From Aequitasia blattaphilus (lineage in GTDB: Bacteria; Bacillota; Clostridia; Lachnospirales; Lachnospiraceae), in the NCBI RefSeq assembly GCF_024721305.1, contig NZ_JAMXOD010000011.1:52513-116512 (forward strand): DNA of 64,000 nt. The letters run 5' to 3'. The notes under the pieces were generated by a model, which had not been told where the DNA came from, did no database searches, and saw only the letters and a program-made list of their open reading frames with translations. Position 1 is the stretch's first letter, and the number at the start of each line of letters is the position of its first letter. The position numbers and the translations under genes are program-made. Positions 1 to 64,000 of the stretch are shown one piece after another.

Positions 1-48
1 GTGGAAAAGAGTTTGAACGAATACTATGAACAAGTATATCAGGAGTAA
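1..48 (+). CDS. 3' end of an upstream flagellar gene, possibly fliL
   Basis: The window opens inside a reading frame that runs 15 codons to a TAA six bases before fliM. The charged, Tyr/Glu-rich tail would fit the C-terminus of FliL, which usually precedes fliM in Firmicutes. Too little is present to identify it; the call rests on position. Confidence 0.35.
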   Translation: MEKSLNEYYEQVYQE

Positions 49-54
49 AAATTA

Positions 55-1068
55 ATGGCTGAAGTATTAACCCAAAGTCAGATTGACGCACTGTTAAGTG
101 AGATGGAGAATCCGGATACAAATCAACCGGAGAAAAAAACTGAAAACGAAAAACCGGAGTACAAGAAATATGATTTTTACAGTCCGAAGAAGTTCACCAA
201 AGAACGTCTAAAGATGATTAATAATATTTATGATAATTACACCCGGATTGCATCTTCAAGAATCAATAGCATCTTACGCGCCAATTGTGAGATGGAGGTT
301 ATTTCAGTGGAGGAACAGCGTTACCATGAATTTAGTAATGCACTCAGTGAAAATGACATTATTGTATTGCAGCCCCTGCATCTTTCGGATAAGGCAAAGG
401 CACCTCCAATGGTAGCTCATATTAGCTCAGGACTGATGTTGGGGATGATGGATCGCCTTTTAGGGGGAAGTGAAAGCGACGAGTATGTCAGTGCTGATTA
501 CTCGTATACAGAAATTGAATTGGTTCTCTACAAGAAGATGATGGGCTATCTTCTCGGTGTGACAGAAGATGCATGGAGCAGTTACTTAAAAGTAACCTGT
601 AAGGATTTAAAGTTTGAATCAAATCCTGGTATGTTTCAAGAGGTCAGTGGGGAGGCTCCGGTAGCAATTATACTGATTAATGTGAGGATGAATAAGGTAG
701 AAGGCAGAATTACGGTGTGTATACCGGGGAATTTGCTGGAACGTATATTTACATATATAGATAAGCAGCGAAATACAGGAACGTATGAAGATGGTCTTCC
801 AGGAGGAAGAGAGCAGATTCTGGAACAAATCAAGGATAGCTCTCTAACAGTGAAAGCAGAATTGGGAAAAGCACAGCTAACTCTTGGGGATATACGGAAT
901 CTATGCATTGGGGATGTAATTGATTTACGTAAAAACAAAGACGAAGAGATTACCTTATACGTAGAAGAGCAGCCCTGGTTTGAATGTGCATTAGGGGCAT
1001 ATAAGAAATACGCTGCAGCAAAAGTGACAAATAAGATAACGAAGAAAGAGGTAAAGGCAAATGGCTAA
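55..1068 (+). CDS. fliM: Flagellar motor switch protein FliM
   Basis: C-ring protein that binds phosphorylated CheY and sets rotation direction. The N-terminus (residues 4-17) carries the CheY-binding peptide SQIDALLSEM. A CheC-like middle domain with the LLGG motif follows (about 45-230), then a SpoA/FliN-type C-terminal domain (about 250-325). The length of 337 aa is normal. The 3' end overlaps cheY by 8 bases, which suggests translational coupling. Confidence 0.96.
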   Translation: MAEVLTQSQIDALLSEMENPDTNQPEKKTENEKPEYKKYDFYSPKKFTKERLKMINNIYDNYTRIASSRINSILRANCEMEVISVEEQRYHEFSNALSENDIIVLQPLHLSDKAKAPPMVAHISSGLMLGMMDRLLGGSESDEYVSADYSYTEIELVLYKKMMGYLLGVTEDAWSSYLKVTCKDLKFESNPGMFQEVSGEAPVAIILINVRMNKVEGRITVCIPGNLLERIFTYIDKQRNTGTYEDGLPGGREQILEQIKDSSLTVKAELGKAQLTLGDIRNLCIGDVIDLRKNKDEEITLYVEEQPWFECALGAYKKYAAAKVTNKITKKEVKANG

Positions 1069-1423
1069 GATTATGGTAGTAGATGATGCGGCATTTATGC
1101 GCATGATGGTGAAAGACACACTAACAAAGGGAGGATACACAGAGATTTGTGAGGCCGGTGACGGAGCAGAAGCAGTACAGATGTATCAAGATGAACGACC
1201 GGCACTTGTTTTAATGGATATCACTATGCCTAACATGGACGGGTTAGAGGCCTTAAAAGCAATCAAGGGAATAGATGGGGCTGCAAATATCGTAATGTGT
1301 TCGGCAATGGGACAGGAATCGATGGTAATAGATGCCATTAAATCTGGGGCAAAGGACTTTATTGTAAAGCCTTTTAAGCCCGATAGAATTTTGGATACTG
1401 TGGAGAAAATTGTGGGAAAATAG
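1061..1423 (+). CDS. cheY: Chemotaxis response regulator CheY
   Basis: Single-domain receiver of 120 aa. It has the acidic pair DD at residues 8-9, phospho-acceptor Asp53 (in MDITMPNMDG) and the conserved Lys in VKPF near residue 103. Phosphorylated by CheA (not in this window), it binds FliM/FliY. It lies between fliM and flgC in the operon, beside the switch proteins it acts on. Confidence 0.95.
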   Translation: MAKIMVVDDAAFMRMMVKDTLTKGGYTEICEAGDGAEAVQMYQDERPALVLMDITMPNMDGLEALKAIKGIDGAANIVMCSAMGQESMVIDAIKSGAKDFIVKPFKPDRILDTVEKIVGK

Positions 1424-1435
1424 AGGGGGAGTAAA

Positions 1436-1867
1436 ATGTCATTTTTAAGTTCACTTAATATTAGCGCATCTGGTATGACGGCACAACGCTTGCGGCTGGA
1501 TGTAGTTTCAGAAAACATAGCCAATATTGAAACCACACGAACAGAGGTGGGAACACCTTATCGTCGCAAACTGATTAAACTGGAAGCAAAAGATGATTTT
1601 CGAACTGCTATGGAAAGAGCGGAATCAGCAGGAAATACTGGCGGTGTTCGGGCCACTCAGATTTTGGAAGACGAGACAGATTTAAAGTCTGTGTATAATC
1701 CGACCCATCCAGATGCCAATGAAGAAGGGTATGTGATGATGCCAAATGTAGATCTTGTACAGGAAACAGCAGATGCGATGGCTGCTACAAGAGCGTATGA
1801 AGCGAACGTTACTGCGTTTAATACTGTGAAAGCAATGGCACAAAAGGCACTAGAAATTGGAAAATAG
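1436..1867 (+). CDS. flgC: Flagellar proximal-rod protein FlgC
   Basis: Rod protein of 143 aa. The N-terminal helix motif (SLNISASGMTAQRLRLDVVSE then NIAN), the HPDANEEGYV motif near residue 99 and the C-terminal RAYEANVTAFN helix are all diagnostic of FlgC. The start is preceded by an AGGGGGAG Shine-Dalgarno. FlgC normally sits in a flgB-flgC-fliE block; here it stands alone between cheY and fliY, so it may be a relocated or second copy. Confidence 0.93.
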   Translation: MSFLSSLNISASGMTAQRLRLDVVSENIANIETTRTEVGTPYRRKLIKLEAKDDFRTAMERAESAGNTGGVRATQILEDETDLKSVYNPTHPDANEEGYVMMPNVDLVQETADAMAATRAYEANVTAFNTVKAMAQKALEIGK

Positions 1868-1883
1868 AAAGTAGGAATGGAAG

Positions 1884-2981
1884 ATGGACAATAATATATT
1901 AAGCACCATGGAAAGAGATGTCATCGGTGAAATTTTGAATATCAGCTTAGGTGCTTCTGCAACGGCGATTTCCAAAATGCTTGATCGGCGTATCGAAATT
2001 ACAATTCCTTCTGTGAATTTGGTGAAAAAAACGGAATTGGCATTTGCTCATCTAAATCCAGCAATCGGTGTTGGGATTGCATACGTTGAGGGGTTAGAAG
2101 GCAGCAATGTGATGTTTCTGAAACAGGATGATGTGCGAATGATTGTATCCTTGTTAATGGGGACAGAGATTTCACCGAAAGATTTTGTGTTGGATGAAAT
2201 GACGATCAGCGCTATCTGTGAAGTTATGAACCAAATGATGGGAGCATCTGCGACAGCTCTGTCTGAACTGTTGGAGCGTCCGGTTAATATCTCTACACCG
2301 GAGCCTTTTGCAGAGGATGAAGAAGCAGTATATAAAGAGAAGTACTTGAAAAATCAAGAGGACTTGGTAGTAGTAAACTTTGACTTGCATGTAGAAAATG
2401 AATTGAAGAGTGAGTTTGTCAATATTATTCCCCTTGAAATGGCCAAAGAATTAGTGGCAGGGTTCCTAAAAGATATGGCACCAAAAGAGCCGGCTCCAAT
2501 TGAGCCAGAGTCTCAAGCACCAGAACCCCAAGCTCCAGAGTCTCAAGCACCAGAAGTAAAAGAGAGTGCTGCTGGGGAACAAGGGGCAGTGATGGAATCC
2601 ATTCAAGAGATGATGAAAATGATGCAGGCACAAATGAATCAGCGTGACCCCAAAATGATACAGGCGGAGATGGCACCAAGACCCAATCTAAATGCTGGAA
2701 ACGAGATGATTACACCCGAAGAGCAGGAAGAGAATATGGGACTGATTATGGGCGTGCCAATGGAGGTGTCAGTAGAAATAGGGCGTACCAGAAAGCTGGT
2801 AAAAGACATCTTAGATTTAAATAAAGGGTCATTAGTGGTGCTGGATAAGCTAACGGGTGAGCCGGTTGACTTATATGTGAATGGACAGTGTGTTGCAAGA
2901 GGCGATGTGGTGGTTGTAGAAGATAATTTTGGTGTACGAATTACAGAGATTCTGACAAAAGAGCTTGTCGCGGCAGAGTAA
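1884..2981 (+). CDS. fliY: Flagellar motor switch phosphatase FliY
   Basis: C-ring protein that also dephosphorylates CheY-P. The N-terminal half is a CheC-type domain with two complete active-site motifs: D12-x3-E16-x2-N19-x22-P and S109-x3-E113-x2-N116-x22-P. A Pro/Glu/Gln-rich linker (about 195-240) contains a 30-base tandem repeat, and a SpoA/FliN domain ends the protein (about 285-360). The length of 365 aa is typical of FliY. As the main CheY-P phosphatase it would reset motor bias. Confidence 0.95.
   Translation: MDNNILSTMERDVIGEILNISLGASATAISKMLDRRIEITIPSVNLVKKTELAFAHLNPAIGVGIAYVEGLEGSNVMFLKQDDVRMIVSLLMGTEISPKDFVLDEMTISAICEVMNQMMGASATALSELLERPVNISTPEPFAEDEEAVYKEKYLKNQEDLVVVNFDLHVENELKSEFVNIIPLEMAKELVAGFLKDMAPKEPAPIEPESQAPEPQAPESQAPEVKESAAGEQGAVMESIQEMMKMMQAQMNQRDPKMIQAEMAPRPNLNAGNEMITPEEQEENMGLIMGVPMEVSVEIGRTRKLVKDILDLNKGSLVVLDKLTGEPVDLYVNGQCVARGDVVVVEDNFGVRITEILTKELVAAE
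2505..2555 (+). repeat. Direct repeat in the FliY linker
   Basis: A 21-base unit (CCAGAGTCTC followed by AAGCACCAGAA) occurs at 2505-2525 and again at 2535-2555, a period of 30 bases. It encodes a repeated Pro-Glu-Ser-Gln-Ala-Pro-Glu segment. The repeat is in frame, so unit gain or loss would only change linker length. Confidence 0.85.
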
Positions 2982-2992
2982 AGGAGAAAAAG

Positions 2993-3331
2993 ATGTTTAA
3001 GGAGATGATTACAGCTATCGGAACACTTTTGATCATCTGTGTTTTTTTATATATGGTATATTTTCTTACCCGGCATTTGGGGAAAATCGGAAAAGTAAGA
3101 GGAAATGCTAAGTATATGAAAATCTTGGACCAAATGTCAATTGGCCAAGACCGATCCTTGATGATTGTTCAGATCAATAGTGAGTATTTACTTTTAGGAG
3201 CTACAGGACAAGAAATCAAGGTATTAGAAAAATTAGAGGAAGTCGAGAGGGTTAATGAGGGAGAAGATAGTAATCCTGAATTACCGGATTTTAAGCAACT
3301 GATGGAAAAGCTAACAAAGAGAAAGAAGTAG
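2993..3331 (+). CDS. fliO: Flagellar export gate assembly protein FliO/FliZ
   Basis: Small membrane protein of 112 aa with one N-terminal transmembrane helix (about residues 5-27). A short cytoplasmic domain has the LDQMSIGQDRSLMIVQ core and the YLLLGATGQEI motif seen in FliO/FliZ. The family assists assembly of the FliP ring. Its place directly before fliP supports the call. Confidence 0.88.
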   Translation: MFKEMITAIGTLLIICVFLYMVYFLTRHLGKIGKVRGNAKYMKILDQMSIGQDRSLMIVQINSEYLLLGATGQEIKVLEKLEEVERVNEGEDSNPELPDFKQLMEKLTKRKK

Positions 3332-3335
3332 ATTT

Positions 3336-4001
3336 ATGGAAAGTAGTTCACTTATTAATATCAATGGAAACCAAATACCTTCTTTAGAAATACTTGTAAC
3401 ATTAACAATTGTTACAATGCTGCCTTCAATTGTCATTATGACGACTTCATTTGTTCGTATTATCATCATCTTATCATTTACAAGAAATGCTTTAGGAGTA
3501 CAGCAGACACCACCGAATATGGTTCTGGTGGGAATCGCACTTTTTTTAACACTCTTTATTATGAGTCCGGTGATTAAAGTGGTGGACGAAAATGCGTATC
3601 AGCCATATAAAAGTGGCTTAATTACACAAGAAGAAGCCCTTCATAGAGCGGAAGAACCTTTGAAAGAGTTTATGCTGAAACAAACAGAGAAGAGTAGTCT
3701 TAAGATGTTTGCAGACATTGCCGGAGTAGATACAAAAAAAGTGGAAGCGAAAGATATGGAATTAACAGTGGTGATACCTTCTTTTATGACCAGTGAGTTA
3801 AAAAGAGGATTTATGGCAGGCCTGCTGTTGTTTTTACCCTTTTTGCTGATTGACATTATTGTATCTAGTACATTGATGTCAATGGGGATGATTATGCTTC
3901 CGCCAGCAACAATTGCTCTTCCCTTTAAAATATTGTTATTTGTAACATTGAATGGTTGGGAACTCCTGTTTTCAACAATTGTGAAGAGTTTTAATTATTG
4001 A
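3336..4001 (+). CDS. fliP: Flagellar export gate protein FliP
   Basis: Core channel subunit of the flagellar type III export gate. The protein has 221 aa with four hydrophobic helices. The family motifs SFVRIIIILSFTRNALGVQQTPPN and the C-terminal MGMIMLPPATIALPFKILLF are present (quoted in part). Many FliP proteins carry a cleavable signal peptide; here the protein begins just before the first membrane helix and has none. Confidence 0.95.
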   Translation: MESSSLININGNQIPSLEILVTLTIVTMLPSIVIMTTSFVRIIIILSFTRNALGVQQTPPNMVLVGIALFLTLFIMSPVIKVVDENAYQPYKSGLITQEEALHRAEEPLKEFMLKQTEKSSLKMFADIAGVDTKKVEAKDMELTVVIPSFMTSELKRGFMAGLLLFLPFLLIDIIVSSTLMSMGMIMLPPATIALPFKILLFVTLNGWELLFSTIVKSFNY

Positions 4002-4017
4002 CGTGGAGGTGAGAAGA

Positions 4018-4281
4018 ATGCTGACAACAGGAGAAATTATGGACTTGTTATATCGACTGTTTCTTATGGCAGTTAAGATTGGCGGTCCGATTATCATAAT
4101 AAGTATGGTGGTCGGTGTTGTGATTTCGATTGTTCAGGCTGCAACGCAGATTAATGAGCAGACTTTGACCTTCGTTCCGAAGTTGATTGTAATAGGAGTC
4201 ATGTTAATTGTAATGGGAAATAGCATGCTAAAGAGCCTGCAGGAATTTACTCTCTATGTATTTGGTATGATAGCTGGTTAG
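4018..4281 (+). CDS. fliQ: Flagellar export gate protein FliQ
   Basis: Membrane subunit of 87 aa with two helices; the GPIIIISMVVGVVISIVQAATQINEQTL-type core is typical of FliQ. The ATG at 4018 is chosen because GGAGGTGAG (4006-4014) stands correctly ahead of it. An in-frame GTG at 4003 would place the Shine-Dalgarno inside the gene. Confidence 0.93.
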   Translation: MLTTGEIMDLLYRLFLMAVKIGGPIIIISMVVGVVISIVQAATQINEQTLTFVPKLIVIGVMLIVMGNSMLKSLQEFTLYVFGMIAG

Positions 4282-4289
4282 GAGGTAAC

Positions 4290-5036
4290 ATGCTGTTTAG
4301 TCTAGTCTTGATGCGTATGTCGGGATTTATATTTTTAAATCCGGTTTTAGGGAGGAAGGATATCCCAGCCTATTTTAAGGGAGCATTTGCCTTTGTTTTA
4401 GCCTACTGTCTTTATCCAACGGTTACAGGGGAGGTACCAGAGGTAAGCGGTGGAATTGTCTATGGAATATTACTTTTGAAAGAGTTTGCTGTTGGATTTG
4501 TTCTTGGATTCGTGATGCAGCTTTTTGAAATGGTTGTTACTTATGGAGGAGCAATCATAGACTTTCAAATGGGATTGTCTATGTCCACTGTTTATGACAG
4601 TCAAAATGGTACACAAATTGCTTTAACAGGTAATATTTTGCAAATCTATTATTATTTACTTTTTTTTGCAGTGGATGGCCATTTAATGTTAATCAAAATC
4701 ATAAGTGATTCATCAAGAGTTGTGCCTTATGGAAGTATTAGCATTGGGGAAGAGGCAGCTCAAGCAATTCTAATGATCTTTATCCAATGTATTGTTTTGG
4801 CAGTAAAGCTTGCACTTCCGATTATTGTATTTGAATTTTTGATGGAAATTGGGGTTGGTATTCTGATGCGTATTGTTCCACAGATTAATGTTTTTGTTAT
4901 TAGCATGCAGCTTCGAATTGCAATGGGAATCCTGATTTTGCTCTTTATGATTTCACCGATTGGAAACTATTTAAATGGAGTAATTGATGATATGCTTCGC
5001 GGGCTAAATGATGTGCTTGGAATGTTAGCGGCATAA
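4290..5036 (+). CDS. fliR: Flagellar export gate protein FliR
   Basis: Polytopic export-gate subunit (248 aa, about six membrane helices). The RMSGFIFLNPVLGRKDIPAY start and the central MQLFEMVVTYGGAIIDFQMG segment match FliR. The N-terminus is a little shorter than usual, but AGGAGG stands just ahead of the ATG. It lies between fliQ and flhB in the standard order. Confidence 0.94.
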   Translation: MLFSLVLMRMSGFIFLNPVLGRKDIPAYFKGAFAFVLAYCLYPTVTGEVPEVSGGIVYGILLLKEFAVGFVLGFVMQLFEMVVTYGGAIIDFQMGLSMSTVYDSQNGTQIALTGNILQIYYYLLFFAVDGHLMLIKIISDSSRVVPYGSISIGEEAAQAILMIFIQCIVLAVKLALPIIVFEFLMEIGVGILMRIVPQINVFVISMQLRIAMGILILLFMISPIGNYLNGVIDDMLRGLNDVLGMLAA

Positions 5037-5052
5037 AAAGGAGTGATGATTT

Positions 5053-6114
5053 ATGGCAGCAGAAAATAAAACAGAAAAAGCCACTCCGAAAAAAAGGAAG
5101 GATGAACGGAAAGAAGGAAACATCTTTATGAGTAAGGATGTTGTCAGCGTGGTCTTTATTTTTGGATCCTTTTATGCATTACGAATACTCTTTCCTTACA
5201 CCTATGAGAATCTGAGCCACATTACAAAGAGATTCATCTATTTATCAGGAACGATGACGGATTTAAATCAAGATAATATTGGAAGTCTTGGGCAAGAGTT
5301 TTTGACTGCTGCAGCCCAGGGGATTCTGCCTATCAGCTTCGTCTGTTTGGCCATTGGTGTTCTTGCATATGGGGTACAGACAAGATTTATCTTTGTGGGA
5401 AAGAGTTTAAAGCCAAAGTTTTCCAAGCTGAATCCTGTGGAAGGCATTAAAAAAATGTTTGCCTTGAAAAATGCAGTGGAATTGTTGAAAAGCTTGATTA
5501 AGACAGTGATCTTAGTAGCCATTCTTTATTCCATATTAAAGGATAGTGCAATCAACGTAGTTCGCACGATGGATATGTCAATACAAGACGGAGTGAAATA
5601 TATGTTTTCTATCATGATGAGCATGATTTTCAGAGTCTGTATATTTTTTGCGGCAGTTGCATTTTTGGATTATCTGTTTCAGCGATGGGATTATGAACGA
5701 AAAATCATGATGACCAAGCAGGAAATAAAGGAAGAGCATAAGCAGGCTGAAGGAAACCCAGAGGTAAAGGGAAAAATTAAAGAGACACAACGCCAAAGAG
5801 CACGAATGCGAATGATGCAGGCAGTTCCAGATGCAGACGTTATTATAAGGAATCCGACGCATTTTGCAGTAGCATTAAAATATGATCAGGACAAAAACAG
5901 AGCCCCAATCGTTCTGGCAAAAGGAAAAAATGAACTGGCTTTTCGAATCATTGAAGTGGCTCAAGAAAATGGAGTCACCTGTGTGGAAAATAAACCATTG
6001 GCACGAGGCTTGTATGCTGAAGCAGAATTAAACCAGGAAATACCAATGGCCTACTATGGAGCGGTAGCAGAAGTTCTCGTATATGTATTGAAGTTAAATA
6101 AGAAGTTGAGGTAA
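5053..6114 (+). CDS. flhB: Flagellar export switch protein FlhB
   Basis: Export-gate protein that changes substrate class from rod/hook to filament after self-cleavage. It has an N-terminal basic region (KTEKATPKKRKDERK), four membrane helices and a C-terminal cytoplasmic domain. The autocleavage motif NPTH is intact at residues 267-270. The length of 353 aa is normal. Confidence 0.96.
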   Translation: MAAENKTEKATPKKRKDERKEGNIFMSKDVVSVVFIFGSFYALRILFPYTYENLSHITKRFIYLSGTMTDLNQDNIGSLGQEFLTAAAQGILPISFVCLAIGVLAYGVQTRFIFVGKSLKPKFSKLNPVEGIKKMFALKNAVELLKSLIKTVILVAILYSILKDSAINVVRTMDMSIQDGVKYMFSIMMSMIFRVCIFFAAVAFLDYLFQRWDYERKIMMTKQEIKEEHKQAEGNPEVKGKIKETQRQRARMRMMQAVPDADVIIRNPTHFAVALKYDQDKNRAPIVLAKGKNELAFRIIEVAQENGVTCVENKPLARGLYAEAELNQEIPMAYYGAVAEVLVYVLKLNKKLR

Positions 6115-6117
6115 AAC

Positions 6118-8178
6118 ATGAAAAGATTAGCGAACAACGCTGTGGCAGTATTTGTAATCATTGCTGTCTTGCTATTGATTATACCTTTGTCGCCCTTTTT
6201 TCTGGACGTCATGATTATTATAAATATTACAATATCGATGGTCGTTCTTCTCGTTAGTATGAACATTAAGGAGCCTTTGGAATTTTCCATTTTTCCATCC
6301 CTGCTCTTGATTACCACACTGTTCCGCATTGGGATTAACATATCATCAACGAAGAACATTTTATCGAATCAAGGCCAGGCAGGTGCAGTGATTAAGTCTT
6401 TTGGTGATTTTATTCTTCAGGGAAATGTTATTGTAGGTTTTGTCGTTTTCATTATTATTGTTTTGGTACAATTTATCGTTATTACAAAAGGTGCAGAACG
6501 TGTTGCAGAGGTTGCAGCCAGATTTACATTGGATGCGATGCCAGGAAAACAAATGGCAATCGATGCAGATTTAAGCGCGGGACTAATTAATGAGGAGGAA
6601 GCCAGAGCACGGCGTATTAAAATTCAAAGAGAAGCCGATTTCTATGGAGCTATGGATGGTGCAACCAAAATTGTTAAGGGCGATGCAGTAATGTCGATTA
6701 TTATTACAGCCGTTAACTTAATTGGTGGATCGATTATCGGTTTGCTGCAGTCAGGAATGGAAATAGGACAGGTTCTGCAGCTTTACTCAATAGCAACGGT
6801 AGGAGACGGACTGGTGTCTCAGATTCCAGCGCTGTTAATATCGACTGCAACAGGCATGATCGTTACCAGAGCAGTAGCAGAGGGAAGCTTAAACACAGAT
6901 GTCACAAAGCAATTTCTGGCACAGCCCAGAGCGTTAATCATGACAGGAGGAGTGCTTCTGGTTCTCTTATTGGTACCGGGAATGCCGAAAGTCCCTTTGG
7001 CAGTTGGAGCAACAGCTCTGATTTTGTTAGGGTACCGACTGAGTAAAAAAATGGAAGAAGAGGTCATTGTTCAAGAAGCAACTTCAAATCGGGCCGTGGA
7101 ACCTTCCGGGGATGTTCCAGAAGAAGAATACTTTAGAGATATTAATAATATCTATTCATTAATAGAGGTAGAGCCCATTGAAATGGAGTTTGGCTACAGC
7201 TTAATTCCTTTGGTGGATGAAACCAGCGGTGGCAAGATGATTGACCGTATTGTTATTTTCAGACGACAATACGCTCAGGAAATGGGATTTGTAATTCCAT
7301 CCGTTCGGTTAAGAGATAGTGTGAATCTTAATACGAATCAATACGTCATTAAAGTACGGGGAGAGGAAGTGGCCAGAGGTGAGATTTTGGTAGATCATTA
7401 CCTGGCGTTAGAACCCACAGAACCAGGAGGAGATATTGATGGAATTGAAACCTTAGAACCAGCCTATGGTATTCCAAGTAAATGGATATTGCCAGAAAAC
7501 AGGGATATGGCTGAGGCCTATGGATTTACAGTAATTGACCCGTTATCTGTTATGGTAACCCATTTATCAGAAACAATTAAGCAGCATGCCTATGAGCTGT
7601 TAAATAGGAAAGAAGTAGTCAACTTATTAGAAAATACGAAGGTGCAGGCACCTGAATTGGTAGATGAGGTTATTCCGGGATTCATCTCCCATGGAAACTT
7701 CCAGAAGGTATTGGTAAGCCTTATAAAAGAGGGGATTCCAATTAAAGACATGGAAACCATTTTAGAAACCATTGCCAATGGAACTGTTCCCGGGGAGGAT
7801 ATTTTAAGCACAGTGGAAAAGATTCGAGGTGCATTAAAGAGAACCATTACAAGGAAATTCTGTGAGGGAGGCCAGCTTCGAGTGGTTACCTTAGACTCGG
7901 AACTAGAAAAAGAGTTGATGTCGAGTCTGGCAAAAAATGAGCAGGGAACATATTTGGCAGTAAAGCCAGATGTGATGCAGCGTCTTTTGAGTCAGTTGGG
8001 AGAAGAGGTTAAAAAATTCCAGGAGTTATCTCAGGAGTCTATTGTACTGACAAGTCAGGTTATACGAGCACATTTGTATCAGCTTTTGGAACAGTTTTAT
8101 CCATCCGTACACGTTTTGGCTTTTAACGAAATTGCCGGAAATGTACAGATTCAAGCGATAGATAATATAACAATGTAA
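6118..8178 (+). CDS. flhA: Flagellar export apparatus protein FlhA
   Basis: Large export-gate protein of 686 aa. The first ~310 residues form about eight membrane helices, and a conserved FHIPEP-family loop (DAMPGKQMAIDADLSAGLI) lies near residues 140-160. The C-terminal cytoplasmic domain docks chaperone-substrate complexes. fliA follows after only 15 bases; the flhF and flhG genes often found here are missing. Confidence 0.97.
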   Translation: MKRLANNAVAVFVIIAVLLLIIPLSPFFLDVMIIINITISMVVLLVSMNIKEPLEFSIFPSLLLITTLFRIGINISSTKNILSNQGQAGAVIKSFGDFILQGNVIVGFVVFIIIVLVQFIVITKGAERVAEVAARFTLDAMPGKQMAIDADLSAGLINEEEARARRIKIQREADFYGAMDGATKIVKGDAVMSIIITAVNLIGGSIIGLLQSGMEIGQVLQLYSIATVGDGLVSQIPALLISTATGMIVTRAVAEGSLNTDVTKQFLAQPRALIMTGGVLLVLLLVPGMPKVPLAVGATALILLGYRLSKKMEEEVIVQEATSNRAVEPSGDVPEEEYFRDINNIYSLIEVEPIEMEFGYSLIPLVDETSGGKMIDRIVIFRRQYAQEMGFVIPSVRLRDSVNLNTNQYVIKVRGEEVARGEILVDHYLALEPTEPGGDIDGIETLEPAYGIPSKWILPENRDMAEAYGFTVIDPLSVMVTHLSETIKQHAYELLNRKEVVNLLENTKVQAPELVDEVIPGFISHGNFQKVLVSLIKEGIPIKDMETILETIANGTVPGEDILSTVEKIRGALKRTITRKFCEGGQLRVVTLDSELEKELMSSLAKNEQGTYLAVKPDVMQRLLSQLGEEVKKFQELSQESIVLTSQVIRAHLYQLLEQFYPSVHVLAFNEIAGNVQIQAIDNITM

Positions 8179-8193
8179 GAAAGGGGGAGTTAC

Positions 8194-8982
8194 ATGTTAG
8201 AGCTTTCAAACGAAGAAGTATTTGCACTGTATCGTCGTACCGGTAATCTGGAACTGAAACAGGATTTGACCATGCGATATCTTTATATCGTACGAAGTAT
8301 TGCAATTCAGATGCGGGATGTTTATGCAGGATTTAGTCAGCTGGAAGATATTATTAATGAGGGTGTTTTGGTATTAATGGGAGCGATTGATCGATATGAC
8401 GATAGCAAGAATGCGAAATTTGAAACTTATTTATCCAGACGAATAAGAGGCATGGTTATTGATTTGGCAAGAAAGCAAGATTGGGTTCCCCGCTCTGTCC
8501 GTAAAAAGCTGCGGGATATTGAGCTTGTGGGAAATGCCTTTTACAGCGAAAATGGACGGATGCCTACGACCCAGGAATTGGCAGAGCTTATGGAGATTGA
8601 GCCAGATAAATTAGTAAGTATTATGGGGAATACAAATTTATCAGCAATTCTTTCATTGGATATGATGATGGAGGAAAAAGAGGAACAACACAGCCGGACT
8701 CAGATTGTTTCAAATAATGCGTCAGAGCAGCCGGAAGAGAGTTTTCTCAAAGGAGAGATGAAAGAAATACTGAAAAGTGGAATCCTTTCCTTAAAGGAGT
8801 CTGAGCAACTTGTTATTTCACTCTACTATGAACAGGAACTTAACATGAAGCAGATTGCTGAAGTGATTGGTGTAAGTGAACCCCGTGTGTCACAAATCCA
8901 TGGAAAAGCAATTGAAAAGCTACAAAAGTATATGGCAGGCACTAAGCAGGTAAGGAGGGAATATGTTTCAGGGGTTTTATAA
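8194..8982 (+). CDS. fliA: RNA polymerase sigma factor FliA/WhiG type (sigma-28)
   Basis: Sigma-28 factor of 262 aa for late flagellar genes. Region 2 (EDIINEGVLVLMGAIDRYD, RRIRGMVIDLARKQDWVPRSVR), region 3 (LRDIELVGN onward) and a region 4 helix-turn-helix (MKQIAEVIGVSEPRVSQIHGKA) are present. Its antagonist FlgM is at 20679. The 3' end overlaps the next gene by 20 bases. Candidate target promoters with GTCGATAA lie ahead of fliD and flgM. Confidence 0.95.
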   Translation: MLELSNEEVFALYRRTGNLELKQDLTMRYLYIVRSIAIQMRDVYAGFSQLEDIINEGVLVLMGAIDRYDDSKNAKFETYLSRRIRGMVIDLARKQDWVPRSVRKKLRDIELVGNAFYSENGRMPTTQELAELMEIEPDKLVSIMGNTNLSAILSLDMMMEEKEEQHSRTQIVSNNASEQPEESFLKGEMKEILKSGILSLKESEQLVISLYYEQELNMKQIAEVIGVSEPRVSQIHGKAIEKLQKYMAGTKQVRREYVSGVL

Positions 8983-9712
8983 TTTAACGGCAGGAATGCT
9001 TACAAGAACCAGGAATCTAAATGTAATCAGCAACAATATGGCAAATGTATCAACGCCAGGATATAAAAGAGATCAGTTCGTTGCCACAACGTTTCAGGAA
9101 GAGATGATTTACCGTAGTGGGAATAATATTAAAACAGGTTCGGTGCCTTTGGGAACTATGAACCGTATTGTAACGGCAGATCGTAATTATGTGGATTACA
9201 CAGAGGCAGGGTTTAAAGAGAGTACCAGTGCTATGGATTTCGCATTGAGTGGAGAAGGATTTTTTTGTATACAAGGAGCGAATGAGACCGTCTACACTCG
9301 AAATGGTTCTTTCTCCTTAGATGGTGCAGGATATCTTTGTCTTCAAGGAGTGGGAAGGGTACAAGGAGAAAACGGAGCTATTTATCTGGGAACCGATAAA
9401 ATAAATGTGGATCGAAACGGAAATATATCAAATCAAAGTGGTCAGAACTTAGGGAAAATAAAAGTGGTTGACTTTGAGGACAAAGAAAACACCTTAATAA
9501 AGCAAGGAAATGGGGTGTTTCGTGGAACAGGGGCAGAGCAGCAGGTATCCACCTCCATTGTTCAAAATGCCTTAGAACATTCCAATGTAGAAGTCGTTTC
9601 CGAGATGTCAGAAATGATGAGTGCCCAACGTTCGTTACAAAGTAATGCCCAGGTTATGAAAATGTACGATCAGCTTATTCAAAAGGTAGTAAATGATTTA
9701 GGAGTAAATTAG
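8963..9712 (+). CDS. flgF: Flagellar hook-basal body protein, FlgF/FlhO type
   Basis: Rod/hook-family protein of 249 aa. The N-terminal rod motif (NLNVISNNMANVSTPGYKRD), a central variable domain and a C-terminal helix (NVEVVSEMSEMMSAQRSLQSNAQ) are present. The paralogue next door has the same plan. The B. subtilis counterparts of such a pair are FlhO and FlhP. Which gene is the proximal (FlgF) or distal (FlgG) rod component is inferred from order only. Confidence 0.85.
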   Translation: MFQGFYNLTAGMLTRTRNLNVISNNMANVSTPGYKRDQFVATTFQEEMIYRSGNNIKTGSVPLGTMNRIVTADRNYVDYTEAGFKESTSAMDFALSGEGFFCIQGANETVYTRNGSFSLDGAGYLCLQGVGRVQGENGAIYLGTDKINVDRNGNISNQSGQNLGKIKVVDFEDKENTLIKQGNGVFRGTGAEQQVSTSIVQNALEHSNVEVVSEMSEMMSAQRSLQSNAQVMKMYDQLIQKVVNDLGVN

Positions 9713-9734
9713 AGAAATACGGAGGAAGTGATTT

Positions 9735-10445
9735 ATGGATACATCGTTTTATACGGGCATTAGAGGTGCCAAAACCCAGCAGGAAAAAATGAATGTTATT
9801 TCAAATAATATTGCAAACGTAAATACATCAGGTTTTAAATCAAAGGATTCCGTCTTTCAGGATCTGATGTACTACAATATGCGGGATGCACAGGGCAAAA
9901 ATGTTCATTTAGCAGCAGGAGCAGGGGCTCTTCAAAGTCATGTAAATACAAATTTTAGTGGTGCAGGTTTACAAGTCACCGGAAATGGGACTGATTATGC
10001 AATTGTTGGAGAAGGTTTTTTCTGTCTGCAGGAGCCAACAACAGGAGAAATAACATACACTCGGAACGGGAAATTTTCACTGTCTCAGCGAAGTGATGGA
10101 TTTTATTTGGTTTCTGATTCTGGGAAACTTGTGCTGGGAAGCAACAGACAGCCGATTACCGTAAATAATGGGGAAACTTCATCTGAACCTGGGGCATTTA
10201 CTTTTCAGAATACAGATGGAATGGAGAGTATTGGAAATAATGAGTTTAGAGCAATCGATAAAAATGGTGAGCCAATCTTAAGCGTAGAAGCCAAAATAGA
10301 AAAGGGCTATCTGGAACTGTCCAATGTAAATCTTGCAAAGGAAATGGCCGATACAATTGAAGCATCCAGAGCCTATTCGTATGTTTTAAAGATGGTGCAG
10401 ACTGCAGATGAGGTTGAGCAGACAATTAATGGTTTAAGGGGATAA
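9735..10445 (+). CDS. flgG: Flagellar hook-basal body protein, FlgG/FlhP type
   Basis: Second rod/hook-family protein (236 aa), with KMNVISNNIANVNTSGFKSK at the N-terminus and SNVNLAKEMADTIEASRAYSYVLKM at the C-terminus. The central GEGFFCLQEPTTGEITYTRNGKF segment is shared with FlgG-type proteins. It probably forms part of the distal rod or rod-hook junction. A GGAGG precedes the ATG. Confidence 0.85.
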   Translation: MDTSFYTGIRGAKTQQEKMNVISNNIANVNTSGFKSKDSVFQDLMYYNMRDAQGKNVHLAAGAGALQSHVNTNFSGAGLQVTGNGTDYAIVGEGFFCLQEPTTGEITYTRNGKFSLSQRSDGFYLVSDSGKLVLGSNRQPITVNNGETSSEPGAFTFQNTDGMESIGNNEFRAIDKNGEPILSVEAKIEKGYLELSNVNLAKEMADTIEASRAYSYVLKMVQTADEVEQTINGLRG

Positions 10446-10449
10446 ATGA

Positions 10450-11058
10450 ATGGATATTAATGAAAAGACGTTAGATGTTATCAAAGAAGTCGGAAGCATT
10501 GGAACGTCTCATGGGGCAACGGCTGTTTCTTCTCTGTTACAGCAAGAAGTAAAAATCAGCTTGCCGGATGTATGTTTTTTGGATTTTAATGAGGCACTGC
10601 AAGCAATTGGTGATCCAGAGGAAGAAATTCTTTGTGTTCTTTCAGAACTGTCTGGTGATTTTGAAGGAATGATGCTATTTCTCATGCGTAAGGATCTAAT
10701 TAATCAAATTATTGGTCCTATGTTGGGAAGAGAGATTAGTAACTATGAGGAATTGGATGACTTGTCTTTATCTGCACTGACCGAAGTTGGAAATATAGTT
10801 ATTTCAGCATATATAAATGCTTTGGCTGGGTTGTCTCAAATGGATATTGGTGTTTCAGTACCTGCCATATCAAGAGAGATGTTAGGAGCAATCTTAAGTG
10901 TTCCAATGACTATGCTGGGATATGAGATGGATCAAATAATGATGGTTTCAGGAACTTTTATTATTGAGGGCACCGTTTTGGATAGTAGTTTTATTATGGT
11001 GCCAGATGCAAAATCTCTGGTGAAACTTACAAATCAATTGGTATCAAGCTATGAATGA
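10450..11058 (+). CDS. cheC: CheY-P phosphatase CheC, one active site altered
   Basis: CheC of 202 aa, a CheY-P phosphatase and partner of CheD. The first active-site motif reads D9-x3-E13-x2-S16, with Ser where Asn is expected. The second, S108-x3-E112-x2-N115-x22-P, is complete. It overlaps cheD by 8 bases. In B. subtilis CheC acts mainly as the CheD regulator and FliY as the stronger phosphatase; the loss of one site fits that division. Confidence 0.93.
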   Translation: MDINEKTLDVIKEVGSIGTSHGATAVSSLLQQEVKISLPDVCFLDFNEALQAIGDPEEEILCVLSELSGDFEGMMLFLMRKDLINQIIGPMLGREISNYEELDDLSLSALTEVGNIVISAYINALAGLSQMDIGVSVPAISREMLGAILSVPMTMLGYEMDQIMMVSGTFIIEGTVLDSSFIMVPDAKSLVKLTNQLVSSYE

Positions 11059-11533
11059 GGAAGTGAAAGTGGGAATTGCCGATATGAAACTTCTGGAAAA
11101 GGAAGGGAGCTTGATTACCTATGCTTTAGGATCATGCATAGGAATCAGTTTTTATGATCCCCAGATAAAGCTTGCATCTCTTTTACATATTTTATTGCCG
11201 GAAGCACAAAATTTAAGCGAGACACAGGTCTATAAATTTGCAGATACCGGCATACGGAAAACCTTGAAAGAATTGCAATTGAAAGGTGGAAATAAAAGGC
11301 GGTATTTGTGTAAGCTGGCAGGTGGAGCAGAAATGTTTAAACTTTCGGGAAACAGCCCAGTTGCAAATATAGGACAGCGAAATCTGGAGAGCGTCTGTCA
11401 CATTTTACGACAGGAAGGAATTTATATTGCCGCACAGGAAGTGGGTGGAAATATTGCAAGAACTATGATCCTAGAGGCAGAAACAGGAGTGGTAAGAATC
11501 AGAACCCACGGAGTAGATGAGATACTTATATAG
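11051..11533 (+). CDS. cheD: Chemoreceptor glutamine deamidase CheD
   Basis: CheD (160 aa) deamidates glutamines on methyl-accepting chemoreceptors and binds CheC. The catalytic triad is visible as Thr23, Cys29 (ALGSC) and His46 (LLH), at the spacing known from Thermotoga CheD. No receptor gene lies in the window. The overlap with cheC fits their paired action. Confidence 0.95.
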   Translation: MNEEVKVGIADMKLLEKEGSLITYALGSCIGISFYDPQIKLASLLHILLPEAQNLSETQVYKFADTGIRKTLKELQLKGGNKRRYLCKLAGGAEMFKLSGNSPVANIGQRNLESVCHILRQEGIYIAAQEVGGNIARTMILEAETGVVRIRTHGVDEILI

Positions 11534-11545
11534 GAGGAATGAAAC

Positions 11546-12493
11546 ATGGAAAAAGCAGAAATTTTATTAGAAACCGGAACCAATGAAATTGAAATAATGG
11601 AATTTACAATTTACGACGAATTATATGGAATTAATGTGGCAAAAGTAAGGGAAATCATGCGGGCAGATAGGGTCAAGGCAATACCTCACGCTCATCCCTC
11701 CATTGAAGGAATCTTCAAGCCCCGAGATGTACTTCTGACCGTAATTGACTTGCCTCATTATTTAACAGGAAGAGAAACCATACAGGATAATCAAGATATT
11801 TTTATGGTAACGGAGTTTAATAAAATTAACATTGCTTTTCGTGTGAATTCTGTGGTGGGTATTGAACGAATCTCATGGGAAGATATTAATAAACCGGATA
11901 CAACCCTTGCAAGTGATGAAGATGGAATTGCAACTGGAATTGCGGAGATTGGAAACAAATTGGTTACCATTCTGGATTTTGAAAAGATTACCGCAGACAT
12001 TGCCCCGGAAACAAGTATACAAAGTGAGAATGTGGAAATATATCATGGAGATGAGCGTCATAAACATCGCTTACTTTTAGCAGAGGATTCGGTGCTGCTT
12101 TCTAAACTAATTGTAGATTCTTTAAAAAAAGCAGGTTATACAAATCTGGTTAAGTTTAATAATGGAAAAGAAGCATATGAATTTTTGGAAGAGAGTAAAG
12201 GCAGTGGAGAAATGCCAGCGGATCTTCTGATTACAGACATTGAAATGCCTAAAATGGATGGGCACCGTTTGACGAAACTTGTGAAAGAAGATCAGTGGCT
12301 TAAAAAGCTCCCAGTCGTAATATTTTCTTCTTTGATTACACCGGAAATGGCAATTAAAGGGAGAGAAGTAGGTGCAGATGAGCAGCTTTCTAAGCCGGAA
12401 ATTGGACATTTAGTAGAAGTTGTTGATGAATTACTGCAGAGGGGACAGACGGATGGAGAGATGTGTTGTACGACGGACAATAAAAGAAGCTGA
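11546..12493 (+). CDS. cheV: Chemotaxis coupling protein CheV
   Basis: CheW-like coupling domain (about residues 10-165) fused to a receiver domain (about 172-305), total 315 aa. Phospho-acceptor Asp231 (ITDIEMPKMDG), the upstream acidic residues in LAEDS and the Lys in LSKPE are present. CheV links receptors to CheA and takes part in adaptation. It heads the CheV/EAL-HDOD/ParA/ComFB group; its last 41 bases overlap the next gene. Confidence 0.94.
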   Translation: MEKAEILLETGTNEIEIMEFTIYDELYGINVAKVREIMRADRVKAIPHAHPSIEGIFKPRDVLLTVIDLPHYLTGRETIQDNQDIFMVTEFNKINIAFRVNSVVGIERISWEDINKPDTTLASDEDGIATGIAEIGNKLVTILDFEKITADIAPETSIQSENVEIYHGDERHKHRLLLAEDSVLLSKLIVDSLKKAGYTNLVKFNNGKEAYEFLEESKGSGEMPADLLITDIEMPKMDGHRLTKLVKEDQWLKKLPVVIFSSLITPEMAIKGREVGADEQLSKPEIGHLVEVVDELLQRGQTDGEMCCTTDNKRS

Positions 12494-13652
12494 GTCAGGA
12501 AGAATCTTTGGTTATGAGATAAATATTGAAGAAGGAAGTAATGAGTCAATTGATTTGATTACCGACTTTATGATGGTTAATAGTAATCGATTTATCAGCG
12601 ATAAAATGACCATTATACCCTTTGAGTCAGAAGAACTTCTAAGGAATACCGTTCATTTGTTTCAGGCTGAGAAAACCATTATATGTCTTGGAAAGGATGT
12701 TCGGGTTACAGTGGCGCTAAAGGAGCTTGTGGAGGAATTAAAAAGGGAAGGATATTTTTTCTCTACCAGTGTAGATTCTTTTGGTAAAGAGCATGTTTCT
12801 CTGGCATTCTATATAGACTATATCGGTGTAGATACAAGTAAGGAAAAGGATTTGCAGCTTATCCGTGATATACACCTTTTAGGGAAAAAGTGTATTGCAG
12901 AAGGAATCGAAAGCAAAGAGCTTTACCGTGCAGCAGTAGATGCCGGCGCGGATTTTCTAGAAGGTGGATTTATTGCAAAAACCTTAGTTAAAAAAGTAGA
13001 TAAATTCAAGTTTTTAAAGGGGAATTTTTTTCAATTTATGATTGAGATACTCAATGAAGAGCCTCGTATATCGGTTTTGGAGAAAATTGTAAAGCGTGAT
13101 GCAGGGATGACGTATGCTCTGCTTCGAATGGCAAATTCCTGCTATTTTGCTTTGCGAAAGCGAACAGAATCCATCCAACAATCCTTAGTCATTATTGGTC
13201 TGAAAAAATTAAAGCAGTGGTCTTATATGATGAGTCTTAGACAAAACATTGATGATCCGGCATCGGAAGAGCTTTTAAAGCTTTCATTTACAAGGGCAAA
13301 GTTTGCTTCTGAGTTAGTGCATTATATGAAAGGATGTTCTGTCACGTCGGGAGATGCATATATGATAGGAATGTTTTCGACAATGGAGTATATGGTTGAC
13401 GGAAATATGGAAGAGATATTAGATGGACTTCCGCTGAATGATGATGTGAAAATTGGTCTGATTGACAAGAAGGATGTCCCAGGAGATATCTATAGACTAA
13501 TTATTAGCTACGAAAGGGCTTACTGGAAACAAAGCAAACAATTGGCAAAGGATCTGGGATTACCAGTCTATTTATTGGCTCAGATTTATATAAATTGTAT
13601 TGAAAGCGTAAATCAAATTTGGGGAGAGCTGATGGTAGAATACAAGCGATAG
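12453..13652 (+). CDS. EAL-HDOD signalling protein with degenerate EAL domain
   Basis: Two domains in 399 aa. The N-terminal EAL-like fold (about 1-190) keeps AEGIES and GADFLEGGFIAK but has lost the catalytic signature: the EAL position reads YEINI and the metal-binding DDFG reads DSFG. The C-terminal HDOD domain (about 195-390) keeps LLRMANS. This is the YuxH/CdgJ architecture, usually a non-enzymatic motility regulator. The ATG at 12453 is chosen because AGAGGGG ends eight bases before it; an in-frame ATG at 12420 is less likely. It probably scaffolds or senses rather than cleaving c-di-GMP. Confidence 0.85.
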   Translation: MERCVVRRTIKEAESGRIFGYEINIEEGSNESIDLITDFMMVNSNRFISDKMTIIPFESEELLRNTVHLFQAEKTIICLGKDVRVTVALKELVEELKREGYFFSTSVDSFGKEHVSLAFYIDYIGVDTSKEKDLQLIRDIHLLGKKCIAEGIESKELYRAAVDAGADFLEGGFIAKTLVKKVDKFKFLKGNFFQFMIEILNEEPRISVLEKIVKRDAGMTYALLRMANSCYFALRKRTESIQQSLVIIGLKKLKQWSYMMSLRQNIDDPASEELLKLSFTRAKFASELVHYMKGCSVTSGDAYMIGMFSTMEYMVDGNMEEILDGLPLNDDVKIGLIDKKDVPGDIYRLIISYERAYWKQSKQLAKDLGLPVYLLAQIYINCIESVNQIWGELMVEYKR

Positions 13653-13664
13653 GAGGTTGTAGAA

Positions 13665-14432
13665 GTGGCAAAAGTAATCGTATTGACAAATCAAAAAGGT
13701 GGTGTTGGGAAGACGACTTCTTCGGCTGCACTGGTTGCGGGATTGCAAAAATGTGGAAACCAGGTTCTGGCGATCGACTTGGACCCACAAGGGAACTTAG
13801 GGTTTAGTCTTGGTGTAAATATTGAAGATGGACACACAATATACGAAGTCTTAAAAGGTGAAATTGCACCGGGAGATGCGATTCGTCATACAGAAGATTA
13901 TGGAGATATTATCACTTCAAATATCCTTCTTAGCGAAGCGGAATTGTTTTTAAAAGGCGAGGATCGTAAGCTGCGGTTAAAGAAAGCATTGGAAACCCTG
14001 AAGCATCGCTACGATTATATTATTATTGATACGCCACCTGCGCTTAATATTTTAACAGTTAATGCATATAGTGCAGCAGATGAACTGATTATACCAATGG
14101 CAGCAGAAATTCTAAGCCTGGTAGGCTTAGTGCAGCTCAAAGAGACAATTCAAGCCGTGAAGGAATCTATAAATCCCCGTTTACATGTATTGGGAATTCT
14201 CATGACAAAGTTTTTCAAATCAACAACTCTTTCCAAGGATGTATTGGATATGGCAAGCTCTGTTGCAGGTCAAATTGGAACGATTGTATTCGAAACAAAA
14301 ATTAGAAACAGTGTAAGGGTTGCAGAGGCACCTGCACACGGGATGAGTATTTTTGACTATTCACCAACTTCAAACCCCGCCCATGATTATCGGGTGTTTG
14401 TGGCTGAGACCGTAGAAAGGATGGGAGCATAA
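13665..14432 (+). CDS. Orphan ParA/Soj-family ATPase
   Basis: ParA-type ATPase of 255 aa with the deviant Walker A motif KGGVGKTT (residues 11-18) and Walker B IIIDTPP near residue 122. No ParB or parS is visible. In polar flagellates, ParA homologues (ParC) place chemotaxis arrays, and FlhG (MinD family) sets flagellar number. This protein is closer to Soj/ParA than to FlhG. Its place between the EAL-HDOD gene and a ComFB gene suggests a role in positioning motility or chemotaxis machinery (inference). Start GTG at 13665, after AGGAGG. Confidence 0.9.
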   Translation: MAKVIVLTNQKGGVGKTTSSAALVAGLQKCGNQVLAIDLDPQGNLGFSLGVNIEDGHTIYEVLKGEIAPGDAIRHTEDYGDIITSNILLSEAELFLKGEDRKLRLKKALETLKHRYDYIIIDTPPALNILTVNAYSAADELIIPMAAEILSLVGLVQLKETIQAVKESINPRLHVLGILMTKFFKSTTLSKDVLDMASSVAGQIGTIVFETKIRNSVRVAEAPAHGMSIFDYSPTSNPAHDYRVFVAETVERMGA

Positions 14433-14433
14433 A

Positions 14434-14961
14434 ATGCCAAAGAAAACAAATAAAACTGATCACGTATTGAACTTATTATCAACAGGAGATGATGGTGGAC
14501 AGACGGAGGAGAGCGTGGTGACAGTAGAAAAAGAAAGTAACCAGGAGGATTTAGCGGAAACCATAAAAAATACGCTGGAGCAGGAAGCAAGTGTGGAAGA
14601 AGCAGAAGTTCCCAAACCGACACCAAAGAAAAGTAAAATCACAGAAAAAGAGTCAGTTCAGGAAAAAGAGCCAAAAGAAAAGCAAGAGGAGTATAAGGTA
14701 ATTAATGTGATGGATATTCTGGTGAGAGAAAAAGTCCGCTATTATATGCAGACGATGGAAATGTGCAATTGTTCACGCTGTACAGTGGACGTTACGGCCT
14801 TAGCTCTTACAAAACTTGGGGCAAAATATGTTGTTGCAAAACAAGAGGAGGTATCTCCCCTGCTAAATTTCTATTCCCGTAAATTTGAAGAAGAAATCAC
14901 AATAGAAGTTATGAAAGCATGTAGTCGGGTTATGGAATCACCTCATCATGTCGATAAATAA
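14434..14961 (+). CDS. ComFB-domain protein with acidic N-terminal extension
   Basis: Protein of 175 aa. The first ~85 residues are charged and low in complexity (Glu/Lys-rich). Residues ~90-170 form a ComFB domain with the hallmark CNCSRC and the following DVTALALTKLGAKYVV. ComFB proteins in cyanobacteria and Bacillus have been reported as cyclic-dinucleotide receptors. It starts 1 base after the parA stop, so the two are surely co-translated. The long tail could be the ParA-contact region (inference). Confidence 0.85.
   Translation: MPKKTNKTDHVLNLLSTGDDGGQTEESVVTVEKESNQEDLAETIKNTLEQEASVEEAEVPKPTPKKSKITEKESVQEKEPKEKQEEYKVINVMDILVREKVRYYMQTMEMCNCSRCTVDVTALALTKLGAKYVVAKQEEVSPLLNFYSRKFEEEITIEVMKACSRVMESPHHVDK
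14931..14957 (+). promoter_or_regulatory. Candidate sigma-28 promoter for fliD
   Basis: TATG (14931-14934), 15 bases, then GTCGATAA (14950-14957), against the sigma-D/sigma-28 consensus TAAA-N15-GCCGATAT. The -10 octamer is identical to the one before flgM. It lies in the end of the ComFB gene, 46 bases before fliD. The -35 is weak. Confidence 0.5.
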
Positions 14962-15002
14962 AATAAAAGTATAAAAATATACTGGGAAAGGGGAATTTTA
15001 TT

Positions 15003-17372
15003 ATGGCGTCAATAGGTGGATTAAGCTCATCAGGTATGGGGAATAGTATTGGAGGCTTTGGAGGTCTTGCCAGTGGTCTTGACCGGGACTCGCTTATCGA
15101 GGGAATGACATATGCAACAAGAGCTAAAATTGCTGCACAACAGGGAAAAAAGCAAACAGTATTGTGGAGACAAGAGGCAGTTAGAAGTATTACCTCAAAA
15201 ATGCATGAATTCACAAATAAATTTATCTCCCTTACGTCTTCCAGCAGCTTACTTTCCGGAAAACTTTTTTCTAGAAATCAAGTAACTGCATTAGGAGCTA
15301 ACAGTAAGTACATTTCAGTTTCTGGCAGCGGTAACTCCAATAGTCTGTTTTCTATTTTAGGAGTGAAGAGTACGTCTAAAAATGCACAGGCCACATCGAA
15401 TGGCGTGATCACGAACCAAACATTAGACACCGGAGAAATTGTAAATGATTTGGGGACAGAAATCGAAAGAGATGTCGTTGCTGGTGATACAATGCACATT
15501 AAATATGATGGAAAAACTTACGCAATCACTTTGCCAAAAGGAGAGGGGTACGATTATTCTACTCCAGAAAATGCAGCAGAGAGTATCAATAAAGCCTTGG
15601 AAAAAATTGAACTTGGAGAAGACAAAACCATGGCAGATGTTTTAAGCGTTTCAGAATCTGGAGGCACATTTACTTTTACGAATAATGATACAGAAGGAAA
15701 GGATTTAGAGCTTGTTGGACACAGTGGAGATCTTCTGAATGACCTGGGCTTTTTAAAAGAAGGGGAGAAGCTCAGTGATTTGGAGGATAGCCGTAAGAAA
15801 ATTACTTCCGAAGGTTTATCTGGAGTAGAGAATGCTGTGTTGACAGAAACAGTCACGGTGGCTTCAGACTTAAGCGGAAAAAGTATCAACTTTACCTATA
15901 ATGGAACAACCAAGGCCATTAAACTTGGAGAATACGATGAGAACTCGACTATTGATGATGTATTGAAAGACTTGCAAAAGGGATTGGATGGTGCTTTTGG
16001 AAAAGGACGTATCCAAGCCGAGAGGAAAGAAAATACGAATGGTGATAAAAGTTCCTTTTCGTTTAAGACCGTATTACCAAGTGGTGAAACAGATTACTCT
16101 TCTGTCTTAAAAATCAGTGGTGGGGATCCAGGGCTTCTGGGGAAAGATGGATATTTTGGAGTAGACCCAGGGACATCGAACCGTCTGAATGTATTTGAAA
16201 GCATTGGTGAATCAGGTCTCTTAAATGGAAATGTTACGGTTCCTCTGACTTTCAGTAATGGCGACAAAACCATTACCCTGGATCCAGAGAAATTCAACGA
16301 AAATACTTCTGTTAGTGCATTAATTGCAGAGCTTAATAGTAATAAAGATTTAGGAATAAATATAAGCTATCAAGAGGGTGCAGATAAGTTTGTAATAAAG
16401 TCCACTGAGCCAGGAGCAAGTGGTGAAATCCAGTTGGGAGGAAACCTGGCGGAAGCACTGTTTGGTCAAGCTGGTTCGGATTACAGTGTTCAAGAAGGAA
16501 CTGATGCAGTGATTCGGGTTCAATATGCAGGAAGTGATGAAGTGGTGGAAATCGTTAGAGGAGAGAATAGTTTTACCTTAGATGGACTCACTGTCAGCCT
16601 AAACGGAACCTTTGGATATGACGATGAGGGAAATCCAATTGAAGGAACGGAGGCAATTACTTTCGAGGCCAAGACAGATACAGAGAGTGCAGCGAAAGCT
16701 GTGAAGGAAATGGTAGATGCATTCAATGAAATTTTAGAATTAATAGCAAAACAATCGAACACGAAACCAAATCGCAGCTACACACCTTTAACAGATGAGC
16801 AGAAGAAGGAAATGTCAGAAACACAAATTGAGCAATGGGAAGAAAAGGCAAAGGAAGGACTTCTTTTTGGAGACAGTGATTTACGTGGGTTAACCAATGA
16901 ATTACGCTTTACAATCCCAATGAATATGCGAGAAACATTTAAGGAAATAGGGATATCCGTTTCAGGAGTGCACTCAGAAAACGGAAAGCTGCTTTTCGAT
17001 GAGGAGAAATTTGCAGAAGCCATGGCAAAAGATCCACAAAAAGTCAGAGCAGCCTTGTCAAACCCTCAGGGAGCAGAAGCAGGCACTGGTTTAATGACAG
17101 GGCTAAAGACTACAATCGATCGGTATGCTTCGATGACAGGAGTGCCGAAAGGAGTTTTAGTTGAACGGGCAGGAAGTACCCATTCACCATTGTCCCTGAC
17201 AAATAACGCCTACCAAAGAGAAATAGAAGCTTTCAATGTCTATATTGACCGATTGAATGAGCGGCTCAAGATGGAGCAAGATCGGTATGTAAGACAGTTT
17301 ACTTCTTTAGAAAGTCTCGTTTCTCAGATGAATTCACAAAGTACCTACTTAAATCAAATGTTTAGCCAATAG
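15003..17372 (+). CDS. fliD: Flagellar filament cap protein FliD
   Basis: Secreted cap protein that folds flagellin at the filament tip. The N-terminal helix region (FGGLASGLDRDSLIEGMTYATR, residues about 18-40) and the C-terminal helix (about 735-789, IDRLNERLKMEQDRYVRQF) are the D0/D1 parts that define FliD. Between them is a long variable region, making 789 aa, longer than the ~470-500 aa of enteric FliD. fliS and a chaperone candidate follow. Confidence 0.95.
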   Translation: MASIGGLSSSGMGNSIGGFGGLASGLDRDSLIEGMTYATRAKIAAQQGKKQTVLWRQEAVRSITSKMHEFTNKFISLTSSSSLLSGKLFSRNQVTALGANSKYISVSGSGNSNSLFSILGVKSTSKNAQATSNGVITNQTLDTGEIVNDLGTEIERDVVAGDTMHIKYDGKTYAITLPKGEGYDYSTPENAAESINKALEKIELGEDKTMADVLSVSESGGTFTFTNNDTEGKDLELVGHSGDLLNDLGFLKEGEKLSDLEDSRKKITSEGLSGVENAVLTETVTVASDLSGKSINFTYNGTTKAIKLGEYDENSTIDDVLKDLQKGLDGAFGKGRIQAERKENTNGDKSSFSFKTVLPSGETDYSSVLKISGGDPGLLGKDGYFGVDPGTSNRLNVFESIGESGLLNGNVTVPLTFSNGDKTITLDPEKFNENTSVSALIAELNSNKDLGINISYQEGADKFVIKSTEPGASGEIQLGGNLAEALFGQAGSDYSVQEGTDAVIRVQYAGSDEVVEIVRGENSFTLDGLTVSLNGTFGYDDEGNPIEGTEAITFEAKTDTESAAKAVKEMVDAFNEILELIAKQSNTKPNRSYTPLTDEQKKEMSETQIEQWEEKAKEGLLFGDSDLRGLTNELRFTIPMNMRETFKEIGISVSGVHSENGKLLFDEEKFAEAMAKDPQKVRAALSNPQGAEAGTGLMTGLKTTIDRYASMTGVPKGVLVERAGSTHSPLSLTNNAYQREIEAFNVYIDRLNERLKMEQDRYVRQFTSLESLVSQMNSQSTYLNQMFSQ

Positions 17373-17387
17373 AAATAGGGGGAGACG

Positions 17388-17753
17388 ATGAATCGTAATG
17401 GATATATGCAATACCGGGAACAATCAATTATGACCATGACCCAGAGTGAGTTAGTGATTGTTCTGTATGACGAATTGATAAAACGGTTAAAAAGAGCTGG
17501 GTTTGCTCTTGATAAAGAAGACTATACGGATTTTGAGGCAGCAGTGAGCCGCAGCCGGGATATTATTATTTATTTTAAGGATAGTTTAAACTTCAATTAT
17601 GAAATCAGCTATGAGCTGGCACGAATGTATGACTTCTTTTTATTTGAGCTGAGCCGTCTTCTTTCAGCACGGAAAAAGGGGATAATAGAAGATTTACTTC
17701 CATTGATAGAAGATTTAAGAGAAGCATTTGAAATAGCGGGGAAAACAGCATGA
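17388..17753 (+). CDS. fliS: Flagellin export chaperone FliS
   Basis: Chaperone of 121 aa that holds flagellin unfolded before export; all-helical with the family start YREQSIMTMTQSELVIVLYDELIKRL (quoted in part). In Bacillus it also binds FliW, which is encoded at 24409. The last 4 bases overlap the next gene (ATGA). Confidence 0.93.
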   Translation: MNRNGYMQYREQSIMTMTQSELVIVLYDELIKRLKRAGFALDKEDYTDFEAAVSRSRDIIIYFKDSLNFNYEISYELARMYDFFLFELSRLLSARKKGIIEDLLPLIEDLREAFEIAGKTA

Positions 17754-18103
17754 TTGAGAACCTATACCAAAGAAAAAGCCGTCATCTAAAAGAAGTGTGG
17801 CAACTGACAAAGGATTTGGGGGATGCAATCGGAAACGATGATAAAGTGGTAATGCAAATGATCCTAAGTCAGAGAGGGAAGGAGCTGGAGAAAATCGCAC
17901 AAGTAGATGAACAGATTCAGCAAATTCTAGATCAATTTAATGATGCACAATTAAAGGAAGCCAAGAAGTTAATAGACAGACATACAAAAAAAATGATGAG
18001 AACGTGGAGTGAGACAGTAGAGCTTGACCGCCGGCTGAACAGCCGGCTGGCAGGAAAAGATTCATTTTATTCGGATAGCACCCAGACAGGGCCGCCGCTA
18101 TAG
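17750..18103 (+). CDS. FliT-like flagellar export chaperone (candidate)
   Basis: All-helical, charged protein of 117 aa in the fliT slot of the fliD-fliS-fliT order. It matches no motif I recognise strongly; size, helical content and overlap with fliS are the evidence. Its 3' end overlaps the convergent C39-like gene by 37 bases. A CCGCC/GGCGG hairpin (18092-18107) covers its stop codon. Confidence 0.6.
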   Translation: MIENLYQRKSRHLKEVWQLTKDLGDAIGNDDKVVMQMILSQRGKELEKIAQVDEQIQQILDQFNDAQLKEAKKLIDRHTKKMMRTWSETVELDRRLNSRLAGKDSFYSDSTQTGPPL

Positions 18104-18693
18104 GCGGTGGTGGAAAGCTGTTGAAGAAGGGTATCGGCTGGCCAGCCTATGTCTGAACGACGAGAGCTGGCAGGGTCAAATATTTTAAAGAGCCCATCTT
18201 TAAGATAACCATGGAGAACAATGAAGTGTCCCGTAGCGGTAAAATCTCCAGGTCCCATTAAGAGAATCAGTATTTTGTCGGAGTCCAGAGCCAAACGTAT
18301 TGCATCTGGAGTCAGATGGGGTAAAAGCTGTACTTTCAATCCATAATGTTTGCCGCCTTCTGGGATTAGACCGTGGATGGAACCAAGGTTCGCTGAAAAA
18401 AAACCATTTGCAGCAGACCAATCAGCGGCTTCTGGCGGTAGTAATTCATAAGTTGTTAAAGAACTTACTGCCGTTGCCAAGGCAGCAGGTCCGCAGCCAT
18501 GGGTTGCAAGGGGATCCACACCACCGTAAAGATAATTGGACCAAGAAGGATTCAGCTGACTATGAGCGTGGAGTGGAATGATGTACTCTTGTCTCGGTGC
18601 AGAAGCTATTGGTGCAAGGCTTCTTTGGGCTGGAATCAGTGTACAGGTAAGAATTAGTAGAACTCCAAGTATAAGACGTTTTTTTAGACACAT
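18067..18693 (-). CDS. Secreted C39-like cysteine peptidase family protein
   Basis: Protein of 208 aa with an N-terminal signal or anchor sequence (residues 1-27, basic then hydrophobic). The peptidase_C39_2 core follows: Cys67 in HGCGPAALA, His156 in TGHFIVL and Asp173 in IFDPA. It should act outside the membrane; the substrate is unknown. The ATG at 18693 is chosen because AGGAG stands 7 bases ahead; an upstream in-frame ATG at 18735 has no such site. The gene runs against the flagellar operon and overlaps the end of the FliT-like gene. Confidence 0.8.
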   Translation of the reverse strand: MCLKKRLILGVLLILTCTLIPAQRSLAPIASAPRQEYIIPLHAHSQLNPSWSNYLYGGVDPLATHGCGPAALATAVSSLTTYELLPPEAADWSAANGFFSANLGSIHGLIPEGGKHYGLKVQLLPHLTPDAIRLALDSDKILILLMGPGDFTATGHFIVLHGYLKDGLFKIFDPASSRRSDIGWPADTLLQQLSTTAYSGGPVWVLSE

Positions 18694-18767
18694 AGGTATT
18701 CTCCTCTCGTTATGAATATCGGACGAAATACACAAAAGTTAAGTATAGGGAAAGGGATATAGCGAAA

Positions 18768-19520
18768 ATGGTAAAAGATGTAATATTTAGAGATGTAACG
18801 AAAACATATGAGGATGGCAGCATAGGGTTAGAGCGGGCATCCTTTGAAATTGAAAAAGGTGAGTTTGTGTTCGTGGTTGGAAAAAGTGGCTCTGGAAAAA
18901 GTACCCTGTTAAAACTTATTAGCACCCAGTTAATGGCATCCTGTGGAGAAATTGAAGTGGGTGGTATTGATTTAGACACGATACCAAAAGGAAAGTTACC
19001 TTACTTCCGTCGTCAGTTTGGAATTATGGAAAGAGAATTGGGATTGGTTACTGATTTGGATGTTACAGCAAATATAAGCTTAGCGATGTTTGCAACAGAG
19101 CAGCCCTTTCGGCTGATAAAGAAAAGAGTAGAGCAAACACTCACTACTTTAGGAATATCCCACTGTGCAAAGATGTATCCAAGACAGCTTTCAGGCGGGG
19201 AAGCGGCTCGAGTACTTCTGGCAAGGGCTTTGGTAATCAATCCTAAAATCTTAATAATTGATGAACCAACGGCCAATTTAGATGAAGATGCTTCCTGGGA
19301 TTTGATGTGCTTACTACGGGATTTGAATCGTATGGGAGTTACAATGATTGTAGCCAGTCATTCTCGAGAATTGGTAACGATTATGCGAAAGCGGGTTATT
19401 ACCTTAGTTTCAGGAAAAATTGTCAAGGATGAAAAGCGAGGAATCTATAACGATAAGGCTATGGATATCTTTGCTGAAAAGAGAGTAGAAAATGAGAGAA
19501 GATATTACGAGAGAGTATGA
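18768..19520 (+). CDS. FtsE-like ABC ATPase with altered Q-loop
   Basis: ABC ATPase of 250 aa, no membrane domain. It has Walker A GKSGSGKST (38-46), signature LSGGEAARV (141-149), Walker B ILIIDEP with Glu166, and switch His198. The N-terminal part resembles FtsE, but the Q-loop Gln of FtsE (GVVFQDF) is Arg89 here (GIMEREL), and the signature has Ala-Ala where Gln-Gln is usual. No FtsX partner is adjacent. Its 3' end overlaps the next gene by 29 bases. A divergence from the cell-division FtsE role is likely. Confidence 0.85.
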   Translation: MVKDVIFRDVTKTYEDGSIGLERASFEIEKGEFVFVVGKSGSGKSTLLKLISTQLMASCGEIEVGGIDLDTIPKGKLPYFRRQFGIMERELGLVTDLDVTANISLAMFATEQPFRLIKKRVEQTLTTLGISHCAKMYPRQLSGGEAARVLLARALVINPKILIIDEPTANLDEDASWDLMCLLRDLNRMGVTMIVASHSRELVTIMRKRVITLVSGKIVKDEKRGIYNDKAMDIFAEKRVENERRYYERV

Positions 19521-20622
19521 GGCGGATTGTTTAATAAAATTGTTGGAAGCACTTGTGAATAAGCAGGAGATTCCAAGATTTGAGAGAGTGCCGGATTGGG
19601 AGAAATTATACAAGCTGGCACTTTTTCAAAATGTGACAAATATAGCGTATTACTGTCTTTTAGGTGTGGACGATTACGAGTTGAAGCCCTGGAAGGAAAA
19701 GTTTGAAGAGCATTATCATCAGGCCGTTGTCAATGAAGGGTACTATGGAGCAGTTGTACCAGAAATTTTAGAGGAGCTTGAAAAAGGGAGCATCAATGGC
19801 GTTCTGTTTGGGGAATATATTTTACGGGGATTTTATCCGAGAGTTGAGATGCGGGAGCTTGAAAGTGTACAGATACTGGTTGGAAAAGACCAAGTAGATA
19901 AGATTCGTAAAATAATGGAAAGGCTTGATTTTACAGAGGAGAAAAGCAATAAAAAAGGAGCTTATGTTTTTACAAAAATACCGGGATTGAAAGTGATTTT
20001 TTGGACGAAGCTTCATTTTCTGAATAAGAAGTTTACAAAGTACTTTGATATTTCCCTAAAGACATATGAACCTTTTGCTTCCTATCGATGCATACGTGGA
20101 TTTCAACCGGAGGAATTGTACATCTATTTAATCGCCTCAGCAGCAGAGGATTATGCAAAAAGTGAATTAGATATGTTGAAAATTTTAGATTTGCGTTGTT
20201 TTTATCGTGCCTATGTACGAGTATTGGATTGGAAATATGTGACGAAAGAGCTGGATGCTTTAAAGGCAGGAGAGTTTGCAGACTATATTACCAAATTAGC
20301 CACTATGTGGTATGATGGTTTGATTTTTGAGAAGGATAATATACTTTTGACAGCTATGGAAGTACATATTTTAACCAAGGGGAGAAAGGGACGTCACGAG
20401 AGTGAACGGTTATTAAGTCTGGTCAATGAGGTGGCGGATATATACAGCCGAGACTTGAAAAAACAACAACGCAAGGCGGCAAGAGAATTGCTGTTGCCCT
20501 CTCTGGAATATATGCGTGTTATGTTCAAAGTACTACAGAGATATCCGTGTTTTCTCCCATTGTGTTGGGTGGTGCGTCTTTTGCGATTAGGAAGAGATAA
20601 AATCTTTCATAAAAAGGCTTAA
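19492..20622 (+). CDS. Nucleotidyltransferase-fold protein (NTP_transf_5-like), probably inactive
   Basis: Protein of 376 aa resembling the uncharacterised nucleotidyltransferase family NTP_transf_5. The segment ILRGFYPRVEMRELESVQILV (residues 110-130) aligns with the family's Y-P...R...DIDLLV. The two catalytic Asp positions are Ser125 and Gln127. A basic C-terminus with a hydrophobic stretch (about 345-365) may contact the membrane. Coupled by overlap to the FtsE-like gene. The family call is moderate; function unknown. Confidence 0.6.
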   Translation: MREDITREYEADCLIKLLEALVNKQEIPRFERVPDWEKLYKLALFQNVTNIAYYCLLGVDDYELKPWKEKFEEHYHQAVVNEGYYGAVVPEILEELEKGSINGVLFGEYILRGFYPRVEMRELESVQILVGKDQVDKIRKIMERLDFTEEKSNKKGAYVFTKIPGLKVIFWTKLHFLNKKFTKYFDISLKTYEPFASYRCIRGFQPEELYIYLIASAAEDYAKSELDMLKILDLRCFYRAYVRVLDWKYVTKELDALKAGEFADYITKLATMWYDGLIFEKDNILLTAMEVHILTKGRKGRHESERLLSLVNEVADIYSRDLKKQQRKAARELLLPSLEYMRVMFKVLQRYPCFLPLCWVVRLLRLGRDKIFHKKA

Positions 20623-20645
20623 TTTTTTGTGAAAATAGTCGATAA
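20619..20645 (+). promoter_or_regulatory. Candidate sigma-28 promoter for flgM
   Basis: TTAA (20619-20622, overlapping the previous stop codon), 15 bases, then GTCGATAA (20638-20645), close to TAAA-N15-GCCGATAT. It sits 33 bases before the flgM ATG, with AAAGGAGG between. flgM transcription by sigma-28 is a known feedback arrangement. Confidence 0.65.
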
Positions 20646-20678
20646 TGGGGATAAGAAGACAAAAGGAGGTAAATTGTT

Positions 20679-20990
20679 ATGAGAATTTCTGTAGATGGTT
20701 TTAATAGACATTATACGAAGTCTCCTTCTGCTGCCAATAAAAGTAATCAGGAGAATTTAAAAATGGAAAGAGGAAAACAATTCGATAAAATTGTGATTTC
20801 TTCAGATCAACCGGTTATTGATGAAGAGAAGATTGTCGAAGAGGCAAAGAAGGAAATACTAAAAGAAGTAGGACGTTCTGCAAATGATGAAAAAATTGCC
20901 TCCTTAAAGAGTCAGGTTGCAAATGGCACCTATAAAATTGATGTGGATGAAATAGTGAAGCGGATGCTGCTTCAAGGAGGAAATGAATAA
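20679..20990 (+). CDS. flgM: Anti-sigma-28 factor FlgM
   Basis: FlgM of 103 aa. The C-terminal half has the family pattern (EKIASLKSQVANGTYKIDVDEIVKRML). It holds FliA (8194-8982) inactive until the hook is complete, when FlgM is exported. First gene of the flgM-flgN-flgK-flgL unit. Confidence 0.93.
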   Translation: MRISVDGFNRHYTKSPSAANKSNQENLKMERGKQFDKIVISSDQPVIDEEKIVEEAKKEILKEVGRSANDEKIASLKSQVANGTYKIDVDEIVKRMLLQGGNE

Positions 20991-20991
20991 A

Positions 20992-21387
20992 ATGAATAGA
21001 TTAGGTAAAGTGGTAGAGGAATTAAGCGCACAATTTCGTGAGGTTACATCGATCGAAACTGAAATCATGGAAGCCGCAGCCGAAAATAAAATATCCTTGG
21101 TAGAGAAGTGTATTTTAAGAGAACAAGCGGCTGTTATGAAATTACGTGGATTGGAACGGGAAAAGAACGAAGCACAAAGTGCATGTGGCTTTGCAAATAT
21201 GACATTCCACCAAATTTTAAATGCTCTCGACGAAAAAGAGCGAAAAGAGTATTTACCTATTTTCGAAGAACTGAGTCGTGAGGTACAAGTCTTTCAAGAG
21301 ATTCATGAGGATGCAGGACAGCTTTTAAACGTGAAGCTTCGTCATCTGAATAATATCTCACAAAGTCAGGTTAACCACAAAGCGTAG
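20992..21387 (+). CDS. flgN: Flagellar export chaperone FlgN
   Basis: Helical protein of 131 aa in the flgN slot between flgM and flgK. FlgN chaperones the hook-filament junction proteins FlgK and FlgL, the next two genes. An ATG at 20983 lies only 2 bases after AAGGAGG; the in-frame ATG at 20992 has a workable spacing of 11 and is preferred. Confidence 0.82.
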   Translation: MNRLGKVVEELSAQFREVTSIETEIMEAAAENKISLVEKCILREQAAVMKLRGLEREKNEAQSACGFANMTFHQILNALDEKERKEYLPIFEELSREVQVFQEIHEDAGQLLNVKLRHLNNISQSQVNHKA

Positions 21388-21399
21388 GGGAGAAAACAA

Positions 21400-22953
21400 A
21401 TGATTAGATCGACATTTTCAGGGTTTACAATGGCACAGCTTGCATTGCTGTCCAGTCAACGAGCAATTGATGTAACAGGACACAACGTAGCAAATATTAA
21501 CACTCTGGGGTATACAAGACAGAGATTAGATCTTGCCAGTATTAATCCAGTGGGAGCCAGCTTTTCAGGTTCTCCCTTTGATACAAGGGTAGGTCAAGGT
21601 GTTATGATGGTGGGAATCAGCCAGATTAGAGATCCATTTTTAGATATTCAATTTCGTAACCAGATATCAAAAGTGGGAACGGCTGATGCAACGGACAAAA
21701 TTCTGGAGCAAATTGGAAATATTTTTGATGAGACGGACTCTTCAGGAATTGCAGATGCATTCAACGAAGTACTGGCACAGCTAAAGAAGATGTCTGAGAC
21801 ATCAAATGCAGGTGAGAGTAGTGTAGAAGAATTATTAAAGTCAAATATGCAAGTGCTAATGAACTTGATAAATCAGAAAGCAGAAGAGGTCGGTGGACTG
21901 AAAAGCGATTTGATAGATCAATTGAAGGATACTGATTTAAAGAACTTAAACTCTTGTATTGAGCAGATTGTAGAGCTGAATTCGGCAATTAAGAACTCAC
22001 AAGTTTTAGGAAGCCCGGCGTTGGAGCTGCAGGATCAAAGAAATGCCTTGCTGGATGATTTGGCTACTTACCTGCCAATTAATGTTAAATATCGTACGGA
22101 TGATTCTTCAGGAACTCCTGTAGATGTTATGGAAGTGACATTTCGGGATGCCAATGGGGAAGAGCATGTTTTGATTTCTGACGACAAGGCAGGAGAATTT
22201 AGCTTAGATGATAACAACGGTGAGATACCGGTTAGCCTTAGCTTTACAAACAGCGATGGGGAGACCAGTGAAGTTACTGATTTACTACGGAATGGTGTTC
22301 TAAAAGGAAAGCTTGATATGCTGAACAAGGCAGGAAGCTTTGATGGAAGTGGAATCAAGGGAGTGGGATATTACGAGAAGATGTTCGATTGTTTTGTGGA
22401 GAAGCTTGCAACAGTGATGAACGATATGAATGCCTATACGGACGAAAATGGAAATGAAGTAAGGGCTGACTTGTTTGAAACCACAGACCCCGATGGAAAA
22501 TTTACGGCAGATAGTATTCGGATATCAGAGAAATGGTTGTCCGGTGAGATTGGAATTACAAAGTCTCAAAATGCGGATCCGGGAAGCACAGAGTATGAAA
22601 ACGTTCAAAAAATGTTTAATGCTCTTAGCAGTGACAAGTATCAGTTTAAGACCACCACACCAGATGGAAAAGAGGTGGTGGTATTTGAAGGAACGATTGC
22701 AGAAAGCTATGACCATCTTGCCGATACCCAAGCGATTGACCGGAAAGCGACCCAGTCTATCTTGAAGAATCATATAACGGTATTGGGGCAGATTGAAAAC
22801 TCCAGAGACTCTGTTTCAGGAGTGAATTTAGATGAAGAAGTGATGGATTTAATGCGTTATCAACAATCTTATAATGCGGCATCAAGATTAATGACAACCT
22901 TAGATCAGATTTTAGATAAACTAATTAATGACACCGGAATGGTGGGCAGATAG
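21400..22953 (+). CDS. flgK: Hook-filament junction protein FlgK
   Basis: FlgK (HAP1) of 517 aa. The N-terminal rod motif (TGHNVANINTLGYTRQRL, about residues 27-44) and the C-terminal motif (NLDEEVMDLMRYQQSYNAASRLMTTLDQ, about 475-505, quoted in part) are clear. It is exported and forms the first junction ring between hook and filament. Confidence 0.96.
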   Translation: MIRSTFSGFTMAQLALLSSQRAIDVTGHNVANINTLGYTRQRLDLASINPVGASFSGSPFDTRVGQGVMMVGISQIRDPFLDIQFRNQISKVGTADATDKILEQIGNIFDETDSSGIADAFNEVLAQLKKMSETSNAGESSVEELLKSNMQVLMNLINQKAEEVGGLKSDLIDQLKDTDLKNLNSCIEQIVELNSAIKNSQVLGSPALELQDQRNALLDDLATYLPINVKYRTDDSSGTPVDVMEVTFRDANGEEHVLISDDKAGEFSLDDNNGEIPVSLSFTNSDGETSEVTDLLRNGVLKGKLDMLNKAGSFDGSGIKGVGYYEKMFDCFVEKLATVMNDMNAYTDENGNEVRADLFETTDPDGKFTADSIRISEKWLSGEIGITKSQNADPGSTEYENVQKMFNALSSDKYQFKTTTPDGKEVVVFEGTIAESYDHLADTQAIDRKATQSILKNHITVLGQIENSRDSVSGVNLDEEVMDLMRYQQSYNAASRLMTTLDQILDKLINDTGMVGR

Positions 22954-22963
22954 GAGGTATAAT

Positions 22964-23959
22964 ATGCGTATTACATCCGGTATGATGAGAAGAAATTATA
23001 TGAATAACCTAGGCTCAACACTGGGAGGATTAGCAAAGTCCCGTCAGCAAGTTGAGACAGGGAGAAAATTTCTCCAGTCTTACGAGGATCCGGCATCAGC
23101 AGCAAAGGCCTCTGTGTTAAGAATGCGATATGCCCGTAATGCTGAGAATATTGAGACAGCAAAAAACACGCAGAAGTGGCAGGATAATCAGGAAGATGCG
23201 TTACGACAGCTCAGTGACATTGCAACGGAAATTGATAAGAATTATTCGGTACAAGGTGTAGATGATACAAAGGGTGAAGAAGGAAGAAAGGCGTTGGCAC
23301 AGTCTTTACGAGAGCTGCAGCAATCTATGGTAGCATCCTTAAATGCAAAGTATGGAAATGCCTACGTTTTAGCTGGAAATGATGGACAAAATCCTCCCTT
23401 CGAGTTAAAAGATGGAAAAGTCCTCTATCGGGGACTAGATGTCAATGATCCAGACAATAAGGAAGCATTAGAGAAACTTTCCAAAGAAACCTCATATATC
23501 GATTTGGGATTTGGCCTTAAATTTGATGAAAATGGTGGGATTATCTCATCCAGTGCTTTTGATTCTGCCTTTCCTGGTATTAACGCAGTTGGCTTTGGAC
23601 AAAATAAGAATGGAGAAAATCAAAACTTGATTTCCCTTGCAGGAGAGATGGCAGATTTATTAGAGGAAGAGGATTTTGATCATGAGGGTTATGGGAAGTT
23701 GTGGGAGTCTTTTAATGAAGGCAGTAATAAGCTAAAGGATCAATTGGCTACCATTGGCTCAAGATCTAAATTCTTAGAAACAACAGTGGATCGTTTGGAG
23801 ACAGAAAAAATCAATATCACGGAGGAAATTGATGGTACTATTAACATTGATGCTGCCGAAGCAATTACCAATTTTTCTTGGGCAAGTTATGTGTATAACT
23901 CAGCATTAAAGGTAGGAACCAGTGTATTAACGCCATCACTATTAGACTTTTTGAAATAG
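22964..23959 (+). CDS. flgL: Hook-filament junction protein FlgL
   Basis: FlgL (HAP3) of 331 aa: the start MRITSGMMRRNYMNNL, the QVETGRKFLQSYEDPASAAKA flagellin-like D0/D1 region and a C-terminal helical partner. The ATG at 22964 follows AGGAGGTATAAT; the longer in-frame start at 22928 lies inside flgK and is rejected. Confidence 0.94.
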   Translation: MRITSGMMRRNYMNNLGSTLGGLAKSRQQVETGRKFLQSYEDPASAAKASVLRMRYARNAENIETAKNTQKWQDNQEDALRQLSDIATEIDKNYSVQGVDDTKGEEGRKALAQSLRELQQSMVASLNAKYGNAYVLAGNDGQNPPFELKDGKVLYRGLDVNDPDNKEALEKLSKETSYIDLGFGLKFDENGGIISSSAFDSAFPGINAVGFGQNKNGENQNLISLAGEMADLLEEEDFDHEGYGKLWESFNEGSNKLKDQLATIGSRSKFLETTVDRLETEKINITEEIDGTINIDAAEAITNFSWASYVYNSALKVGTSVLTPSLLDFLK

Positions 23960-23965
23960 AAGGAG

Positions 23966-24394
23966 ATGATTCATACGAAGACAAATCCAATTCAGTATAA
24001 TCAAAACGCAATGAAAATAAAGATTACCAGAGAAAAAGGTGGACTAGAAATTGATCATAAACCAATCAAGGTAAGAATGGATAGTTTTGAGATGCGCAAT
24101 AGTATTTCTCCATCGGTAAAAACCACCGTAGAAAATTTGGCAGAGAAAGGCCGTCAGGCTGCATCTGAGGCAGTAGCGAAATACGCAAGTAGAGGAAAAT
24201 ATCTATTGCCAGCCAAGCCAGGAGATAAAGGGGAAGCCTTACAACAAATGTGGAATGCAGAAAATGCTCCCTCTACAGGTGAGTTTGAACTGACCTTTAT
24301 TCCAAGAACAGGACCGAAAATTGACTGGGAGGCTCACTCATTAATTATAAAATATCAGATGGACAAACTTCATTTTAGTGCTAAAATGGAATAA
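23966..24394 (+). CDS. DUF6470 (YviE-like) flagellar-locus protein
   Basis: Protein of about 140 aa in the yviE slot between flgL and fliW. The TREKGGLEIDHKPIKVRMDSFEMRNS segment (quoted in part) matches the DUF6470 pattern. Role unknown, though the position is conserved in Firmicutes. The only nearby ATG (23966) touches the Shine-Dalgarno AAGGAG (23960-23965). An ACG at 23975 has ideal spacing, so the true start is uncertain. Confidence 0.8.
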   Translation: MIHTKTNPIQYNQNAMKIKITREKGGLEIDHKPIKVRMDSFEMRNSISPSVKTTVENLAEKGRQAASEAVAKYASRGKYLLPAKPGDKGEALQQMWNAENAPSTGEFELTFIPRTGPKIDWEAHSLIIKYQMDKLHFSAKME

Positions 24395-24408
24395 AGGAGA
24401 GACTACAG

Positions 24409-24825
24409 ATGCAAAAGGCAAAAGATGAAAGAACAATTTATTTTCCAGAAGGAATTCTTGGATTTGGTGAGTTTCATGAATATCTCCCGATACCAATGAG
24501 TGAAGAGGATGATGGAGTAATCAACCTTCAAAGTGCAGAGGATGAAAATCTATCCTTTGTCATTATGAACCCCTTCTTTTTAAAAGAGGATTACAATCCA
24601 CAGATTCTAAAGAGTGACTATAAGAAGCTGGGAACGACCAGTGAGGAAGACCTGTCCTATTATGTCATTTGTGTTGTACGGGAACCAGTAGGTGAAAGTA
24701 CAATCAATTTAAAGTGCCCTATTGTAGTGAACATAAAAAATCGTAAAGCGCTGCAGGTTATTTTAGAGGATGAACAGTATGCAATGCGTCATCTCCTTAA
24801 AGAATTCAAGAAAAAGGGGGATTAG
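24409..24825 (+). CDS. fliW: Flagellar assembly factor FliW
   Basis: FliW of 138 aa with the start IYFPEGILGFGEFHEYLPIP and the late ISLKCPIVVNIKNRKALQVIL-like segment. It binds CsrA and relieves its repression of flagellin translation, and is itself titrated by flagellin. It is followed at once by csrA, the usual pairing. Confidence 0.95.
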   Translation: MQKAKDERTIYFPEGILGFGEFHEYLPIPMSEEDDGVINLQSAEDENLSFVIMNPFFLKEDYNPQILKSDYKKLGTTSEEDLSYYVICVVREPVGESTINLKCPIVVNIKNRKALQVILEDEQYAMRHLLKEFKKKGD

Positions 24826-24828
24826 GTG

Positions 24829-25059
24829 ATGCTGGTATTACAACGAAAAAAGGGCGAGGAGCTTCTGATTGGCGAGGACGTTCGTATTTCAATAACAGAG
24901 GTAACGGCAGATGGAGTAAAGCTGGCCATTGATGCACCAAAGGATATAAAAATTCTGCGAGGAGAACTGGCAGAAGCAATTGCAGTGAATAAAGAAGCTG
25001 CAAAGAAGCCGAAAGAAAATATTTCCAAAGATATTCTCAAGGTTTTACAGGAGAAGTAA
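24829..25059 (+). CDS. csrA: Translational regulator CsrA
   Basis: RNA-binding protein of 76 aa beginning MLVLQRKKGEELLIGEDV, with the GVKLAIDAPKDIKILRGEL core. It represses flagellin mRNA until FliW sequesters it. The C-terminal extension (KKPKENISKDILKVLQ) carries the region FliW contacts in Bacillus. ATG 24829 fits AAGGGGG with 8-base spacing; an in-frame GTG at 24826 directly follows the fliW stop. Confidence 0.95.
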   Translation: MLVLQRKKGEELLIGEDVRISITEVTADGVKLAIDAPKDIKILRGELAEAIAVNKEAAKKPKENISKDILKVLQEK

Positions 25060-25101
25060 GGAAATAATATATTTTATGCTATGTTAAAAAGGGAGATTTG
25101 T

Positions 25102-26220
25102 ATGAAAAAGAAGAAAAAAGCAATTATTGGGGTCATAATGGTATCCATTATGACAATGGGACTGTTGGCAGGATGCAAGCAGACGAAAGAGCCAGAAGAA
25201 CAAAAAGAGCAAAGAGATTCCGAATTCACAAATGAAGAGTATGAAACATTGAGCTCTTTGAAAAAAGTAACGGATAACTATTATACAATGGAATATAAAG
25301 TGGACTACGGATTGGATACGGTTTTGGAAAAAGGAGCATCAAATCTTGGAGACTTAGGTGATGACATATCAGAACAAGTTTTAAATGGTTTGCCACATCA
25401 GGCGAAAGTCCCGGATTTAGGCTGCTCTGCTTTTACAGCAGTTACACCGGATGGTGACTACATTCAGGGAAGGAATTTGGATATTGCAGATGCTCAAAAT
25501 ACTTTGGTACGTACACAGCCGAAAGACGGGTATGCAAGTCTGTCAACAGCAAGCGGTTTGGCCTTAGGCTACATCACAAGCATGCCTGATAATATGCTTG
25601 GCCGTCAAATTCTTTTGGCAGCACCTTATTACCCGGCAGATGGTATAAATGAAAAAGGACTAAGTGTTGCTATGCTCTTAGTATATGGAGCAGAGCCGGT
25701 AAAACAAGATACGGGAAGGACAGCAATTACTACATCAATGGCGATTCGAATGTTGTTGGATAAGGCCGCTAATGTTGAAGAAGCAGTCGAGCTGATGGAG
25801 CAGTATGATATGTATAGTTTTGCGAATTCAAACATTCATTTCCAAATCGCTGATGCAGAAGGAAACAGCACAATCATTGAGTACGTAAATGGGGAAATGC
25901 AAAGATTAGATCCGGAAGAATATGGACAAGCTGTAACGAACCATTACATGAGTAAAGACATTGAAGATAAATATATGGATGGAGAAGATCGCCTCATTTC
26001 TCTACAATCGGATTTAAAGAAATATGACGGTGTTGTTACAACGGAGCAGGCAATGGAAATGCTTGAAAAAATTCAGGCAGTAGACGATTATGATGAACTA
26101 AGTGGTGTGAATTACAATACCTCTTATAGCATTGTTTTTAATAATACAAAGAAAAGCGTAGATGTTTGTGCCAACAAAGATTACAGCAAAGTATTCAGCT
26201 ATGATGTGATTGAGAAATAA
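25102..26220 (+). CDS. Lipoprotein Ntn-hydrolase of the choloylglycine hydrolase (linear amide C-N hydrolase) family
   Basis: Protein of 372 aa with a lipoprotein signal ending LLAGC (Cys25), so it should be anchored on the outer face of the membrane. The hydrolase domain begins near residue 105 with Cys109 in DLGCSAFTAVTPDGDYIQGRNLDI (quoted in part), the expected N-terminal nucleophile after removal of a propeptide. The family cleaves linear amides such as bile-salt conjugates, penicillin V or acyl-homoserine lactones; the substrate is unknown. ATG 25102 follows AGGGAG; an in-frame start at 25081 is less suitable. Confidence 0.82.
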   Translation: MKKKKKAIIGVIMVSIMTMGLLAGCKQTKEPEEQKEQRDSEFTNEEYETLSSLKKVTDNYYTMEYKVDYGLDTVLEKGASNLGDLGDDISEQVLNGLPHQAKVPDLGCSAFTAVTPDGDYIQGRNLDIADAQNTLVRTQPKDGYASLSTASGLALGYITSMPDNMLGRQILLAAPYYPADGINEKGLSVAMLLVYGAEPVKQDTGRTAITTSMAIRMLLDKAANVEEAVELMEQYDMYSFANSNIHFQIADAEGNSTIIEYVNGEMQRLDPEEYGQAVTNHYMSKDIEDKYMDGEDRLISLQSDLKKYDGVVTTEQAMEMLEKIQAVDDYDELSGVNYNTSYSIVFNNTKKSVDVCANKDYSKVFSYDVIEK

Positions 26221-26240
26221 GAGAGCAATACCCTGAAACA

Positions 26241-26285
26241 AACCACCTATAGAGGTCTTAACAGACGAAATCTCTATAGGTGGTT
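26241..26285. terminator. Bidirectional terminator
   Basis: Perfect 14-base inverted repeat AACCACCTATAGAG (26241-26254) with CTCTATAGGTGGTT (26272-26285). The 17-base loop holds a further GTCT/AGAC pair. It lies between the convergent lipoprotein and SGNH genes. The T-run is short, A/T-rich on both sides. Confidence 0.75.
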
Positions 26286-26290
26286 TTAAG

Positions 26291-27106
26291 TTAAAGGAAA
26301 AGATTATCCAGATAGCGAAACAAAACAGCATAAAAATAAGGAGTAAAGTGTGTTCCATCCGGTTCATAAAGATCAGGACGGACAATCCATGTGGTATCAA
26401 TATACGTGGTACCAACCTCATGACATAAGGTTGATAACCCTGCATCGATTTCTGTCGTGTCAATTAGCTTAGGAGTTGCACTCACACCTTCCTCTGTTGC
26501 CGGAAGTATCGATAAAACAAATATCGATGAATCCGGAAGCTGAGTTTTTAATGCCTGAAGAAATACGCGGTAACGTTCCAGATATTCTGCTGGAGGTTCC
26601 GTTACTGGATGATCGTTTAATCCGGTAAAGACCACCACATTTTTGGGATAAGTGCCTGCAATTTGAGGAATGTATTCTTCCAGCTTTTTGAGGCTTGCAC
26701 CTCGCTCATAGATGATGCTTGAGCTGTTTACAAGCTGGTAGGAGTAGATAGCCTCTGTCAGAGAGTCTCCAAAAAATATCGTATCAGAAAATTTACTGTT
26801 GTAGTGGGTCATTTCTTCATCACTGGTAAGAGGAACCTGTCCTTGATCCAGTAAAGAATTCCATTCATTTATTTTATCTTGAAAATCCTCTGGATTAGCC
26901 AATTCCGTTTTCTGCATTTCTTTGACGGTGGCCATAATTGCAGCCACGTCTTTTGACTCTTCTTTTTTTACATAGGATATACCCTTCTTATTTACATCTC
27001 TTGAATAGAACGCCTTTCCAATATTACGAAAGAAAAAAAGAAATAGAAATAGTAAGAGAAAGAAGAGGATAAGGATTATTACTTGTTTGAGCACTGTTTT
27101 TTTCAT
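26291..27106 (-). CDS. SGNH/GDSL-family esterase or acetyltransferase partner
   Basis: Membrane-anchored protein of 271 aa. An N-terminal hydrophobic helix (about 8-27) is followed by an SGNH domain with block I FFGDSLTEA and the catalytic DGTHF near the end; the GLNDHP segment supplies the Asn. Last gene of the MBOAT cassette, where such proteins transfer or remove acyl groups on surface polymers. The ATG at 27106 is chosen because GGAGG precedes it; the longer frame starts inside the upstream gene. Confidence 0.82.
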   Translation of the reverse strand: MKKTVLKQVIILILFFLLLFLFLFFFRNIGKAFYSRDVNKKGISYVKKEESKDVAAIMATVKEMQKTELANPEDFQDKINEWNSLLDQGQVPLTSDEEMTHYNSKFSDTIFFGDSLTEAIYSYQLVNSSSIIYERGASLKKLEEYIPQIAGTYPKNVVVFTGLNDHPVTEPPAEYLERYRVFLQALKTQLPDSSIFVLSILPATEEGVSATPKLIDTTEIDAGLSTLCHEVGTTYIDTTWIVRPDLYEPDGTHFTPYFYAVLFRYLDNLFL

Positions 27107-27110
27107 AAAA

Positions 27111-28262
27111 TCATTCTTCCTCCATGGATAAAATCTGTACCAAAGAATTATCTTCGCAATAAGTTTCAATATTATACAAGAATAAGATATCGGTGTAGCT
27201 TGAGTTTGCCATCAACTGACTGACACTGCCAGCATAATAGCGGGGATCAATCACATCAATCTCTGAGAAATAAGGAATTAGAAAAGGAATCAGAGAGTTG
27301 GCATAGGAATCTTTAAAAACAATCAGTTTACGGTCTGTCTTTTGATCGGTGGTTATTTTTATATGAGAATGATTTCCACCAAAGAACACTTCATAAGGAT
27401 CATCTCCCTCTAAGCCTTCGCTGCTATAAACGGTGGCTGTTTTCTGTTGGGATTCCACATAATCTACAATATAGTTTACATCCATATTCTTTAAAGTATA
27501 GATGGAGATCGTATCTTTTTTTCCACTATAGTATCCGCTTTTAGACATTAAGGTGCCCTGGAAATTTGTACAAATTTCTTTTTCTTCCCATTGAATTGGT
27601 TCTGCATCCGGGAACATAGCGGAGATAAGAGATTGATATCCAATATAAGCACCTTGGGTGGTCCAATGATGATCCGTTTTGTAGAAAAGGGTATCTTTCT
27701 CAGAGCTTTGGAAGGGCTCAAATAGATTCACAACCGTTACATTTTCGCCAGATACCTGAGAGGTATTTTCTTCAAACCACTTTTCCTGGCTATCAACAGG
27801 AGCGCCTTTAGGGAGTTTGTCTTTTAATATCTCAGAAGCAGTGGGAGCCAATAGAATATAGCCATTTGCATAATTATTTTCTGCGAGAAAGCTTTGGATG
27901 GCCTTTGTGGATTTGGTACTCAGTGTTGAATCCTCTATGTGGAAGGCTTGAATCAAGAATCCATTTTTTCCGTTATACACACCTTGAGACAGGTTGTTTC
28001 CAAGAAAGCGATTTATGAGTCCATTTCCATAAACAAGGGTATCTCTTCCGGGAAACTGGTCGGTTAAGTAAGATTCCATATTGGAACCAAAGCTTCCATC
28101 CTTCCAGGTTTCAAGATTGAAGGTTGGGCTGGTATCCAGGACTCTGCGTTCCGCTTTTGAATACTTTCTGTCTGGAATCAAAATGCTGAAAAGAGGAAAA
28201 CCAAGTATGATGATAAGAAGCATAACCGTTAGTAAAGCTTGATAATGATTTTTTTTCATCAT
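27111..28262 (-). CDS. DHHW-family protein (AlgX/AlgJ-like)
   Basis: Protein of 383 aa with an N-terminal membrane helix (about 8-27) and the DHHW motif in FYKTDHHWTTQGAYIG, the signature that names the family. Related AlgJ/AlgX proteins O-acetylate polysaccharides outside the membrane with acyl groups supplied by an MBOAT protein. The MBOAT gene lies directly upstream. Confidence 0.88.
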   Translation of the reverse strand: MMKKNHYQALLTVMLLIIILGFPLFSILIPDRKYSKAERRVLDTSPTFNLETWKDGSFGSNMESYLTDQFPGRDTLVYGNGLINRFLGNNLSQGVYNGKNGFLIQAFHIEDSTLSTKSTKAIQSFLAENNYANGYILLAPTASEILKDKLPKGAPVDSQEKWFEENTSQVSGENVTVVNLFEPFQSSEKDTLFYKTDHHWTTQGAYIGYQSLISAMFPDAEPIQWEEKEICTNFQGTLMSKSGYYSGKKDTISIYTLKNMDVNYIVDYVESQQKTATVYSSEGLEGDDPYEVFFGGNHSHIKITTDQKTDRKLIVFKDSYANSLIPFLIPYFSEIDVIDPRYYAGSVSQLMANSSYTDILFLYNIETYCEDNSLVQILSMEEE

Positions 28263-28270
28263 GATCTCCT

Positions 28271-29647
28271 TTAAAATCTGAAATATAAGAAGGGATTATA
28301 ACTTTGAGAAATCAAGGATACAATACAAAGTAATAATAATCCGGTTAATAAGGTAACAGCTAAAAAGGGAGCTTTTTTCTTGATGTGTTTCCCATATGGA
28401 TTCAAGAAGGGGAGGCAAGCAAAGGCTCCAATCGCTAAAATGAGGATGCTGGATTTTAAATAGTACCATGTGGTTTGATTTAGAAAAGCAATTTTCCCAA
28501 AGCCAAACAAGGCTGAAAGATCTGCGTTCGCAAAAAGCATCCAACTAATTAGAATTAAAAACAAAGTCAATATGCGGTATATTTTAGGAAATCTCTTGAT
28601 AAAAGAAGCAAAAACAAATTTTTCCAGAATGAGAAGTATTCCGTAGTACAGTCCCCAAAATATAAAGTTCCAGTTTGCGCCGTGCCACAATCCGGTAAGC
28701 ATCCATACAATTAATATGTTGCGGATTTGAATCAAAGCTCCCTTTCGATTTCCTCCAAGAGGAATGTAAAGATATTCTTTAAACCAGGAGCTTAAAGAGA
28801 TATGCCAACGTTGCCAAAAATCAGTAATTGATTTCGCAAGATAGGGATAATTAAAGTTTTCAATAAAATGGAAACCCAGCATCCGTCCGATTCCGATGGC
28901 CATATCGGAATATCCGCTAAAATCAAAATAAATTTGAAAAGCATAGGAAAGAGCGCCAATCCACGCGGTGATAATGGCCTGATGTGAGGAGTCCAAGCCT
29001 TGAATATTTTCGAAAATGATACCAAAAGTATTGGCCAAAAGCACCTTCTTGGATAGACCGATGATAAAGCGTTCGCTTCCCGACGCAAAATCATGAAGTG
29101 ATAAAGTTCGATTTTTAATCTCTCTTGCCACATCACTGTAACGAACAATTGGTCCCGCAATGAGCTGCGGAAACATAGAGATATAAAGGGCGAAGGAGAT
29201 GTAATTATGTTGAGCAGGTACTTTTTGGCGATATACGTCAATCACGTAGGAAAGAGCCTGGAAGGTATAAAAAGAAATACCAATTGGAAGGCTTAAATTA
29301 TAGTCTGGTAAAAGGTCAGGGAAAATTCCATTTACATTTGATACAAGAAAAGGATAGTATTTAAAAAATGCAATTGCAAATAAATTCCAGACAGCGGCTA
29401 AAATCAGGTTGGAGCGAGCAGAAAGCATGCGGTTTGATGCTATATTTCTTTCGATTAAAAGCCCGGTGATATAATTGATGGTAATACTTAAAAGCATAAG
29501 AATAATATAGACTGGCTCTCCCCATGCATAAAAAATCAGACTAAAAATAAGCAGAATCACATTTTTCGTGTAACGAAATCCTGCATAGTAGAGAATTAAA
29601 ACAAGTGGAAAAAAGAAAAACAGGAATGAAAAGCTGCTAAATACCAT
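28271..29647 (-). CDS. MBOAT-family membrane O-acyltransferase (AlgI/DltB-like)
   Basis: Polytopic protein of 458 aa. Motifs DFWQRWHISLSSWFKEYLYIPLGG and the catalytic-His segment LTGLWHGANWNFIFWG (both quoted in part) place it in the AlgI group. It passes acyl groups across the membrane to a surface polymer. The ATG shares one base with the stop of the DUF4358 gene, so the genes are coupled. The polymer target is unknown. Confidence 0.92.
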   Translation of the reverse strand: MVFSSFSFLFFFFPLVLILYYAGFRYTKNVILLIFSLIFYAWGEPVYIILMLLSITINYITGLLIERNIASNRMLSARSNLILAAVWNLFAIAFFKYYPFLVSNVNGIFPDLLPDYNLSLPIGISFYTFQALSYVIDVYRQKVPAQHNYISFALYISMFPQLIAGPIVRYSDVAREIKNRTLSLHDFASGSERFIIGLSKKVLLANTFGIIFENIQGLDSSHQAIITAWIGALSYAFQIYFDFSGYSDMAIGIGRMLGFHFIENFNYPYLAKSITDFWQRWHISLSSWFKEYLYIPLGGNRKGALIQIRNILIVWMLTGLWHGANWNFIFWGLYYGILLILEKFVFASFIKRFPKIYRILTLFLILISWMLFANADLSALFGFGKIAFLNQTTWYYLKSSILILAIGAFACLPFLNPYGKHIKKKAPFLAVTLLTGLLLLCIVSLISQSYNPFLYFRF

Positions 29648-30141
29648 TATTTTTTTCCTCCTGATTTTAGTTGTTCTAAAAAGCTTTCCTCAATTTGAAG
29701 AGATTCATTGGCAATCACAAAAAGACAGTAATTTCCCCGAAAAACGATTCGGGATTTTTTGAGGATTCCTAACTGGTCTGTTCCGTACCCATCAAAGTTA
29801 TTGTGAATGGTATCGATTCTTGAATCAAGAGCCTCCTGGAGAAGCGCTTTCTGGGAAGAATCTGTCATTTCAATCAGAAGAAGTTCTTCAACACCCATGT
29901 TTGAAGTTGGTCCATAATAAGCCAAGGCGGCAAAGTCGCCAGGATTTAGCTGGTATCTCTTTTTGAATAACAAGGGATCTTCTATTTGAACGGTACCTTT
30001 TATCTCCTTCGATAAAAGTTCTCCCGTTTTTTCTACATTTATCTTTTCTGTCACTTCTTGCTTTATTTGTGTCCAAATAAAAAAGAAAAGAAGAAAAAAG
30101 AATAAAATCCATAGGATTGCATTTTTTCTTGATATTTTCAT
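29647..30141 (-). CDS. DUF4358 membrane-anchored protein
   Basis: Protein of 164 aa with one N-terminal helix (about 8-24) and an extracytoplasmic domain of the DUF4358 type, often found with MBOAT/DHHW genes in Lachnospiraceae. Role unknown; likely an accessory of the acylation complex. The ATG at 30141 is preferred; two more in-frame ATGs lie upstream inside an 18-base tandem duplication. Confidence 0.8.
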   Translation of the reverse strand: MKISRKNAILWILFFFLLFFFIWTQIKQEVTEKINVEKTGELLSKEIKGTVQIEDPLLFKKRYQLNPGDFAALAYYGPTSNMGVEELLLIEMTDSSQKALLQEALDSRIDTIHNNFDGYGTDQLGILKKSRIVFRGNYCLFVIANESLQIEESFLEQLKSGGKK

Positions 30142-30144
30142 TTT

Positions 30145-30180
30145 CACCTTACTCCTCATTCTCACCTTACTCCTCATTCT
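30145..30180 (-). repeat. Tandem 18-bp duplication over the ribosome-binding region
   Basis: Two perfect copies of AGAATGAGGAGTAAGGTG (read on the minus strand) lie head to tail just before the DUF4358 start. Each copy has an ATG and an AGGAG/AAGGTG element, so the duplication doubles the ribosome-binding region in frame. Confidence 0.93.
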
Positions 30181-30187
30181 CTGAACT

Positions 30188-30216
30188 ATTATAAAGGGTT
30201 CATAAAATCTAGTCAA
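30188..30216 (-). promoter_or_regulatory. Vegetative promoter of the acylation cassette
   Basis: On the minus strand, TTGACT (30216-30211), 17 bases, TATAAT (30193-30188). One mismatch from the sigma-A consensus, with ideal spacing. It stands 47 bases ahead of the DUF4358 ATG. Confidence 0.85.
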
Positions 30217-30274
30217 TCCAGTAAGAATAGTATACAATGAAAATATCGATTAATTGTTTGTAAGTGAGGTAAAT

Positions 30275-30563
30275 ATGAGTAGTACAAAGAGAATTGAGAA
30301 GCTTCGGAAAAGGTATATTGACTCGAAACCATCCATTTGTTATGAGAGAGCACGCATTTATACAGAGTCTCATAAAAAAACAGAGGGTAAGCCGGTTCCG
30401 ATTCAGCGGGCACAAGCCTTTTGCGATTTTGGGAAAAGAAAAATACAAGGCTCTTGGCTTAGAGAAGCACATCCATTCCTTTACAACACCGACACCTGGG
30501 GAAATCGAAAAAGCGTATCAAATATTTGAAAATACCGGAATCCGGAAGGTAGAATATAAGTGA
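30275..30563 (+). pseudogene. Remnant of a glycyl radical enzyme (PFL family) N-terminus, frameshifted
   Basis: From ATG 30275 the first ~49 codons read like the start of a pyruvate-formate-lyase/PflD-type glycyl radical enzyme (RIEKLRKRYIDSKPSICYERAR, YTESHKKTEGKPVPIQRAQAF; two separate pieces). The similarity then stops, and that frame ends at 30529. A second frame (about 30414-30563) continues with protein-like sequence ending NTGIRKVEYK, which I do not recognise. Full-length enzymes are ~800 aa, so this is a decayed, internally deleted gene. Confidence 0.55.
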
Positions 30564-30611
30564 AAAATAGTATATACTGTTAGAAGAATAGAACAAAGGA
30601 GATAGAAAAGA

Positions 30612-32000
30612 ATGGAAGTAGTGAAAATAAAAGAATTGTTTCGGAATACGGAACAATATCTGGATAAAGAAGTAACGGTTGGGGGATGGATTCGAAGTAT
30701 TAGAGATTCTAAAACCTTTGGATTTATCGTGATAAGTGATGGTTCTTTTTTTGAGCCTCTTCAGGTTGTATATGGAGAAAAGCTGGAAAACTTTCAGGAG
30801 ATAACAAAGCAGAACGTTGGTGCTGCCTTAATTGTAAAGGGAACATTGGTGGCAACACCAAATGCGAAGCAGCCTTTTGAGATACAAGCAGCTTGTGTCG
30901 AGATAGAAGGAGTTTCAGCACCAGATTATCCATTACAAAAGAAAAGACACAGTTTTGAATATTTAAGAACAATCTCTCACTTAAGACCACGCACAAATAC
31001 GTTCCAGGCAGTATTTAGAATTCGGTCCTTATGTGCTTACGCAATTCATAGCTTCTTTCAAGAAAGAGGCTTTGTATATGTGCACACTCCCATCATAACA
31101 GGAAGTGATGCAGAGGGTGCTGGAGAAATGTTCCAGGTGACGACATTGGATATGGAAAATGTACCAATGGCGGAAGGTAAAATAGACTATTCAAAAGACT
31201 TCTTTGGAAAAGAAACAAATCTTACGGTAAGTGGACAATTGAATGGGGAAACCTTTGCGCAAGCCTTTGGAAATATCTATACCTTTGGACCTACCTTCCG
31301 TGCAGAAAATTCAAATACCACAAGACATGCAGCTGAGTTTTGGATGATAGAGCCGGAAATCGCCTTTGCAGATTTAGATGACAATATGGACTTAGCAGAA
31401 GATATGTTAAAATATGTGATACGATACGTATTGGAACATGCACCAGAGGAGATGAATTTCTTCAACTCTTTTGTGGACAAAGGGCTAATTGAGCGGTTAA
31501 ACAATGTTATGAACTCAGACTTTGAAAGAATTACTTATACAAAGGCAATTGAACTATTGGAAGAAGTGAATGACCGCTTTGAGTATAAAGTACATTGGGG
31601 AAGCGATCTTCAAACAGAGCATGAACGCTACTTAACAGAAGAGCTTTATAAAAAACCTGTATTTGTAACGGATTACCCAATTGAAATCAAAGCATTCTAT
31701 ATGAAACAAAATAGCGATGGAAAAACTGTTGCAGCCATGGATTGTTTGGTTCCGGGAATCGGAGAAATTATAGGTGGAAGCCAAAGAGAGGACGATCTTA
31801 ATAAGCTGGTAGCCAGAATGAAAGAGACAGGTTTAAGTGAAGAGGAATACCAATTTTATTTGGATCTAAGAAAATATGGGTCTACCAGACATGCAGGATA
31901 TGGTCTGGGCTTTGAAAGGTGTATTATGTATTTAACCGGTATGGGGAATATCAGAGATGTGATTCCATTCCCAAGAACAACTGGAAACGCTGACCTGTAA
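30612..32000 (+). CDS. asnS: Asparaginyl-tRNA synthetase
   Basis: Class II synthetase of 462 aa that charges tRNA-Asn. An N-terminal OB-fold anticodon domain (about 1-110) is followed by the catalytic core: [17 protein letters not shown] (motif 2 region) and the C-terminal [13 protein letters not shown] (motif 3). AAAGGAG precedes the ATG. A TATACT box lies at about 30577-30582 without a convincing -35. Confidence 0.96.
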
Positions 32001-32017
32001 AAAAGGAGGGGAGTAAT

Positions 32018-32710
32018 ATGTATACGATATTAGTAGTCGATGATGAGCAAGCAATTGCAGACGTGATAGAGTTATCTTTAAAGAATGATGAGTATGAGGT
32101 TTTGAAGTTTTACAATGGAACAGATGCTCTGGAATGTATCAAAAGCACAAAAATCGATTTGGCTATTTTAGATATTATGCTCCCGGATATAGATGGTTTC
32201 GAGATTTTACGACAGATTCGGAAGGAATACACCTTTCCAGTTATTATGTTAACGGCAAAAAATGCAGATGTAGATAAGATTCAAGGACTTACACTTGGGG
32301 CAGATGATTATATACCAAAGCCCTTTAATATGATGGAGTTAGTGGCAAGAATTAAGGCTCAGCTTCGAAGATACACCCAGTATAATGATTCCGTAAAAGA
32401 ACAAGGTGACATCATTGATTTTGGAGGTTTGATTTTGAATCGAACCTCCCATGAGTGTACCTATTATGACATGCCTCTTACATTGACTCCGATTGAATTT
32501 GATATTCTATGGATTCTTTGTGAAAATCGAGGGAAAGTAATTAGTTCTCAGGATCTTTTTGAAAGCGTATGGAAGGAAAAATATTACAAATCAAGTAATA
32601 ATACCGTGATGGTACATATTCGGCATCTACGGGAAAAAATGAGCAAACCAACAGGAAAATCTGATTTTATTAAAACAGTGTGGGGAGTAGGGTATAAAGT
32701 TGAAGAGTAA
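32018..32710 (+). CDS. Response regulator, OmpR/PhoB family (VanR-like)
   Basis: Receiver domain (1-120; DD at 8-9, phospho-acceptor Asp52, Lys in PKPF) plus a winged-helix DNA-binding domain (about 130-228, ending TVWGVGYKVEE), total 230 aa. Overlaps the partner kinase by 11 bases. The VanR/VanS-like layout suggests a cell-envelope signal, but the target is not shown. Confidence 0.93.
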   Translation: MYTILVVDDEQAIADVIELSLKNDEYEVLKFYNGTDALECIKSTKIDLAILDIMLPDIDGFEILRQIRKEYTFPVIMLTAKNADVDKIQGLTLGADDYIPKPFNMMELVARIKAQLRRYTQYNDSVKEQGDIIDFGGLILNRTSHECTYYDMPLTLTPIEFDILWILCENRGKVISSQDLFESVWKEKYYKSSNNTVMVHIRHLREKMSKPTGKSDFIKTVWGVGYKVEE

Positions 32711-33836
32711 ATATAGGAAGCTAAAATTCAGTATCCTTTTACAATCTCTTTTGGCGGCCTCCCTGACGATACTGGTAGCCAGTATTATTCTACAGTATAT
32801 TATTGGAGGAACCTTCAAAGAGGTTGTATCAAGAGCGGTCATTCGCGTGATGGTGCTGTTAGGGATGCGCTATGACAATGCAACATTACTATACTGGAAG
32901 CTGATTGGAAGCAACAGAGAGCTATTTATGATTCTGGGGTTTCTGCTTTTATTCAGCTTTTTTTTCTATGCTTCTTTAACCAAAATGACAAAATATTTGG
33001 AGCAGGTGGGAGAGGGAATTGAAAATATTATTTCAGATTCTACAGAACCCATTCGTTTAATTACAGAATTAAAGCCGATTGAGCTACGTTTAAATGAGAT
33101 TAAAGCGACGATTCGGAGGCAAGAAATTGAAGCAATGAATTCTGAAAAAAAGAGGAATGACCTTATCTTGTTTCTTGCCCATGATTTAAAGACACCTTTG
33201 ACGTCAATACTGGCGTATCTATCCATGCTTGAGCAGCAGGAAAATTTGCCTGCAGAAGAACGAAAGAAATATCTGAAAATTGCATCGGAGAAAGCGATTC
33301 GATTAGAAGAGCTGGTAAACGAGTTTTTTGAGATTACCAAACTGAATATGGAAGAGATTGAGATTAATAAAACAGAGGTGAATGTTTCTCTTATGCTGGA
33401 ACAGATTGCAGATGAGCTTTATGGGGTTTTACAGGAGAAACGGCTTACATGTGAAGTGGAGGTCGAAGACAATTTAATGATTGAAGGGGATCCGGATAAA
33501 CTTGCAAGAGTTTTTGATAATATTTTAAGAAATGCAATGGCCTACTGCTATGAAGATACTAAGATTCAAATCGAGGGAAAGAAAAAGGACAAGACGGTAA
33601 TGATCCGCTTTATTAACCAAGGGGATCGTATTCCAGGAGATATGCTTCAAACAATTTTTGAAAAATTTTACCGTGTAGACAATTCCAGATCAAGTGGTAC
33701 CGGTGGGGCAGGTCTTGGCCTTGCCATTGCCCAGGAAATATTAGAATTGCATAAGGGGAAAATCATGGCAAAAAGTGATGATTTGCAGACCCAGTTTATT
33801 GTTTCGCTGCCATTGTTAGAAGGGGAAGAATCATGA
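32700..33836 (+). CDS. Sensor histidine kinase (VanS-like)
   Basis: Membrane kinase of 378 aa with two transmembrane helices (about 9-32 and 74-94) and a short outer loop. It has the phospho-acceptor His161 in LAHDLKTPLTS, the N-box FDNILRNAM and the G-box GGAGLGLAIAQEIL. The TTG at 32700 is taken as the start, inside the end of the regulator gene. It probably phosphorylates the preceding regulator. Confidence 0.9.
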   Translation: MKSKYRKLKFSILLQSLLAASLTILVASIILQYIIGGTFKEVVSRAVIRVMVLLGMRYDNATLLYWKLIGSNRELFMILGFLLLFSFFFYASLTKMTKYLEQVGEGIENIISDSTEPIRLITELKPIELRLNEIKATIRRQEIEAMNSEKKRNDLILFLAHDLKTPLTSILAYLSMLEQQENLPAEERKKYLKIASEKAIRLEELVNEFFEITKLNMEEIEINKTEVNVSLMLEQIADELYGVLQEKRLTCEVEVEDNLMIEGDPDKLARVFDNILRNAMAYCYEDTKIQIEGKKKDKTVMIRFINQGDRIPGDMLQTIFEKFYRVDNSRSSGTGGAGLGLAIAQEILELHKGKIMAKSDDLQTQFIVSLPLLEGEES

Positions 33837-34891
33837 AATTTATACATATAGCAGACTTACATTTAGGAGCAAGACCCGAAGCCGGGGAAGCCTATACCCA
33901 AAAGCGTCCGGAGGAATTATGGGAGAGCGTCCATAGAATTATTCAGAAATGTAATGAAGATGAAATTGATTTGCTTTTAGTTGCAGGAGATGTTTTTCAT
34001 CACCAACCAATGCTCCGTGAGCTGAAGGAATTGGATTATTTATTCTCGAAATTAGTGAAAACCCATGTGGTTTTAATTGCGGGAAATCATGACTATATAA
34101 AAGGTGATTCTTTCTACAAGAAGTTTCAATGGCAAAGCCATGTACATTTCATTCTGAATGGAGAAATGAGCAAATTGAAGCTGAAGGACATTTCGACAAA
34201 TGTCTTTGGACTTAGCTACCAAACCAGAAACATTGAGAAAGATATGCTGGCCTATCATGAGCCAAAAAAGGATGGCAATAATATTCTTTTGCTCCATGGT
34301 GGTGAAGAAAAATATTTGCCTGTAAATAAGCAAAAACTAGCCTCTTTAAACTATGACTACATTGCTCTTGGACATATCCACAAGCCTATGATTTTGGCAG
34401 AGAATAAAATGGCTTATGCAGGTGCTCTGGAACCAATTGACCGAAATGATATAGGGGAACACGGATATATCTTTGGCGAAATTAAAAATCAAAAAACAAA
34501 AATTCGTTTCTGTTCGTTTGCTAAGAGAAGTTACGTGCCTCTAAAGCTTGAGGTAGATGTTAGTGATACAGCAGCACAAGTGAAGGATAAGCTGTCTGAA
34601 AGAATACAAGAAGGTGGGATCGATAATATATATAAAGTTACTTTAGTAGGATTCCGTGAAGCAGACATGTATTATGATATCGCTGCATTTGATCAGTTTA
34701 AGAATATTGTTCAGATTACAGATGAGACAAAGCCATACTATGATTTCAAGAAAATCATGGAAAAAAACAAAGATAATATAATTGGTTTATTCATTAAAGA
34801 GCTGATCGATTGTGAAGAAGGAAGTATGGAATACGAGGCTCTTTATCAAGGGGTAGACGCCTTAATGACAACAAGAAGGAATGAAGCATGA
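33833..34891 (+). CDS. SbcD/YhaO-like DNA repair exonuclease
   Basis: Calcineurin-like phosphoesterase of 352 aa: FIHIADLHLG (metal-binding DxH), VAGDVFH, AGNHDY and the paired ALGHIHKP. This Mre11/SbcD layout acts with an SMC-like ATPase in DNA-end processing. The next gene encodes that partner and starts in a 4-base overlap. Confidence 0.9.
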   Translation: MKFIHIADLHLGARPEAGEAYTQKRPEELWESVHRIIQKCNEDEIDLLLVAGDVFHHQPMLRELKELDYLFSKLVKTHVVLIAGNHDYIKGDSFYKKFQWQSHVHFILNGEMSKLKLKDISTNVFGLSYQTRNIEKDMLAYHEPKKDGNNILLLHGGEEKYLPVNKQKLASLNYDYIALGHIHKPMILAENKMAYAGALEPIDRNDIGEHGYIFGEIKNQKTKIRFCSFAKRSYVPLKLEVDVSDTAAQVKDKLSERIQEGGIDNIYKVTLVGFREADMYYDIAAFDQFKNIVQITDETKPYYDFKKIMEKNKDNIIGLFIKELIDCEEGSMEYEALYQGVDALMTTRRNEA

Positions 34892-36393
34892 TATTTAAGG
34901 AGTTCGTTTTAAAAAACTTTGGAAAATTTTCAAATAAAAGAATCCAGTTAAAAGAGGGTATTAATTTAATATATGGTGAAAATGAGTCTGGGAAATCAAC
35001 AGTTCACGGATTTATTAAGGGAATGCTTTTTGGCATGGACAGAGGCCGGGGACGAGCGGCTTATAAAGACGATTTTAGTCGATTTGAGCCTTGGGAAAAC
35101 AGCGGATATTATGAAGGAAATCTGGAGTTTCAAGTAGAAAATCGAAGTTTTCTGTTAAGCAGAGCGTTCGATAAGGAGCATAAAGGTGCGAAGCTGGTTT
35201 CTTTGGATGATCATGAGGTATTAAGTGTTGAGGATGGAGATCTGGAAATTCTGTTAGAAGAACTGACAGAAGATGTTTATGAAAATACAATCTCTATCAA
35301 ACAGCTGGGGATTGAGACCAATCAAAATCTTGCCAATCGCTTCAGTAATTACGCTACCAGCTATTATATGACTGGAGAAGGGGATATTGATTTAACAAAG
35401 GCTCTGAGCTTCTTGAAGGAAAGAAGAAGAGAAGAGGGGAAGAAAATTGATTCCAATATTGAAGAAAAAGCGAGAAAGCGTGAGCAAATCGAAAGTGAGA
35501 TGTCCTATATATGGAGAGAGAGGCAAGCCCTAAAAGAAGAGAGAGAGGTCTTAGAACTTGAGATAAAGAAGATTGAAAAGAAGCAGGAAGAAGTTCCCTA
35601 CGTTGTAAAAAAATCAAAGTGGAGAATTCATCCCGTTGAAGGAATAATGTTTTTGATCTTTGTTTTGGGTGCTTTGATTTTGCCGCCTAGACCTTGGAAT
35701 TATCCATTGGCCATTGTAATAGCTCTTATTTGCATTATTTATTCGTGGAATCGATTAAAGACAGAGAAGAGACAGGAGAATATTAAGGAAGATTTAGAAG
35801 ATAAAGAGAAAAACCTACAGAAAATGAGATGGGAACACCAACATCTTGAGGAAGATTTGCAGGACAAGCAAGTGCAATATATGAACCTGCAAGAGAGATT
35901 AGAGAATTTTAATGAACTTTCAGAAAGTCACATTCAGCAAAAAGAGAAAATTAAGGGAATAGAAATAGCTGAAAACACCTTGATTAATCTGTCTCGGAGA
36001 ATGCGCCAATCATTAGAAAAGGAGCTGAACCAAAAGACAGGTGAGATATTGAGTGTGATAACGGAGGGGAAATATTCAAAAGTTTTCCTAGACGAGAGCC
36101 TGAATTTATCAATCCTGACGGAAGACAAAATTGTTCCGTTAAACCAATTAAGCAGAGGTTGTATTGAGCAGATATATTTTTCTCTTCGCATGGCCGCCAC
36201 AATGATTATGCAAAGGGAGGAATATCCCTTTATCTTGGATGATACCTTTGCCTATTTTGATGAAAGGCGACTGGAAAAAGTATTAGAATGGCTGGCAAAA
36301 AACAAACGGCAGGTGATTCTGTTTACTTGTCAAAAAAGAGAAGAGGAAATTTTGAAAAAAAATGGGATTTCCTATCACAAGGTGGAATTATAG
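34888..36393 (+). CDS. YhaN-like SMC/Rad50-type ATPase, short form with membrane hairpin
   Basis: Partner ATPase of 501 aa. N-terminal Walker A GENESGKST (about residues 32-40); C-terminal signature region NQLSRGCIEQIYFSLRMA and Walker B FILDDTFAYFDERR. Between them is a short coiled coil broken by two hydrophobic helices (about 252-290). B. subtilis YhaN is almost twice as long. It likely forms a Mre11-Rad50-like complex held at the membrane (inference). Confidence 0.85.
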   Translation: MIFKEFVLKNFGKFSNKRIQLKEGINLIYGENESGKSTVHGFIKGMLFGMDRGRGRAAYKDDFSRFEPWENSGYYEGNLEFQVENRSFLLSRAFDKEHKGAKLVSLDDHEVLSVEDGDLEILLEELTEDVYENTISIKQLGIETNQNLANRFSNYATSYYMTGEGDIDLTKALSFLKERRREEGKKIDSNIEEKARKREQIESEMSYIWRERQALKEEREVLELEIKKIEKKQEEVPYVVKKSKWRIHPVEGIMFLIFVLGALILPPRPWNYPLAIVIALICIIYSWNRLKTEKRQENIKEDLEDKEKNLQKMRWEHQHLEEDLQDKQVQYMNLQERLENFNELSESHIQQKEKIKGIEIAENTLINLSRRMRQSLEKELNQKTGEILSVITEGKYSKVFLDESLNLSILTEDKIVPLNQLSRGCIEQIYFSLRMAATMIMQREEYPFILDDTFAYFDERRLEKVLEWLAKNKRQVILFTCQKREEEILKKNGISYHKVEL

Positions 36394-36400
36394 TGAAAAA

Positions 36401-36436
36401 GGGGAGGATTGCTCAAATGAGCAACCTCCTCTTTGT
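36401..36436. terminator. Bidirectional terminator between yhaN-like gene and prs
   Basis: Stem GGGGAGGaTTGCTC (36401-36414) with GAGCAACCTCCTC (36419-36431), tetraloop AAAT, one bulged A, then TTTGTTTT. Placed between converging genes. Confidence 0.8.
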
Positions 36437-36437
36437 T

Positions 36438-37622
36438 TTAAATGTCTTCGCCCCGTTTATAGCGGGCAACTACATTTTGGATTCTTTCAATTGGATTTAA
36501 AATACTGCTTAAAGAACCATCGTGATTTAAGGTATCTACAAGTAGTGCTACGTATTTACTCATATCGCAGTTGATATAGTAAGGGCGTTCCAGTAATTCT
36601 GGAGTCTGATAAATTAAGTTTGTTGTTAAAATGCCGTTGATAATGCCATCTTCATAAGCCTTGTCAAATTTTTCCAGCCCATTGGTAAAGAGCCCAAAAG
36701 TAGCGGCGGCAAATATTCGCTTTGCTTTTCTTTGCTTGAGCTGGCTGGCAACATCGATGATACTGTCGCCGGAAGAAATCATATCATCTAAAATAATAAC
36801 ATCCTTTCCTTCCACAGATGAGCCAAGGAATTCGTGAGCCACAATCGGATTACGTCCATCTACAATCTTTGTATAGTCTCTTCGTTTGTAGAACATTCCC
36901 ATATCAAGATTCAGGACATTGGCCAGATATACTGCACGTTCCGTTGCTCCTTCATCAGGGCTGATGGCCATCATATGCTCTGCGTCTATTTGCAAATCTT
37001 TTACGTGTCTTAAAAGACCTTTTATAAATTGGTAAGTAGGGCGTACCGTTTCAAATCCGCTTAAAGGAATTGCATTGGAAACACGGGGATCATGAGCATC
37101 AAAGGTGATAATGTTTTCAACACCCATATGTACCAATTCTTGTAACGCCAATGCACAGTCTAAGGATTCTCTGGAACTTCTTCTATGCTGTCTGCTTTCG
37201 TATAAAAATGGCATAATTACATTGATTCTACGACCTTTACCGCCGATAGCAGCAATGATGCGCTTTAGATTCTGATAATGGTCATCAGGGGACATGTGAT
37301 TGACCTCTCCGGTGAGAGAGTAGGTAAGGCTGTAATTGCATACATCTACCATCAAATACAAGTCCATGCCTCTAACAGATTCGTTTATAATACCTTTTGC
37401 TTCTCCCGAACCAAAGCGGGGTACTTTTGCATCAATGAGATAGGAATCTCTTTCATAACCGTTAAAGATAATATCATCTTTGTGCTTATGTCCTTCCTCT
37501 TTTCTCCATTTTACCAGATAATTATTTACCTTTTCACTCATTTCTCTACAGTCTTCAAGGGCAATAAGTCCCAAAGATCCTACAGGAATGTTATCAAGGT
37601 TTCGCTCACTACGACGCAGCAT
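36438..37622 (-). CDS. prs: Ribose-phosphate pyrophosphokinase, long form
   Basis: PRPP synthetase of 394 aa making PRPP from ribose-5-phosphate and ATP. The PRPP-binding loop VIILDDMISSGDS and the region ISPDEGATERA are present. It is ~75 residues longer than the usual ~315 aa enzyme, mainly at the N-terminus and in insertions. ATG 37622 follows AGGAGG at 8 bases; an ATG at 37628 is too close to it. Last gene of a replication-protein operon. Confidence 0.92.
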   Translation of the reverse strand: MLRRSERNLDNIPVGSLGLIALEDCREMSEKVNNYLVKWRKEEGHKHKDDIIFNGYERDSYLIDAKVPRFGSGEAKGIINESVRGMDLYLMVDVCNYSLTYSLTGEVNHMSPDDHYQNLKRIIAAIGGKGRRINVIMPFLYESRQHRRSSRESLDCALALQELVHMGVENIITFDAHDPRVSNAIPLSGFETVRPTYQFIKGLLRHVKDLQIDAEHMMAISPDEGATERAVYLANVLNLDMGMFYKRRDYTKIVDGRNPIVAHEFLGSSVEGKDVIILDDMISSGDSIIDVASQLKQRKAKRIFAAATFGLFTNGLEKFDKAYEDGIINGILTTNLIYQTPELLERPYYINCDMSKYVALLVDTLNHDGSLSSILNPIERIQNVVARYKRGEDI

Positions 37623-37634
37623 TTTCATTTCCTC

Positions 37635-38606
37635 CTACTTTAACAATTTCTTTTTTATCCGAATATCCTCACCAGTCAGCCGGAGCAATGTGTAATTACT
37701 GCTCACCCGGGAAAAGACGCGTTCAGAATAGTTGTGTTTTATTTCTTCCAAGGATAAATTGGTTGAAATTATGGTCGGCTTTTTATTTAGCAGACGCTCA
37801 TTTATACAGACAAAGAGCTGTGAATTTGTAAAAGAGTTGGAAAGCTCGGTTCCTAAATCATCAATGATTAGTAAGTCACAATCATAAATATGATGTTCAT
37901 CCTCTTTTTTTTCAAACATTTTCTTTGCTAATATATCAAACAAATCACTAGCCGTCACATAGACGACAGAAAAAGAACGATCGATCAGTTCTTTTGCAAT
38001 ACAGTGGGTTAGAAAAGTTTTTCCTGTTCCTGTGTCCCCGAAAATAAAAAGATTCCGGAAGTCCTGTGGAAAATGGGTCACAAAATCTTGGCAGTTATCT
38101 ACAGCGATTTTAAAAGATTCTTTGGGGCTGCGGTTTGTAACCTTATCTACTTCTGAGTCGGAATGCAAATCCCAGCGTAAAGAATCGAAGTTTTCTTGTT
38201 CTAAAACATCCCGAAGATTTGAATTCGCATAAAGAAGTTCAATCTCAGCCTGCTTGAAGCAATGACACTTTTTGTTATGAATGTATCCACGATCTTGACA
38301 ATCTTTGCAAGTATATTGAAGTGACAAGTAATCATCTGGATAGCCGGCGTTGGATAAAATCTCTTTTTTCTTCATAGAAATAAGATGAAGATTCTTATGT
38401 AGCGTGTTAAGAGCATCCTCATCTCCATCTAAATATGCCTTTGCCTTTTGTAAACTTAGAGAGGATATTTGGTTCTCCAAGTCCTTAATCTGGGGTAGTT
38501 CTCTATAGATTTCTTCATACCGCTTTTGCAAACGGTACTGATTGTCCAGCTGCTTTTTTTCATATGTACGCATGATTTCATTGTACAACGAATTGGAAAG
38601 TGGCAT
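37635..38606 (-). CDS. DnaC/DnaI-like helicase loader ATPase
   Basis: AAA+ protein of 323 aa: Walker A GDTGTGKTF near residue 190, Walker B LLIIDDLGTE near 250, and an N-terminal helical region with a Cys/His cluster (CKDCQDRGYIHNKKCHC, about 99-115) that may bind zinc. This is the DnaI-type plan: the ATPase that loads replicative helicase DnaB. AAGGAG stands ahead of the ATG. Confidence 0.9.
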   Translation of the reverse strand: MPLSNSLYNEIMRTYEKKQLDNQYRLQKRYEEIYRELPQIKDLENQISSLSLQKAKAYLDGDEDALNTLHKNLHLISMKKKEILSNAGYPDDYLSLQYTCKDCQDRGYIHNKKCHCFKQAEIELLYANSNLRDVLEQENFDSLRWDLHSDSEVDKVTNRSPKESFKIAVDNCQDFVTHFPQDFRNLFIFGDTGTGKTFLTHCIAKELIDRSFSVVYVTASDLFDILAKKMFEKKEDEHHIYDCDLLIIDDLGTELSNSFTNSQLFVCINERLLNKKPTIISTNLSLEEIKHNYSERVFSRVSSNYTLLRLTGEDIRIKKKLLK

Positions 38607-38619
38607 AGGTATCTCCTTA

Positions 38620-39597
38620 CTATTGAATTAATTTTCTCTCAAGCTCTTCCATATCGTAGGAACGCTCTTTGAAATTATTAAATGCATTTTTAGATGCATT
38701 TTTGGGTTCAGGCTTTACCTTTTTTGCATTTTGGTAAAGAGCATCTGCTTTTTCCACAGCCTCAAGAGTATGGTATTTTTTCTCATGCCAGCCTTTCAGT
38801 ATTTTTTCTGCATAGTCAAAACTGGGTTTGTGAATCGCATTAATTGTGCGATCACATGCAGCTAAAATCATCTCCATAGAAAAACCGTATTCTTCACACC
38901 AACGCTTGATGTAGGTGGCTTCAGCAGAAGCAGGCGCCCGGTCAGTAATACCAAATGCCTTTAGGATAGAATAACATTTCTTATTATGAGGAATGACCTT
39001 TTCTTTCGCATCTTCAACAGTCTTGATTCCTTGTTCGGACCAGTTAATTGCCACCTTTTTTACGTAATAGATGCTTTTGTTCCCGTTTTCAACGCAAAAG
39101 ACAATCAGATAATCAATTAAATCGGTTGGGAAGCTTAACTCTTCATAGATGAAGGCAATGACCTCTGCCTCAGCATGAGATAAAGTTTTCCCGAAATAAC
39201 TTTCCGCTAAAAACAAAGACGATTTCAGACCGTTTTTTTCTTTGCGGTTGCGGTACTGTTCAATTTGAGGAACATCTTTTGCGATTGGAGGAACTGCCTT
39301 TATCTCCGGTTCCGGAAGAGGATCCTCATCAATTTCCTCGGATTCAGATTCGAAGTCAAGCAATCCTTGTTTTTCCCAATATTTTAAAGCACGCTTCACA
39401 TCTTTCTCGGTTATTTCTAATATATCTGCTATTTTTGAAATCGATAATGCCTTGGAAGGATTGGAAAAATGACGCAATAAAAGTAAGTATACTTTTACAA
39501 ATTCCCCATTTGCCTTAGGCATGTAATGATCGATAAAATCATTATTTAAAACAACGGAATATCCTTGGATATTTCCTTTCAAATTAATACGCTTCAT
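38620..39597 (-). CDS. DnaD/DnaB-like primosome protein
   Basis: Protein of 325 aa with an N-terminal winged helix (about 25-95, KIADILEITEKDVKRALKYWEKQGLL region) and a DnaD-type C-terminal domain (about 150-290, with a YIKRWCEEYGFS and KILKGWHEK pattern). DnaD/DnaB proteins of Firmicutes remodel DNA and help load helicase with the DnaI-type protein encoded next. ATG 39597 is preferred; GGGAGG stands 11 bases ahead. Confidence 0.85.
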   Translation of the reverse strand: MKRINLKGNIQGYSVVLNNDFIDHYMPKANGEFVKVYLLLLRHFSNPSKALSISKIADILEITEKDVKRALKYWEKQGLLDFESESEEIDEDPLPEPEIKAVPPIAKDVPQIEQYRNRKEKNGLKSSLFLAESYFGKTLSHAEAEVIAFIYEELSFPTDLIDYLIVFCVENGNKSIYYVKKVAINWSEQGIKTVEDAKEKVIPHNKKCYSILKAFGITDRAPASAEATYIKRWCEEYGFSMEMILAACDRTINAIHKPSFDYAEKILKGWHEKKYHTLEAVEKADALYQNAKKVKPEPKNASKNAFNNFKERSYDMEELERKLIQ

Positions 39598-39646
39598 TCT
39601 TGGTGTAACCTCCCTCATACCTGCTTGAGTATTTAATCGTAAAGGT

Positions 39647-39675
39647 ATTATAGCATCCAAGAACTGCGTAAACAA
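39647..39675 (-). promoter_or_regulatory. Promoter of the dnaD-like/dnaI-like/prs operon
   Basis: On the minus strand TTGTTT (39675-39670), 17 bases, TATAAT (39652-39647), 50 bases before the first gene. The -10 is perfect; the -35 matches 3 of 6. Confidence 0.65.
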
Positions 39676-39707
39676 AGAAGTTTTTTTACCAAAAAAGAAG
39701 TTTTTTG
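39674..39707. repeat. AT-rich 13-bp direct repeats beside the DnaA boxes
   Basis: AAAGAAGTTTTTT occurs at 39674-39686 and again at 39695-39707, a 21-bp period (two helical turns). Located between the promoter -35 and the DnaA-box group. Confidence 0.75.
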
Positions 39708-39737
39708 TGGATAAAAAACTGTGGATACTGTGGATAA
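39706..39737 (-). promoter_or_regulatory. Cluster of three DnaA boxes
   Basis: Reading the minus strand, TTATCCACA at 39714-39706 and 39737-39729 match the DnaA-box consensus exactly; GTATCCACA at 39728-39720 has one mismatch. Boxes 2 and 3 abut. They lie ~31 bases upstream of the -35 of the helicase-loader operon and end against the murC stop codon. Confidence 0.75.
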
Positions 39738-41117
39738 CTAATGATTCAAAATGGATTCCCCAATGGTTACAACATTTCCGGCACCCATAGTTATCAACAT
39801 ATCACCTTTTTTACAATTCTCAATGCAAAAATTCTCTATTTCCTCAAAAGTTTCAAAGTAGTATGCATTTTTCCCTTTTTTCTTTATTTGTTCAGCCAAA
39901 TCCTCTGAAGAGACCCCTAAGGTATCCGTTTCTCTTGCAGCATATATTTTTGTCAGAATAATATGATCGGAAAGTGAAAGTGTATCTGCAAATTCCTGAA
40001 ACAAGGCTTTCGTTCTGGAATATGTATGGGGTTGAAAAATACACCATATTTCCCGATGAGGATATGCGTTTGCTGCTTTTAGTGTGGCTTTGATTTCAGT
40101 TGGATGATGGGCATAATCATCAATAATCGTGACGCCATTCCTCTCCCCTTTTTTTTCAAAACGCCGATTGGTTCCAGTAAATGAGGTGAGTCCCTTTTGA
40201 ATTTCATTCCAGGGGGTATCTATAAGTCTGGCGGTAGCAATAGAGGCTAAAGCGTTTCCGACATTATGTTCCCCATGAACAGATAATGTAATATGCTTCG
40301 GAGCCTCATCCTTATAATAGGCATCAAAGGAAGGACAGCCCATTGAATCAAAAACAATATTTTTTGCGTAACAATCATAACCTTCGCCGATACCATAGGT
40401 CAGAAGAGGCGCTGATACGTTTCCAGTGAACAGACTAAGACCTTCGATATCTCCGTTTATGACCAGGGTTCCATCTTCGGGAAGGAGTTTTGAAAACGCA
40501 AGGAAAGATTGATAAATATCATCTAAATCTTTGAAAAAGTCCAAATGATCCTCGTCTATATTAAGAATAATGCTGATTTTTGGAAAAAAGTGCAGGAAGC
40601 TGTTTGTATATTCACAGGCTTCTGTTAAAAACAAATTATTTCCGCCTACCTTAATATTACCATTTATTGAAGGAAGAATCCCGCCTACAGAAATAGTAGG
40701 ATCTTTTTCACCCTCCAGCAAAATATGGGAAAGCATGGAAGTCGTCGTTGTCTTCCCGTGGGTACCGGCTACTGCAATAGGAACGTCATAATTTTCCATG
40801 AGTTGACCTAAAAGTTCGGCACGTGACAGCATAGGCAAGCCTTTATTTTTCGCAGCAGCGTATTCTTCATTATCCTCATGTACAGCGGCAGTATAGACTA
40901 CAAGATCAATGCCTTCCCGTATATTAGAAGCTTTTTGACCAATATCAATCTGTACGTTTTTTCTTCTGAGTTCATCTAAAAGAGAAGAGTCCTGATTATC
41001 GGATCCGCTTATTGTGAAATTTTCTTTTAGTAAGATTTCAGCAAGACCGCTCATACTGATTCCGCCAATTCCGATAAAATGAACGTGAATCGGCTCTTTA
41101 AAATTTATTTTATACAT
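39738..41117 (-). CDS. murC: UDP-N-acetylmuramate--L-alanine ligase
   Basis: MurC of 459 aa adds the first amino acid to the peptidoglycan stem. N-terminal HFIGIGGISMSGLAEIL, ATP loop VAGTHGKTTTTSM, central NIDEDHLD and the FQPHTYSRTKAL C-terminal motif are clear. AGGAAGG precedes the ATG. Confidence 0.97.
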   Translation of the reverse strand: MYKINFKEPIHVHFIGIGGISMSGLAEILLKENFTISGSDNQDSSLLDELRRKNVQIDIGQKASNIREGIDLVVYTAAVHEDNEEYAAAKNKGLPMLSRAELLGQLMENYDVPIAVAGTHGKTTTTSMLSHILLEGEKDPTISVGGILPSINGNIKVGGNNLFLTEACEYTNSFLHFFPKISIILNIDEDHLDFFKDLDDIYQSFLAFSKLLPEDGTLVINGDIEGLSLFTGNVSAPLLTYGIGEGYDCYAKNIVFDSMGCPSFDAYYKDEAPKHITLSVHGEHNVGNALASIATARLIDTPWNEIQKGLTSFTGTNRRFEKKGERNGVTIIDDYAHHPTEIKATLKAANAYPHREIWCIFQPHTYSRTKALFQEFADTLSLSDHIILTKIYAARETDTLGVSSEDLAEQIKKKGKNAYYFETFEEIENFCIENCKKGDMLITMGAGNVVTIGESILNH

Positions 41118-41154
41118 AGTAATCCTTCCTAAAACTGATTTTAATATCGTAATT

Positions 41155-41184
41155 ATTATATACTTATAATGGCAAAAAAGCCAA
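41155..41184 (-). promoter_or_regulatory. Candidate murC promoter
   Basis: Minus strand TTGGCT (41184-41179), 18 bases, TATAAT (41160-41155), 38 bases before the murC ATG. Confidence 0.55.
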
Positions 41185-41248
41185 TATCTAATTTTTTAGG
41201 CACATCTTACAAAAAAAGAAATAAATCTGGGTTTGTTGATGTAAATTA

Positions 41249-41277
41249 TTCACTTAAAAAATAAACTATGATATACT
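41249..41277 (+). promoter_or_regulatory. Candidate glgC promoter
   Basis: TTCACT (41249-41254), 17 bases, TATACT (41272-41277), 35 bases ahead of glgC. Confidence 0.65.
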
Positions 41278-41311
41278 GTAATGGAATCATACCGAAAAGA
41301 GGTGACGTACT

Positions 41312-42586
41312 ATGGCAAAAAAAGAAATGATAGCGATGCTGCTTGCCGGAGGGCAGGGGAGTCGACTCGGTGTTCTGACATCAACAGTGGCGAAACCAGC
41401 AGTAGCGTTTGGAGGGAAGTATCGAATTATTGATTTTCCACTGAGCAATTGCATCAATTCTGGCATTGATACGGTAGGCGTTTTAACTCAGTATCAGCCC
41501 TTAAGATTGAACGCTCATATCGGAATCGGAATCCCTTGGGATTTGGATCGTAACGTAGGAGGAGTGGCAATCTTACCCCCTTATGAAAAGGGAAAAAACA
41601 GTGAATGGTATACCGGAACAGCAAATGCTGTATACCAAAATTTGAATTTTATTGAAACGTACAATCCGGACTATGTTTTAATTTTATCAGGTGATCACAT
41701 TTATAAGATGGATTATGAAGTAATGCTTGATAATCACAAGGAAAAAGGTGCAGATGTAACGATTGCAACGATGCCTGTTCCTTTAGAAGAAGCTTCACGC
41801 TTCGGTGTTGTAGTAACCGGAGAAGAAGGAAAGATTGAGTATTTTCAAGAAAAACCAAAGGAACCAAAGAGTAACTTAGCATCAATGGGAATTTATATTT
41901 TTAACTGGGAAACATTAAAAGAAGCACTCATGGTGAATAAAGAGGAAGCAGGATGCGACTTTGGAAAACATGTAATTCCTTACTGTCATGACCAGGGAAA
42001 AAGCCTATATGCTTATGAGTTTAATGGGTACTGGAAAGATGTTGGAACTCTCCAATCCTATTGGGAAGCCAATATGGAGCTGATTGATATCGTTCCAGAG
42101 TTTAACTTATATGAAGAGTTTTGGAAGATTTATACAAATAGTGAGATTATTCCACCACAGTATATTTCCGAAGAGGCAGTTACCGTAAAGAGCATTATAT
42201 GTAATGGGTGCGAAATTTATGGAGAGGTCTACAATTGTGTTATTGGTTCCGGAGTTACGATAGAGGCAGGAAGTATTGTAAGGGACTCTATTATTATGAA
42301 GGGTGCAAAGATAGGAAGCGGCTGTGTGATTGATAAGGCTATTATTGCAGAAGAGGCAAAGATAAGTAATAACGTTACCATTGGCATTGGTGCCGACATA
42401 CCAAATCGTGAGAAACCTCATATTTATGGAGATGGTTTGGTGGCAATAGCCGAAAAATCAGTTATCCCAGAAGGTGTTCAAATCGGGAAAAACACAGCAA
42501 TAAGCGGCTATACGAAAGCGGAGGATTATCCGGAAGGAGCTATTGGAAGTGGAGAGACATTGATAAAGGCAGGTGAGCAGTTATGA
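41312..42586 (+). CDS. glgC: Glucose-1-phosphate adenylyltransferase, catalytic subunit
   Basis: ADP-glucose pyrophosphorylase of 424 aa for glycogen synthesis. The nucleotide motif [14 protein letters not shown], substrate region [16 protein letters not shown] and a C-terminal left-handed beta-helix of hexapeptide repeats (about 300-400) are seen. Overlaps glgD by 4 bases; the two work as a hetero-oligomer in Firmicutes. Confidence 0.96.
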
Positions 42587-43701
42587 GAGCATTAGGAATC
42601 ATCTTAGCTGGTGGAAATCCGGTTAAAATAAGAGACTTGACTAAAAAGCGTGCAGCAGCTGCTCTTCCCATCGCAGGAAGCTATCGTGCGATTGACTTTG
42701 CTCTAAGTAATATGTCAAATTCATCGATTCAAAAAGTGGCTGTCCTGACTCAATACAATTCCAGATCCTTAAATGAGCATTTGAACTCGTCAAAATGGTG
42801 GGATTTTGGTAGAAAACACGGTGGGTTATTTCTTTTTACGCCAACGATTACTGCAGATAATGGCTATTGGTATAGAGGAACAGCAGATGCAATTTATCAA
42901 AATTTAGATTTTTTGAAAAAGAGCCATGAACCCTATGTTGTGATCTCATCAGGGGATGGAATATATAAAACTGATTATTCTAAGATTTTAGAATATCATA
43001 TTGCGAAAAAGGCAGACATTACTGTTGTTTGTAAAGAAATACCTGAACAGGAAGACGCGACAAGATTTGGTGTCGTAAAAATGGACAGCACGATGCGAAT
43101 TACTGACTTTGAAGAAAAGCCAATGGTGGCAATGTCAAACATTGTGTCAACAGGCATTTATATAATACGTAGAAGACAGTTAATTGATTTAATCGAGCAC
43201 AGTGCAGAAGAAGGAAGATATGATTTTGTAACCGATATCCTGGTTCGATACAAGAACCTGAAAAAGATATACGGATATAAAATAAAAGACTACTGGAACA
43301 GCATTACTACAGTGGATGCCTATTACAAGACGAATATGGATTTTCTAAAAAAGGATGTGAGAAATTACTTCTTTAAAGAACAGCCTGACATTCGTTCAAA
43401 GGTATCAGACCTGCCACCAGCAAAATACAATCCAAAGGCGAATGTAAAGAACAGTTTGATTGCCAGCGGGTGTATTATCAATGGTACGGTAGAGAATTCG
43501 ATTCTTTTCAAGAAAGTATTTGTTGGCAATAATTGCGTCATAAAGAATTCTATTATATTGAATGACGTATATCTGGGGGACAACATCTATATTGAAAACT
43601 GTATAATTGAAAGTAGAGGTACTATCCGTGCAAACACGCGTTTTGTAGGAGAAGATGGTGTGAAGATAGTCAACGAAAAAAACGAGAGGTATGCACTGTA
43701 A
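42583..43701 (+). CDS. glgD: Glycogen biosynthesis protein GlgD
   Basis: GlgC paralogue of 372 aa lacking the full catalytic loop ([26 protein letters not shown]; quoted in two parts as [13 protein letters not shown] and [12 protein letters not shown]). GlgD is the regulatory partner that raises GlgC activity. C-terminal hexapeptide-repeat region present. Confidence 0.94.
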
Positions 43702-43731
43702 GGTGTAGGCTTGAAGAAAGGAGCGTAAGCT

Positions 43732-44019
43732 ATGCAAATCACAGATGTGCGAATTCGCAGAATCACAAAGGAGGGCAAGCTGAAAGCAGTTGTCTCAATT
43801 ACCATGGATGAGGAGTTTGTTGTTCATGATATTAAAGTAATAGAAGGAGAAAAAGGGCTTTTTATAGCTATGCCAAGCAAAAAAACATCTGATGGAGAAT
43901 ATCGAGATGTGGCACATCCAATTAATTCTGGAACAAGAGAGCGTATCCAACAAATTATCTTAGATAAGTTTGCTGAGATGCCAGATGAACCGAACGAAGT
44001 TGGAGAAGGAATAATATAG
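43732..44019 (+). CDS. spoVG: SpoVG-family regulator
   Basis: SpoVG of 95 aa: [32 protein letters not shown] and [18 protein letters not shown] (each quoted in part). An RNA/DNA-binding protein first known from sporulation but present also in non-sporulators. AAAGGAGCG precedes the ATG. A terminator follows. Confidence 0.95.
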
Positions 44020-44059
44020 AGCATATGCTTAAGCAAACAAGGCATGCACGGGGATAAAA

Positions 44060-44104
44060 GGACCTCAAATGAATCGATTGCGATTTGTTTGAGGTTCTTT
44101 TTTG
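44060..44104. terminator. Terminator after spoVG
   Basis: Stem GGACCTCAAA with TTTGAGGTTC, inner AATCG/CGATT pair, then TTTTTT. Lies between spoVG and the convergent pseudouridine synthase gene and probably serves both. Confidence 0.85.
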
Positions 44105-44114
44105 CAAAGAGGAA

Positions 44115-44741
44115 TTATGAAATCGAAAAAGAGAGCCGCTTTCCAGTAGCAGGATGAGGGAAAGAAAGCTTGTATGCAACCAGTTGGATATTTTTCCCAG
44201 CATCAGTGGACTGGCCATATTTGCGGTCACCAACGATTGGATGTCCAATGTGGGAAAGCTGGACACGAATCTGATGGTGTCGTCCCGTTTCAAGAGAGAC
44301 TTCCAGCAGGGAAGTGTTGCCCTCGTTGTTAAAGTCCAGCAATTTATAGGAGAGAGAAGCACGCTTTTGTCCAGGAGTTCCCGGTGAAACAACGGAGGAA
44401 GTATTGCTTTTTTTGTCTTGTAAAAGATAATCTGTTAATGTATCTGTATCCTTGGCTGGCTTTCCATGAACGGTTGCCAGATACAATTTCTGGAAGGAGT
44501 TTGCTGTTAAAGATTTCGATAAATTTTTAGATGCCAAAGGAGTCTTACCAAAAACCATAATGCCTTTTACAGGTTGATCCAATCGATGAATCAATCCCAG
44601 GTAAGGAGAGTTTAAATAGTTCTTTAAAAGACTTACCATGTCCTTGGTCATAATGCTCTTGCTTTGGGTAGGAACTCCGTGAGGTTTTACACATACAATA
44701 ATATCTTTATCTTCATATAAAATTTCTAGGTCTGGGTACAT
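44115..44741 (-). CDS. RluA-family RNA pseudouridine synthase
   Basis: Enzyme of 208 aa. The catalytic Asp lies in HRLDQPVKGIMVF; the family usually has HRLDxxTSG, so the Thr-Ser of that motif is changed to Val-Lys. The ETGRHHQIRVQL and GHPIVGDRKYG motifs are intact. Target RNA unknown. The ATG at 44741 follows AGGAG; the longer frame adds 22 residues without a ribosome site. Confidence 0.88.
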   Translation of the reverse strand: MYPDLEILYEDKDIIVCVKPHGVPTQSKSIMTKDMVSLLKNYLNSPYLGLIHRLDQPVKGIMVFGKTPLASKNLSKSLTANSFQKLYLATVHGKPAKDTDTLTDYLLQDKKSNTSSVVSPGTPGQKRASLSYKLLDFNNEGNTSLLEVSLETGRHHQIRVQLSHIGHPIVGDRKYGQSTDAGKNIQLVAYKLSFPHPATGKRLSFSIS

Positions 44742-44800
44742 TTTTATAACTCCTGTTCTCTTTTTCTTCTGTTTATTTAGTGTATAGTGTATTTCACATC

Positions 44801-44829
44801 TTGACAAGACATTTTAAATTCGATAATAT
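44801..44829 (+). promoter_or_regulatory. Promoter of the T-box/proS unit
   Basis: TTGACA (44801-44806), 17 bases, TAATAT (44824-44829). Confidence 0.75.
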
Positions 44830-44834
44830 AAGGA

Positions 44835-45067
44835 AAGATTTTCTATATTTTGACGAAGAAGAGGCCCAGTAGATGTAAGCTGTCCAAAGAGAGAGGATTA
44901 AGTGGTGAAAGATCCTTGATATGAACTGCGTTGAACCCACCTTGGAGTCACTGTATCAAAGTACAGCGTATTGCCAGCGTTAATGGCCAATGAAGAGAGC
45001 TGCGAGAGGGTCGCAGTTAACTAGGGTGGTACCGCCGAGCATTTCGGTCCCTTTTTGGGATTTTTTG
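44835..45067 (+). promoter_or_regulatory. T-box riboswitch, proline specific
   Basis: Leader with stem I region (AGAGAG, GGTG and the GAA-NNN-ACC specifier context), the T-box AGGGTGGTACCGCC (45023-45036) and a terminator ending in T-runs (to 45067). The specifier reads CCC (44936-44938), a Pro codon, matching proS downstream. Uncharged tRNA-Pro should stabilise the antiterminator. Confidence 0.93.
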
Positions 45068-45144
45068 CTGGGTGTTTTTTTATTTATTCAGACAGATATC
45101 CCAGGTGAAGTAAGAATGAGTTTTAAGAAAAAAGGAGACAAAAA

Positions 45145-46584
45145 ATGGCAAAAGAAAAATTTGTAAAAAGCATCACAGCCCGTGACGAGGATTTTGCACA
45201 ATGGTATACGGATGTGGTAAGAGAAGCGGAACTATGTGATTATTCAAGTGTAAAGGGATGTCTGAATTATCTTCCAAATGGATATGCGATTTGGGAACTG
45301 ATTATGAACGACTTAGATAAAAGATTTAAAGACACCGGTGTGGAAAATGTATCCCTTCCTCTTTTGATTCCAGAATCACTTCTGGAAAAAGAAGCAGACC
45401 ATATTGAAGGATTTGCGCCGGAAGTTGCATGGGTTACTCACGGTGGTATGGAAAGACTACAGGAAAGATTCTGTATTCGTCCTACTTCTGAGACTCTATT
45501 CTGTGATTTGTGGGCAAAAACAGTCCAATCATACAGAGACCTGCCGAAGGTATGGAATCAGTGGAACTCGGTGCTTCGTTGGGAAAAAACTACAAGACCT
45601 TTCCTGCGTTCCAGAGAATTTTTATGGCAAGAAGGCCATACGATTCATGCAACTTATGAAGAAGCTGAGGAAAGAACCATACAGATGCTTCATGTATATG
45701 AAGACTGTTATAAAGAAACACTTGCAATTCCTTTTGTATCAGGAAGAAAGGCAGAAAACGAAAAGTTTGCCGGAGCACAGGATACTTACACAATAGAAGC
45801 TTTAATGCATGATGGAAAAGCATTGCAATCTGCAACCAGCCACTTCTTTGGAAGTGCTTTCCCGGATGCGTTTAACATTAAGTATATCGATAAAGACAAT
45901 CAGCTTAAGAGTGTATACGAAACATCATGGGGATGGTCCACAAGAAGTATTGGTGCTCTTATCATGGTACACGGTGATGACAGTGGATTAGTACTTCCTC
46001 CTCACGTTGCACCAGTAGAATGTAGAGTGATTCCGATTGCACAGCACAAAGAAGGAGTATTGGATCGAGCAGGTGAGCTTTTTGATGAATTGAAAAAAGC
46101 AGGATACCGTGTGAAGATTGATGATTCAGACAAGAGCCCTGGATGGAAGTTTGCAGAGCAAGAGATGCTGGGAATTCCGACACGTATTGAAATTGGACCA
46201 AAGGATATTGAAAATAATCAAGTTGTTGTGGTAAGAAGAGATACAAGAGAAAAGATTATTGTATCCTTAGATGAAATTGCAACAAAGCTAAGGGATATTC
46301 TTGAAACGATACAAGAAGATATGTACAATCGTGCAAAAGACTTCTTGAATGAGCATATTTATTCTGCTACAACCATTGAAGAAATGACAGAGAAATTCAA
46401 ATCAAGCAAAGGCTTTATTAAGGCTTGCTGGTGTGGAGATCCAGAGTGTGAAGGTGAAGTGAAGTATGTAACCGGTGGTGCATCTACCAGATGCTTGATT
46501 GAAGATGAAGAAATGAATTCTGACAAGTGTATCTGGTGTGGAAAGCCTGCTAAACACATGGCATACTGGGGAAAATCATACTAA
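45145..46584 (+). CDS. proS: Prolyl-tRNA synthetase, archaeal/eukaryotic type
   Basis: ProRS of 479 aa of the form without the bacterial editing insertion. Class II motifs: LRWEKTTRPFLRSREFLWQEGH (quoted in part) and GWSTRSIGALIMVHGDD (motif 3 region). The C-terminal zinc-type domain has CWCGDPEC and CIWCG cysteines and ends in Tyr, typical of this type. Controlled by the T-box upstream. Confidence 0.96.
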   Translation: MAKEKFVKSITARDEDFAQWYTDVVREAELCDYSSVKGCLNYLPNGYAIWELIMNDLDKRFKDTGVENVSLPLLIPESLLEKEADHIEGFAPEVAWVTHGGMERLQERFCIRPTSETLFCDLWAKTVQSYRDLPKVWNQWNSVLRWEKTTRPFLRSREFLWQEGHTIHATYEEAEERTIQMLHVYEDCYKETLAIPFVSGRKAENEKFAGAQDTYTIEALMHDGKALQSATSHFFGSAFPDAFNIKYIDKDNQLKSVYETSWGWSTRSIGALIMVHGDDSGLVLPPHVAPVECRVIPIAQHKEGVLDRAGELFDELKKAGYRVKIDDSDKSPGWKFAEQEMLGIPTRIEIGPKDIENNQVVVVRRDTREKIIVSLDEIATKLRDILETIQEDMYNRAKDFLNEHIYSATTIEEMTEKFKSSKGFIKACWCGDPECEGEVKYVTGGASTRCLIEDEEMNSDKCIWCGKPAKHMAYWGKSY

Positions 46585-46598
46585 TTTAGATTATGTGA

Positions 46599-46644
46599 AA
46601 ATAGCGTTTCGTAATAGTGAATAACTTGCGGAACGCTATTTTTA
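46599..46644 (+). terminator. Terminator after proS
   Basis: AATAGCGTTTCG with CGGAACGCTATT (one G-U pair) around a 20-base loop, then TTTT. Confidence 0.8.
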
Positions 46645-46680
46645 TGGAAATTAAATCCAATACTGTGTATAATGTGAGGT

Positions 46681-48045
46681 ATGAAAAAGTTTGAGATAAA
46701 AATACCAAGACAAGTAAAAAAAGTGATTCGACAGCTTCAGGAGAATGGATATGAAGCCTACTGTGTCGGAGGCTGTGTAAGAGATGCCATATTGGAACGG
46801 GAGCCGGCAGACTGGGATGTAACAACCAACGCTACACCCCAAGAGATTAAAAAGCTGTTTCAGAAAACGGTTGATACTGGGATTAAGCATGGAACGGTGA
46901 CAGTATTGGTGGATAAAGGCGCTTATGAAGTCACAACTTATCGGGTAGATGGTGAGTATGAAGATGCAAGACATCCCAAAGAGGTGACTTTCACAAAAAA
47001 CCTTAGGGAAGATTTGCTGCGGAGAGACTTTACAATTAATGCCATGGCATATAATGAAGAGGAAGGTCTGGTGGATTTATTTGGAGGCATTTCAGACTTG
47101 AAGGGAAAGGTAATTCGATGTGTAGGCAATGCTGCAGATCGTTTAGAAGAAGATGCGCTTCGGATATTACGTGGGATTCGCTTTGGGGCACAGCTGGGTT
47201 TCGAAATCGAGAAGAATACGAAAGAGGCGATGAAAGATATGGCGCCAAATCTCCGATTTATCAGTGGAGAGCGTATACAGGTGGAACTTATTAAGCTGGT
47301 GGTATCAGCTCATCCCGAACTCTTATTAGAGGCTTATAATCTTGGAATTACAAAGGTCATTCTGCCAGAGTTTGACCGTATGATGCAAACGACACAGGAA
47401 ACACCCCATCATATGTATGATGTGGGAATCCATACGATAAAGGCAATGGAGTATGTGAAAGCAGATAAGGTTCTCCGGCTTACCATGCTTTTTCATGATA
47501 TGGGAAAACCAGAGTATAAAACAATCGATCAAGATGGAAGGGCTCATTTTAAAAAGCATGGAATTCGAAGCGAAGAGATTACGAAGAAAGTAATGAGAAG
47601 GATGAAGTTTGACAATGATACGATTTACAAAGTAAGTAAATTAGTATATTATCATGACTATCGGATGCCGGCTAAGGCTCCGAATGTTCGAAAGGCAATA
47701 AACAAAATAGGAAAAGAACTGTTTCCTTATTACCTTGAAGTTCGAAAAGCAGATGTTTTAGCTCAGAGTGACTATTTAAGACAAGAAAAACTGATGAATA
47801 TCTCGCAAATAGAAGAAGTTTATGGAGAGATTTTGAAAAAGCAAGAGTGCACCTCTCTAAGAGAGCTGAACTTGAATGGAAAGGATTTAATTGCACTGGG
47901 CGTAAATCAGGGCAAGATGATAGGTGCTGTCCTAGAGGAATTGCTTGGAATTGTTATCGAGGAACCCAAAAAGAATGATAAAGATATACTCAAAGAAGAA
48001 GCAAAGCGTATTCTAAGAGAGTCTTTTCAGATAGAAATCAAATAA
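46681..48045 (+). CDS. cca: CCA tRNA nucleotidyltransferase with HD domain
   Basis: Class II CCA-adding enzyme of 454 aa: GGCVRDAIL and DWDVTTNATP hold the catalytic Asp pair, and RRDFTINAMAY and the RILRGIRFGAQLGF motif follow. The C-terminal half has an HD domain (LFHDMGKP near residue 270; YHDYR). It adds or repairs the 3' CCA end of tRNAs. Confidence 0.94.
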   Translation: MKKFEIKIPRQVKKVIRQLQENGYEAYCVGGCVRDAILEREPADWDVTTNATPQEIKKLFQKTVDTGIKHGTVTVLVDKGAYEVTTYRVDGEYEDARHPKEVTFTKNLREDLLRRDFTINAMAYNEEEGLVDLFGGISDLKGKVIRCVGNAADRLEEDALRILRGIRFGAQLGFEIEKNTKEAMKDMAPNLRFISGERIQVELIKLVVSAHPELLLEAYNLGITKVILPEFDRMMQTTQETPHHMYDVGIHTIKAMEYVKADKVLRLTMLFHDMGKPEYKTIDQDGRAHFKKHGIRSEEITKKVMRRMKFDNDTIYKVSKLVYYHDYRMPAKAPNVRKAINKIGKELFPYYLEVRKADVLAQSDYLRQEKLMNISQIEEVYGEILKKQECTSLRELNLNGKDLIALGVNQGKMIGAVLEELLGIVIEEPKKNDKDILKEEAKRILRESFQIEIK

Positions 48046-48063
48046 AGTCAGGAGGAGAATTAA

Positions 48064-49797
48064 ATGGATTATAAAAAGCAATATGAGGAGTGGATTTCCA
48101 ATCCCTTTTTTGACGAAGACACAAAGAATGAACTTCTTGCAATTAAAGACAATGAAGAAGAGATAAAGGACAGATTTTATAAAAATCTGGAATTTGGTAC
48201 AGCGGGACTTCGAGGTGTAATAGGAGCTGGAACCAATAGACTCAATCTATATACAATCAGAAAAGCAACACAGGGTCTTGCGAATTATATTAACAAGCAA
48301 GGCAAGGGAAGCAAGGGAGTGGTCATTGCTTATGATTCGAGACATATGTCTCCGGAATTTGCAAAAGAGGCGGCACTCTCTCTTGGGAAAAACAATATTA
48401 AGGCCTATATATTTGAATCTTTAAGACCGACACCAGAACTCTCTTTTGCAGTAAGAAAACTGGGATGTATTGCTGGAATTAATATTACTGCAAGCCATAA
48501 CCCACCAGAATATAACGGATATAAGGTGTATTGGGAAGATGGAGCCCAGATTACGCCGCCTCATGATCAAGGAATCACGGATGAGGTGAATGGAATCACG
48601 GATTACAGTACATTATCCATCATCTCAGAGGAAGAGGCCAGAAGCAAGAATTGCTACGAAGTAATTGGACAAGAGCTGGATGATGCTTATATTGCAGAGC
48701 TTAAGAAGCAAGTGTTGCATCCGGAAGCAATTGAACAATATGGTGATCAGCTGAAAATCGTATACAGCCCTCTTCATGGAACTGGAAATGTACCGGCGAG
48801 AAGGATTTTAAAGGAGTTAGGATTTAAAAATGTATATGTGGTAAAAGAACAAGAAGAGCCAGATGGTGATTTCCCTACAGTTTCTTATCCGAATCCAGAA
48901 TCAAAAGAAGCTTTTGAACTTGGATTAGCACTGGCAAAAGAAGTGGATGCAGACTTGGTTTTGGCAACGGATCCGGATGCAGATAGATTAGGAGTCTATG
49001 TGAAGGATGAAAAGAGTGGTACGTATCAGGTGTTGACCGGTAATGTATCAGGTTGTCTGCTGGCAGACTATGAAATTGGACAGCGCAAAGAATTAAAGGG
49101 GCTTCCAGAGGATGGCTTTTTGATTAAGACCATCGTAACTTCCAATTTGGCAGATGCAATTGGAAAATCCTATGGTGTGGATGTTGTGGAAGTGCTGACT
49201 GGATTCAAATACATTGGACAAAAAATTCTGGAGTCTGAAACGACAGGAAAAGGAGCGTATCTCTTTGGATTTGAAGAAAGTTATGGTTGTCTCATTGGAA
49301 CTTACGCAAGAGATAAAGATGCTATTGTTGCTACGATGGCTCTTTGTGAAGCGGCAGCTTACTATAAAACACAAAACAAAACTCTTTGGGATGTAGTTTT
49401 GGAAATGTATGACAAATACGGTTATTATAAAGACGAAACGACAGCTGTTACGCTAAAGGGAATAGAAGGACTTCAAAAAATTCAGGACATTCTAACAAGC
49501 TTAAGAAGCAATCCCCCCAAGAAGTTTGGGGATGTAGAGGTGCTCAGAGTCCGGGATTATCAAGTTGGTACCATCACAGATTGTAGAACAAATAAGGAAG
49601 AAAAGACCACCCTTCCAACTTCGAATGTATTGTATTATGAATTGGAAAATGATGCATGGGTTTGTGTGAGACCATCTGGGACGGAGCCGAAGATAAAGTT
49701 CTATTTTGGAATCAAAGGAACATCCATGGAAAATGCGAAAGAATGCTCGGAAAAAATGGAAAAAAATATACAAGACTTGTTGAATGACTTATTATAG
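48064..49797 (+). CDS. pgcA: Phosphoglucomutase/phosphomannomutase
   Basis: Alpha-D-phosphohexomutase of 577 aa: active-site serine in TASHNPPEYNGYKVYW, metal loop DPDADRLGV, sugar loop GFEESYG and phosphate-binding RPSGTEPK. Interconverts glucose 6- and 1-phosphate, feeding GlgC. AGGAGG is close ahead of the ATG. Confidence 0.94.
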   Translation: MDYKKQYEEWISNPFFDEDTKNELLAIKDNEEEIKDRFYKNLEFGTAGLRGVIGAGTNRLNLYTIRKATQGLANYINKQGKGSKGVVIAYDSRHMSPEFAKEAALSLGKNNIKAYIFESLRPTPELSFAVRKLGCIAGINITASHNPPEYNGYKVYWEDGAQITPPHDQGITDEVNGITDYSTLSIISEEEARSKNCYEVIGQELDDAYIAELKKQVLHPEAIEQYGDQLKIVYSPLHGTGNVPARRILKELGFKNVYVVKEQEEPDGDFPTVSYPNPESKEAFELGLALAKEVDADLVLATDPDADRLGVYVKDEKSGTYQVLTGNVSGCLLADYEIGQRKELKGLPEDGFLIKTIVTSNLADAIGKSYGVDVVEVLTGFKYIGQKILESETTGKGAYLFGFEESYGCLIGTYARDKDAIVATMALCEAAAYYKTQNKTLWDVVLEMYDKYGYYKDETTAVTLKGIEGLQKIQDILTSLRSNPPKKFGDVEVLRVRDYQVGTITDCRTNKEEKTTLPTSNVLYYELENDAWVCVRPSGTEPKIKFYFGIKGTSMENAKECSEKMEKNIQDLLNDLL

Positions 49798-49849
49798 AAG
49801 ATAAGGATATTAAAAAAGTGTAAAACCCTTGAAAATAGGGGATTTTCCC

Positions 49850-49878
49850 TTGACAAACAGTACGAAAACAGGTATAAC
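49850..49878 (+). promoter_or_regulatory. Promoter of hup
   Basis: TTGACA (49850-49855), 17 bases, TATAAC (49873-49878): a strong vegetative match. A weak CCCT/AGGG hairpin with flanking A/T runs (about 49822-49846) may end pgcA transcription just before it. Confidence 0.85.
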
Positions 49879-49887
49879 TTTAACTAA

Positions 49888-49941
49888 GGGCTGAGCCAAG
49901 TGCAAGTTGGGAGGCCCAGAGAAAATAGAATACTATTCTAT
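49888..49941 (+). promoter_or_regulatory. Structured leader of hup mRNA
   Basis: Two predicted hairpins in the ~80-base leader: GGGC-CCAA ... TTGG-GCCC (49888-49917) with a symmetric internal loop, and ATAGAAT-ACT-ATTCTAT (49925-49941). The AGGAGG ribosome site follows at 49951. Confidence 0.6.
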
Positions 49942-49964
49942 ACATAGACAAGGAGGATTTATCC

Positions 49965-50243
49965 ATGAACAAGACAGAATTAGTTGCAGCTATTGCAAAA
50001 AGCGCAGATTTACCAAAGAAAGACTCTGAGAAAGCATTAAAGGCATTTGTTGATGTGGTAACAAGCGAACTAAAAAAGGGTAATAAAATTCAATTGGTTG
50101 GCTTTGGTACTTTCGAAGTTAGCGAAAGAGCAGCAAGAGAAGGTAGAAACCCTCAAACAGGAAAAACTATGAAGATTGCTGCAAGCAAGGCTCCAAAGTT
50201 TAAAGCTGGAAAAGCATTAAAGGATGCTGTAAATACAAAATAG
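49965..50243 (+). CDS. hup: HU-family nucleoid protein
   Basis: DNA-binding protein HU of 92 aa: [16 protein letters not shown] start, the [21 protein letters not shown] arm region and a short C-terminal helix. Abundant chromosome-compacting protein, fitting its strong promoter. Confidence 0.97.
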
Positions 50244-50266
50244 TTATTACGGTATGGGGAAGATGG

Positions 50267-50294
50267 GATAGAGAGCGTATGCTCTCTATTTTTC
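50267..50294 (+). terminator. Terminator after hup
   Basis: Perfect 9-bp stem ATAGAGAGC/GCTCTCTAT (50268-50289) with loop GTAT, followed by TTTTT. Confidence 0.9.
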
Positions 50295-50315
50295 CATTCT
50301 ATGAAGGAAGGTAGT

Positions 50316-50555
50316 ATGAGACTCGATAAATTTTTAAAAGTTTCTAGATTAATTAAAAGAAGAACCGTGGCAAACGAAGCATGTGATGCAGGGCGGATTT
50401 TAGTGAATGGTAAGGTGGCGAAGGCTTCTCTCAAGGTGAAGGAAGGCGACCAGATCGAAATTCAATTTGGAAGTAACACAGTACGGGTTGAAGTGTTAGA
50501 TATAAAAGACACAACGAAAAAGGACGAAGCAAAAGAGTTGTTTCGTTATTTATAA
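50316..50555 (+). CDS. rqcP: RqcP (YabO) S4-domain ribosome quality-control protein
   Basis: S4-like RNA-binding protein of 79 aa, closely resembling B. subtilis YabO/RqcP (MRLDKFLKVSRLIKRRT start, KVKEGDQIEIQFG and the IKDTTKKDEA end). It acts with RqcH in alanine tailing of stalled peptides. The ATG at 50316 follows AAGGAAGG; an in-frame ATG at 50301 precedes that site. divIC follows without yabP/yabQ. Confidence 0.93.
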   Translation: MRLDKFLKVSRLIKRRTVANEACDAGRILVNGKVAKASLKVKEGDQIEIQFGSNTVRVEVLDIKDTTKKDEAKELFRYL

Positions 50556-50775
50556 AGAAGAAAATGTACGTATTGTGCAAAATCACCATACAATAATTTG
50601 AGGTGCTCGACAGATAAAACACAAGGGGTTGTGGGAAAATAGTGGCAGGTAAATTTTTTTGATGAGACAAATTCTAAATGGAAATAAAAAATATACATTA
50701 TGCCCAATTGATTATTGTGCAAAAAACATATATTATTAAGTAGTGTAAATATAATCTGATGGGGTGAGTGATTGT
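50556..50775. other. Gene-free A/T-rich stretch between rqcP and divIC
   Basis: About 220 bases with no coding sequence I can support. In many spore formers yabP and yabQ occupy this place. A promoter for divIC stands at its end (TTGATT 50708-50713, N17, TATTAT 50731-50736). Confidence 0.6.
50708..50736 (+). promoter_or_regulatory. Promoter of the divIC-tilS-hpt-ftsH unit
   Basis: TTGATT, 17 bases, TATTAT, 39 bases ahead of the divIC ATG. Confidence 0.65.
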
Positions 50776-51099
50776 ATGGGAAGTATAAAGAAAAAGCAGG
50801 AGAAGAGACGCATTCGAAATAGACGACGGGTTAATCGGGGAAGCATGGTTCTGGTAAGTGGAGTCTTGTTGCTTCTGACAGTGGTTATGTCTGTAAGTGG
50901 ATATAACATGAAAGTGAAAGCCGATGCAAATACAGCGACAAAAGTCGAGCTGGAGGCGCAGATAGAAGAAGAAAAGAAGCGTTCTGCAGAAATCGAAGAG
51001 CTGGGTGAGTACGTGGGAACAGATGCCTATGTTGAGGATGTTGCCAGGGAGAAGCTTGGTCTTATTTATGAGAATGAAATTATTTTCAAAACAAAATGA
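50776..51099 (+). CDS. divIC: Septum formation initiator family protein DivIC/FtsB
   Basis: Bitopic cell-division protein of 107 aa: basic cytoplasmic start, one membrane helix (about 25-45), then a coiled coil (EAQIEEEKKRSAEIEELGEYV) and the family end DVAREKLGLIYENEIIFK. ATG 50776 follows GGGGTGAG; a GTG at 50764 lies inside that site. tilS overlaps its end. Confidence 0.88.
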   Translation: MGSIKKKQEKRRIRNRRRVNRGSMVLVSGVLLLLTVVMSVSGYNMKVKADANTATKVELEAQIEEEKKRSAEIEELGEYVGTDAYVEDVAREKLGLIYENEIIFKTK

Positions 51100-52420
51100 T
51101 ATTGTAAAAGAATATATTAAGAAGAATAAGTTACTGATAAAAAATGACAGAGTAGTGATTGGTCTCTCAGGGGGGCCGGACTCCATCTGTCTTTTTTCTG
51201 TACTCTTAGAACTTCGAAAGGAATTAAATCTGACTTTGGTAGCGGTTCATATTAACCATGGAATTAGAGAAGAAGCAGGGGAAGATGAAAAATTTGTCAA
51301 AATACTCTGTGAAGAAAACCAAGTCCTATTTAAAGTTTTTCATGAGGATGTAAAAAAATATCAAAGGAAAGAAAAGCTATCTGAAGAAGAAGCAGGACGG
51401 ATTTTGAGAAAGAAAAATTTTCAAAAGATATGTGAGGAAGAGGGGTGCAATAAGATTGCGCTCGGTCATCATAAGAATGATAATGCAGAAACTTTGCTCT
51501 TTAATTTAGCCCGTGGGACAGGTCTAAAGGGAATGGGCGGGATGAAGCCAATGGAAGGAAAATATATCCGGCCCTTGCTTTGTCTTGAAAAAAAAGAGAT
51601 TTTAGACTATTTAGATAAGAAGAACTTGTTTTACTGTGAGGATCGAACGAATCATACGGATGATTACACACGAAATAAAATCCGCAACCATATCATGAAC
51701 TATATGGAAGAGGAAATAAACGTTAAGGCAGTCGCACATATTGCAGGAACAATGGAAAAGATTCAAAAAACCAACGACTTTCTGGAAGAGCTGACGAATC
51801 AGTATATGGAAAAGGTCGAAAAGAATGACAGGGGATTGTTTGTGACAGAAGATTTTTTCAATCATCTGCCAGAGGTGATGAAAGAGCATGTTTTATACGA
51901 GAGCCTGGTTCAAGTGTGTGGCGAAAAGAAAGATATTACCTCTTTTCATGTATATCAGCTGGAGGAGCTTTTTGCCAAGAAAGTTGGGCGAAAAATCGAT
52001 CTTCCATATGGAGTAGAGGCGCAACGAGAATACAAAGGGATTCTAGTTGGAAAACCACAAAAGGTAAAGGCGGCAGAAGAGCCGGTCCCCAATATCAGTA
52101 TGCGCACCTTCAGCAGAGAGGATGCAGGGACAGAGTTTCCTGGAAGTCACTACACGAAATGGTTTGATTATGATATAATCAAGAACAAGATTGAAATCAG
52201 GCATCGAAAACAAGGTGATAAAATTGCTCTGTACAAAGACAAGAGCAGTAAAAAACTGAAAGACTATTTTATAAACGAAAAAATTCCTCGTGAAGAGCGG
52301 GATAAACTTTGGCTGATTTGCGATGGGGAAGAAGTAATGTGGATTCTTGGGAATCGACAAAGTAAGGCTTATCAGATTAATGAAAATACAAAGAAAGTGC
52401 TGGAAATTACAGTAAAGTAG
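51074..52420 (+). CDS. tilS: tRNA(Ile)-lysidine synthetase TilS
   Basis: Enzyme of about 448 aa that converts C34 of tRNA-Ile2 to lysidine. PP-loop motif SGGPDSICLF (near residue 30), VHINHGIR and the KIALGHHKNDNAETLLFNLARGTGLKG core (in part), plus the C-terminal substrate domain. The start is uncertain: ATG 51068 and 51074 both lie in the divIC end and neither has a clear ribosome site. Confidence 0.93.
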   Translation: MKLFSKQNDIVKEYIKKNKLLIKNDRVVIGLSGGPDSICLFSVLLELRKELNLTLVAVHINHGIREEAGEDEKFVKILCEENQVLFKVFHEDVKKYQRKEKLSEEEAGRILRKKNFQKICEEEGCNKIALGHHKNDNAETLLFNLARGTGLKGMGGMKPMEGKYIRPLLCLEKKEILDYLDKKNLFYCEDRTNHTDDYTRNKIRNHIMNYMEEEINVKAVAHIAGTMEKIQKTNDFLEELTNQYMEKVEKNDRGLFVTEDFFNHLPEVMKEHVLYESLVQVCGEKKDITSFHVYQLEELFAKKVGRKIDLPYGVEAQREYKGILVGKPQKVKAAEEPVPNISMRTFSREDAGTEFPGSHYTKWFDYDIIKNKIEIRHRKQGDKIALYKDKSSKKLKDYFINEKIPREERDKLWLICDGEEVMWILGNRQSKAYQINENTKKVLEITVK

Positions 52421-52431
52421 AGGAGTAAAAA

Positions 52432-52962
52432 GTGAAAGAGAAAATTGATGTATTAATCTCAGAAAAAGAGGTGGATCAAAGAATACGTGCATTGGGAGCG
52501 AAGATTAGTGAAGATTATGCTGGAAAAGAAGTGCATCTTATTTGTGTATTAAAAGGTGGTGTGTTCTTTATGTGCGAGCTGGCAAAGAGAATTAGTGTGC
52601 CTGTGTCTATGGATTTTATGAGCGTCAGCAGCTATGGCGACGGAACAACCTCAAGTGGTGTGGTTAAAATAGCAAAAGATTTAGATGAGTCACTTGAGGG
52701 AAAAGACGTGTTGATTGTTGAGGACATTATAGATTCAGGAAGAACATTGTCTTATCTGATGGAAATATTGGAAGCCAGAAACCCAAAGTCCATGAAGTTA
52801 TGTACGCTTTTGGATAAGCCAGACAGACGTGTTGTAAAAGGGGTAGAAGTAGATTATTTGGGGTTTGAAATCCCAGATGAATTTGTAGTGGGTTATGGGT
52901 TGGATTATGCGCAGAAATATAGAAATCTGCCATATATCGGCGTGATAAGTGTCGAAGAATAG
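52432..52962 (+). CDS. hpt: Hypoxanthine phosphoribosyltransferase
   Basis: Purine salvage enzyme of 176 aa: PRPP motif VLIVEDIIDSGRTL near residues 95-108, and the family end VGYGLDYAQKYRNLPYIGV. Starts with GTG, 6 bases after GAGGAG. Gene order tilS-hpt-ftsH is classical. Confidence 0.96.
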   Translation: MKEKIDVLISEKEVDQRIRALGAKISEDYAGKEVHLICVLKGGVFFMCELAKRISVPVSMDFMSVSSYGDGTTSSGVVKIAKDLDESLEGKDVLIVEDIIDSGRTLSYLMEILEARNPKSMKLCTLLDKPDRRVVKGVEVDYLGFEIPDEFVVGYGLDYAQKYRNLPYIGVISVEE

Positions 52963-52980
52963 ATAGAGGGAGAGAAAAAA

Positions 52981-54795
52981 TTGGAAAATCGAAAAGGCAG
53001 AGGATTTAATGGTTTGACTCTTTTGCTGGCTCTCATACTGATATTTGTTATTTTTACTGTAACAAATCAGGTGGGGGAAAAACAAAGTCAAATCTCAACG
53101 GATGAATTTGAAAAAATAGTAGCAGAAAAGAGCTACAGTGAAATTGTTATTGTACAGAATAGAGATATACCTACTGGAAAAGTCTTGGTTCAATTAGGTG
53201 AAGGGGAGCAAAAGCACTTGGTTGTATCAGACGTTAATGCTATTCAAGAGTATTTGACGACGAAAAATGTTAAGTATACAATGAATGATGTACCCCAGGA
53301 ACCTTGGTTTCTGACTACTTTACTGCCCATTCTTTTAGTTGGCGGCGGGGCACTTTTTATCTTTATGATGATGAACCGGCAAGGGCAAGGAGCAAATGCG
53401 AAAGCAATGAGCTTTGGTAAGAGCCGTGCAAAAATGACAACAGATAAAGATAAAACCATTACCTTTGAGAATGTAGCAGGTTTGGATGAGGAAAAAGAAG
53501 AATTAGAAGAAATTGTTGAATTTTTAAAAACACCGAAGAAGTTTATGGAAGTGGGAGCGAGAATACCGAAAGGAGTTCTTTTGGTAGGGTCTCCTGGTAC
53601 AGGAAAAACGTTGTTGGCAAGAGCGGTAGCAGGTGAGGCAGGAGTTCCTTTCTTTACCATATCGGGTTCCGATTTTGTGGAAATGTTTGTGGGAGTAGGT
53701 GCTTCAAGAGTTCGTGACTTGTTTGAGCAAGCCAAGGAAAATTCTCCCTGCATCATTTTTATTGATGAAATCGATGCGGTGGCAAGACGGCGTGGAACTG
53801 GTATGGGTGGCGGACATGATGAAAGAGAGCAAACATTGAACCAGCTGCTGGTTGAGATGGATGGATTCGGAGTGAATGAAGGAATTATTGTCATGGCAGC
53901 AACCAACCGTGTGGATATTTTGGATCCTGCAATTTTGCGACCAGGCCGATTTGATCGTAAGGTTGTTGTAGGCCGACCGGATGTAAAGGGAAGAGAAGCA
54001 ATTTTGAAGGTGCATTCCAAGGGCAAGCCTTTAGGAGATGATATTGACCTTAAGGTGATTGCTCAGACTACAGCAGGGTTTACCGGAGCAGATCTGGAAA
54101 ACTTATTAAATGAAGCGGCAATATATGCGGCGAAAAGTGAGCGTACCTATTTGATGCAAGAGGATGTTAACAGAGCCTTTATTAAAGTGGGTATTGGAGC
54201 GGAGAAAAAGAGCCGTATCATCTCAGAAAAAGAAAGAAAAATTACGGCATATCATGAAATGGGACATGCAATACTATTTCAGGTACTTCCTGATGTTGGA
54301 CCAGTTCATAGTGTTTCGATTATTCCCACAGGCCAGGCAGGAGGTTATACGATGCCTTTGCCGGAAAAAGATGAGATGTTTAACACAAGAGGTAAAATGA
54401 TTCAAGATATTACAGTTGCTCTTGGAGGTCGTGTGGCAGAGGAAGAAGTGTTCGACGACATCACAACAGGAGCCTCTCAGGATATTAAGCAGGCGACTGC
54501 AATTGCCAAAGCCATGGTGACAGAGTTTGGAATGTCAGAGGCGGTAGGACTGATTAATTATGGAGAGAATGGTGATGAGGTCTTTATTGGAAAAGATTTA
54601 ATGCATTCTTCAAGAGGATATGGAGAAAATGTGGCATCAACCATTGATAAAGAAATTAAGCGTATTATTGATGAGTGTTATACAGAAGCGAAAAAGATTA
54701 TTCGAGAAAATAGTAAAATTCTTCATTCAGGAGCAGAATTGCTTTTGGAGAAAGAAAAAATTACTGGGGAAGAATTTGCAGCATTGTTTCACTAA
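52981..54795 (+). CDS. ftsH: ATP-dependent zinc metalloprotease FtsH
   Basis: Membrane AAA+ protease of 604 aa: two helices (about 12-30 and 105-127), Walker A GSPGTGKT, Walker [12 protein letters not shown] region [19 protein letters not shown] and zinc site HEMGH near residue 425. The start is TTG with GAGGGAGAG ahead. Degrades membrane and regulatory proteins. Confidence 0.97.
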
Positions 54796-54812
54796 ATAAA
54801 TGGGGTATTATT

Positions 54813-56852
54813 ATGAATAAAGAAGCTTTATTCTGTGATGGAACATCACAATATGTTCTGCCTGCGGAACCGGAGAAAAACCAAGAAGTAACCTTTTGTT
54901 TTCGTAGTGCTACAGGTGATGAAATCCAGGTGTATCTCGTTACAAATGCAGTAAGTTATCCTATGAAAAAAGATAGAAGTGATGAGGTTTTTGATTATTA
55001 CGTAACAACACACAACGTAGGAGAAGAAATTTTCAGATACCATTTTTTCGTTGAAGATGAAGAGGAAATGGTGTTTTATGACCAGTGCGGTGTATCATCA
55101 AAGTTAATCCCGGAATATGCCTTTGAGATTTATCCGGGATTTTCCACACCGGAATGGGCGAAGGGTGCTGTGATGTATCAGATATTTGTAGATCGCTTTT
55201 ATAATGGCGATCCTACAAATGACGTACAATCCTATGAATATTTTTATCTTGGAGACTATAGCAAGCAGATTACCGATTGGAATAAGTTGCCGGAAGCAAC
55301 GATGGGCATTCGGGAATTTTATGGGGGAGATATACAGGGGATAATTGAAAAATTGGATTATTTGGAAGATTTAGGTGTAGAGGTACTCTACCTAAATCCT
55401 ATTTTTGTGTCTCCGTCAAACCATAAGTATGATATTCAAGACTATGAAGGTGTGGATCCCCACTATGGAAAAATTGTTGTGGATGATTACACGCTATTAG
55501 GCGACGGAGATACCAATAATCAAGATGCGAAAAAATATATTGTTCGAACGACAAATCAAGAAAATATAGATGCCAGTAATCAACTTTTGGCAACTTTGGT
55601 AGAGGAGCTGCATAAACGAGGGATGCGTCTTATTTTAGACGGTGTGTTTAATCATTGTGGTTCCTTTAATAAATGGTTGGATCGTGAGCGGATTTATGAA
55701 ATGAATGGGAATTATCCCCCGGGAGCTTATATGGATTACGAGAGCCCATACCATGACTTCTTCTATTTTCATGAGGGCGAACCTAATAAATGGCCTAAAA
55801 ATGGAAGCTATGATGGGTGGTGGGGACATGACACTTTGCCCAAATTAAATTTTGATGAGTCCCCTGGATTGGAAGAAAAGATTTTATCAATTGGGAAAAA
55901 ATGGATTGATCCACCTTTTTATGTAGATGGTTGGAGATTGGACGTAGCAGCTGATTTAGGCGGAAGTAAAGAAACGAATCATGATTTTTGGAAAAAGTTC
56001 CGCAAAGTAGTAAAAGAGAGTAATCCAGAGGCGATTATTCTTGCGGAACACTATGGAGACCCAAAAGAGTGGCTCCAGGGTGATGAGTGGGATACAATTA
56101 TGAATTATGATGCGTTTATGGAGCCGGTATCCTGGTACCTTACGGGAATGGAGAAACACAGTGAGGAAAGCCGTCCGGAACTTTTGGGCAACTCCCAGCA
56201 TTTTATAAATTCGATTAAATATCATATGACACGGGTACCAACACCGGCGTTGTATACCGCGATGAATGAACTGTCGAACCATGATCATTCCCGATTCCTA
56301 ACGAGAACGAACCATGTAACAGGACGTGCAGAGAAACAAAAGCCTTTTAAGGCTCAAAAATACGTTAATTATGGCGTAATGCGCCAGGGGGTTGTTCTCC
56401 AAATGACGTGGATAGGAGCGCCTACGATTTATTATGGTGATGAGGCAGGGGTATTTGGGTTTACGGATCCGGATAACCGACGGACTTATCCGTGGGGAAA
56501 TGAAAATGAAGGGTTGATTTCTTTTCATAAGGAGATGATTCGAATTCACAAAGAAGAGACTGCTCTTAGAACGGGAAGTTTGCTGCCGCTATATTGCGAA
56601 GGGCAGATGATTTCTTTCGGACGTTTTGATAAGAAAAGTCAGATTGTTGTTGTGATTAATGCAGGAGAAAAGGCCTCATCCTATACAATTCCGGTATGGA
56701 AATGCCATGTACCTCTCAATGGGAGAATGAAAAGAATTCTCTACAGCTATGAGGAGGGATACGTTGTGGATGAGGATGAGTATTTAGTCGAAAATGGAGA
56801 AGTATCCCTTAATATGGGAGCGTACTCCGCCATTTTGCTAAAGCCAGTGTGA
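54813..56852 (+). CDS. GH13 alpha-amylase family enzyme (neopullulanase/cyclomaltodextrinase-like)
   Basis: Protein of 679 aa, no signal peptide, so it should act in the cytoplasm on maltodextrins or glycogen products. N-terminal beta domain (about 1-110), then the catalytic barrel with nucleophile Asp377 (DGWRLDVAAD), acid Glu412 (ILAEHYGD) and Asp491 (SNHDHSR). It fits beside glgC/glgD in glucan turnover. Confidence 0.9.
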   Translation: MNKEALFCDGTSQYVLPAEPEKNQEVTFCFRSATGDEIQVYLVTNAVSYPMKKDRSDEVFDYYVTTHNVGEEIFRYHFFVEDEEEMVFYDQCGVSSKLIPEYAFEIYPGFSTPEWAKGAVMYQIFVDRFYNGDPTNDVQSYEYFYLGDYSKQITDWNKLPEATMGIREFYGGDIQGIIEKLDYLEDLGVEVLYLNPIFVSPSNHKYDIQDYEGVDPHYGKIVVDDYTLLGDGDTNNQDAKKYIVRTTNQENIDASNQLLATLVEELHKRGMRLILDGVFNHCGSFNKWLDRERIYEMNGNYPPGAYMDYESPYHDFFYFHEGEPNKWPKNGSYDGWWGHDTLPKLNFDESPGLEEKILSIGKKWIDPPFYVDGWRLDVAADLGGSKETNHDFWKKFRKVVKESNPEAIILAEHYGDPKEWLQGDEWDTIMNYDAFMEPVSWYLTGMEKHSEESRPELLGNSQHFINSIKYHMTRVPTPALYTAMNELSNHDHSRFLTRTNHVTGRAEKQKPFKAQKYVNYGVMRQGVVLQMTWIGAPTIYYGDEAGVFGFTDPDNRRTYPWGNENEGLISFHKEMIRIHKEETALRTGSLLPLYCEGQMISFGRFDKKSQIVVVINAGEKASSYTIPVWKCHVPLNGRMKRILYSYEEGYVVDEDEYLVENGEVSLNMGAYSAILLKPV

Positions 56853-56854
56853 GT

Positions 56855-57670
56855 TTAACAAGTTAAAATTTGAAGATCAGTCTCTGTTACTAAAACCATA
56901 TATTCTATTTGAGCAGACAGCAGGTTATCCGTTGTATAAACGGTCCAGTCATTTTCGGCATCAATGTAAAAGTCTGCACTGCCTTCGTTAATCATAGGTT
57001 CAATTGTAAAAATCATACCAGGAACTAAAACCATCTCACTGCCTTTTGGAGTAACGTAACTGACAAAAGGCTCTTCGTGAAACTCAAGACCGATACCGTG
57101 TCCCCCTATCTCAGCGACAACGCTATATCCGTTTTGGGTGGCGTGGGTTTGGATTGCATCCGCGATATCCCCTAAATGCCCCCAAGGCTTAGCTGCCTTT
57201 AGACCTCGTTCAACACACTCTTTGGTGGTATGAACTAGTTTTTTTGCGTTTTCTGAGACTTGACCGATGAGAAACATGCGGGAAGCATCAGAGAAGTAGC
57301 CGTTTAAGATAGTGGAAACATCCACATTAATGATATCGCCATCTTTTAAGAGTTCATCTTCCTGTGGAATGCCATGGCATATTACTTGATTAATAGAGGT
57401 GCAAACACTTTTTGGAAATCCATTATAATTCAGAGGAGCTGGTATACCACCATTTTGAGTTGTATAATCATACACAAGGGTGTCGATTTCCTGCGTACTC
57501 ATACCTGCTTTGATGTGAGCGGAAACGTGGTCAAGAACGGCGGTGTTTAAACGAGCGCTCTTTTTAATCATTTCAATTTCTTTGTCGCTTTTTAAAAGTG
57601 ACATGCTTGGGACAATTTCCCCCTCTAAAGCAAGGGCATCTAAGCGGTTCATAAGTTCTTTTTTATTCAT
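56855..57670 (-). CDS. map: Methionine aminopeptidase, type I
   Basis: Enzyme of 271 aa: metal ligands in DGDIINVDVSTILNGYFSDASR (two Asp), GHGIGLEFHEEP (His), FTIEPMI (Glu) and SAQIEYMVLVTE (Glu). A ~40-residue N-terminal extension precedes the catalytic domain. ATG 57670 follows AGAAGG; a longer frame from 57712 has none. Converges on the amylase gene with 2 bases between. Confidence 0.93.
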   Translation of the reverse strand: MNKKELMNRLDALALEGEIVPSMSLLKSDKEIEMIKKSARLNTAVLDHVSAHIKAGMSTQEIDTLVYDYTTQNGGIPAPLNYNGFPKSVCTSINQVICHGIPQEDELLKDGDIINVDVSTILNGYFSDASRMFLIGQVSENAKKLVHTTKECVERGLKAAKPWGHLGDIADAIQTHATQNGYSVVAEIGGHGIGLEFHEEPFVSYVTPKGSEMVLVPGMIFTIEPMINEGSADFYIDAENDWTVYTTDNLLSAQIEYMVLVTETDLQILTC

Positions 57671-57715
57671 GTAATCAACCTTCTTTCGTCTATGGCATTT
57701 AGTATAGCACATATA

Positions 57716-57744
57716 TTGTGAAATTTGCTAAAATAAGGTATAAT
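57716..57744 (+). promoter_or_regulatory. Promoter of the phosphofructokinase gene
   Basis: TTGTGA (57716-57721), 17 bases, TATAAT (57739-57744), 31 bases ahead of the ATG. Confidence 0.75.
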
Positions 57745-57775
57745 CGAACAAGGATTTAAGAAAGGACGGATCATT

Positions 57776-58852
57776 ATGCTACGTATTGGAATGTTAACAA
57801 GCGGTGGTGATTGCCAAGCTCTTAATGCAGCGATGCGAGGAGTAGTAAAGGCAATTCATAACAAACGGGATGATGTGGAAATATATGGATTTCAGGACGG
57901 ATATAAAGGGTTTATCTATTCGGATTTTAAGATACTTGAATCCAAGGATTTTTCGGGAATTCTAACCGATGGAGGAACGATTCTTGGGACTTCGAGACAA
58001 CCTTTTAAGCTTATGAGAGTTCTGGATGAGAATGGACTTGATAAAGTGGAAGAAATGAAAAGGACGTATTATCGCCTGCATTTAGATTGTGTTGTGATTC
58101 TAGGGGGGAATGGAACTCATAAGACTGCGAATCTGCTTAGGGAAGAGGGGCTAAATGTTGTGACGCTGCCGAAAACCATTGATAATGACTTGTGGGGTAC
58201 GGATATGACGTTTGGATTCCAAAGTGCAGTCGATATTGCGACAGACACCATTGATAAAATCCATACCACGGCTACCAGTCATGGACGCGTATTTATTGTA
58301 GAAGTAATGGGACATAAAGTGGGATGGGTGACTCTCCATGCAGGAATTGCAGGAGGTGCAGATGTTATACTGTTGCCGGAGATTCCCTATGATATAGATT
58401 CTATCGTAAAGGCAATTAATAGAAGAACGAAACATGGAAAGAAGTTTACCATTCTAGCTGTTGCAGAGGGTGCAATTTCCAAAGAGGATGCTGCCCTTTC
58501 GAAAAAGGAAAGGAAAGCCAAGAAAGAAAAAAACACATATCCTTCCGTGGCTTATGAGATTGCAGATCGAATTGGCAGCAGAACGGATAAGGAGATTCGA
58601 ATAACTGTGCCAGGACATACGCAAAGAGGAGGTTCTCCTTGCGCCTATGACCGCGTGCTTGCAACACGTCTTGGAGCGGAAGCGGCGGCAATGATTTTGG
58701 ATCAGGATTATGGAAAAATGGTTGCAGTAAAGAACCAGGAAATTACAAGAATGAAATTAGAGGATGTTGCCGGAAAGCTAAAATATGTAGATCCGGATTC
58801 CAGTATTATTAAAGAAGCAAAGCTTATGGGAATTAGCTTTGGAGACGATTAA
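57776..58852 (+). CDS. 6-phosphofructokinase family enzyme, unusual phosphodonor motif
   Basis: PFK of 358 aa: TSGGDCQALNAAMRG start, catalytic PKTIDND (Asp136) and the GHTQRGGSPCAYDR motif. The donor-site loop reads GGNGT (110-114), with Asn112 at the usual Asp103 (E. coli numbering), Gly113 at Gly104 and Lys133 at Gly124. Gly104 marks ATP users and Lys124 the PPi-type group, so ATP or PPi use cannot be settled from sequence. Confidence 0.88.
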   Translation: MLRIGMLTSGGDCQALNAAMRGVVKAIHNKRDDVEIYGFQDGYKGFIYSDFKILESKDFSGILTDGGTILGTSRQPFKLMRVLDENGLDKVEEMKRTYYRLHLDCVVILGGNGTHKTANLLREEGLNVVTLPKTIDNDLWGTDMTFGFQSAVDIATDTIDKIHTTATSHGRVFIVEVMGHKVGWVTLHAGIAGGADVILLPEIPYDIDSIVKAINRRTKHGKKFTILAVAEGAISKEDAALSKKERKAKKEKNTYPSVAYEIADRIGSRTDKEIRITVPGHTQRGGSPCAYDRVLATRLGAEAAAMILDQDYGKMVAVKNQEITRMKLEDVAGKLKYVDPDSSIIKEAKLMGISFGDD

Positions 58853-58872
58853 GCAGATAAGGAGCGCAATTC

Positions 58873-60435
58873 ATGTCCTATACGGCACTATATCGTAAAT
58901 TTCGCCCGGAAACATTCGAGGATGTAAAGGGACAGGATGCGATTGTTAAAACATTAAAAAATCAAATACAAGGAAATCGAATTGGACACGCATATCTTTT
59001 TTGCGGAACAAGAGGGACTGGAAAAACCTCTGTAGCAAAAATAATGGCAAAGGCAGTAAACTGTGAAAATCCACAGGAAGGGAGCCCCTGTGGTGTGTGT
59101 GAGACGTGTAAATCCATTGCGGCAGGAACGTCTATGAATGTCATAGAAATTGATGCAGCATCGAATAATGGTGTGGATAATATTCGGGAAATTCGAGAAG
59201 AGGTATCCTATCGTCCCACAGAGGGACGTTACAAGGTTTACATTATTGATGAGGTTCACATGTTGTCCATAGGAGCTTTTAATGCTTTGCTAAAGACGCT
59301 GGAAGAACCCCCGGAATATGTGATTTTTATTCTTGCTACCACAGAGGTGCATAAAATACCGATTACGATTCTGAGCAGATGTCAAAGGTACGATTTCAAA
59401 CGAATATCTATTGACACAATCAGTGAACGCCTTCACGAACTGGTCGGGATGGAAGGGATTGATGTGGAGGATAAGGCGATTCGCTATATTGCAAGAGTTG
59501 CAGATGGAGCGATGCGAGATGCTTTAAGTTTGCTGGATCAATGTGTGGCTTTTCATTTTCACGAGAGACTTACGTATGACCATGTTTTGGAAATTGTGGG
59601 AACGGTGGATACGAGCACTTTCGGGAAACTCTTTACCAGTCTTGTTTCTTTTGATGTGGCAGCAGTTTTAAACTGTGTAGAGGAGCTGGTGATGGAGGGA
59701 AAAGAGTTGTTTCAATTGAGTACAGACTTTATTTGGTATCTCAGAAACTTGCTCTTGGCTAAAAATTCTGATAATCTAGATGAGGTTTTGGATGTATCCT
59801 CAGAGAGTCTTTTGCACATGAAAGAAGAAACTTTACTTGCAAGTAGTGAAACCTTGATTTATTATATACGAAGACTCTCGGAAATGGCGAACCAAATGCG
59901 TTATTCATCCCAAAAGAGAGTTCTTTTTGAAGTCACATTGATTAAATTGTGTAAGCCTCAGATGGAAGAGGGACAGGAGTCGCTGCTGGAACGCATACGC
60001 GCCCTGGAAGAAAAGGCAGATAAGGTACCTGAGACACAGGTGATTGAAAAAAGAATTTACGGTGGGACTGAAGAAAAAACAGTGAAACCACCAGTTCTTG
60101 CAAAAGCCCTTCCGGAGGATGTCAGAGAAGTGGCGGAAAACTTTCGGGGAATTACAATGGAATTAGATGGACTGGTAAAAGGGTATTTGAAAAATGCCCG
60201 TATCAGTGTAGGAGATAGGGATGAACTTTTGATTGTAATGCCGGATGAAATTGGAGCAGATGTTTTGCGTCAGGAGAGCCACATAAATGAAATAAAAAGG
60301 GCGATTGAGGAAAAAACCAATAGAGCTATGGAAGTATCGATCCGTTATATGGAGGAAGGCAGAAACTTTGAGGATCAGTACGTAGACATAGAGAAACTTA
60401 TTAATATGGAAATCGAAATAGAGGAGGAATCATAA
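58873..60435 (+). CDS. dnaX: DNA polymerase III subunit gamma/tau
   Basis: Clamp-loader ATPase of 520 aa: [12 protein letters not shown] start, Walker [10 protein letters not shown], the four-Cys zinc module ([16 protein letters not shown]), IIDEVHML Walker B and sensor region [10 protein letters not shown]. Shorter tau-like C-terminus. First gene of dnaX-ybaB-recR. Confidence 0.97.
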
Positions 60436-60436
60436 A

Positions 60437-60778
60437 ATGGCAAAAAGAGGTGGATTTCCCGGAGGCGGTATGCCAGGGAACATGGCAAATTTAATGAAGC
60501 AGGCACAAAAGATGCAGAAGCAGATGGAGGAGCAGGCAAAAGAGCTTGAGACCAAAGAGTTTACTGCGGCAGCAGGCGGAGGCGCTGTTGAAGTTGTAGT
60601 AAGCGGTTCGAAAAAGGTGTTAAAGGTAAAATTGAATGAAGAGGTAGTGGATCCAGATGATATTGAGATGCTGGAGGATTTGATTGTGGCCGCTATGAAT
60701 GAAGCTTTTGAAAAAGTGGATGAAGAAAGTAGTAGTGCGATGGGTGGCCTGACTGGAGGAATGGGTGGATTACTATAG
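60437..60778 (+). CDS. YbaB/EbfC nucleoid-associated protein
   Basis: Protein of 113 aa: Gly-rich ends, [22 protein letters not shown] helix (quoted in part), [32 protein letters not shown] core. DNA-binding family found between dnaX and recR. Begins 1 base after the dnaX stop; the end overlaps recR by 14 bases. Confidence 0.94.
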
Positions 60779-61361
60779 TAATCAGATTAGTAAGCTAATC
60801 GAAGAACTTTCTCGTCTGCCTGGTATTGGATCAAAGTCTGCAAGCCGTCTGGCATTTCACCTGATTCATATGAAAGAGGAAGATGTGAAGAGACTGGCAA
60901 ACACCATGATTGAAGCAAAAGAGAATGTGAAGTATTGTAAAGAGTGCTACACTCTTACAGACCAGGAATTATGTCCTATTTGCAGGAATGCAGCCAGGGA
61001 TCATAAGACGATTATGGTAGTGGAGCATACGAGAGATTTGGCAGCCTATGAAAAAACAGATAAATATAATGGTGTGTACCATGTTCTTCATGGTGCAATT
61101 TCGCCGATGCTAGGAATTGGTCCGGAGGATATCAAGCTGAAGGAACTGATTAAACGATTGGAAAAAGACATTGATGAGGTGATTATTGCAACGAATTCAA
61201 GCTTGGAAGGTGAGACGACGGCGATGTATATTAGTAAGCTCATTAAGCCAATCGGCGTAAAGGTTAGTAGGATTGCCAGCGGCGTACCGGTAGGTGGAGA
61301 CCTGGAATATATAGATGAAGTGACTCTTCTACGAGCCTTGGAAGGCAGAACAACATTATGA
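60765..61361 (+). CDS. recR: Recombination mediator RecR
   Basis: RecR of 198 aa: helix-hairpin-helix [19 protein letters not shown], zinc finger [16 protein letters not shown] and a Toprim domain ([13 protein letters not shown]). Recombinational repair with RecF/RecO. Starts with GTG inside the ybaB end, after GGAGGAATG. Confidence 0.95.
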
Positions 61362-62590
61362 CAAAGAAGAACAAAGAACTTTTTGTAATTGAAAATGAAG
61401 AAAAAAAAGACGCAGTAAAGTGGAAAGATAATGAAGGGTTTACCTTGATTGAGGTTGATTTAGAAGAGCAAGTGCGCACCCGAAGACGACGAGGAAAGAT
61501 TCGTCGTGTGATTATCATAACCCTTTTATTTGCGTCTATTCTTGGTGTTTATCTTTTTGTCACCAGACAAACCTTTACGACCATACGTGTAATCAACACA
61601 GCAGAAAATAAAAGCAAAAGTGAAAATTCATACCAGTCCGTCTCTTTTGGGATGCTTAAGATTAGTAAAGAAGGGGTATCTCTTTTGGATTTGAAAGGAA
61701 GAGAAAAATGGAATCAACCCTATCAAATGCGTGAGCCTATAACAGCAGTCAATGGAGAAACGGCAGCAGTGGCCGATAAAGGTGGGAATGATATTGTAGT
61801 GGTCTCGGATTCTGGACTGATAGGAGAGATTACAACTCCTTCACCCATTGAGCAAATTACGATTTCTCAGCAAGGAATCGTATGTGCTGTCATGAGAAGC
61901 GATGATGTTCCAGAAATGACATGTTATGATTTGTCCGGCAATGTTCTTGTTAAACATAAGACCTCTATATCACATACAGGTTATCCAGTGGGAAGTGTTA
62001 TTTCAGATGATGGAAAAGGAATGATTGTTTCCTATGTTATGGTCGAAAACCCCAAAATGACCAGTAAAATCATTTACTATAGCTTTGCAGGTGAGAAGGA
62101 TACAACTGAGGGAGTAAAGCAGCAAGAGATTGTAATGGAGGATACGATTGCGCCGTCCATCTTTTTGATGGATAATGATCGCTTCGGGGTAGTGGGAGAT
62201 CATCAACTTGCTTTTTTCAAAGGAAGAGATACTGTAAAGGAGATAAAAACAGTCGAGATTAAGAATGAGATTGTAAGTGTGACGGCGGATCGAAGCAGAG
62301 TGCTTTTGGTGGTGCGGCAAAAAGATGGTTTTTCCTTGAACTTGTATGATAGTTCCGGAAGACTTCAGCTTGAGCAAGAGATTTCTCGGAATTATGGACA
62401 TATAAAACTTGTAGATGAACAAATTATTATGTATGATGGTATCAAATGTCAAATTTACTCGACGAATGGAATTGAGAAATTTAATGGTGAGGCAAATAAG
62501 CCGATACTGGAAATGATACCAGTCTTTGGTTTAAATAAATATATTATGATGACTTCTAGTGGAATGGAGGAAGTGAGACTTACTAAGTAA
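61358..62590 (+). CDS. DUF5711 membrane-anchored beta-propeller-like protein
   Basis: Protein of 410 aa with a basic cytoplasmic start, one transmembrane helix (about 50-69) and a long outer domain of repeated beta-strand blocks. DUF5711 type, common next to cvpA in Lachnospiraceae; role unknown. Start overlaps recR by 4 bases. Confidence 0.8.
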
Positions 62591-62600
62591 GGAGAGGAAA

Positions 62601-63548
62601 ATGGAATGGATAGTTGTAGGTATTGGTGTGATTTTTCTAATCAGTATAGGAGTGGGAATCTATAGAGGAGCAATTAAGATTATCGTGTCTTTGGTTGCAA
62701 CAGTATTGACGTTGGCGCTGACTGTTTTTTTAACCCCATATGCAGCGAAGGCGGTTACGAAATATACTCCCATCGATGAGGTTATACAAAGACAGGTTAC
62801 CCATGCGATGTCAAATGTTGTGATGGACATGAATATTTTGACTCCGGAAGGGGAAGATACTGGTACAGAGGAACAAGAGGTAAAAGGGTTAGATGAAGCA
62901 TCTATTAAGAAAGTGTTGGATGCGGCAGGAATTTCTGAAGAGAAGTTGAATGAGTATGGATACAGTATTCAAGATATTATTGACGGTAAGCTGAATGTAA
63001 ATGATTATCAGTCAATGGGAATTTCAGACAAGGTCTTTTCGGGCTTGAAGGCAGGACAAGACGTGATTGAGTCCACGTTGATGGATGCAGAGATTCCGCG
63101 AGAGCTGCAGATGAAAGCAATTGAAAATGCAGAATTGCCACAAAGTTTTAAAACGTTATTGACAGCAAATAACAATGAAGAGGGATATAGGAAACTGGGT
63201 GTGGAAACTTTTGGACAGTATGTCGCAAAGTTTTTATCGAACCTTTTGATTAATATTATTGCGTTCCTGGCGGTGTTTTTGCTCATCACGATTTTGTTCC
63301 GGGCAATCTTGTTTGCCTTGGATGTTGTTTCTACATTACCGGTCTTGGGATTTGCAAATCGTTTGGCTGGAGGAGTGCTAGGGGCAGTGGGCGCATTGGT
63401 AATCGTATGGTTTATCTTTATTTTGGTTTCATTGCTTTTTGCGGCAGGAGTTGGAAAAGAGGTTTATTATTCGATACAGGACAACAGCATTTTAAGTTTG
63501 ATTTATAATAGCAATCCAATTATGAAAATTGCTGTAAAATTTATCTAA
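62601..63548 (+). CDS. CvpA family membrane protein
   Basis: Protein of 315 aa with the CvpA-type first helices (IGVGIYRGAIKIIVSLVAT) and later helices (about 215-240 and 255-280: ALDVVSTLPVLGFANRLAGGVLGAVGAL, quoted in part), split by a long hydrophilic insertion (about 70-205). The family affects colicin production and envelope functions. Confidence 0.85.
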   Translation: MEWIVVGIGVIFLISIGVGIYRGAIKIIVSLVATVLTLALTVFLTPYAAKAVTKYTPIDEVIQRQVTHAMSNVVMDMNILTPEGEDTGTEEQEVKGLDEASIKKVLDAAGISEEKLNEYGYSIQDIIDGKLNVNDYQSMGISDKVFSGLKAGQDVIESTLMDAEIPRELQMKAIENAELPQSFKTLLTANNNEEGYRKLGVETFGQYVAKFLSNLLINIIAFLAVFLLITILFRAILFALDVVSTLPVLGFANRLAGGVLGAVGALVIVWFIFILVSLLFAAGVGKEVYYSIQDNSILSLIYNSNPIMKIAVKFI

Positions 63549-63588
63549 AAAGCAATTGACCAAAGAGGCAAAAAGTGATACTATAGAA

Positions 63589-63616
63589 GTCCACCGTAAT
63601 GCGAGGTGGATTTTTA
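63589..63616 (+). terminator. Terminator after cvpA
   Basis: TCCACC (63590-63595), 9-base loop, GGTGGA (63605-63610), then TTTTTA. Confidence 0.85.
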
Positions 63617-63670
63617 TATGTCATCAATTTCATATATATTCGAGAAATTTCAAAAAAGTCAGAAAAGTTG

Positions 63671-63699
63671 TTGACAGTAAAAAAACAGTGTGATATTAT
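63671..63699 (+). promoter_or_regulatory. Strong promoter, probably of an rRNA operon
   Basis: TTGACA (63671-63676), 17 bases, TATTAT (63694-63699), with an A/T-rich upstream region (about 63613-63660) like an UP element. Confidence 0.85.
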
Positions 63700-63739
63700 A
63701 TCAAAGTTGCCTGTGACGAGCAGCCAACAAAAACACAAC

Positions 63740-64000
63740 AGAACCTTGATAATTAAACAATAGACAACAACCCTGAAAGACCTTAAATATAACTTGAGCG
63801 GGTTATCTCAAAACCTAACGGTTTTTCGATTACCTTTGCTTCGCAAATGTTTAAAAAGCGGTGTACAGAAATTCATGCAAGCATGATTTCAGACACGCAC
63901 TTTTTAACCGCTCTTAAGTTATTCGAGAAAATTTCAGAACAAAATAGATGAAGAACTTTTTAGAGATAAAAAGGAAGAAACATCACCCAAACAAAACAGT
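63740..64000 (+). other. Structured leader, probably of a 16S rRNA gene beyond the window
   Basis: No coding sequence. The segment ACCTTGATAATTAAACAATA (63743-63762) resembles the conserved CTTTGAAAACTGAACA-type element of Firmicute rRNA leaders and spacers. From 63789 to 63922 the sequence folds into an outer helix enclosing three hairpins. The rRNA gene itself is not in the window. Confidence 0.65.

Follow-up and report, generated by a model that had tools for sequence, protein, structure and literature searches.

How flagella might be placed or limited in a bacterium whose flagellar locus holds neither flhF nor flhG, and what an orphan ParA ATPase encoded beside a ComFB-domain protein might contribute, are the questions raised by a 64,000-nucleotide stretch of Aequitasia blattaphilus DNA (contig NZ_JAMXOD010000011.1; hereafter the window). 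The original prediction joined four of its genes, encoding the chemotaxis coupler CheV, a catalytically degenerate EAL-HDOD protein, a ParA without ParB and a ComFB-domain protein, into one module. That these genes are consecutive with minimal gaps proved correct: all four lie on the forward strand, with an overlap of 41 bp at the first junction and gaps of 12 bp and 1 bp at the other two. The features relevant to our analysis are the following (window coordinates):

6118..8178, forward strand: flhA, in the same operon (FHIPEP, 5.4e-248; FlhA tree)
8194..8982, forward strand: sigma-70-family sigma factor, SigD-type by context (Sigma70_r2, r3 and r4)
11546..12493, forward strand: CheV (CheW domain and receiver domain), flagellar/chemotaxis context
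12453..13652, forward strand: EAL-HDOD protein with degenerate EAL, an optional neighbour outside the module (the ATG at 12453 being the best start)
13665..14432, forward strand: Soj-type ParA ATPase, module core (255 aa, GTG start, AAA_31 1.5e-51, Walker A KGGVGKT)
14434..14961, forward strand: ComFB-domain protein, predicted ParA partner or adaptor, module core (175 aa, PF10719 1.6e-15)
14434..14481, forward strand: N-terminal peptide MPKKTNKTDHVLNLLS, predicted to stimulate ParA (from conservation and co-occurrence with ParA)
14515..14598, forward strand: internal conserved stretch, residues 28-55, V-x-V-V-D...I...L (alignment)
14701..14943, forward strand: ComFB domain, residues 90-170 (PF10719)
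15003..17372, forward strand: fliD, the gene most often found next to the pair (FliD_C 1.8e-36, FliD_N 6.9e-8)

Comparison with other genomes strongly supports a smaller unit, namely the pair of ParA (13665-14432) and ComFB protein (14434-14961). ParA is present in 51 of the 57 fetched group-1 loci (a count that excludes the window itself), so that the linkage is conserved in flagellar loci; the outcome named as refuting the original prediction, a lack of such linkage in related genomes, did not occur. Where ParA and a long ComFB are both visible, the two genes always share a strand (49/49), at spacings between an overlap of 32 bases and a gap of 253, and the pair occurs in two families of the order. 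CheV and EAL-HDOD, by contrast, are not parts of the module. Of the 41 other loci in which cheV is visible, 26 have the EAL-HDOD gene and 15 lack it, and it is found in three loci devoid of ParA, which rules out the four-gene module; moreover, the pairs of three group-2 loci (L059-L061), in which ParA is accompanied by a ComFB protein with a different N-terminal peptide, adjoin flgM/flgN-flgK, and that of genome G413 adjoins fliD, the fetched DNA showing cheV in neither case. The EAL domain of this protein is indeed degenerate: its match scores 25.4 bits, below the Pfam cut-off of 31.3, and takes in no more than positions 195-235 of the 236 in the profile. HDOD matches at 7.7e-16.

No ParA was found in the fetched DNA of 50 short-ComFB loci (0/50), nor next to ComFB in those loci examined that are not flagellar. 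A search of the class (391 genomes) gave four long flagellar ComFB cases, window included, while G378, with its long frame (L130), had none of the flagellar or ParA matches. In other classes, five ComFB loci with long frames had no ParA or flagellar gene match except one CheY-like, and among the phylum matches listed the ParA-ComFB pair was not seen to extend throughout the Bacillota. Dropped before counting were L068 (same contig as L007), L215 (whose contig ends ahead of the N-terminus), the receiver-ComFB loci L062, L063 and L066, and L130.

This gene context bears on the idea that chemoreceptor arrays, not flagella, are what the pair positions, in the manner of ParC/ParP in Vibrio and PpfA/TlpT in Rhodobacter, which likewise involve an orphan ParA in a motility or chemotaxis locus. 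Orphan ParAs are known in chemotaxis operons (PMC9178275); in the window cheC, cheD and cheV lie upstream of the pair, and to one side of it the next recognised gene is EAL-HDOD in 23 of 49 loci and CheV in 13. However, the next recognised gene is fliD in 44 of these 49 loci, and the pairs at flgM/flgN-flgK (group 2) or fliD (G413) lack cheV in their fetched DNA. ParP is a partner with a CheW-like domain for array integration, whereas Pfam matches in the ComFB protein are limited to ComFB, with no CheW-like or receptor domain. We thus regard array positioning as rather unlikely.

The absence of flhF, first noticed at the locus together with that of flhG, extends to the assembly. In this 97.5% complete assembly no FlhF was found (best TIGR03499 match 81.6 bits, cut-off 174), and none of the genome's eight AAA_31 matches shows, in the portion of the protein read, the start DQAxxLR, described as the N-terminal motif of FlhG in a review (PMC12826062). 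Since two true FlhG proteins match AAA_31, an FlhG would have been caught among these eight. The place directly 3' of flhA, taken by flhF/flhG in FlhF-bearing relatives, is occupied here by the sigma factor gene. In a 299-genome sample of the family, FlhF and flagellar ComFB never occur together, FlhF being present in 0 of 25 flagellar-ComFB genomes versus 127 of 130 other flhA-positive genomes; ParA is present in 22 of these 25. FlhF is also absent from G413, G454 and G536, the second family being represented in this test by G454 only. On the FlhA tree the exclusion is one ancient split, which rules out 25 independent replacements of FlhF. One genome, G149, has a group-2-like FlhA, yet is without FlhF, ComFB and module-type ParA.

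The window ParA is not a displaced FlhG. It scores 24-27 bits against three FlhG proteins and 246-406 bits against other group-1 module ParAs, and it lacks DQAxxLR, opening instead with the Walker A strand, whereas the FlhGs at L136 and L145 start with MDQAEQLR. Its nearest solved chains are ParA/Soj, and in a tree the module ParAs, this one included, form a clade (support 0.99) separate both from FlhG and from the Soj of the window's own genome. Its description as an orphan holds as well: the adjoining proteins are ComFB and EAL-HDOD, neither with a ParB family match, while the closest other ParA of the genome (C10, locus L089, 176.5 bits) is followed by a ParB (Pfam). The pair thus resembles ParABS (Soj/Spo0J) in its ParA family and in the basic N-terminus of the partner, but differs in having no ParB beside ParA, a separate Soj in the genome adjoining a ParB. 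In Soj, R189 and R218 are the DNA-binding arginines. The corresponding residues are S and R in the window ParA, and R and A/S in most relatives; that the two are not kept together in module ParAs counts against our preferred reading.

These data also weigh on a second alternative, that the pair does no spatial work but is an FlhG-like switch controlling how many flagella are made or how their genes are expressed, with FlgM and the sigma factor as one conceivable route. A sigma factor gene in the window's operon and the proximity of group-2 pairs to flgM would suit such a switch, and FlhG itself regulates both number and expression (PMC12826062). Nevertheless, the low FlhG scores, the missing DQAxxLR and the Soj-like affinity of this ParA all point away from FlhG, and the architecture of the partner would better fit a cargo adaptor, so that we consider the switch improbable.

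The partner is well defined at its C-terminal end. The PF10719 match (residues 90-170) reaches 57.3 bits against a curated cut-off of 25, confirming the ComFB assignment, and a profile search relates the domain to B. subtilis ComFB (4wai, 1.1e-9) and to a c-di-GMP receptor (8hja, 7.7e-4). The zinc ligand pattern of the family, CxCxxC plus a C-terminal Cys/His (PMC4381287), is found in the window protein, whose predicted ligands C111, C113, C116 and H172, the last just past the domain, are invariant in 29 aligned proteins. ComFB of B. subtilis and CdgR/ComFB of cyanobacteria share this Pfam domain and the Cys3-His/Cys zinc site; the window protein differs in its N-terminal peptide and linker and in adjoining ParA in flagellar operons. 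It also stands outside any comFA/comFC operon, neither gene being among its neighbours (ParA, EAL-HDOD, CheV and FliD), and is present as a single copy in its genome. Ahead of the domain lies a charged region of 89 residues, within which residues 28-55 form a conserved stretch (mean pairwise identity 0.34, against 0.16 and 0.19 for the flanking linkers) that is retained in the ParA-less loci L043, L052 and L055 and is a possible cargo or oligomerisation site.

It had been proposed that this charged region, given as an 85-residue tail, serves as the ParA partner. The N-terminal region of the protein is indeed the likely site, but specifically its first 16 or so basic and amphipathic residues, not the whole tail, would contact ParA. 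In this basic peptide, K7, T8, V11 and L14 are identical in all 27 aligned proteins that accompany a ParA (near-copies L003 and L006 omitted), and its mean pairwise identity (0.69) exceeds that of the ComFB domain (0.48). All 51 group-1 loci with ParA have the peptide and none of the six without it does, a tally that leaves out group 2 (L059-L061), counts as positive L010 and L011, whose ComFB domain runs off the contig, and uses a motif expression loosened after variants in L011 and L209 had been seen (the stricter version matches 49 of 51). A search whose seeds included MPKKTNKT, a part of the peptide, supplied ten of the 57 loci (L002-L011); without these ten the counts are 41 of 41 and 0 of 6, and the identities 0.70 and 0.48. 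Short basic N-terminal extensions are the means by which ParA/MinD partners act (PMC7993993), and the first 20 residues of McdB are necessary and sufficient for binding McdA (PMC12204374). Two hallmarks of McdAB- and PomXYZ-kind systems, the deviant Walker A KGGVGKT and a conserved basic N-terminal partner peptide, are thus both found here.

The six of 57 group-1 loci that keep ComFB without ParA fall into three lineages: G162; G267 with G293 (FlhA tree); and the genus g735 of the second family. In g735 the ComFB part is 68-80% identical to that of relatives with ParA, while only 3-6 of the first 16 residues match. Two of its three related ParA-less genes (L219 and L224) have kept start and length with the peptide residues replaced, i.e. 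the peptide decayed in place; the third, L217, has a deletion in the region by alignment. An overlooked peptide due to a wrong start is ruled out, as a six-frame scan of L043, L052 and L055 found no peptide motif and the open-frame starts of L217, L219 and L224 were read. Relocation of ParA is likewise ruled out for G162, G267, G293 and G149, whose best ParA reaches only Soj-level scores of 167-174 bits, compared with 286 (G111) and 301 (G050) for true module ParAs. Mere passenger linkage in a conserved flagellar locus, with ParA and the adjacent peptide lost by single deletions and no coupling between them, would draw on the position of the peptide next to the parA 3' end, where one deletion could remove both, on the shared ancestry of most loci and on the deletion in L217. 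It does not explain the in-place replacement in L219 and L224, and the pair keeps its own order and strand whichever way it faces fliD, which it opposes in 37 of 44 loci and parallels in seven; we hold it to be highly improbable.

The persistence of ComFB in these six loci implies a role independent of ParA, and the main job of the protein may not be ParA-linked. It could be primarily a ligand-responsive motility effector, a brake or clutch, that ParA only loads, disperses or sequesters; the survival of ComFB domain and internal stretch after ParA loss and the binding of c-di-GMP/c-di-AMP within the family would agree with this. Yet no segment of the protein is as well conserved as the peptide where ParA is present, which makes coupling to ParA central in most lineages, and such an effector seems improbable to us. 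Three of the ParA-less genomes also lack FlhF, and a flagellum can therefore do without both.

From the pairing, the ParA-dependent conservation of the peptide and the absence of FlhF in the genomes tested, all of them computed, we infer a dedicated ParA/ComFB-protein pair of an FlhF-less flagellar system, with a peptide-stimulated ATPase and a possibly ligand-gated flagellar cargo, and assign it a probability of about one half. The basic peptide would dock on the ATP-bound ParA dimer and stimulate ATP hydrolysis, as do the partners ParB, McdB and PomX. A long variable linker would join it to the internal stretch and the dimeric, zinc-holding ComFB domain, which together would attach to the cargo, most likely flagellar basal bodies, and cycles of nucleoid binding and release by ParA would space or limit the flagella. 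Besides the Soj arginines, several observations count against this reading: the FlhF exclusion goes back to a single split, G149 has neither FlhF nor ComFB nor a module-type ParA, ComFB outlives ParA in six loci, and the N-terminal peptide of group 2 is a different one. Since cyanobacterial ComFB/CdgR proteins bind c-di-AMP and c-di-GMP (PMC12313861), the ligand state might, by analogy with these family members only, gate cargo attachment or ParA stimulation; all 29 genomes searched encode GGDEF proteins, and the window's own genome has one DAC. More tentatively, the partner may itself be a cyclic-dinucleotide receptor, the second-messenger level setting a nucleoid-based ratchet that spaces or counts flagella in this FlhF-less lineage.

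The proposed pair resembles McdA/McdB and PomZ/PomX/PomY in combining an ATPase of the Soj/MinD type with a partner that binds or stimulates it through ~20 basic residues at its N-terminus, but here the partner ends in a ComFB domain, the context is flagellar and the stimulation is predicted. With FlhF/FlhG it would share the same broad role and a ParA/MinD-superfamily ATPase, although its partner is unrelated to FlhF. BcsQ, another orphan ParA-family ATPase, is reported to be activated by c-di-GMP signalling (PMC9178275), but acts in cellulose synthesis and has no ComFB partner. Whether placement is regulated or random in enteric gammaproteobacteria without FlhF/FlhG is asked in the review (PMC12826062); the pair is a concrete, recurrent candidate for such placement in another lineage, and K7, T8, V11 and L14 of the peptide are named targets for mutation. 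If the reading is true, it would be a new kind of connection between cell positioning and c-di-GMP or c-di-AMP: apart from the reported c-di-GMP link of BcsQ, no other case is known to us in which a ParA partner is built around a second-messenger-receptor domain.

The flagellar and chemotaxis operon of the window contains flhA, the gene of a sigma-70-family sigma factor, two flgG-like genes, cheC, cheD, cheV, an EAL-HDOD gene, parA, a comFB-like gene and fliD. The original prediction had joined cheV, EAL-HDOD, parA and comFB-like into one positioning module, and all four genes were found where it had placed them.

6118-8178, flhA, window flagellar operon
13665-14432, + strand, parA
14434-14961, + strand, comFB-like gene (175 aa, PF10719)

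The operon also encloses, at 18768-20622, genes for an ABC ATPase and an NTP_transf_5 nucleotidyltransferase (Pfam), which many relatives likewise have near fliS. Named relatives of the window locus are [Clostridium] symbiosum, [Clostridium] clostridioforme and Enterocloster bolteae. The Aequitasia blattaphilus assembly (60 contigs, 97.5% complete) holds one ComFB gene, eight AAA_31 matches (the window ParA among them), 19 GGDEF matches and one DAC match.

The real unit is ParA plus ComFB. A neighbourhood search bore out the proposed linkage: ParA and a long ComFB (with an N-terminal extension, as in the window) lie side by side on the same strand in 49/49 loci showing both genes, counted across every locus retrieved, spaced from a 32-base overlap to a 253-base gap (start codons uncurated). 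By contrast, EAL-HDOD did not hold up as a module part; it is present in 26 of the 41 loci with cheV in view and is therefore optional. The nearest recognised gene on either side of the pair is fliD in 44/49 loci, EAL-HDOD in 23/49 and cheV in 13/49; where fliD is in view, the pair runs opposite to it in 37 loci and in the same direction, as in the window, in seven. PF10719 is present in 46/299 genomes of the family, and locus inspection showed 25 of these to carry ComFB among flagellar genes: 22 of the window type (three without ParA) and three of a second type, whose ComFB genes adjoin flgM/flgN-flgK. The remaining PF10719 genomes carry receiver-ComFB fusions (3) or short ComFB proteins only (18). 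Near short ComFB genes no ParA-family ORF was seen in 50 loci (20 with flanks up to ~9 kb, 30 with 1.5 kb). The linkage recurs in a second family of the order, taken as a replication set (58 genomes, 26 with ComFB; 25 loci besides that of G454), where ParA adjoins ComFB in 21/24 evaluable loci, L215 being truncated at a contig end. The pair also stands beside fliD in G536 (same family, outside the first sample) and in G413, from another family of the class.

Two further gene types were recognised by Pfam. Receiver-ComFB fusions (220-222 aa; G080, G188, G286), which join a phosphorelay to a possible cyclic-dinucleotide receptor, had no flagellar gene matches beside them. A choline-binding/cell-wall-binding repeat protein is encoded between cheV and the pair in four loci.

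L062 8464-9132, receiver-ComFB fusion
L063 8898-9560, receiver-ComFB fusion
L066 9159-9827, receiver-ComFB fusion
L005 ([Clostridium] clostridioforme) 6200-7153, repeat protein
L007 8425-9519, repeat protein
L057 10674-11612, repeat protein
L058 6871-7926, repeat protein (match below the Pfam cut-off)

The ComFB protein begins with a basic peptide of about 16 residues, in which K7, T8, V11 and L14 are invariant in 27/27 ParA-positive proteins (H10 identical in 93%, N6 in 89%), as are the predicted zinc ligands C111, C113, C116 and H172. Mean pairwise identity among 23 proteins is 0.69 in the peptide, 0.48 in the ComFB domain (residues 90-170), 0.34 in a middle stretch (residues 28-55) and 0.16 and 0.19 in the linkers; leaving out five proteins from a search whose seeds included the peptide gives 0.70, 0.48, 0.35, 0.17 and 0.19. 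Among 57 evaluable window-type loci (window left out), the peptide occurs in 51/51 with ParA (49/51 by a stricter motif expression) and 0/6 without it, ten of the 57 being biased by a search seeded partly with the peptide; minus these ten, the counts are 41/41 and 0/6. The six ParA-less loci represent three lineages: G162; G267 with G293, its sister on the FlhA tree; and G1024, G1026 and G1027 of genus g735 in the second family, in which G1023 and G1025 retain both ParA and peptide. No module-type ParA was found elsewhere in the genomes of G162, G267 and G293. The joint loss could stem from a single deletion removing parA and the adjoining peptide codons, and L217 does show a deletion in the peptide region; however, the ParA-less g735 loci L219 and L224 keep the start codon and the length to the middle stretch with the peptide residues substituted, only 4-6/16 matching ParA-positive relatives (14/16 between those two relatives), while the ComFB part is still 68-79% identical. 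Constraint on the peptide therefore appears to depend on ParA. Second-type loci (L059-L061) have ParA with a ComFB bearing another conserved N-terminus.

A tree was built from the module ParAs together with five other ParAs encoded by the genome and three FlhG proteins. In it the module ParAs of both types form one clade (support 0.99) beside the organism's own Soj and two further own ParAs, with FlhG far off; among solved structures, ParA/Soj chains come closest. The closest other ParA of the genome (L089) is followed by a ParB gene (Pfam). Basic residues are conserved at ParA positions 182 (34/34 sequences), 191 (31/34) and 214 (33/34). The two DNA-binding arginines of Soj, R189 and R218, are not retained together, which leaves nucleoid binding no more than likely.

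FlhA was found in 155/299 genomes and FlhF above cut-off in 125, with partial matches below it in G103 and G251 counted as present. FlhF is encoded in 0/25 flagellar-ComFB genomes versus 127/130 other FlhA-positive ones, the exceptions being G174 (76% complete, weak FlhA match), G199 (70% complete, FlhA within the FlhF clade) and G149 (L131/L132), whose FlhA is group-2-like, whose flagellar system is related to the second module type and in which FlhF, ComFB and module-type ParA were all sought and not found. Nor was FlhF found in G413, G454 and G536. On an FlhA tree of 52 rows, covering part of the 155 genomes, one long, fully supported branch divides the two system types, so the Fisher value of 7e-26 does not count independent events. 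Within this family there are two flagellar systems whose difference is ancient. The first has FlhF together with an FlhG (recognised by its MDQAEQLR start in L136 and L145); the second has ComFB and, in most cases, ParA.

In published work (PMC12313861; PMC13075795), c-di-GMP is bound both by Synechocystis ComFB, which also binds c-di-AMP (Kd 2.6 uM), and by CdgR, the homologue of this protein in Nostoc. A profile of the module ComFB alignment matches 4wai (1.1e-9) and the c-di-GMP receptor 8hja (7.7e-4); the module protein may itself bind cyclic dinucleotides. GGDEF proteins are encoded in 29/29 genomes checked (the 25 with flagellar ComFB, G149, G454, G536 and G413). In G050 a convergent GGDEF-HD gene directly follows the pair (L042 4893-6557; Pfam), the only such case by motif search in the first locus set.

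Known positioning ATPases include orphan ParAs of chemotaxis clusters, McdA of carboxysomes and FlhG of flagella (PMC9178275; PMC10241942). Searching titles and abstract beginnings, mostly outside subscription papers and bioRxiv, we found no link of ComFB to ParA or flagella and, among papers on orphan ParAs with flagella and chemotaxis, none on the pair; within the same coverage, no account of FlhF/FlhG with flagella in Lachnospiraceae was found. In the most likely mechanism, a ComFB dimer would expose a pair of ParA-stimulating peptides, each tethered by a long linker, and would attach a cargo by its folded part together with the middle stretch; a nucleoid ParA gradient would space that cargo, and a ligand may gate one of these contacts. 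The flagellar setting of the loci, fliD as their commonest neighbour gene and the lack of FlhF make the flagellar basal body the probable cargo, chemoreceptor arrays being the main alternative. Since ComFB is kept without ParA in six loci, its domain also has a ParA-independent role in flagellated cells. That one family contains two such diverged flagellar systems suggests that the flagellar genes were exchanged as a complete set or lost differentially.
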